Part shown: one piece after another, positions 1 to 21,173 of the stretch
Layout: each line of letters starts with the position of its first letter
How positions within the stretch are numbered: position 1 is the stretch's first letter
Origin: a virus
Virus record (IMG/VR): IMGVR_UViG_3300028581_000288
Location: 1 to 21,173 of that record
Direction: 5' to 3' (one strand)
Length of the DNA stretch: 21,173 nucleotides
The notes under the pieces: model-generated
What the model saw: the letters and a program-made list of their open reading frames with translations, nothing else
The model's database searches: none
What the model was told of the DNA's origin: nothing
Made by a program: the position numbers and the translations under genes

Positions 1-14
1 CGTGAAACGGCCAT
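1..14 (-). CDS. Start of a downstream gene cut by the window edge
   Basis: Only the first residues (M-A-V-S) are present. The ATG lies 7 bases after an AGGA sequence and about 23 bases after a T4-type late-promoter-like octamer at 37-44, so this looks like the first gene of a further late transcript. Nothing can be said about its function. Confidence 0.5.
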
Positions 15-36
15 TTTATGTCCTATTAGTTTTTTC

Positions 37-44
37 TATTTATT
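37..44 (-). promoter_or_regulatory. Putative T4-type late promoter (AATAAATA)
   Basis: On the minus strand the octamer reads AATAAATA, one base from the T4 late consensus TATAAATA. It sits in the short gap after the stop of the IPT-like gene and ahead of the gene that leaves the window. The short AT-rich motif could arise by chance; position is the main support. Confidence 0.45.
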
Positions 45-51
45 CTTCTTG

Positions 52-420
52 TCAAGCATATGTTACACCATCTATTCTAGTAGCTATCGATCCATCAGGG
101 TTAATTACATAAACAATATATGAGCCAGCGGTGCTTGCAGCTAACGTTACTCTTAATAACTGTGAGGTCATAAATGATACGCTTGAGGCACCTGTAGTAC
201 CCACAAACACATTTACCCCACTTACAAAATTATTACCATTGATTAAAACGTAACCCCCAGATGAAGCACTAATAGTATTAGAACCATTAGCTGACCATGT
301 AGAGTTAGCCACTACTAGTGTAGTTATTTTTGCCGAGGTAGGAAGCGAGTTTGCTGCTATTTTTTCGGTTGTGACCGATTCATCAGCAAAAGCTTCTGTT
401 ATGTGTCTCGTTAAGGGCAT
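52..420 (-). CDS. Virion structural protein with IPT/TIG-like domain
   Basis: A 122-residue protein. Residues about 1-35 (with TTEKIAANSLP) resemble the N-terminal segments of T4-like structural proteins. Residues about 50-122 read as an Ig-like IPT/TIG beta-sandwich: GGYVLINGNNF, then FVGTTGASSVSF, then an AGSYIVYVINPDG ending. Such domains usually decorate tails, fibres or capsids and may bind glycans or other virion proteins; the exact location here is inferred. The start is coupled to the spanin gene by a TAATG overlap and preceded by AAGGAA. It is the last gene before a new late-promoter-like octamer. No signal peptide is seen. Confidence 0.65.
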   Translation of the reverse strand: MPLTRHITEAFADESVTTEKIAANSLPTSAKITTLVVANSTWSANGSNTISASSGGYVLINGNNFVSGVNVFVGTTGASSVSFMTSQLLRVTLAASTAGSYIVYVINPDGSIATRIDGVTYA

Positions 421-791
421 TACTTTCCTTCTTTTTTAGGCTCGTAATACTCTTTATATTTTATAATAATAGATCTTTGCTGGGCAATAAGAGATCTCAG
501 TTCTGCAATATTGATTGCTAGTTCTTCGTACCCATCATCTGTTAAAGCAAATAAAACTAAATCAGTTCCATCCTCCTTCAATTTCTTCCAAACTTCATCG
601 CTATTTTCTGGAGTGATAATAAACCATTGAGGAGTTTTTAACTGAAGAACTTTTGGTTCAGTGAGATCAAGGCGCGTTCTTTCTACGGCCTTTTTATTGA
701 TAGTAACAGGTTCAACGTTACCTAAATTGAATAGCGAACATCCACTAATTAGGGGGATTGTAAGCAGGATTAATAAGTGACGGACACTCAC
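420..791 (-). CDS. o-spanin (Rz1-like outer-membrane lipoprotein)
   Basis: This is the outer-membrane half of a spanin pair, which fuses or disrupts the outer membrane in the last step of lysis. I place the start at the GTG at 791, because GGAGGG lies 5 bases upstream. This gives a compact lipoprotein signal, MSVRHLLILLTIPLISGC, with lipobox LISGC and lipidated Cys18. A longer reading from ATG 833 lacks a Shine-Dalgarno and adds 14 residues in front of the signal. The mature part of about 105 residues is charged, with a likely helix in the last 45 residues; it is longer than lambda Rz1 and not proline-rich. The first 47 bases overlap the end of the i-spanin gene in another frame, the classical embedded or overlapping Rz/Rz1 layout. 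Confidence 0.8.
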   Translation of the reverse strand: MSVRHLLILLTIPLISGCSLFNLGNVEPVTINKKAVERTRLDLTEPKVLQLKTPQWFIITPENSDEVWKKLKEDGTDLVLFALTDDGYEELAINIAELRSLIAQQRSIIIKYKEYYEPKKEGK

Positions 792-1212
792 GATTTCCCT
801 CCATTGGGTTAGAAGCAGACTTTTCTCTTTCATTTAAAGTAGCACCAGAAGCTAACTCAAAACATCTCATAGCATTTTTAGAGCCTTTGTTAACCAGTTC
901 TTCTACTACTCTTGGATTCTCAGACGCAAATTTACCAAAATCTCTCTTGTTAAATTTTGTGGTAAGAGCAGTTTTATCTTGTTGAAGCTTTGTCTTTTGA
1001 TCTTCTAGCTCTTTATTTTTTTCTTTAATTGTTTCAATATCTTTTTGTTGCTGTTCTAGTAAAGCTTTTTGCTCTTCTATTCCCTCTTTCAAACGCTTGG
1101 CATTCTCTTCTGACATCATAAGATTAGCACGCATATTAGTAACGTACCAGGCAACACCGCCCAGTAACAAAATAATAATTAAGATTACTACTAGCTTAAT
1201 TGCCTGAAACAT
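745..1212 (-). CDS. i-spanin (Rz-like inner-membrane coiled-coil protein)
   Basis: A 155-residue type II membrane protein. Residues 5-24 form one hydrophobic segment (IKLVVILIIILLLGGVAWYV). Residues about 33-88 form a long Glu/Lys/Gln-rich coiled coil (EEQKALLEQQQKDIETIKEK). The C-terminal part has two cysteines (C117, C143) that could form disulfides in the periplasm. This is the expected i-spanin design: inner-membrane anchor and a periplasmic rod that contacts the lipoprotein partner. The partner gene starts inside its 3' end in another frame. Its own start overlaps the preceding gene by 17 bases; only a weak AAGAAG-type ribosome site is present. No holin or endolysin gene is seen beside it. 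Confidence 0.82.
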   Translation of the reverse strand: MFQAIKLVVILIIILLLGGVAWYVTNMRANLMMSEENAKRLKEGIEEQKALLEQQQKDIETIKEKNKELEDQKTKLQQDKTALTTKFNKRDFGKFASENPRVVEELVNKGSKNAMRCFELASGATLNEREKSASNPMEGNRECPSLINPAYNPPN

Positions 1213-1668
1213 ATTTTCTTCTTAGAATGTTTTTTATGTTTTTAAGTCTTGCTTTTCCTTTGGGGGGCTCACCCTGATCCCCTACACCTAACCCGGCTAC
1301 CTGACCCCCGCCTACTGCGTTTGCTATGCCATCTTCTTTTAAGGCTTGAAACAACACCGAAGTAAGCTGTTCATCGTTAAGATGACCGTACTCATTTTCT
1401 TTTAACAAAAGTGCGGTTGCTACTGCAGAGCCTAGCATTGTGCTACCGCCTGGAACTTTAGCAAGTAGCTTTTTAAGATTGCAAGTCAAGCGATCAAAGT
1501 AACCCCACGCGGCTTTTTCTTGAGAGGTTTTTAATTCAGAAGATTTTTTTATTACTTTACCCGACTTGTCTATAATACCAAGTCTATATGCATCCCACTT
1601 TTCAAAAGGAGTAACAATTCTTTTTATGAATTGATAAGTTAAATAAGCGTCAACTACTGGGTTGGCCA

Positions 1669-1669
<1 letters not shown>
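1196..1669 (-). CDS. Conserved T4-like phage protein, function unknown
   Basis: A 157-residue protein. The N-terminal part (FIKRIVTPFEKWDAYRLGII, then an SGKVIKKSS segment) matches, from memory, a family found in many marine T4-like phages and annotated as hypothetical or virion-associated. Residues about 60-75 (NLKKLLAKVPGGST) are followed by an alanine-rich helix. A Gly-rich linker (GGGQVAGLGVGDQGEPP) leads to a basic tail (KGKARLKNIKNILRRKY). No catalytic motif or transmembrane segment is obvious. It is coupled by TAATG to the collagen-like gene upstream and runs 17 bases into the i-spanin gene, so it is expressed late. A role in the virion or its assembly is an inference from context. Confidence 0.6.
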
Positions 1670-2338
<669 letters not shown>

Positions 2339-2355
<17 letters not shown>

Positions 2356-2755
2356 TTTTTATTTCTCTTAGTACATTGACTATGTTAGCATCCATTGGTA
2401 TATCCGAAATATTTATAGTAGCATTTTCAATACCTATTCCTGCTACTTTATCCGGACACACCTCCAACATTACTAAAAAAGGCTTCAAGTACGAATAATA
2501 ATCTTTTAACTTAAAAAACAACAACTTGGTTGCGGCCTGAACCCCAAACAAGTTGTATATAATTATGATATGATTGAGAATAAGTTTTTCTTTTAATTCA
2601 CTAGACTCCTCATACCTGCTAAACAACCTTTTTATATACTTAAACCGATTGAGGTCTTCATAAAATTCAAGCGTATCAAAACAAGATGGATTATCATAAT
2701 GTTTTGCTGCATACAAAAGAAAATTAGTTTCGTCAACTTTATCAAAATCAATCAT
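2339..2755 (-). CDS. DUF7207-type conserved T4-like protein
   Basis: A 138-residue, mostly helical protein. The segments [54 protein letters not shown] and the end [11 protein letters not shown] match a family that I recall as nearly universal in T4-like phages and listed as DUF7207. Its function is unknown. It sits between structural genes, so a late role is likely. No good Shine-Dalgarno precedes the ATG; instead a strong GAAA-loop hairpin ends 7 bases upstream. Its 3' part contains a perfect late-promoter octamer serving the next gene. The stop lies 17 bases inside the collagen-like gene. Confidence 0.75.
2410..2417 (-). promoter_or_regulatory. Putative intragenic T4-type late promoter (TATAAATA)
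   Basis: A perfect TATAAATA on the minus strand, inside the DUF7207-type gene. It lies 55 bases upstream of the collagen-like fibre start, giving a predicted leader of about 50 bases. In this AT-rich sequence one or two chance matches per strand are expected, so location is the argument. Confidence 0.4.
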
Positions 2756-2762
2756 AGGTCAC

Positions 2763-2784
2763 ACTGGCCGCTTTCGCGGCCAGT
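2763..2784 (-). promoter_or_regulatory. Stable intergenic hairpin with GAAA tetraloop, no U-tract
   Basis: The minus-strand RNA forms a perfect 9-bp stem, ACUGGCCGC / GCGGCCAGU, closed by a GAAA tetraloop. It begins 9 bases after the stop of the 280-residue structural gene and ends 7 bases before the DUF7207-type ATG. No run of U follows on this strand, so it is not a standard intrinsic terminator. It may protect the 3' end of the upstream message, pause polymerase, or affect translation of the next gene. Confidence 0.6.
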
Positions 2785-2793
2785 TTAAAAGAA

Positions 2794-3636
2794 TCAAGAA
2801 TCGGGCAGCTGTGAATCGTCTGAACCGTCGCCAGTAATGGAGCCCATGGCTACCAATGTTTCGTAATGAACGCGACCGGCGCGTCCACCTGTACCTTCTC
2901 TTCTCAGAACCCAACCGGCATGTGCGCCTTTGTTCTTACCGCCACCAACTGTAGAACGTGCTGTAGCAGTTTCACCAGTGAATGTATGAACTTCGCCTGT
3001 TGCAGTTGTTCTATCCTCTGCAATATCAGCGTTGGAACCGCCGCTAGTTGTTGAAACAGCAAACGATGTTGAGTTAGAAAACGTAACGTAATAGAAAGCA
3101 TTACCGGTTAGCCCGCCAATTGCTGTATTGCCTGTTGGAACAGTGTAATATACTCTATCACCTGCTAAGAAAATGCTGTTAGCAGTAGCCAGTAAAATAA
3201 CATTATTTGTGTTGCTAACTCCATTAGTATTTGCTACAACGTTTTGTGCTGTTGGAGCTGCTATAGCTACAGAGGGGCTAGACTCATACGATGTACCAAC
3301 TTGATTGGCGTTAACTGAAGAGATTCTTCCTGTAGCGCCTTTAGTTGTATTTGCAGTAGCACCCGATCCTCCACCTCCGGATAGTGTTACTGCAGCGTTA
3401 GCAGAATAACCTGAACCAGCAAAGGTAACTGTATAAGAAATAACTCCACCGCTGGAAACACCAGCCTCTGTTGCATCTACACCAAACATTCCTACTTTTT
3501 GCCCGGTAACAAACGAATTAACCGTTGAATTACCGTATAGATTGTCTCTATTGGTAGAGTTTGCTGCTAATTTAACCGACGTAGGAGCCCAAAGAACTGC
3601 ATTTGAGCTAGCGTCAGAAGTTCCCCATTGTGCCAT
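2794..3636 (-). CDS. Virion structural protein of marine T4-like phages
   Basis: A 280-residue protein rich in Gly, Ser, Thr, Ala, Asn and Val, the usual make-up of beta-structured surface proteins. The start MAQWGTSDASSNAVLWAPTS and the end (GWVLRREGTGGRAGRVHYET, then VAMGSITGDGSDDSQLPDS) match, from memory, structural proteins common in marine T4-like myoviruses. The centre has a Gly-rich repeat-like segment (TFAGSGYSANAAVTLSGGGG) and a beta-rich stretch (VYYTVPTGNTAIGG). A head-decoration, neck or fibre role is inferred. The ATG is preceded by AAGGAG at good spacing, and a late-promoter-like AATAAATA lies about 26 bases upstream. It is followed by a strong hairpin. Confidence 0.7.
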   Translation of the reverse strand: MAQWGTSDASSNAVLWAPTSVKLAANSTNRDNLYGNSTVNSFVTGQKVGMFGVDATEAGVSSGGVISYTVTFAGSGYSANAAVTLSGGGGSGATANTTKGATGRISSVNANQVGTSYESSPSVAIAAPTAQNVVANTNGVSNTNNVILLATANSIFLAGDRVYYTVPTGNTAIGGLTGNAFYYVTFSNSTSFAVSTTSGGSNADIAEDRTTATGEVHTFTGETATARSTVGGGKNKGAHAGWVLRREGTGGRAGRVHYETLVAMGSITGDGSDDSQLPDS

Positions 3637-3661
3637 TTTTACATCTCCTTAAAGTTTATTG

Positions 3662-3669
3662 TATTTATT
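3662..3669 (-). promoter_or_regulatory. Putative T4-type late promoter (AATAAATA)
   Basis: AATAAATA on the minus strand, one base from the late consensus. It overlaps the stop of the 54-residue gene and lies 26 bases before the ATG of the 280-residue structural gene, leaving room for a short leader with AAGGAG. Confidence 0.45.
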
Positions 3670-3829
3670 CTTCTTTAGACATCATATCTTGCATGAACGC
3701 TGAACTCTTGTTTACGAAAATGCTGTCACCTGGTTCTGCTTGCTCCTTTGGTTTAGCTTGCGGAGCTTTCTTTTTTCTATCATATGGAGGAGGCGGCATT
3801 ACCACCTTTTCTTTTATGACGTCTTCCAT
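3665..3829 (-). CDS. Small late protein of 54 residues, unknown
   Basis: A short reading frame that starts at an ATG overlapping the preceding stop (TAATG). The product has a Pro-rich patch (VVMPPPPYDRKKK), a Lys/Gln/Pro linker (APQAKPKEQAEPGDS) and an amphipathic end (IFVNKSSAFMQDMMSKEE). No membrane segment, signal or catalytic motif is seen. It fills exactly the gap between two well-supported genes, and the coupling argues that it is real. Its place at the end of the cluster of putative head-internal proteins suggests a small virion or assembly protein, but this is inference. Confidence 0.65.
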   Translation of the reverse strand: MEDVIKEKVVMPPPPYDRKKKAPQAKPKEQAEPGDSIFVNKSSAFMQDMMSKEE

Positions 3830-4218
3830 TATTTGTTTGCTGTTGCCATTTTATGCACAGCCATAAAATTACTATGAGATTGTGCAATATGTTTATGAAG
3901 CTCATTTCTAGCCTCTGGCTTTAACTTTGACAGCGCATCGTTAACTGCTTTAGCTTGATGAGAATGGACGAATTGTGAACCAGATTTAAACTTCACATCA
4001 GCTCCACCTTTCATTTTATATCCTTCGCGCCCGGCTTTTACTTCACCAGATCCAATTGACTCAGCTTTTTTAAGCTGTACATGGATATGCTGATCGGGCT
4101 CTTCTCCAGAATCCTCACCACCATACTCATGCTCATCATCGTCTGACTTTTTAGCAGCGGGAGGATTCTTACGAGGGCGGCCTCTTCCTTCATCAAGCAA
4201 CTCTTTTAATGTTTTCAT
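3829..4218 (-). CDS. Late phage protein with T4-type capsid-targeting-like N-terminus
   Basis: I start this gene at 4218, where AAGGAG lies 6 bases upstream; the frame is open further 5' but that part lies over the preceding gene. The 129-residue product begins MKTLKELLDEG, which resembles T4 internal-protein capsid-targeting peptides (MKTYQEFIAE) and has an LxE site (L8-D9-E10). It continues with a basic GRPRKNPPAAKK segment, an acidic stretch (SDDDEHEYGGEDSGEE), HIHVQLKKAESIG, and a His-rich C-terminal helix (NELHKHIAQSHSNFMAVHKM). Similar GRPRK-type proteins occur, by recall, in marine T4-like phages without known function. Packaging in the head after prohead proteolysis is my inference. 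It overlaps the 54-residue gene by TAATG. Confidence 0.68.
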   Translation of the reverse strand: MKTLKELLDEGRGRPRKNPPAAKKSDDDEHEYGGEDSGEEPDQHIHVQLKKAESIGSGEVKAGREGYKMKGGADVKFKSGSQFVHSHQAKAVNDALSKLKPEARNELHKHIAQSHSNFMAVHKMATANK

Positions 4219-4228
4219 TCTTCTCTCC

Positions 4229-4876
4229 TTAATGCTTATGGTGCTTGGCTTCGAGAATTTCAAGTTCTGTTGTAGGAACTTTTTTCTCAATACCGTGTTC
4301 AAACATAATATCGTACCAAGCAATAGAGCCGTCTTCTGCAGGATCGGCATGCTGGGTTGTAAGTGTTTTACCTTCACCAAGTTTGGCATGTTTAACATGA
4401 ACCGCACATGAATGCTGTCCCGGAGTATCTTTCTCTTCTCTACGAGTAGTTTGATATGTTGTAGAGCCATACGTAGCGTTAGGGTTCATTGGATTAGAAC
4501 CGGACATAGCGCGCTTGATTGTGTCCCAGAATCCAGCTTTAAGAACTTTCTTACCAGCTTTAACTTCTTCACCCATTGGCATGGTTGGAGAGGTAGGAGT
4601 AGGTGCTGATGGTTTTTTTGGAGTAATAACGATTGGCTCAGAAAGATAGCCACCTTTCTTCTTTGCTCTCATAAGCTTGAAATCATGAGCATCAATTTTT
4701 CCATTTTTATTATGGTCAATTTTATGCTGATTGCCTACTAATTTTTCTGTTACTGCTTTCTCTTCCAGAGGAAGATATTTGTCGTTCTGTGCTTCTTGAA
4801 CTGTACGAGCTTTCTCATTGTTATTCATAACAGTTTGTACTGAGTCAATAAGGCTTTTTGGGATGTTATTAATCAT
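4229..4876 (-). CDS. Late phage protein with a single EF-hand-like loop
   Basis: A 215-residue protein. Residues 54-65 (DHNKNGKIDAHD) form a calcium-loop-like motif: Asp, Asn, Asn at positions 1, 3, 5, Gly at 6, Ile at 8 and Asp at 12, flanked by LVGNQHKI and FKLMRAKKK. Only one such motif is present, as in dockerin- or calerythrin-type loops that need a partner. A Pro/Thr linker follows (PKKPSAPTPTSPTMP), then a KDTPGQ motif at 149-154 shared with the 232-residue protein in this cluster, and an acidic C-terminal module (WYDIMFEHGIEKKVPTTELE) ending in His/Lys. AGGAG precedes the ATG by 6 bases. Calcium binding is a prediction from the loop only; packaging in the virion is inferred from neighbours. 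Confidence 0.65.
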   Translation of the reverse strand: MINNIPKSLIDSVQTVMNNNEKARTVQEAQNDKYLPLEEKAVTEKLVGNQHKIDHNKNGKIDAHDFKLMRAKKKGGYLSEPIVITPKKPSAPTPTSPTMPMGEEVKAGKKVLKAGFWDTIKRAMSGSNPMNPNATYGSTTYQTTRREEKDTPGQHSCAVHVKHAKLGEGKTLTTQHADPAEDGSIAWYDIMFEHGIEKKVPTTELEILEAKHHKH

Positions 4877-4885
4877 TTGAGTCTC

Positions 4886-5548
4886 CTAGTCTTCGTCTAT
4901 GATTTTGTACTTGCGTTGAATTTTTAATCCTCTTGTAACTTTTAAATGATCGTTGTCTAAATCTCTGTCGGGAGGCTCGGCGGTAGCGTCGTAAGGTTTG
5001 CTTGTAAACCTTCTTACCTTCTCGATCTCCATTCTGTCAGCAGGTACTTCTAGACGAGGAACATCTTCTACGTGTTTGCGAATATCTTCTACGTGCTGAT
5101 CTACATAATCGTGCTCTTTTTCAAGATTCATTTTCTTGGCAAAAAATTTAATTTGTTTTGCAAGCAGCTCTGCATCCTGTATGTCTTGAGGTACGGCACG
5201 CTCTTTTGCTTTAACTGTTTTATGAATACCAAATAATTTATCATGTAGTATTACAGACTTTTCAGCCATATTAGCATCTACGTTATCTGGTAAATTTTGC
5301 CCGTATAATTTTTGTGCACTTGGTGACATTTCAAAATGCTGAGTCCTATAGGTTCCAGCGGCAACTTGATCACGCTGATCTTTCTCAACATTCTCTCTAC
5401 CCGATGGTCTAATCTCTACTCCGGTCATAGCTTTTTCACCTAGCATAATTCTTTTAGCCATATCGTAAAGCGACTTATGAGACTCGCCTATTGCGTTACC
5501 TCTTAGAACATCAAGTACTATAGAATTAAGGCTTGTATATTTCATCAT
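4886..5548 (-). CDS. Hypothetical late phage protein, 220 residues
   Basis: I do not recognise this family with confidence. The protein begins MMKYTSLNSIVLDVLRGNAI and has an IxE site (IGES) near residue 20. The middle part is charged and helical (KSLYDMAKRIMLGEKAMTG; QDAELLAKQIKFFAKKMNLE). The C-terminal third is acidic and Pro-poor (HVEDIRKHVEDVPRLEVPAD, then DRDLDNDHLK). No membrane segment, signal or enzyme motif is seen. The ATG overlaps the Dps stop (ATGA). Its start-side sequence and its place between Dps and the EF-hand-like gene fit a packaged or assembly protein, which remains an inference. Confidence 0.6.
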   Translation of the reverse strand: MMKYTSLNSIVLDVLRGNAIGESHKSLYDMAKRIMLGEKAMTGVEIRPSGRENVEKDQRDQVAAGTYRTQHFEMSPSAQKLYGQNLPDNVDANMAEKSVILHDKLFGIHKTVKAKERAVPQDIQDAELLAKQIKFFAKKMNLEKEHDYVDQHVEDIRKHVEDVPRLEVPADRMEIEKVRRFTSKPYDATAEPPDRDLDNDHLKVTRGLKIQRKYKIIDED

Positions 5549-5985
5549 GCACCTGCCGTTATTGATCTGATCATCCAGGCATGCTTTTCATGGGCCTGTA
5601 TACGATCTTGTAAGTAATTAGATATGCCGTACTGCTTTAGTTCTTCAGCTTTTTCATACGCTTTAATTAAAGAGCTCTTTACTGTCTGATTGTCGTTGTA
5701 AAGAGCATTGAACATAATAACAGTTGACGGAACGGACTCGGCGTCTTGTACTTGAGATAGTTCTTTGTATCGTCCAAGCGAGCCTGGTGCCACTTCATTA
5801 ATCGTTCTTATTAGTTCAGCAATGTTATCAACTGACCCATATACCTCTTCATACAAATCACCGAGAAAGGAATGATATTGAGGGAAGTTTTCTCCTACAA
5901 CATTCCAATGATAGAACTGGGCTTTTAAATAAAAAGCAAAAGAGTTCGCTAAAGATATTTTGAGTAGTTGTTTTAATTCATCCAT
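5545..5985 (-). CDS. Dps-like ferritin (DNA protection / ferroxidase)
   Basis: A 146-residue four-helix ferritin-like protein of the Dps family. Counting from the ATG at 5985, His26, His38, Asp53 and Glu57 have the spacing (12, 15, 4) of the four main ferroxidase ligands of E. coli Dps (His51, His63, Asp78, Glu82). The surrounding FYHWNVVGENFPQYH and YGSVDNIAELIRTI are typical. Dps shells oxidise and store iron, use peroxide, and may coat DNA; this copy has no Lys-rich N-terminal tail. A GTG at 5994 would add three residues, but the ATG has better spacing to AAGG. It follows the 88-residue gene by 2 bases and is surrounded by putative head-internal proteins, so it may protect packaged DNA; that is inference. 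Confidence 0.85.
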   Translation of the reverse strand: MDELKQLLKISLANSFAFYLKAQFYHWNVVGENFPQYHSFLGDLYEEVYGSVDNIAELIRTINEVAPGSLGRYKELSQVQDAESVPSTVIMFNALYNDNQTVKSSLIKAYEKAEELKQYGISNYLQDRIQAHEKHAWMIRSITAGA

Positions 5986-5987
5986 AA

Positions 5988-6254
5988 TTACCACGCCTTA
6001 CAAGACCAATATCTCGCTTTAGTTTTTGGACCGGGATCATCACAATTATGTCTTGCTCTAAAACTTCTACGTCTAGCAGGAATATGTTTTTTAATGGTCA
6101 TATTCTTATCACCAAAATTAACTTTAACAACATTGCCTGCTGCATTCTTAACATACACCTTAGACTTCTTAACGTCCCCGGCCATAGGTTTATTAAGGGG
6201 TACTTCTCTACCCTGGTGCGTTGCCTCTTCAAAATATTCTTTAAATTTTAACAT
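5988..6254 (-). CDS. DUF5872-like small basic phage protein
   Basis: An 88-residue basic protein. The pattern GREVPLNKPM, then KVYVKNAAGNVVKVNFGDKN, then FRARHNCDDPG and TKARYWSCK matches a family I recall as DUF5872 (RxSFxARHxC ... YWSC). The conserved His and two Cys could bind a metal or form a disulfide. Function is unknown. The protein begins MLKFKEYFEEA, which resembles the short amphipathic capsid-targeting starts of T4 internal proteins, although the residue before EE is Phe rather than Leu or Ile. It is coupled by TAATG to the gene before it. Its high charge and placement suggest a DNA-associated virion protein, as inference. Confidence 0.7.
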   Translation of the reverse strand: MLKFKEYFEEATHQGREVPLNKPMAGDVKKSKVYVKNAAGNVVKVNFGDKNMTIKKHIPARRRSFRARHNCDDPGPKTKARYWSCKAW

Positions 6255-6952
6255 TATTTACCTTTATGCATGTTAATGTACCAATGGGCAAGTTGCTTTT
6301 GTCTGGGTGAAGCCGAATCAGACGATCTTATTTTTTTAAGTTGAGCAATAGTCTTACCTTTTAATCCGTGTCTAGACATATCGCCTTTATCTTCTGGATT
6401 CTTACCATCCATAAAATTCTCTTCTTGCTGTCTACGTTCCATCTCAGCAATAACAGAAGGATGATGGGCAAATGCACTTCTTGCATGTATGCCAAGATCG
6501 GCAGCAGTATACATTACCCCTAACCCTACTGGGCGATCAATAACAAAGTTCTCATTTAAGCTTTCCTTAACAGATTGTCCAGGAGTATCTTTTTTATATT
6601 TTTTCGTTAGCTTATCTGTTCCCCAATCCCCAGCACCGCCTGTTTCTTTTATTGCTTCTACTTTAGATGCAACAGCTTTACCTACACCTTTTGACTTATA
6701 AAATTTTATTGCACGCTCCATAGCTGCTTCATTAGAGTCAGCCTGTACCTTTAATTTACGTTCAATACGAGCTTGTACGCCTGAGGTTAAAGGATCATGC
6801 ATATGCACTGTTACAACATGAGTATGTTTTAGAGGAGCCTTTTCCTCTTTAATACCCGGTAGCCGTTTTAAAGCAACAGAGTTATTTTCCGGAGCTTTAA
6901 AATTCTCCGGATCTCTACCTATCAACGATTTAAGTTTTTGTAACGTTATCAT
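6254..6952 (-). CDS. Modular late phage protein sharing a domain with the 1172-residue protein
   Basis: A 232-residue protein. Residues 44-99 (VVTVHMHDPLTSGVQARIER, then KVQADSNEAAMERAIKFYKS) are similar to residues 669-727 of the neighbouring giant protein, so the two share a small alpha/beta module. Residues 117-126 carry KKYKKDTPGQ, a motif also seen in the EF-hand-like protein. The C-terminal part has FVIDRPVGLGVMYTAADLGI and SASPRQKQLAHWYINMHKGK; the latter is a recurrent ending in T4-like phage proteins, by recall. No signal or membrane segment is present. The start overlaps the giant gene's stop by 4 bases. Function is unknown; a packaged or scaffold-associated role is inferred. Confidence 0.65.
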   Translation of the reverse strand: MITLQKLKSLIGRDPENFKAPENNSVALKRLPGIKEEKAPLKHTHVVTVHMHDPLTSGVQARIERKLKVQADSNEAAMERAIKFYKSKGVGKAVASKVEAIKETGGAGDWGTDKLTKKYKKDTPGQSVKESLNENFVIDRPVGLGVMYTAADLGIHARSAFAHHPSVIAEMERRQQEENFMDGKNPEDKGDMSRHGLKGKTIAQLKKIRSSDSASPRQKQLAHWYINMHKGK

Positions 6953-9900
6953 TTTCTCTTAGCGGCTAGGTAGGCGGCTATTGCCATCTGTCTACGCTTT
7001 TCTTTCGACTTACCTTGAAATTGTGGAGCATCAGACTTTTTAAAGTCACTTACGTATTCACCAGCACCCATCGATGGTTTCAATTTTTCTTCTAACTCAA
7101 CTTCTTCTTTAGCTAAACGATCAATAGCTTTAGCTGCGCCCATTTCACGTGATTGTGCTTTCATTTTTACTTGACGTCCCAATCGTGCGAGCGCGGCTTT
7201 TGTATTTGAGCTACGTTTTATTCTGCTTAAAGCTTCATACTCTTTTCCTGTACCTTGCTTTAAACGAGCATCGGTTACTGCTTTCTTTGCATAAGAAGCA
7301 AGAGTAGGTTTAGAGAGCTCTTCAATCTCTTCAACTTCTTCTGAATATTTCTTTTTCAAATAACTAACAACTTTTCGTTCGTATTCACTCTTAGGTGCTT
7401 TAGGTACACTGGTCTTTGCTTTATTCAGAATTTTTTTGTGGGTAGGGTCGACTTCTTCTTTAGTTAAACGGTCGACCGCTTTTGCAACATTGTCACTACG
7501 CTTCCATGATTTTTGCTTATGTTTACTCGACAATCCATAATAAGCATCTCTCGTACTAGGTTTTCTTGATGTCATTGCTTTGTGATCAAAATCTTTACTA
7601 ATCATAGAATTAATTCTAGCATTAGTTGATGCTTTCTTTACATATGAACCAAGAGTAGATTTAGATAATTCGTCTAGATTTTCTTCATTTTTCATAGCAG
7701 CCTTACGACGGTCTATTTCTTTTTGTTGTGCTTCAATTTCTTTTTGAAGTTTTTTGGCTTCGTCTCCATGCTCTTTTGCAGCTGCACCTAATGTGCGGCC
7801 AGAAATACTTTTAAATCTAGCATTAATTCTACCGTAGGCAGAAGTTGCTTCATCAAAATGATGATAGCCAACGGTGGTCTTCTTAGCAGTACTTGAACCG
7901 GTGTTATGATGAACCAAATGTACTTGATCACCTTCACGATGAGCATGAACTTGACGACCAGTCTCATCTTTGAAAGTGGTCTTCATACCCGGTCTTAGAT
8001 TCTTAATAGCAGCCTGGTGTTCAGGATGTAAAGGATAAGAAGTAGAAGATCCATCATGTACTGTAACCATTTTACCCCAGGAGTAATTTTTCTTCTCTAC
8101 CTTAACCGCTTCGTTCATAATAGCCTCTTCTCTAACTGCTTTTTTTTGATTAAGATTCTTCATTGCAGCGCGTGCAAGATGTCTGGCTCTTGACATAGGT
8201 GTATGTACTGCACCAGATTTGTCTTTAACATTGCCGGCAACTTTTCTACCACCTTCAAAAGGAGGAGTATCTGGTTTGGTCTCTTCTACAATGCCAATAT
8301 GATTGGCATCGTGAATTTTATATCCTTGTTTTTTGTAATGATGTTTTGCTAGTTCAACGGCGTCGCTTTCACTCTTAGCACTTATTCTAACTTTCTTTTC
8401 CATCTTTTCTTTACGTTTAGATACCATAGTATGCTGGGGATCCGAAACAGTTACTGACACTCTATGTTTAAGTTCTGGTTCTGATTTAGTAGATCCTGCT
8501 CTTGAAGCTGATGCTCTGGCTGCCATTGCAATTGCAGCGTCGCTTCTTTCTTTACTATTACTTTCATTAATTCCAGCTTTCTGTCTCCACTGCTGGCCAT
8601 GTTTTTGAATAAGTCTTTTATGGGCAGCTTTTAATGACATAGCAGCTGCTGGGGCCATGTTAGGAGTTTCATCGCTTAATGCACGGTGAATTTTTTGAGC
8701 TTCAGCTTTTTCTTTGTCAGACATTTCTACTGCCTCGCCAAAACTGGAAGCAAATCTTTTAAATGTTCCTAATACACTCGTTGATTTAGGAGGGGCTACT
8801 TTACCCAATGTACCTGTTTTAGCTGTTGTTGTTTTAGCAGCAGGTTGATCGGAGGGGGAGGTATATTCATTAGGTGAGCGAGCTGTTTTCTTAGCACTTA
8901 ATCCCACGCGCTTGATATAATCACCTCTTGTAATCTGACCAGATTGCCATGCTTTGCGATGCGCCTCTACGTCAGCTGGTTTAACTGAATAGTAAGCCTC
9001 ATTAGTTGTCTCTTCTGGTACACAATTAGGTACTTGTCTGCCGTTTTTCATTTTAGTTCCTACTGGTTTATAGCCTTTCCAGCAAGGGTTGTCCTTAGGA
9101 TCTTTTAATCCCTCTGCTAGCCTGGCGCACTGGGCGTTAATAGAAATAAACGCTGCCTGCTCTCTTGTTTGTTCTTCTAATTCTTGAGCACCAAGATAGG
9201 CATCGCGATACATTTCAAACATTTGTACTAACTCTATTTTATACTTCTCTGATTTTTTCTCTAATGCTTTAAAATTATTTTCACTGATGTAAACGTCTTT
9301 TTCTGCCATCTCAACAAATAGATTAAGTAAGGGGTCATGCTCATAATGTTGTATAACAGGACCCGACGCTTTAACCCTTGTTGATTTGCCAAGCTGTTTG
9401 GCAGTAAAGCGCTGTACTTCGGCTTGTTTAATTCTAGGCATTAACCTTGCAGCAATAAACTTAATAAGTTTTACTTTAGGGTCAATCTGTCTATCGATAT
9501 TAATTTTATCTGATGGGCCTAGCTGATGATAGGAAGAACCTCTACGGCCGGCAATTCTTCTTCTTAAGATGTCTTTTGCTTGTTTACGAGCACGGCGAGT
9601 AAGCTGGACTTGACCGGCTAGCCTTTTGGCGGCCATTGCACGCTTGACTTTAAGTACTGGCTCTAATCTTCTCATTTGAGTAGCACGCTGTCTTCTTTGC
9701 TGAAGAGTAAGAACGCGCTCTTCTAATTCTGTTTCTTCTACACCCTCTCCAACCGTTCTAATATGATTGGCGATTTCATCGGCATGGGGATGTAAGGCTT
9801 TTGGAAGACCAGATTTAAATTGTTTCATTTCTCCAGCTCTTGCATGGGCGCGAAGCTTAGTACCTGACATACCTTCTGCTCCTTCGGCATCTGGATCTCT

Positions 9901-10467
9901 TTCTCCAGCTGACACAAATTTAATGGAATCAAAGTTAAAGAATCCATGCTTACCTTCTTTACCGTTGTATTTTTCTAACTTATCTTTGTATTCGTTAATT
10001 CGATCGCTTCCAGCGACGATAACGAGATGTTTGTTTCCAGCAGCATGGAGTTTCGATGCAGCATGAAAGATGGTTGGCTCGGACTTAGAAGAGCCATGGA
10101 CCTCCGTGCCTTTACCGGCTACTTTTTTAAGGTATCCAATTTTCTTAGACTGCGGGAGAGGGTCTTTAGATGTATTTTCAGAATGGCTGGCAAAAATATG
10201 AGCCGAACCACTATGCTCATCAGCGGTGCTTTTTACTTTATTAATTAGTTTCTCGTGGCCTACTGTTGGCGGATTATATCGCCCGAAAGCCATGACGGCT
10301 GTAGAATTCTCAGATTCTTCTAAATTAGAGGTTTTTGGATCTTGAGGATTTACGTTAATGGCATCCAAAGGCTTGCCGGTAACGGATCTACCCTTTGGTG
10401 CTTTAATGTCTTTTTCCGAATTGTTTTTCTTAGCACCTAGTGCTAATTGTTTTTCATTATTATCCAT
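6949..10467 (-). CDS. Giant modular protein with N-terminal nucleotidylyltransferase domain
   Basis: A 1172-residue, mostly basic mosaic. Residues 55-240 form an adenylyl/cytidylyltransferase-like domain: FGRYNPPTVGH with the TxGH motif (68-71), a VIVAGSD segment (149-154) and SGTKLR (201-206), the equivalent of the ISxTxxR site; NMN or a related substrate is possible. Residues 250-355 are an Arg/Lys-rich helical module (LTLQQRRQRATQMRR). Residues 455-485 hold NPCWKGYKPVGTKMKNGRQV; 667-727 a V-x-V-x-DP module shared with the next protein; about 797-871 a beta-rich, His-rich module; 931-1006 and 1049-1123 two copies of an ELSK...DRLxKEEV repeat; 1131-1172 a common ending (AGEYVSDFKKSDAPQF, then MAIAAYLAAKRK). 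LxE or IxE sites occur near module borders. A late promoter lies upstream. Probably packaged in the head, perhaps cleaved; this is inferred. Confidence 0.75.
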   Translation of the reverse strand: MDNNEKQLALGAKKNNSEKDIKAPKGRSVTGKPLDAINVNPQDPKTSNLEESENSTAVMAFGRYNPPTVGHEKLINKVKSTADEHSGSAHIFASHSENTSKDPLPQSKKIGYLKKVAGKGTEVHGSSKSEPTIFHAASKLHAAGNKHLVIVAGSDRINEYKDKLEKYNGKEGKHGFFNFDSIKFVSAGERDPDAEGAEGMSGTKLRAHARAGEMKQFKSGLPKALHPHADEIANHIRTVGEGVEETELEERVLTLQQRRQRATQMRRLEPVLKVKRAMAAKRLAGQVQLTRRARKQAKDILRRRIAGRRGSSYHQLGPSDKINIDRQIDPKVKLIKFIAARLMPRIKQAEVQRFTAKQLGKSTRVKASGPVIQHYEHDPLLNLFVEMAEKDVYISENNFKALEKKSEKYKIELVQMFEMYRDAYLGAQELEEQTREQAAFISINAQCARLAEGLKDPKDNPCWKGYKPVGTKMKNGRQVPNCVPEETTNEAYYSVKPADVEAHRKAWQSGQITRGDYIKRVGLSAKKTARSPNEYTSPSDQPAAKTTTAKTGTLGKVAPPKSTSVLGTFKRFASSFGEAVEMSDKEKAEAQKIHRALSDETPNMAPAAAMSLKAAHKRLIQKHGQQWRQKAGINESNSKERSDAAIAMAARASASRAGSTKSEPELKHRVSVTVSDPQHTMVSKRKEKMEKKVRISAKSESDAVELAKHHYKKQGYKIHDANHIGIVEETKPDTPPFEGGRKVAGNVKDKSGAVHTPMSRARHLARAAMKNLNQKKAVREEAIMNEAVKVEKKNYSWGKMVTVHDGSSTSYPLHPEHQAAIKNLRPGMKTTFKDETGRQVHAHREGDQVHLVHHNTGSSTAKKTTVGYHHFDEATSAYGRINARFKSISGRTLGAAAKEHGDEAKKLQKEIEAQQKEIDRRKAAMKNEENLDELSKSTLGSYVKKASTNARINSMISKDFDHKAMTSRKPSTRDAYYGLSSKHKQKSWKRSDNVAKAVDRLTKEEVDPTHKKILNKAKTSVPKAPKSEYERKVVSYLKKKYSEEVEEIEELSKPTLASYAKKAVTDARLKQGTGKEYEALSRIKRSSNTKAALARLGRQVKMKAQSREMGAAKAIDRLAKEEVELEEKLKPSMGAGEYVSDFKKSDAPQFQGKSKEKRRQMAIAAYLAAKRK

Positions 10468-10507
10468 GTTTTTCCGTTCAGGTTTACCTAGGCCTAACTG
10501 ATCGTTC

Positions 10508-10515
10508 TATTTATA
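10508..10515 (-). promoter_or_regulatory. Putative T4-type late promoter (TATAAATA)
   Basis: A perfect TATAAATA on the minus strand in the 63-base gap between the 437-residue structural gene and the giant mosaic gene. It lies 40 bases before the ATG. This is the best late promoter in the window because it is intergenic and exact. Confidence 0.65.
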
Positions 10516-10530
10516 AAAAATAAAATTACG

Positions 10531-11844
10531 TTATCTCGTTATCTCTTCCCAGTCCATTGATGCGAAGATGTCAGCACCAGCAGTCTGTGTTGCAGCACAT
10601 AAAGTTAATTCAAACGGGACTCCAGTCAATCCGTTTCTTTCCAGCTGAAACTTAAACAACGCTTCTTTAAGAATATCAATTGATGTTCTACTCTGATTTG
10701 TTGCAGAAGTAAATCCTGATGCCAGTATCCTTCCCCCGGTAATAGTTCCCCCATCTATCTTATATTCCACTGCAGAACTGTCTCCAGCACTAACCCAAGT
10801 ACCCCCTGATGTTGTCCCTGATGCTCTAACCTGCCAGTTGTATACAGCATTGTTAGTGATACCAAGCAAAGATAACGCAGTCAGTATGACAATTGCATCA
10901 AGTCTATCTGGGCTTGTTTTTAATCTTAGCGATATGAGAGTGTAGTATGTACTTACATCAGTCAGATCTATTGGAGTTGCTACGGGAGTCTGTACTGCTT
11001 GCTGAGACCCATACAGCTCATATCCCCCTTCAGAGATAACTGTAGAACATATTTGTTTGAGTGTACTTGATGAAGCAGTTGTTCCTGTGTTTTTAATTTC
11101 ATATCGTATTGGCAGATTTGCTGTCGTCATATATGGAACTGTGTTCCTATTATCATTATGAAATACATGCGCAATAAGCATCTTACCGTCAACTACAAAA
11201 CCACATCTTAAATCACCTACTCCTAACCATTCAATATCAAACCATAAAATGTTTGTTTTCGAAACATCAAGCCCTGAGGTATGCGCAGGCTCCGATCCTT
11301 GTGCAGATAGCCCAGTACCATCAAATTTATCCACATTCCAATCAGCTTGTGCTACTCGAGTCTCAACCACTGCTCCAGATGTATAGGTTCTTAGCACAAA
11401 GTAATTTGTTGTACCATTATTTTCTAAATATACACCATTCTGCGCTCCAAAGTATCCTATACGCTGTCTTAAATTTGGTTTAGGCGTACTCATTGCAAAA
11501 GTATTAAGCACTAAAAGAGACTTTCCAGGCTGATACGAAAATACTTTAGTGGTCTCTCTAATTACCTCAGTATTAGCAGAAGCATCTACGTTTAAGTTAA
11601 TAGTAGATTGATTGGTAACAAAAGCGTATGTGCCTCCTGAAGTATTAGATGTTGACCATAATCCATTATCTAAAAAACGATGTGAGCTATCAAACAGTGT
11701 TACCGGTTGAGATATTCTCAGACGACCGAATGCATCGGTAAGAGTGCCAGAAGGAGATAGTCTATCAGACAACATAAAGATTTCAAAACGGGTAGAGACC
11801 TGTTTTGAATCAATTTTATTTTGATCTAATCTAAACTGTGCCAT
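10531..11844 (-). CDS. Virion structural (tail-fibre or surface) protein of T4-like phages
   Basis: A 437-residue beta-rich protein. Recognisable segments are DAFGRLRISQPVTLFDSSHR (38-57), LRQRIGYFGAQNGVYLENNG, TNILWFDIEWLGVGDLRCGF, FHNDNRNTVPYMTTANLPIR and LKQICSTVISEGGYELYG. From memory these mark a large family of structural proteins in marine T4-like and other aquatic phages; the lectin-like core suggests a surface or fibre role. No signal or membrane segment. The start is coupled to the preceding gene by TAATG with a GAGAGAG ribosome site. The gene ends in a gap that holds the late promoter of the giant gene. Confidence 0.72.
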   Translation of the reverse strand: MAQFRLDQNKIDSKQVSTRFEIFMLSDRLSPSGTLTDAFGRLRISQPVTLFDSSHRFLDNGLWSTSNTSGGTYAFVTNQSTINLNVDASANTEVIRETTKVFSYQPGKSLLVLNTFAMSTPKPNLRQRIGYFGAQNGVYLENNGTTNYFVLRTYTSGAVVETRVAQADWNVDKFDGTGLSAQGSEPAHTSGLDVSKTNILWFDIEWLGVGDLRCGFVVDGKMLIAHVFHNDNRNTVPYMTTANLPIRYEIKNTGTTASSSTLKQICSTVISEGGYELYGSQQAVQTPVATPIDLTDVSTYYTLISLRLKTSPDRLDAIVILTALSLLGITNNAVYNWQVRASGTTSGGTWVSAGDSSAVEYKIDGGTITGGRILASGFTSATNQSRTSIDILKEALFKFQLERNGLTGVPFELTLCAATQTAGADIFASMDWEEITR

Positions 11845-12998
11845 TATCTCTCTCTACTTAAAAAGTTAGCTCTACTAAATTCGGATCTATCAACAAGCTT
11901 GGTTGGTCTATTATTACGTACAGACACAAACCCTTCTGGTTTTGCTTTTTGACCAGCAATTGAATGCTCATACTTTGTGTTGCGGGAGAGAGCGTTTACT
12001 AATACGTTTTTAGCTTGCTGTAAATGATGATGGATATCTAAAGCTGACTTAAAGGAACTCTTACTAGAACTAATTTGCGCAAGGTGGGATTTCATTTCAT
12101 TGTTCTTACGCTCAATAGCTGATCCTGTCTTAAGTTTAGAAATGTCTCTAACATACCTACCCTGTAAATGACTTTTAAATCCTTCAACTGACGGCTTAGA
12201 TTGGTCTCTGACGGTAGCATTAATGTAGGTTTTCAGATGTTCAGTATAGGGATGTACAGCTGTATGAAAGTCTTTGTGTGCACCGTTAAACGCTTTTGTA
12301 GCACTGTTTAAATGAGCGTTAAACTGTTCTTTCTCTTTTTCTGAGTACTTGTTCTTGGAGAAATCGTGATTAGGAGAGATGAGATGGACGTCGTCATGGC
12401 TTCCAAAATGACTAGTATCAGCATTGTACTGCGCTTTCATGTCATCAAGAGTATTACCTTTATAAGCAGTATGAACAACTACTCCAAACTTGGCATGTTT
12501 AACCTTATTACCTTCCTCTGAATCTTTCTTTGTAGAGTAGGTAATAGTATTAGGTTTAAAATGGTACTTCTCTCCATCATCAATTACGTCTTGCTTTGAG
12601 TACATAACATCACCCTGATATACTCCCTCTTTAGGGGCAACTTTTTTAAGGTGCTTTAATGCGTCGTTAAGCTTACTTACTAACCCAGGAGCATGTCCAT
12701 GATTCTGCTCTATGTCCTCAGGTGTGTAATTTAACTTTGGTGTTTTATTAAACGCTGACTTAGAAGCTACAAAAAACTTTCCAGATACGGGATGATGTCC
12801 AAACACTATGGATGGTGAACCGTCGTACTTTGTTGTAACGGTAGTTTTATTATGCTTACCTGAAAGAAGGTCATGAACGTCTTTTAAGTTATGAAAGGCA
12901 TGAGCAAAGCCTTTATCACCATCGTTTACTACATGGTCTTCGAGATGCTCTAAATGAGTAAGTTTATTTTCGTCGTTAACGGCTTCAGATAGTATCAT
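11844..12998 (-). CDS. Ligase-fold nucleotidyltransferase-like protein (DUF6267-type)
   Basis: A 384-residue protein with the motif series of covalent nucleotidyltransferases. Motif I is KYDGSPS, with the putative nucleotide-accepting Lys57. A motif III-like segment is VYQGDVMY (127-133). A motif IV-like segment is HAKFGVVVHTAYKG (168-181). The C-terminal KPEGFVSVR (353-361) followed by TKLVDRSEF fits motif V (EGhVhK...K). This is the core of DNA/RNA ligases and capping enzymes; I recall the phage family as DUF6267. A long His/Lys-rich helical insert (about 190-340) separates motifs IV and V, which is unusual for known ligases. The N-terminus MILSEAVNDE contains an LxE site. Substrate unknown; ligase or nucleotidylation activity is a prediction. 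ATGA overlap with the preceding gene. Confidence 0.68.
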   Translation of the reverse strand: MILSEAVNDENKLTHLEHLEDHVVNDGDKGFAHAFHNLKDVHDLLSGKHNKTTVTTKYDGSPSIVFGHHPVSGKFFVASKSAFNKTPKLNYTPEDIEQNHGHAPGLVSKLNDALKHLKKVAPKEGVYQGDVMYSKQDVIDDGEKYHFKPNTITYSTKKDSEEGNKVKHAKFGVVVHTAYKGNTLDDMKAQYNADTSHFGSHDDVHLISPNHDFSKNKYSEKEKEQFNAHLNSATKAFNGAHKDFHTAVHPYTEHLKTYINATVRDQSKPSVEGFKSHLQGRYVRDISKLKTGSAIERKNNEMKSHLAQISSSKSSFKSALDIHHHLQQAKNVLVNALSRNTKYEHSIAGQKAKPEGFVSVRNNRPTKLVDRSEFSRANFLSRER

Positions 12999-14266
12999 TC
13001 TGTTTTTAAAAATGGTCCAGATAGTTTAGATGTTGATGAGGCATAGCTTACCACATCACTAATAAATTGATTTTGTATACCGTTATTTAGGATGGTAGAA
13101 ACAATGTCACATCCCATAAACTTTGATAGCTGCCATTCGGCGTCTTTTTTAGATACCTCAGCTACAAACTCTTCATAGGTTTTCTTTTTAGTATCTTTTT
13201 TGTCTAACTGTAGGTACATATCGTAAAACTTTTTATAAAGAGCGGGATTCTTTCTAGCAATGTTTCCTTTTGTAGTGCTAATGTCAGAAATAGGTCTGCC
13301 TAATATTTGTCTGAGAATGCTGGCAATGTTGCCAAAGCCAATCTTACCCTGGGAAGCTTCAACTCCTTTTATCTCTCCTTGGAAGGAAGGAAAGGTTCTA
13401 AATTGAATTGATCCATTAACCGAAAAGAAAATAAAAACATCTTTTGAATTAAAGAAGTTTACTTTGCCGGTAGTGTAGTCAGTGTACTTTACTTCTTTTC
13501 TTGGCTCACCAACATTGTAAGCTTTTAAGTTAGGATGTCTGGAGATAGATTTCAGTGATATACCAATAATATCTTTCGAGTTAAATGCCTTTAAAAGCAT
13601 TCTATTAAGCTCGGCAAGGTTACGGGTGTTAAAGAACGGAACGGCCATTCCTTCTTTTGTAGTCATGTAAATATCAGCTGGCGACCATTTGTTTATATCT
13701 GAGAAAGGTTTGCCTTGAGCTTTATTAAGAACCTCAAAATGACCTTCTAAAGACTTCACCCAGTTTGATTGACGGTGAAATATGTATGGCTTGTTTCCGT
13801 ACTTTGCATAAAGAGCATCGGCAATTAGTACGCTTGAGTCAATCCACTTTTCTGGTAGTCCTGCGATAGCGTCAAATGGTGCGGTAACTTCTACCTTACT
13901 ATAAGCTTGCTGTAGATTGTCTAAAGTATAGCTTTGAACTTTGTTCCATTTGGCCGCACAATATACTGCCTGGGCCGATTCATTTACATCTGTGTTCTCG
14001 CTACCGGCACCCGAGCCCGAACCTCCCCCAAACTCGCTTGTCTTCTTAAGTTGGGTAAACGTAACAAATTTTTCATCTGTGGTCTTGAGTTGGATTGATC
14101 TAGTTTCTTTACCTGCTAAAAGTGACTTCTCTATTTCAGGGTCATTAACTAACACAACAGCCCCACCCGTCTCTAATTCAAAGGGAGAGTTAGACTTAAG
14201 TTTAGTGAGAAATGTTTCTACTCGTCCAGGACGTTTGTAGATTTCTTTTCCGCCGAGATTTGCCAT
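12995..14266 (-). CDS. Conserved T4-like phage protein, possible nuclease-like fold
   Basis: A 423-residue protein beginning MANLGGKEIYKRPGRVETFL. A Gly/Ser linker (EFGGGSGSGAGSENT, 78-92) separates a small N-terminal domain from the main part, which opens with ESAQAVYCAAKWNKVQ. The core has KPYIFHRQSNWVKSLEGHFE, INKWSPADIYMTTKEG and DIIGISLKSISRH. The order PADIY, then ISLK resembles a PD-(D/E)xK nuclease core, but this is only a motif-level guess; a plain structural or DNA-end protein is also possible. No Shine-Dalgarno is seen; a late-promoter-like CATAAATA ends 7 bases before the ATG, so the message may be nearly leaderless. It is first in its operon, right after a strong terminator. Confidence 0.62.
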   Translation of the reverse strand: MANLGGKEIYKRPGRVETFLTKLKSNSPFELETGGAVVLVNDPEIEKSLLAGKETRSIQLKTTDEKFVTFTQLKKTSEFGGGSGSGAGSENTDVNESAQAVYCAAKWNKVQSYTLDNLQQAYSKVEVTAPFDAIAGLPEKWIDSSVLIADALYAKYGNKPYIFHRQSNWVKSLEGHFEVLNKAQGKPFSDINKWSPADIYMTTKEGMAVPFFNTRNLAELNRMLLKAFNSKDIIGISLKSISRHPNLKAYNVGEPRKEVKYTDYTTGKVNFFNSKDVFIFFSVNGSIQFRTFPSFQGEIKGVEASQGKIGFGNIASILRQILGRPISDISTTKGNIARKNPALYKKFYDMYLQLDKKDTKKKTYEEFVAEVSKKDAEWQLSKFMGCDIVSTILNNGIQNQFISDVVSYASSTSKLSGPFLKTE

Positions 14267-14273
14267 AGTCTGA

Positions 14274-14281
14274 TATTTATG
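14274..14281 (-). promoter_or_regulatory. Putative T4-type late promoter (CATAAATA)
   Basis: CATAAATA on the minus strand, one base from consensus. It lies directly after a strong intrinsic terminator and 7 bases before the ATG of the 423-residue gene. With the usual T4 spacing the transcript would start about 2 bases before the ATG. Confidence 0.45.
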
Positions 14282-14284
14282 AAC

Positions 14285-14310
14285 AAAAAAAGCCCGCTTT
14301 CGCGGGCTAA
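14285..14310 (-). terminator. Rho-independent terminator
   Basis: On the minus strand a perfect 7-bp stem (AGCCCGC / GCGGGCU) with a GAAA tetraloop is followed directly by seven T residues. It closes the small-gene operon that ends with the 73-residue gene and insulates it from the late operon downstream. Confidence 0.9.
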
Positions 14311-14327
14311 GCTTCTATGGAGACTAC

Positions 14328-14549
14328 TTAAAACCCTAATATCTCACCACTATACTTTACAGGCTTACCTGGATCGTAATCTTTCTCAAAGTACTCCCTT
14401 AGCATCTCAAATCTAAAGGCAGCATTCATATCCCCACCTTCAATGCATCGCGATCGCGAGTACTCTAGCACCTTTAATAACTGAGGGAGAGTAATTCCGT
14501 GAAATTGCTGACGAGCAGGCTTTTGAGGACCTCTTGGTTTGTACATCAT
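14328..14549 (-). CDS. Small hypothetical protein, 73 residues
   Basis: The product has a basic start (MMYKPRGPQKPARQQFHG) and a helical middle (ITLPQLLKVLEYSRSRCIEG, MNAAFRFEMLREYFEKDYDP). I do not recognise the family. There is no membrane segment or clear motif; the size and the amphipathic helices would suit a small regulator or host-takeover protein, without further support. The ATG overlaps the preceding stop (ATGA) and AAGGAG lies 10 bases upstream. It is the last gene of its operon, followed by a strong terminator. Confidence 0.6.
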   Translation of the reverse strand: MMYKPRGPQKPARQQFHGITLPQLLKVLEYSRSRCIEGGDMNAAFRFEMLREYFEKDYDPGKPVKYSGEILGF

Positions 14550-14734
14550 TGATATGTTACTCCTTGATTCTTTTCAAATGTGAAGTGAAAGTCTTGACCT
14601 AGAAAATCTTTACCGGTTTTCTGATTAATTACTTCTGAAACCGTATCGTAGAGTTCGTAGACTTCACCTTCAGACAAAATACTAATATCTGCATTACCAA
14701 ACAGCACGGCTAAGATTCGATCATTTTTATTCAT
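14546..14734 (-). CDS. Small hypothetical protein, 62 residues
   Basis: An acidic 62-residue protein: MNKNDRILAVLFGNADISIL, then SEGEVYELYDTVSEVINQKT, then GKDFLGQDFHFTFEKNQG. A helix-plus-strand fold is plausible but the family is not recognised. It starts one base after the stop of the 27-residue membrane ORF and overlaps the next gene by four bases (ATGA), so it is translated as part of a tight operon from the promoter at 15388-15416. Confidence 0.6.
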   Translation of the reverse strand: MNKNDRILAVLFGNADISILSEGEVYELYDTVSEVINQKTGKDFLGQDFHFTFEKNQGVTYQ

Positions 14735-14735
14735 A

Positions 14736-14819
14736 TTATCCAGGGTAGCGAGTTAACAAAGAAACAAGAGCAACAGCTATCAGGCTTGCGCATGCAATTG
14801 CCCATAAAAGTTTATCCAC
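14736..14819 (-). CDS. 27-residue single-pass membrane miniprotein
   Basis: A GTG-started frame with GGGAG 3 bases upstream. The product has a short start (MDKLLW), a hydrophobic segment of about 16 residues (AIACASLIAVALVSLL) and a small tail (TRYPG). It overlaps the preceding gene by 8 bases and ends one base before the next ATG. The fit into the gap and the membrane-like sequence support it; such tiny membrane proteins are common in phage early regions. Function unknown. Confidence 0.5.
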   Translation of the reverse strand: MDKLLWAIACASLIAVALVSLLTRYPG

Positions 14820-14955
14820 GTGACTCCCTAATCCATCCATCTACTACCTGACTTACTTCATCAAGAGCTTGATCAACATCAAGCATGCGCTCTTCTTCTT
14901 CCATCTTTGCATGCATCCACACATCATAAGGTTCCATCTCAACGATATCATCCAT
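14812..14955 (-). CDS. Small acidic protein, 47 residues
   Basis: A short frame whose ATG overlaps the preceding stop (TAATG). The product is acidic and helical: MDDIVEMEPYDVWMHAKMEE, EEERMLDVDQALDEVSQVVD, then a GWIRESRG end. It fills the space between the 132-residue gene and the membrane miniprotein exactly. Family not recognised; small acidic phage early proteins often inhibit or mimic host factors, but nothing here shows this. Confidence 0.6.
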   Translation of the reverse strand: MDDIVEMEPYDVWMHAKMEEEERMLDVDQALDEVSQVVDGWIRESRG

Positions 14956-15353
14956 TATACTCGCTCCTTAGCTTTAGCAAAATAGATACCTGCGTTACCT
15001 TTTGTAATTTGAAGTCGTTCCATCGCTATAGAGAGGAACTGATCTTTATCACCATTTACTTCTTTAAACATTGTAATTGCTTGAGATAATTTAGTGCCAC
15101 TTCCGGCCTTACGGGCGATAGAACGACGTGCAGGGCGGAACCCTTCGGTAGGCTCATCAGCCGGCTTTTTAGCTACTATGTCAACAATTGCCTGGCGATA
15201 TATCGAACCAAAGGTAAATATGGGTTCTCCATTTTCATCTTTTTTACCAGTATCTCTAGCAACTACTTCTGCAAGATACGAGATGCGCTTTTTACCTTGA
15301 GCGAGTAGATCGCGATCAAATTCGTCAGTAGGACGTTTAGCAAACTTAGCCAT
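14955..15353 (-). CDS. Hypothetical protein with possible helical DNA-associated C-terminus
   Basis: A 132-residue protein. The N-terminal part (PTDEFDRDLLAQGKKRISYL) is charged; the middle is basic (GFRPARRSIARKAGSGTK). The C-terminal 45 residues (AITMFKEVNGDKDQFLSIAM, LQITKGNAGIYFAKAKERV) resemble a small helical domain I have seen in many phage proteins, where a loop with Gly-Ala precedes a Tyr-containing helix and a Lys-rich end. A regulatory or DNA-binding role would fit but is not shown. It is the first gene behind a sigma70-like promoter, with AAGGAG 9 bases before the ATG and a leader of about 27 bases. Confidence 0.65.
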   Translation of the reverse strand: MAKFAKRPTDEFDRDLLAQGKKRISYLAEVVARDTGKKDENGEPIFTFGSIYRQAIVDIVAKKPADEPTEGFRPARRSIARKAGSGTKLSQAITMFKEVNGDKDQFLSIAMERLQITKGNAGIYFAKAKERV

Positions 15354-15387
15354 TACTACTATCTCCTTTTCTCATCATCATACCTAT

Positions 15388-15416
15388 ATTATAGGAAATG
15401 TCGATAATTAAAGCAA
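15388..15416 (-). promoter_or_regulatory. Sigma70-like promoter (TTGCTT-17-TATAAT)
   Basis: On the minus strand TTGCTT (15411-15416) and TATAAT (15388-15393) are separated by exactly 17 bases. The -10 is perfect. Predicted start is about 27 bases before the 132-residue gene. The TAATTA after the -35 and the TTTCC before the -10 are shared with the promoter at 19282-19310. Confidence 0.75.
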
Positions 15417-15421
15417 CTATT

Positions 15422-15445
15422 AAAACCACGCGAGCTCGTGGTTTT
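15422..15445 (-). terminator. Palindromic intrinsic terminator
   Basis: A 9-bp perfect stem (AAAACCACG / CGTGGTTTT) around a six-base loop. It ends with four U in the stem and is almost symmetrical, so it could act on both strands. It lies 20 bases after the stop of the 128-residue gene and directly before the next promoter. A very similar hairpin is at 19312-19335. Confidence 0.7.
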
Positions 15446-15450
15446 GACTC

Positions 15451-15464
15451 ACGTCTAGCTGTGG
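15451..15464 (-). repeat. CTAG-containing 14-base repeat, single copy
   Basis: The plus strand reads ACGTCTAGCTGTGG, matching the three tandem copies at 19344-19403 (ACGGCTAGMTGTGR) at 12 or more of 14 positions. It lies between a gene stop and the terminator hairpin, in the same order as the second locus. Confidence 0.65.
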
Positions 15465-15851
15465 TTAACGTCTGACTGGTGAGATTTTCTGAGGAACCTG
15501 AGCAGGATTCTTGGGTAATTGTGGTAATCGTTTGTAGAGTTCTTCCCAGTTTCTATCGTGATCGTTTATTGCTTGAGTAATAATCTGTATATTTGCGTCT
15601 TGCTCTTTATTTTTTATGTCAGCAGATTCTACTCTTTCAATAATGTTTGTTCTGGACTTCTCTGCTATAGTAAATCTTTCTTCTAACAGCTGCATTCTTA
15701 ACTTAAAGTAATCAACATCGTTACCTCTTGACCACGCAATACCGAGTAGTACTACTACGACGGCGCCCGAGACAGCCAGTAAAACGACGGCTATCTCGAA
15801 CTTGTCTTGCGATGTTAACTGATTGTAGATGTATTTAAGTTTTGTAATCAC
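15465..15851 (-). CDS. Single-pass membrane protein with coiled coil
   Basis: A 128-residue protein with a GTG start (15851) 10 bases after the protease stop; the ribosome site is weak. Residues about 20-41 are one hydrophobic segment (FEIAVVLLAVSGAVVVVLLG). Residues about 48-105 are a charged coiled coil (FKLRMQLLEERFTIAEKSRT, then AINDHDRNWEELYKRL). The last 20 residues are Pro-rich (LPQLPKNPAQVPQKISPVRR). The design is like an i-spanin or a membrane anchor, but a spanin pair is already present at the other end, so another role is likely. It follows the secreted protease in the same operon and could work with it at the envelope; this is inference. Confidence 0.6.
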   Translation of the reverse strand: MITKLKYIYNQLTSQDKFEIAVVLLAVSGAVVVVLLGIAWSRGNDVDYFKLRMQLLEERFTIAEKSRTNIIERVESADIKNKEQDANIQIITQAINDHDRNWEELYKRLPQLPKNPAQVPQKISPVRR

Positions 15852-15861
15852 CAGCTATTTA

Positions 15862-17892
15862 TTAGAACGTTTTTACAAATTTAATAGCTACTACGTTATC
15901 AGTTACACCTGCCTGACCTCCCACATTCATCTGATGCGTTAGGTTCACAGCTACTTGAGTATCTGTTTTAATGCTAGCTGTATAACCAAGCACTAAGTCA
16001 ATCTGCCGGGAAGTAGCTTTGAGATTAACATTGTCTGACTGTGAGATCGGATTAGCGATGAAATCACCATTACCGTCGTCTACGTAATCATATCCTGTTA
16101 CGGCTGTTACAGTAGCCGATCCTCTCTTAATAGCAACCGGCCCTTGCAGACTCAGGCTAACGGTATCACTGCTCTTATCAGATAAGAATACGTTACTTCT
16201 ACTCAATCCAACCTTCCAAGTATCGCTGTAGATAGTAGGACTGAGGTTAATAATACTACCGTCGTACTTACTTGTACTAGTAACACCCAAGACATAGTTA
16301 GCATTAAAGCTTACCTTTTCAGTTAAAGGCTTAACTACGCCTCCGCCAACCCAGGTTGTACGAGTATCACCAAAACCGGTTACCCCAGTTGCATAGTTAT
16401 TCAAAAACCCTGACTGTTCGGACATAGTTCCAAACTGAAGGGAAGTTGTGTAATCTGCTTTTACTGACTTAACTTCAAACCCCATACCGTTATCGGTCTT
16501 AGTTGCTGCCATTGTAGTGTTACGATCTAAGCTAGTAACTACTTCCTGATAGTTAGTAGGAGTCAAAGCAAGATATGGGTTACCATATAATGAACTAGTA
16601 GGCGAGGAACTATTAAACGACTTAGTCAGGTCAATTGTAAAATTACGATCGTACTCATCTGCTACTTGAACGTTCTGTAGAACCGAGCTACGCTTAAGTG
16701 AGGTAGACGTTGATTTAGTAAGTGCTGTTGATGTAGTAAGAACTTTTCCAGTCGTACGTCCACTACCTAGAGGTGCAGTAGTATAGACCAATGCGCCTTG
16801 AGGTCGAGTAGCCTTATCAAAGTTAACTAACCCGTTACCATAAACTTCGTCAACACCCTTGGCTCCTAAGTCAGTTGCAGTATTAATTACTAAGTTAACC
16901 ATTTGATTGGCTTTAAGCTGGGGCCAGGCTTGTTTAATAAGAGCCATGCCGCCTGACACATACGCTGTTGAAACACTAGTTCCGGAAGCGTAACCTACTC
17001 GATTACCTGCAGCTTGTTGATTGGCAATTGCTACTGCTACATTCTCTCCAGGCGCGACTACGAAAAAGTCTTTGACCTGATAGATGTCATTACATTTAGT
17101 ACCTGATAAACTAGTACAAATGTGACCGGCTCGGTTACTAAAAGAACTAATTTGATTCCTAGAGTTAACTGAACCGACGATAATTGCTCGTCCTCCTAAT
17201 ACTAGGTTGCCATTGCTATCGGTCTTAGTTGCGAATGCGGCAGGAAATGCAGAGTATGCAAGCCCTTCATTACCTGACGCTGCTACAAGCACACCATTTT
17301 TATTAGAGGTGGCGTATGAGTTAAGGTCTGATAAAGAATATCCATTCATACTACCGTAGCTAGATGTAGTACGGTAGATACCTTCTCCCACATGTGTAGT
17401 CCTGTCTCTAAAGCTAGTAGCAAAGGGAGAGGCTAGACTAATGTTAACGATGTGAGCACCTTTAGTGTCAGCAATCTTTAGCGCGTCTGTGATTCCTTTA
17501 AAAGTAATACCCGTTCCTTTAGCCCCGCCTTTACTAATTTGAAGTAGCATTAATTTAGCATCTGGCGCAACACCTATCGTACCCTTACCATCAGACTGAC
17601 CGGCAATAATCGAAGCCATTTGTGTACCGTGTGATCCCCAGTACGTGGTCGTGTTTATCGAACTAAGAACACCTACCGATGACACGGCACCTTTAATATC
17701 AGTATGATTAAAGTCAAAACCATCATCAATAATAGCTACTAACGCACCCTTACCGGTAATGCCTCGACTCCATGCCGACGTAACTCCGGTTTGAGTCAGA
17801 ACAGTATTGCGTTGAGTTGTTTCAAGGTTCTGTGCTTGTACCGAAGTAAGAGAGGCACTAACTGCTACTGCTAGAAGAGTCTTCTTAATCAT
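15862..17892 (-). CDS. Secreted subtilisin-like serine protease with C-terminal barrel-like region
   Basis: A 676-residue S8-family peptidase. Residues 1-20 are a Sec signal (MIKKTLLAVAVSASLTSVQA). The catalytic triad is Asp56 (AIIDDGFD), His88 (GSHGTQMAS) and Ser306 (SGTSVSTAYVSG), with oxyanion Asn208 (AASGNEG). Two cysteines (C259, C267) may form a disulfide. The catalytic domain ends near residue 360. A Ser/Thr-rich linker follows, then about 270 residues of alternating beta strands (WVGGGVVKPLTEKVSFNANY) ending in Phe, like an outer-membrane barrel of autotransporter proteases such as SphB1 or NalP. Alternatively the C-terminal part is a secreted beta domain. The gene overlaps the MazG-like gene by ATGA with AAGGA upstream, so it is a true part of the phage operon. 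A secreted bacterial-type protease is unusual for a phage. Confidence 0.82.
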   Translation of the reverse strand: MIKKTLLAVAVSASLTSVQAQNLETTQRNTVLTQTGVTSAWSRGITGKGALVAIIDDGFDFNHTDIKGAVSSVGVLSSINTTTYWGSHGTQMASIIAGQSDGKGTIGVAPDAKLMLLQISKGGAKGTGITFKGITDALKIADTKGAHIVNISLASPFATSFRDRTTHVGEGIYRTTSSYGSMNGYSLSDLNSYATSNKNGVLVAASGNEGLAYSAFPAAFATKTDSNGNLVLGGRAIIVGSVNSRNQISSFSNRAGHICTSLSGTKCNDIYQVKDFFVVAPGENVAVAIANQQAAGNRVGYASGTSVSTAYVSGGMALIKQAWPQLKANQMVNLVINTATDLGAKGVDEVYGNGLVNFDKATRPQGALVYTTAPLGSGRTTGKVLTTSTALTKSTSTSLKRSSVLQNVQVADEYDRNFTIDLTKSFNSSSPTSSLYGNPYLALTPTNYQEVVTSLDRNTTMAATKTDNGMGFEVKSVKADYTTSLQFGTMSEQSGFLNNYATGVTGFGDTRTTWVGGGVVKPLTEKVSFNANYVLGVTSTSKYDGSIINLSPTIYSDTWKVGLSRSNVFLSDKSSDTVSLSLQGPVAIKRGSATVTAVTGYDYVDDGNGDFIANPISQSDNVNLKATSRQIDLVLGYTASIKTDTQVAVNLTHQMNVGGQAGVTDNVVAIKFVKTF

Positions 17893-18149
17893 GCTGCATC
17901 CTTAAAGATGTTTGAGTAAACTTTTAATTTTTCGTACTTTTTATGTTCGGCTATACCATAATTAAAATTACTAATCTCATTCACGTTCATTTTAGCAAGT
18001 TTAATTAAGTACTCAACATCTGCGATCTCTTTACAGAGCTCTTCCACATTGTTTTGTAATCCAAAGCGCCGTACCTTACTCACGGCTTGAATTACCTCGG
18101 CACACTCCTCCTGAAGAATGTCGAGTATTTCTTGCTGCTTATCGTTCAT
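17889..18149 (-). CDS. MazG-like NTP pyrophosphohydrolase
   Basis: An 86-residue all-alpha protein with the short MazG-type core: EECAE (14-18) and EIAD (41-44), the EExxE and ExxD metal-binding signature, within LQEECAEVIQAVSKVRRFG and CKEIADVEYLIKLAKMN. Enzymes of this superfamily hydrolyse nucleoside triphosphates to monophosphates; small phage copies may clean up nucleotides or alter ppGpp-type signalling. Length fits the minimal one-domain type. It overlaps the preceding gene by 11 bases and the protease by 4. The exact substrate cannot be told. Confidence 0.75.
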   Translation of the reverse strand: MNDKQQEILDILQEECAEVIQAVSKVRRFGLQNNVEELCKEIADVEYLIKLAKMNVNEISNFNYGIAEHKKYEKLKVYSNIFKDAA

Positions 18150-18330
18150 AATTTAATCCCTTCTCAAGTTTTGCTAATACATTCTCAACAGAACTAATCT
18201 CTTTATTCATACTACTCAGTAATTCTCCTGGTGAGGACTCATCTACTTTTTCATACATCTCAAACAAGTAACATCTGATACCTTCCATCAGCGTAATAAC
18301 TTCTTCCGGTTTTAGTACTAACGTTATCAT
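18139..18330 (-). CDS. Small hypothetical protein, 63 residues
   Basis: An acidic two-helix-like protein: MITLVLKPEEVITLMEGIRC, FEMYEKVDESSPGELLSSMN, EISSVENVLAKLEKGLNYER. The family is not recognised. There is no clear Shine-Dalgarno; the start lies 9 bases after the SWIM gene stop in an AT-rich leader. It overlaps the MazG-like gene by 11 bases and is probably expressed with it. Confidence 0.55.
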   Translation of the reverse strand: MITLVLKPEEVITLMEGIRCYLFEMYEKVDESSPGELLSSMNKEISSVENVLAKLEKGLNYER

Positions 18331-18339
18331 AATATAATT

Positions 18340-18684
18340 TTAAGGGTTATTGGAAATTAAATCAATGTGTTTACAACGTCCGTGATATTTAAATCCTACA
18401 CAAGAGCATTTGTATCCGCTACTTGACTTCTTGACGGTATAAACGTTACCTGACGACCCTTTCACCTCTATCGTGTCCTCTTCTTTGATACGCTCGAGAA
18501 TCTCAAACTTCCTATACTTGGTACTGATAGACATTGGATTCTTAAACCAGGTCGCCTTCAGATCACGATTACGAATGTAACCGTATGCCTTAGTCATTGA
18601 ATCATTGAATAGATACATGTGATTAAGGTCGTAGGGAGAGTCCCACTCCGACACCTCTTTAGCTATAATCAAAATCGGCCTCAT
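18340..18684 (-). CDS. SWIM zinc-finger protein
   Basis: I place the start at the ATG at 18684 (114 residues), since the upstream part of the frame lies over the 59-residue gene and has low-quality sequence; this start has only a weak ribosome site and is less certain. The N-terminal part (MRPILIIAKEVSEWDSPYDL) leads to a mixed segment (YIRNRDLKATWFKNPMSIST), then a small beta domain (EVKGSSGNVYTVKKSSSGY) and a SWIM motif, CSCVGFKYHGRCKH (CxC, 8 residues, CxH). SWIM fingers bind zinc and act in DNA or protein binding. Similar small SWIM proteins are found in T4-like phages, by recall; their role is unknown. Confidence 0.7.
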   Translation of the reverse strand: MRPILIIAKEVSEWDSPYDLNHMYLFNDSMTKAYGYIRNRDLKATWFKNPMSISTKYRKFEILERIKEEDTIEVKGSSGNVYTVKKSSSGYKCSCVGFKYHGRCKHIDLISNNP

Positions 18685-18838
18685 AGTAAACGGACCAGAC
18701 ATTGCTTGGGGTAACGTTGTACTCCATAGCGATCTCATAAAACACCTCTCGCATCTCATCCCGAGATTCGAATCCTTTTTTTACTTCGACAGCAATAGCC
18801 TCTTGGAGGTCGATTGCTACTGACTTGTAATATCCCAT
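18659..18838 (-). CDS. Small hypothetical protein, 59 residues
   Basis: The ATG overlaps the preceding stop (TAATG). The product is MGYYKSVAIDLQEAIAVEVK, KGFESRDEMREVFYEIAMEY, then NVTPSNVWSVYYEADFDYS. The middle and end could form helices with a turn (EYNVTPSNVW), reminiscent of a small helix-turn-helix, but no confident family match can be given. It overlaps the SWIM gene by 26 bases in another frame. Coupling and an acidic tidy sequence support it being real. Confidence 0.6.
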   Translation of the reverse strand: MGYYKSVAIDLQEAIAVEVKKGFESRDEMREVFYEIAMEYNVTPSNVWSVYYEADFDYS

Positions 18839-19254
18839 TATACAGCTTCCTTCTCAAATTCAAATAACATCTCATTCAACATATCTACTATTTTACGACC
18901 GTAGTCAGTAAACAACATGCCTTGCTTCCACACATAATGCTCAACGCACTGAGGTGAGTGAAAGTCTTCGGCCGATACCATCCATCGCAGGGCAGTACGC
19001 TCGTCACCGGCGCCAGCGGCCTGAAATCTAAGAATGGTGGACTTGAAGTTATCGATAGCGATCTTCTCCTCATTCTCAGCCTCTTGAGCCTGAACATCTA
19101 TGACTTTAGCCATCTGATCGAATTGAGCTTCGAACATTTCGGCCGTCCAGGAGGAAGTATCATTGCGAGGACGACACCCGTAGGCGTCTTTATGCATGTC
19201 AGAATAGATGCAAGAGTATTGCTCAAGCTTGGTTAGTAAGTTCCAAGGTTTCAT
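18838..19254 (-). CDS. Conserved hypothetical phage protein, 138 residues
   Basis: I place the start at 19254, since AAGGAG lies 6 bases upstream and the predicted promoter start falls at about 19275, which excludes the earlier ATG codons. The product begins MKPWNLLTKLEQYSCIYSDM and continues with HKDAYGCRPRND, a segment recalled from many phage and plasmid hypothetical proteins (SDMxKDAYGxRPR). Two long helical parts follow (FEAQFDQMAKVIDVQAQEAE; ALRWMVSAEDFHSP). No catalytic motif is recognised. First gene of the operon that includes the SWIM protein, MazG-like enzyme and protease. Confidence 0.68.
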   Translation of the reverse strand: MKPWNLLTKLEQYSCIYSDMHKDAYGCRPRNDTSSWTAEMFEAQFDQMAKVIDVQAQEAENEEKIAIDNFKSTILRFQAAGAGDERTALRWMVSAEDFHSPQCVEHYVWKQGMLFTDYGRKIVDMLNEMLFEFEKEAV

Positions 19255-19281
19255 AACGATCTCCTTATTCATCATACATTA

Positions 19282-19310
19282 ATTATAGGAAATAGGAGAA
19301 ATTAAGGCAA
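19282..19310 (-). promoter_or_regulatory. Sigma70-like promoter (TTGCCT-17-TATAAT)
   Basis: On the minus strand TTGCCT (19305-19310) and a perfect TATAAT (19282-19287) are 17 bases apart. The leader to the ATG at 19254 is about 21 bases and holds AAGGAG. It drives the operon ending with the protease and the membrane coiled-coil gene. Confidence 0.78.
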
Positions 19311-19311
19311 C

Positions 19312-19335
19312 TAAAAAACCACGAGCTCGCGTGGT
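19312..19335 (-). terminator. Rho-independent terminator
   Basis: On the minus strand a 6-bp stem (ACCACG / CGTGGT) with a six-base loop is followed by five to six T. It lies between the tandem repeats and the promoter at 19282-19310, ending the upstream transcript. It shares stem sequence and loop bases with the hairpin at 15422-15445. Confidence 0.75.
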
Positions 19336-19343
19336 GGTTGCTT

Positions 19344-19403
19344 ACGGCTAGCTGTGGATTAGAACTACGGCTAGATGTGATGATCAAGCACGGCTAGATG
19401 TGA
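19344..19403 (-). repeat. Three tandem 14-base repeats at 23-base period
   Basis: Plus-strand copies begin at 19344 (ACGGCTAGCTGTGG), 19367 (ACGGCTAGATGTGA) and 19390 (ACGGCTAGATGTGA), so the spacing is exactly 23 bases, about two helical turns. The 9 bases between copies are not conserved. Together with the copy at 15451 they look like binding sites for a protein, or RNA signals next to the terminator. Confidence 0.8.
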
Positions 19404-19411
19404 GAATGACC

Positions 19412-19512
19412 TTTAGGTAGTGCACTCATAGGGAGGTAAGGAGATATGATGAGAAGGAGCCCTATAAATGCACTATCTAAAAGTGTAGTGATGTCTCCCG
19501 ACAATACTACAC
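19412..19512. ncRNA. Candidate structured RNA: 22-bp inverted repeat plus second hairpin
   Basis: Two arms, 19412-19433 and 19460-19481, pair over 22 bases with three differences (some wobble pairs). The 26-base loop is purine-rich on the plus strand and contains AAGGAG. A second perfect 7-bp stem (GTGTAGT / ACTACAC) lies at 19483-19489 and 19506-19512. No gene on the minus strand covers this stretch, and a promoter-like element at 19574-19602 could transcribe it. It could be a regulatory RNA, a protein-binding hairpin or an origin-type structure; the strand is open. Confidence 0.45.
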
Positions 19513-19522
19513 GGTACTACAA

Positions 19523-19633
19523 TCATTCGTCTAACGTCTTGTCTTTGTTATAAACTCTAAAACCAGATAATGAATTATAATGAGAAATTAAAGCAATTGC
19601 AACTATTACTACTATCAGTGCTATCCAGATCAT
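19523..19633 (-). CDS. 36-residue single-pass membrane miniprotein
   Basis: The ATG overlaps the preceding stop (ATGA). The product starts with a hydrophobic segment of about 15 residues (MIWIALIVVIVAIALI) and has a polar tail (SHYNSLSGFRVYNKDKTLDE). No signal-type cleavage site is needed; an N-out or N-in anchor is possible. A promoter-like element lies inside the gene. Function unknown; one of three tiny membrane genes in the early region. Confidence 0.6.
   Translation of the reverse strand: MIWIALIVVIVAIALISHYNSLSGFRVYNKDKTLDE
19574..19602 (-). promoter_or_regulatory. Possible sigma70-like promoter inside a small gene (TTGCAA-17-TATAAT)
   Basis: TTGCAA (19597-19602) and TATAAT (19574-19579) on the minus strand are 17 bases apart, inside the 36-residue membrane gene. 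Transcription from here would cover the inverted-repeat region and the tandem repeats and stop at the terminator at 19312-19335, giving an RNA of about 250 bases. Confidence 0.45.
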
Positions 19634-19878
19634 TTTTTGTTCTTTACTCTCTCTATAAGTTCATCGGCCTCTCTAAACTCTACCATCCATCGAACTAGAT
19701 CTTCAGCACTATCAAACTCTTGCAACAACTGATCTCTAACTTTAGTGAACTGCTCCTCCGGTGAGAGAGGTTGTTTATTCTGAAAGTCAAATTGCATGGA
19801 TTTGGCATTGTTGACTAGCTCGGCAAACCGGGCCCAGTCAATCTGATAGTTGATTGGATCTTTAGGTTGTTCTTCCAT
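19630..19878 (-). CDS. Small hypothetical protein, 82 residues
   Basis: A charged helical protein: MEEQPKDPINYQIDWARFAE, LVNNAKSMQFDFQNKQPLSP, then EEQFTKVRDQLLQEFDSAED and a basic end. Not recognised. The ATG is preceded by AGGG; the gene follows the 40-residue membrane gene by 9 bases and overlaps the 36-residue membrane gene by 4. No membrane segment or catalytic motif. Confidence 0.6.
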   Translation of the reverse strand: MEEQPKDPINYQIDWARFAELVNNAKSMQFDFQNKQPLSPEEQFTKVRDQLLQEFDSAEDLVRWMVEFREADELIERVKNKK

Positions 19879-19887
19879 TTTGTACCC

Positions 19888-20010
19888 TTATAGAGTTGTT
19901 ACAATTATGACTACCGATAGACCAATAATGGAGATTGCCAGGATAGTTATTAGTGCATACAAAAGAGTTGACAGCCCTCCAATCAATCGACGTATCCAGC
20001 GCAGTAACAC
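19888..20010 (-). CDS. 40-residue hydrophobic membrane protein
   Basis: A GTG-started frame with GGGGAG 6 bases upstream, just 2 bases after the preceding stop. The product has a basic start (MLLRWIRRLIGGLS) and about 25 very hydrophobic residues (TLLYALITILAISIIGLSVV) with few charges. The positive N-terminus predicts a cytoplasmic N-end. Size would allow a small holin-like or envelope-acting early protein, but nothing more specific is visible. Confidence 0.62.
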   Translation of the reverse strand: MLLRWIRRLIGGLSTLLYALITILAISIIGLSVVIIVTTL

Positions 20011-20012
20011 TT

Positions 20013-20534
20013 CTAGCTCCCCACCCAGACTTCAAATGTATTTTCTTCACCTTCTACTGGAACAAACCTTTCAATAAAGACGTGGCCTCCAAACCCTCTA
20101 ACCGGATCGGTAGCCTTGGCGAGGGTTTCTACAGAATTCCAAAGGTCAAGCCAAGACACTCTTCCTTTAAATCCTTCCACTACCACAGACTCTTTAGAAT
20201 CCCAAGGCGCTATAATCTTAGCCCCGGCCGGTACGTTGGAGGTATTAATAAGGGAGGTAATGTCATAAATGCTCCATTCCGTATGCTTGAAGTTCCGTTC
20301 CTTTTTAAAGCGACTGGCCTGCTCTCTAATAGCATCGTCATGGGTGTCTTTAAGTGCCATCAACTCATCCCGTACCGGTCCAAGATACTTAACCGTCTCA
20401 TTCACATATCTGCTAACATCACTGTTATCTTTAAAATTTTCGGACACTATGCTCTCAAGCCTGCGAAGGTAACACATGGCGTTATGGACGGAGGAGACCT
20501 GTTGTCCGGTGATGGTAAAGGAAATATCGCTCAC
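20013..20534 (-). CDS. Hypothetical phage protein, 173 residues
   Basis: A soluble protein: MSDISFTITGQQVSSVHNAM, then a helical stretch (KYLGPVRDELMALKDTHDDA; REQASRFKKERNFKHTEWSI), then a beta-rich C-terminal part (AGAKIIAPWDSKESVVVEGF, GGHVFIERFVPVEGEENTFE). I do not recognise the family. The start overlaps the preceding stop (ATGA). It belongs to the first complete operon of the early region. Confidence 0.62.
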   Translation of the reverse strand: MSDISFTITGQQVSSVHNAMCYLRRLESIVSENFKDNSDVSRYVNETVKYLGPVRDELMALKDTHDDAIREQASRFKKERNFKHTEWSIYDITSLINTSNVPAGAKIIAPWDSKESVVVEGFKGRVSWLDLWNSVETLAKATDPVRGFGGHVFIERFVPVEGEENTFEVWVGS

Positions 20535-20731
20535 TCTATGACCTCGCCATTGGCCCGCCGCTCGCCAAAGGTTTTCATCCAGGTGGAGAGATACTCTTTA
20601 GCCTGGCTTCTACTTACATCGAAATGCTCTTCAATATAACTTCCGGCACCAAACATGTTGGTCACCCCGGACGAACGAACCACATCTAGAAAAATGTTGA
20701 CGTCACGCTGACTTGGTAATTCTTTATCCAT
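20531..20731 (-). CDS. Small protein with possible helix-turn-helix, 66 residues
   Basis: The start is placed at 20731, since GAGGAG lies 9 bases upstream and the promoter -10 (20763-20768) lies inside the longer frame. The product is MDKELPSQRDVNIFLDVVRS, then GVTNMFGAGSYIEEHFDVSR, then SQAKEYLSTWMKTFGERR. The part YIEEHFDVSRSQAKEYLSTW looks like a helix-turn-helix, so a small DNA-binding regulator is possible. First gene of its operon. Confidence 0.62.
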   Translation of the reverse strand: MDKELPSQRDVNIFLDVVRSSGVTNMFGAGSYIEEHFDVSRSQAKEYLSTWMKTFGERRANGEVIE

Positions 20732-20762
20732 AATATAACACTCCTCATCAAATAACAAATTA

Positions 20763-20791
20763 ATTATACGAAAGCCCAATAATTAAATCAA
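20763..20791 (-). promoter_or_regulatory. Sigma70-like promoter (TTGATT-17-TATAAT)
   Basis: TTGATT (20786-20791) and a perfect TATAAT (20763-20768) on the minus strand, 17 bases apart, begin right after the stop of the 117-residue gene. The leader to the ATG at 20731 is about 25 bases. TAATTA after the -35 matches the promoter at 15388-15416. Confidence 0.75.
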
Positions 20792-20793
20792 CC

Positions 20794-21147
20794 CTACTCA
20801 CCATTATCTACCGAATCAATCTCAAATGACAGACGTAGCCATAAAAAGTCATCGTCATACAGCTTTCCTTCCACGCGCAGCCCACCAGTAGCAGTTGCTC
20901 GTTCTGCTCCTGGCCCCCGTATGCACTCGGTGGCTAGAGTGATCAACAACTCCCTGGCCTTCTTTTTAATGACCTTGATATCGGGAGTGGCAAACAGTAT
21001 CTGTCCATCATCATCTTTTTGACCACCGGCCCATGACCAATTAAGGTATTCCATTACTAGGGCAACCTTCTCAAAATCAAACTCATCCATTATTTCAAAG
21101 ATGGTTTGATAATGTTTGTCGGTCAGGCCAGAAGGAGCATGATCCAT
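20794..21147 (-). CDS. Conserved hypothetical phage protein, 117 residues or longer
   Basis: The protein has FEIMDEFDFEKVALVMEYLN, WSWAGGQKDDDGQ, a helix (VIKKKARELLITLATECIRG) and a TGGLRVEG...LWLRLSFEID end. From memory this order (FDFxKVxxVMxxLxWxW, then a TGG beta end) is common to phage hypothetical proteins. No function is known. The ATG at 21147 has no good Shine-Dalgarno and the frame stays open to the window edge (DIARTVEK before it), so the true start may lie outside. Confidence 0.65.
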   Translation of the reverse strand: MDHAPSGLTDKHYQTIFEIMDEFDFEKVALVMEYLNWSWAGGQKDDDGQILFATPDIKVIKKKARELLITLATECIRGPGAERATATGGLRVEGKLYDDDFLWLRLSFEIDSVDNGE

Positions 21148-21173
21148 TTTTTCAACAGTCCTAGCAATATCCC

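Follow-up and report, generated by a model that had tools for sequence, protein, structure and literature searches.

The T4 prohead protease gp21 cleaves after the Glu of (L/I)xE. Among described systems, the T4 internal proteins IPI, IPII and IPIII, together with Alt, which have a capsid-targeting sequence (CTS) and undergo gp21 processing, resemble the locus studied here in their basic modules, their [LI]xE processing site and the capsid association of homologues. For IPIII, residues 4 and 7 have been identified as determinants of targeting and residues 8 and 10 of processing, and the same work documents the Glu at the gp21 processing site and the loss of IPIII processing when position 10 is Asp (PMC9026906); the N-terminus of ipII and ipIII, as we read it from the T4 genome, is MKTYQEFIAEA. 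Polyvalent proteins (Iyer et al. 2017, PMC5512222), such as P1 DarB/DdrB, are likewise large, mosaic, multi-domain, fast-reshuffling and probably virion-borne effectors, and the inner-head proteins of phiKZ and SPN3US, some of which are ejected, are cut by a gp21-related S77-like protease (gp245 in SPN3US), sometimes at several sites. Finally, "cytidyltransferase" or NMNAT-like proteins homologous to the nucleotidylyltransferase described below were detected by mass spectrometry in virions of the cyanophages S-CREM2, S-SZBM1, S-SCSM1 and S-CBWM1.

In the window, by which we mean the whole 21,173-base IMG/VR virus record, ORF reading verified the 1172-aa frame listed by the first-pass annotation (6949..10467, minus strand, ATG start), and the TxGH/SGTKLR nucleotidylyltransferase head proposed there was borne out by the motifs TVGH and SGTKLR, a phrog_3041/395 match and a predicted HIGH-superfamily fold. 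The features of the gene and its neighbours are given below, with a slash in a sequence marking the candidate seam.

6949..10467 (-), whole modular protein, 1172 aa; closest relative L001, best segment 97% identical
10508..10515 (-), T4-late-promoter-like octamer TATAAATA upstream of the ATG at 10467
10315..10467 (-), putative propeptide, residues 1-51, with LEE 49-51 (10315-10323) at its end; relatives have a T4-like targeting sequence there
9718..10314 (-), predicted HIGH-superfamily nucleotidylyltransferase, residues 52-250, with LEE 248-250 at 9718-9726; phrog_3041/395, AlphaFold2, VIA-align
9112..9717 (-), very basic helical module, residues 251-452, net charge +21, with LAE 450-452 (9112-9120) at its end; phrog_23027
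8998..9111 (-), NPCW module GLKDPKDNPCWKGYKPVGTKxKNG, residues 453-490; [LIVM]xE/GL in 22/24 non-redundant instances of the subtype
8428..8997 (-), stretch with little conservation and few homologues, residues 491-680
8284..8415 (-), HRVSVTVSDP module, residues 685-728, with IVE 726-728 (8284-8292) at its end; weak DpnD/PcfM similarity
8110..8283 (-), PPF..VKDKSGAVHTPMSRARHLARxAM module, residues 729-786, with MNE 784-786 (8110-8118) at its end
7843..8109 (-), AVKVEKKNYSWGKMVTVHDG module, residues 787-875; relatives at most 75% identical, with LDE, VDE or LEE before the module in several
7363..7677 (-), LDE 931-933 and first LSKSTLGSYVKKA module (934-1035); also in Caulobacter phage Cr30 and IMG/VR contigs
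7096..7326 (-), IEE 1048-1050 and second LSKPTLASYAKKA module (1051-1124)
6952..7095 (-), LEE 1125-1127 and C-terminal DAPQFQGKSKEKRRQMAIAA module (1128-1172); 256 IMG/VR relatives, site conserved in 62/76
11844..12998 (-), DUF6267 neighbour, start MILSE/A..., RNA-ligase-like; among relatives, some begin with a T4-like targeting sequence and some are nucleotidylyltransferase fusions
5988..6254 (-), 88-aa protein with T4-CTS-like start MLKFKEYFEE/ATHQG
3829..4218 (-), 129-aa protein with CTS-like start MKTLKELLDE/GRGRP, from an internal ATG of ORF 3829-4470

About 1.8 T4-late-promoter-like octamers are expected by chance in the window, and the one upstream of the giant gene is only suggestive of such a promoter. 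Three other minus-strand genes of the window deserve mention. A Ferritin/Dps-like protein (5545-5994; PF00210, 2.8e-23), which could be packaged with the DNA, lies among the clustered genes for likely internal head proteins; collagen-like GxKGDKG repeats mark a probable fibre or surface protein (1669-2355); and a 676-aa protein (15862-17892), which begins like a signal peptide and matches a phrog "protease", looks by sequence like a subtilisin-like protease whose C-terminal part may be autotransporter-like, which is unusual for a T4-like phage.

The head of the giant protein matched the phrog_3041/395 "cytidyltransferase" families (3e-57 and 5e-34) and fell below the cut-off for PF01467. An AlphaFold2 model of residues 52-246, built with 41 sequences (pLDDT 92), had phosphopantetheine adenylyltransferase (PPAT) as its best structural match by VIA-align (Z 15.4, rmsd 2.9, 153 aligned), in a tie with NMN adenylyltransferase (Z 14.5). 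Solved structures gave no match to the single sequence and weak PPAT/NMNAT matches to a profile, and the NCBIfam NMNAT equivalogs did not match the window protein and scored the relative L002 far below cut-off. With its [HT]xGH and SxTxxR motifs, invariant G11, P15, G19, H20 and S150, catalytic motifs that are invariant or nearly so, and a Rossmann-like predicted fold, we assign the head to the HIGH-superfamily nucleotidylyltransferases. Of the earlier suggestion of an enzyme of NAD or related metabolism, the fold upholds the nucleotidylyltransferase part; as to substrate, the "NAD metabolism" label of the cyanophage papers is a possible one for this candidate enzyme, because PPAT and NMNAT tie by Z. 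Two genes upstream, the DUF6267 protein retains KxDG, EGxV and KxVxR, and its predicted fold matched Naegleria RNA ligase (Z 9.2; plain Foldseek was weak). Fusion of DUF6267 to the nucleotidylyltransferase, seen in S-PM2 and phrog_455, makes it probable that they act together, and RNA or nucleotide repair on entry would be our guess at their role.

Pfam and NCBIfam recognized in the whole protein only the nucleotidylyltransferase and the weak DpnD/PcfM similarity (HRVSVTVSDP module against PF14207, E=0.0016, below the Pfam cut-off). No peptidase domain was matched in the chain by Pfam, PHROGs or NCBIfam, and Pfam and NCBIfam found no ARTs, peptidases or kinases; in lacking these class-typical catalytic domains and an embedded protease the protein differs from polyvalent proteins, and its seams fit the T4 prohead protease acting in trans. 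It is a single chain of distinct domains, within the range of 2-15, that is mosaic between relatives: its modules recur in different order and in different genes. L001 encodes the same protein with additional modules, each behind an EEVEQIDE-type linker (at L001:11061-11200 this giant gene is split by a frame-shifting direct repeat roughly 23 bases long, either a genuine split or an artefact of assembly). In L007 these modules are reordered over a nucleotidylyltransferase-headed 1077-aa protein and a separate 557-aa protein, and a basic C-terminal segment similar to residues 251-452 follows LVE in an L007 protein. The gene next to ours (6254-6952) has a segment that by eye resembles the HRVSVTVSDP module, a homologue of which is present in phage BUCT-ZZ01, and a 682-aa protein of Caulobacter phage Cr30 (host CB15; L300:2762-4810), annotated as hypothetical, consists of LxE-bounded repeats (16 [LI]xE vs 7.6 expected). 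Four modules, used to scan IMG/VR, brought up large sets of other combinations, and the loci that we fetched hold 227 modular proteins.

All six LxE or IxE triplets named by the first-pass annotation are where it placed them (LEE 49-51, LEE 248-250, LAE 450-452, LDE 931-933, IEE 1048-1050 and LEE 1125-1127), and five others were left out of its list, at 157, 394, 430, 633 and 726. Because the 1172-aa protein contains 11 [LI]xE triplets where shuffled versions average 9.3 (p=0.32), their number is uninformative, and the informative part is their placement. In BLAST searches against ORFs of related loci, alignment starts clustered at 450 (19 hits), 1118-1127, 929, 728, 776 and 42-50, alignment ends clustered at 244-250 and 486-492, and most of these borders match listed sites or IVE 726-728 and MNE 784-786. 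Five of the 11 sites lie at most 6 residues from a border, compared with 1.1 under rotation (p=0.013, an optimistic value in that the borders were chosen from the same BLAST peaks); the claim that the triplets sit near module borders therefore held for their placement, with the count at chance level and the original list selective. Over all modular proteins, an unbiased BLAST-border test gave a modest excess only (0.43 vs 0.34), with its peak at the alignment start (304 vs about 160 per 5 residues).

Conservation was scored as the Glu plus a hydrophobic P3 in distinct aligned relatives. At the border sites it was 31/34 for 931, 39/48 for 1048, 62/76 for 1125, 45/63 for 450, 18/32 for 49 and 10/30 for 248; at sites off borders it was 2/8 for 394, 2/22 for 430 and 1/3 for 633. 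In these alignments we grade sites 450, 931, 1048 and 1125 as highly conserved, 49 as fair and 248 as weak; five of the six named triplets are thus conserved in relatives, and 248-250 weakly. The INE at 157-159, within the folded enzyme, was kept in 38/61, presumably for structural reasons.

A sharper rule emerged when we lined up the five module types, with NPCW split into two subtypes, across relatives. A Glu stands directly N-terminal of the module (P1) in 70 of 73 non-redundant instances, and 63 of these 70 have L, I, V, M or F at P3, where about 20 are expected from the background of 0.286, the share of the remaining Glu in these proteins that have such a residue at that place. By type, the preceding motif was [ILV]xE in 11/11 LSK modules, [LIVM]xE/G in 22/24 of the main and 3/5 of the minor NPCW subtype (with Glu in 5/5 of the latter), [LIF]xE in 12/13 DAPQF modules, [VM]xE in 12/17 EF-hand-like modules and [VLI]xE in 3/3 KMADLP modules. 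The resulting seam motif, [LIVMF]xE, is at the level of sequence the T4 gp21 cleavage rule. In some small modules the Glu could also play a structural part, because their N-terminal residues belong to the conserved portion.

We consider it likely that the protein is a cargo polyprotein of a T4-type head, targeted to the prohead and cut in trans at its module borders by gp21. The alternative that fares best is a polyvalent protein packaged and injected as one chain, with seams that are uncut relics of ancestral single-module genes, or with only the first one cut. Multi-domain polyvalent phage proteins are known, some, such as the N4 virion RNA polymerase, are packaged without processing, and the S-PM2 DUF6267-nucleotidylyltransferase fusion has no seam at its joint. 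Relics would be expected to erode; instead, P3 and P1 persist at module seams next to a variable P2 and an otherwise variable linker, and sites 450, 931, 1048 and 1125 are conserved, which makes a one-chain protein unlikely in our view.

A cargo polyprotein cut by gp21 would be expected to enter the prohead, and the N-termini of relatives point in that direction. Homologues of the nucleotidylyltransferase begin with MKNFSSFLTE/A, MRFRQFIIE/A, MDFKQFITE/A or MKHFKEYLKE/S, the first of these starts being that of S-CREM2 gp154 (MKNFSSFLTE); L002 starts with MDFKQFITE/APEKTAAFAFGRF, and the start of L006, MKTYKQFVTE, is nearly identical to the MKTYQEFIAE of T4. As in the T4 internal proteins, an [LIVM]xE site directly precedes the predicted mature domain. 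In a first comparison, CTS-like starts did not differ between "modular" and "other" ORFs, because the "other" set is itself rich in probable internal proteins, the nucleotidylyltransferase and DUF6267 among them, and the background was then taken from internal Met residues within proteins. By a strict pattern, 16 of 33 non-redundant nucleotidylyltransferase homologues have a CTS-like start compared with 18 of 8934 internal Met (0.2%), as do 9 of 21 DUF6267 homologues. The window protein itself has no canonical CTS at its N-terminus (MDNNEKQLALGAKK..., residues 1-51), a difference from the T4 internal proteins; its close relatives L002, L004 and L225 do carry an N-terminal targeting sequence, and in L002 and L004 (about 70% identical) the site of that sequence aligns with LEE 49-51. 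Internal CTS-like copies also occur right before modules (KSYRDFVTE/IKMADLP and ISFSDFINE/IKMADLP), a pattern that in-frame joining of single internal-protein genes would produce.

Mass spectrometry of particles purified on CsCl, as published, places homologues in the virion. Nucleotidylyltransferase homologues were found in purified virions as S-CREM2 gp154, S-SZBM1_140 and S-SCSM1 ORF91, with S-CBWM1 cited likewise, making four cyanophages in all (PMC10665884, PMC9146016, PMC9602691). The virions of two of these phages are also reported to contain NPCW-type modular proteins: S-CREM2 gp160 carries NLEE/KKNCWPGYEKKGTK and EISE/GKKDACYH, and S-SZBM1_139 carries MTE/GLKQARKNVG..CWKGYKATGTK. The S-CREM2 authors caution that such virion proteins could be co-purified contaminants, and we found no report of a cleaved N-terminus in the literature searched. 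Residues 17-70 of gp160 (L301:12343-13236) match the phrog_696 "major head protein" family, apparently the stretch immediately C-terminal to the gp23 cleavage site.

These virion reports bear on a second alternative, in which the protein is a prohead core or scaffold component like T4 gp22, gp67 and gp68, whose gp21 peptides mostly leave the head, and its modules fill or organise the core with no action in the host. The modules are basic and low-complexity, and T4 core proteins are typically cleaved at multiple sites; against this stand an enzyme head with preserved catalytic motifs that is found in mature virions of four cyanophages, as retained cargo would be, and a separate annotated scaffolding protein adjoining the major capsid protein in S-CREM2. 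We therefore regard a scaffold role as improbable.

Returning to processing of a cargo polyprotein by gp21, we looked for the protease itself. The window's own record gave no gp21 match, which is uninformative in a 21-kb genome fragment. Relatives do have such a protease: all 11 T4-like isolates tested that carry the nucleotidylyltransferase or modules, including Cr30, S-CREM2, S-SZBM1, DLP6, Melnitz, HTVC008M and P-SSM2, encode gp21 (Peptidase_S77). Among 20 large contigs with modules or nucleotidylyltransferase, gp21 (PF03420) and gp23 (PF07068) occur together in 14, and the remaining 6 are without both. In gp23 N-termini of module-bearing contigs, LLE/A, LNE/A, LME/T, LAE/S and the like are found at or near the expected site, and we infer these [LF]xE positions to be cut sites. 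The archaeal tailed viruses HSTV-1, HRTV-4 and HRTV-29 (L298, L311 and L312) have only the NPCW module in common with these phages, and none of the three has an S77 match; there TTSKQ, LLDE or LLDD stands before the module and the Glu is not conserved, which makes the haloviruses a small but apt negative control for the seam rule. In HSTV-1 the module sits in a protein annotated as head maturation protease. A mosaic protein of unrelated function, with LxE triplets as chance or helix-capping features, fits the [LI]xE count not exceeding shuffles but is very improbable given a P3-x-P1 rule common to unrelated modules and not conserved in the S77-less haloviruses.

Computation thus established the modular make-up, the seam motif and its conservation, the fold of the head and gp21 in relatives, and for the first-pass proposal of a polyprotein cut in the prohead to release injected proteins we can add five of six sites kept, modules following [LIVMF]xE, S77 in relatives and homologues in virions, with cleavage, gp21 in this phage and injection standing as predictions. 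On the cargo-polyprotein reading, the protein would be made late and enter the prohead core, where a gp21-type (S77) protease would cut the chain at module borders, behind the Glu of [LIVM]xE, probably in that order of events. Cleavage would release the nucleotidylyltransferase and several small, mostly basic modules, which would stay with the packaged DNA and probably be injected as putative effectors. Such a protein probably arose by in-frame stacking of single internal-protein genes, the targeting-and-cleavage signal of each being kept as a seam. T4 internal proteins, in contrast, have one cargo domain and one N-terminal site, whereas here there are several seams and many modules per chain; the multiple cuts described for phiKZ and SPN3US lie mostly in propeptides, whereas here the candidate sites lie between distinct modules; and the S-CREM2 and S-SZBM1 proteins have 286 or 362 aa, compared with the head of a 1172-aa polyprotein. 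The available parts of the cyanophage virion papers mention neither a targeting sequence nor cleavage seams, and the open-licence literature that we searched held no description of T4-like phage polyproteins with LxE seams; the elements themselves (CTS, gp21, virion effectors) are known, and their arrangement here is one that we did not find described there.

More broadly, we consider it about as likely as not that non-enteric T4-like phages use a general "cargo assembly line". Interchangeable internal-protein modules, each with its own gp21 seam, would follow one another in frame after a single targeting signal; a single chain would load many effectors at a fixed ratio, the prohead protease would separate them, and recombination at seams would add new modules. 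The cargo-polyprotein reading links three separate literatures, on T4 capsid targeting, on polyvalent proteins and on the unexplained nucleotidylyltransferases of cyanophage virions. If true, it would supply a simple sequence rule for finding injected proteins, and in T4-like phages of marine and fresh waters many proteins now called "hypothetical" would become a readable, seam-delimited list of packaged effectors, on a scale indicated by the 256 IMG/VR stretches for one module alone and the 227 modular proteins in the fetched loci.

Follow-up and report, generated by a model that had tools for sequence, protein, structure and literature searches.

An uncultured virus record in IMG/VR encodes a protease of the subtilisin family (S8), apparently secreted and ending in a C-terminal barrel-like domain. 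The window, meaning the whole stretch of 21,173 bases analysed here, is this record, and its minus strand holds nearly all of the long open reading frames (ORFs). The protease gene (15862..17892, minus strand) starts with ATG and encodes 676 amino acids, the last of which is Phe. What is new is that the protein belongs to an uncharacterised family that recurs in phages and has a barrel-like domain distinct from PF03797, the classical autotransporter domain. Given that the family recurs in dozens of uncultured viruses, it is probably a real viral tool, and not a stray bacterial gene. Its members are frequent in uncultured phage contigs, hidden under the name 'peptidase S8', and if the reading proposed here is right, work on one member could supply a function for many unannotated genes.

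The N-terminal half of the protein holds a Peptidase_S8 domain (residues 47-354; 16831..17754, minus strand). The match to PF00082 has an E-value of 2.5e-40 and a score of 139 bits, against a curated cut-off of 21.8, and solved subtilisins in the PDB match the protein with E-values down to 1.7e-19. An earlier note on this DNA had read a complete catalytic set from the sequence, and this holds up. The residues are the triad and oxyanion residue expected of S8, namely the catalytic Asp56 (17725..17727), the catalytic His88 (17629..17631), the oxyanion-hole Asn208 (17269..17271) and the catalytic Ser306 in a GTS motif (16975..16977), all on the minus strand and each found in 48 of 48 family proteins. 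The domain, the catalytic set and the predicted fold all fit membership in Peptidase family S8, and the protein is expected to be an active enzyme. An I9 propeptide found no match in the protease. The positions that are invariant in the 48 non-redundant proteins also include Cys259 and Cys267, and, in the C-terminal half, D412, R416 and E492. The two cysteines (17092..17118, minus strand) are the only ones in the protein, and are likely to form a disulfide of an exported protein.

A Sec signal had also been claimed, and the N-terminus agrees with it. Residues 1-20, MIKKTLLAVAVSASLTSVQA (17833..17892, minus strand), resemble a type I signal peptide with predicted cleavage between MIKKTLLAVAVSASLTSVQA and QN, as judged by reading the sequence and not by a dedicated predictor. 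The mature N-terminus of the window protein has no lipobox Cys; there is an A-Q at the cleavage site instead. Signal-like N-termini are present in 71 of the 75 complete family members, with 62 being type I-like and nine bearing a lipobox by a simple pattern. Members with a lipobox include L019, L020, L022 and L112, and in some members it is combined with a Gly run (LTACGGGGG). A lipobox is thus common to some of the phage proteins and to NalP and SphB1, lipidated subtilase autotransporters that cleave other surface proteins (PMC9289746, PMC9977779).

The C-terminal part had been described as rich in beta-strands, ending in Phe and similar to an autotransporter. AlphaFold2, when supplied with the 48-sequence family alignment, predicts a subtilisin fold and then, at residues 459-674, about 12 antiparallel strands (pLDDT 86.1, pTM 0.79), and the domain as a whole spans residues 459-676 (15865..16518, minus strand). 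A model built from the window protein and that of a sister contig alone reached a pLDDT of 27.7 and was set aside. Hydrophobicity alternates along the strands across the family, with a value of 0.86 versus 0.51 +/- 0.10 in shuffled sequences (5 of 5000 shuffles reach 0.86), and Phe is the terminal residue in 69 of the 77 loci whose 3' end is complete. The predicted strands are amphipathic and resemble those of an outer-membrane barrel. In Foldseek searches of the PDB, all of the matches listed are subtilases (subtilisin, TMt 0.87). Among viral models there is one full-length match (TM 0.90, 42% identity), A0A6J5TBB6 of an uncultured Caudovirales phage, followed by weaker matches to phage-encoded porin, DUF481, OmpC and autotransporter-type barrels. 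A0A6J5TBB6 is a full-length member of the same family; its name, 'Peptidase S8/S53 domain containing protein', covers the S8 domain only and leaves the barrel unmentioned.

The likeness to autotransporters extends to the layout and the predicted barrel, and not to the classical domain or its stalk. Nothing in Pfam matches the C-terminal part of the window protein, and this part alone gave no notable match in Pfam, the PDB, or plasmid and phage sequences. PF03797 matches none of the 43 family members searched, and hhalign of the C-terminal alignment against two PF03797-type barrels returned a probability of 0.1%; the label of classical autotransporter domain was rejected on these grounds. A beta-helical stalk is also absent, since about 100 residues separate the protease from the barrel and AlphaFold2 predicts few short strands there. 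Protease and barrel are joined by a linker motif, D412-x3-R416-x4-D421 (16630..16659, minus strand), in which D412 and R416 are each present in 48 of 48 proteins.

Homologues of the C-terminal domain were found at the C-termini of alphaproteobacterial S8 peptidases, where hhalign gives 98.8% over 180 columns, and hmmsearch agrees. The matching proteins come from Sphingomonadales and Rhodobacterales, and Pfam sees their S8 domain only. Examples such as Sphingosinicella WP_165356663.1 and Rhodobacteraceae QIE43589.1 share the S8 domain, the D-x3-R linker and the homologous C-terminus with the phage protein. Unlike it, these peptidases are bacterial, they are divergent in sequence, several bear a lipobox, and they fall apart from the phage clade in the tree. 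The phage domain appears to combine an autotransporter-like layout with a position outside the classical translocator family. A search with the barrel profile in 192 genomes, from the phylum of a deltaproteobacterial MAG, was empty and, having no positive control, is uninformative. A single-sequence scan of genome contigs matched catalytic domains and nothing else.

Subtilase autotransporters of type Va, such as NalP, SphB1, EprS and Ssp, have the succession of a Sec signal, an N-terminal S8 protease and a C-terminal barrel of the 12-strand type that is predicted for the phage protein. The phage protein differs from them in having neither PF03797 similarity nor a beta-helical stalk or PATR repeat, in being shorter, and in being encoded by a phage. 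By analogy, the protease would leave the cytoplasm through the host Sec pathway, and its barrel of about 12 strands would anchor it in the outer membrane of a Gram-negative host. Facing outward, it could cut cell-surface proteins, as NalP and SphB1 do, and the alteration or removal of receptors or adhesins might result in poorer adsorption of rival phages. Superinfection exclusion would be the most economical benefit for the phage. It is therefore proposed, tentatively and as something short of probable, that the enzyme is an outer-membrane-anchored S8 protease that cuts surface proteins of the infected cell in the manner of NalP and SphB1, perhaps for superinfection exclusion. If true, phages edit the outer surface of their host during replication by means of an autotransporter-like protein of their own. 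Competition of phages with their hosts and with each other at this level is better known from small lipoproteins and proteins of the inner membrane. A wider proposal, that large Gram-negative phages place an outward-facing protease in the outer membrane, stripping receptors and surface proteins, and exchange this proteolytic form of superinfection exclusion among unrelated lineages, is possible but rather doubtful.

The same anchor might hold a protease that faces the periplasm. The barrel would then be an anchor only, and the enzyme would cut periplasmic host envelope or defence proteins. The short linker and the missing stalk suit such an arrangement, as a barrel alone does not imply translocation of the protease, and the two invariant cysteines suit an oxidising compartment. 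The predicted order of signal, protease and barrel with a terminal Phe, however, corresponds to type Va autotransporters, and those with an S8 protease work at the cell surface (PMC9289746), so a periplasmic orientation is considered unlikely.

An outward-facing enzyme might also serve nutrition or competition, digesting environmental proteins or those of neighbours (bacteriocins included) and thereby feeding or protecting the infected cell. A digestive role is indeed common among secreted subtilases. On the other hand, little would be gained per infection cycle, membrane anchoring and the conserved barrel point to a local target, and the gene neighbourhood gives no support, which leaves this explanation with a low probability.

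The earlier note regarded secreted proteases of this kind as rare in phages, which proved wrong for this family. Single-sequence scans of viral contigs found the sister contig only, and full-length relatives surfaced only with alignment-based profile scans. These revealed the family architecture in dozens of IMG/VR contigs and in several genomic contexts, including contigs of 230-307 kb. After ORF extraction, there were 87 loci with the gene (some of which share a contig), and the ORF was complete in 75 of them. In tblastn searches with three family members as queries, 50,697 phage records contained no full-length relative, defined by 80% query cover; the matches were to the catalytic domain and mostly in Bacillus phages. 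Subtilases of Bacillus and Moorella phages (Goe3, SP-15, vB_BcoS-136 and MTATph1) resemble the window protein in having a phage-encoded S8 catalytic domain, but the matches are limited to the catalytic half, and the two annotated proteins that were checked are 328-331 amino acids long, into which the barrel would not fit. A search of the open literature found no described phage S8/autotransporter protease, which does not prove absence. Separately, a record named 'Pseudomonas phage Y5' and marked UNVERIFIED (OQ572407.1; L127:2839-5880) encodes a classical S8 autotransporter of 1014 amino acids with PF03797, possibly from host DNA.

A second contig from a different metagenome, IMGVR_UViG_3300008113_000842, carries the same protease gene with 93% protein identity. 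It keeps the same gene order, so misassembly or contamination is unlikely. S8-barrel peptidases do occur in bacteria, and the gene could in principle be a contaminating bacterial fragment or the product of misassembly instead of a phage gene. Against this, apart from the sister contig, stand the many contigs, of up to ~307 kb, in which phage genes surround a full-length relative, and the codon use of the gene, which matches that of its neighbours; its GC content is not foreign to the window either. A contaminating fragment was rejected for these reasons, and its probability is negligible.

The two contigs differ in a mosaic manner. Codons 1-318 of the protease gene (16939..17892, minus strand) are strongly diverged, with dS of 0.71 and dN of 0.06, in contrast to codons 319-677, where dS is 0.05, and to the nearly identical flanks. 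Such confined divergence marks a recombination patch that starts where the gene starts. Between the two phages, dN/dS in the catalytic half is ~0.085, a low value that indicates purifying selection on this half. A second patch of strong divergence with near-identical flanks, and with the same mosaic pattern, lies at 10531-11430, in a gene for a virion structural protein (phrog_1645).

The phylogeny bears on the source of the gene. In a maximum-likelihood tree, the window's protease falls inside a jumbo-phage clade (98/97 for the clade of 23 rows, 89/88 for the closer join), and the alphaproteobacterial S8 peptidases split from the phage clade with 89/95. Since the window's copy is nested among jumbo-phage copies, transfer between phages is likelier than fresh capture from a host, and the tree suggests that the copy arrived in this way. 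The earlier note's idea of a host-derived gene keeps its force for the ultimate origin of the phage family, which the evidence supports as lying near proteobacterial S8-barrel peptidases; it does less well for the recent source, which is more likely another phage and has left no foreign codon use. In L020, L107, L112, L115 and L118, there are cytidyltransferase-type neighbours like those of the window, yet the protease belongs to another branch of the family, which suggests that this group of phages acquired the gene at least twice and that it was exchanged between phages. A ClpA-like ORF lies close to the protease gene in the same five loci. In the window, a protein of 1172 amino acids (6949-10467) has an N-terminal cytidyltransferase-like domain, followed by a long lysine-rich tail.

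The immediate neighbours of the protease gene are as first described. Its start shares an ATGA overlap with the stop of a MazG-like ORF (17889..18149, minus strand; PF03819 E 1.8e-4, phrog_4856 E 3.2e-12). Downstream lies an ORF (15465..15851, minus strand) with an N-terminal transmembrane stretch and then a heptad-like helix, which is weakly i-spanin-like (phrog_739 E 0.0015) and has no homologue in phage records. This ORF is compatible with a role of the protease in egress, in which a late enzyme would degrade outer-membrane or surface-layer proteins and so release the progeny or free them from debris. However, the window already holds a clear candidate for this step: an o-spanin-like ORF (423-833; phrog_812 E 5.9e-6) overlaps an i-spanin-like ORF (748-1212; phrog_739 E 3.5e-13), and the overlapping ORFs at 420-1212 are likely to be the spanin pair of the phage. 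The presence of this pair implies a host with an outer membrane.

Timing of expression is also relevant to egress. In most members of the jumbo clade, the protease gene lies 26-139 nt behind an AAA ATPase gene, within a replication cluster of the gp32/UvsX/UvsW type; the names gp32-, UvsX- and UvsW-like were assigned by inspection of the sequences, and the helicase has homology support. Of 37 contigs that have a close AAA gene and extend far enough downstream, 29 carry the protease, versus 1 of 25 more distant ones. A motif resembling the T4 late promoter, NATAAATA, shows a strand bias of 76 to 5 in the family loci. A late promoter immediately before the protease was sought in 47 loci and none was found, as the motif was absent within 200 nt upstream in all of them (0/47). 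This is a weak argument, because only 40 of the 581 genes tested have the motif. In the related loci of the ClpA-like/cytidyltransferase group, the late-like motif does occur at a gene a short distance upstream of the protease, which favours egress. Taken with the absence of an adjacent late motif, the position in the replication cluster hints at expression before lysis, and an egress factor is improbable. The proposal of an outer-membrane protease acting on the surface of the infected cell is preferred.

The phage of the window looks like a T4-like myovirus, and the virus is a bacterial one of freshwater type. The nearest relatives of its DUF6267 protein are in cyanomyoviruses, Pelagibacter phage HTVC008M and Methylophilales phages. 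Within the window, NATAAATA occurs six times on the gene (minus) strand and not once on the opposite strand. GC at the third codon position is 0.40-0.52 in four measured ORFs at 17889-20534, versus 0.25-0.36 in the other ORFs. The phage also encodes a tail-fibre-type protein with a collagen-like Gly-X-X repeat (1669-2355) and a Ferritin/Dps-like protein (5545-5994; PF00210, phrog_3636).
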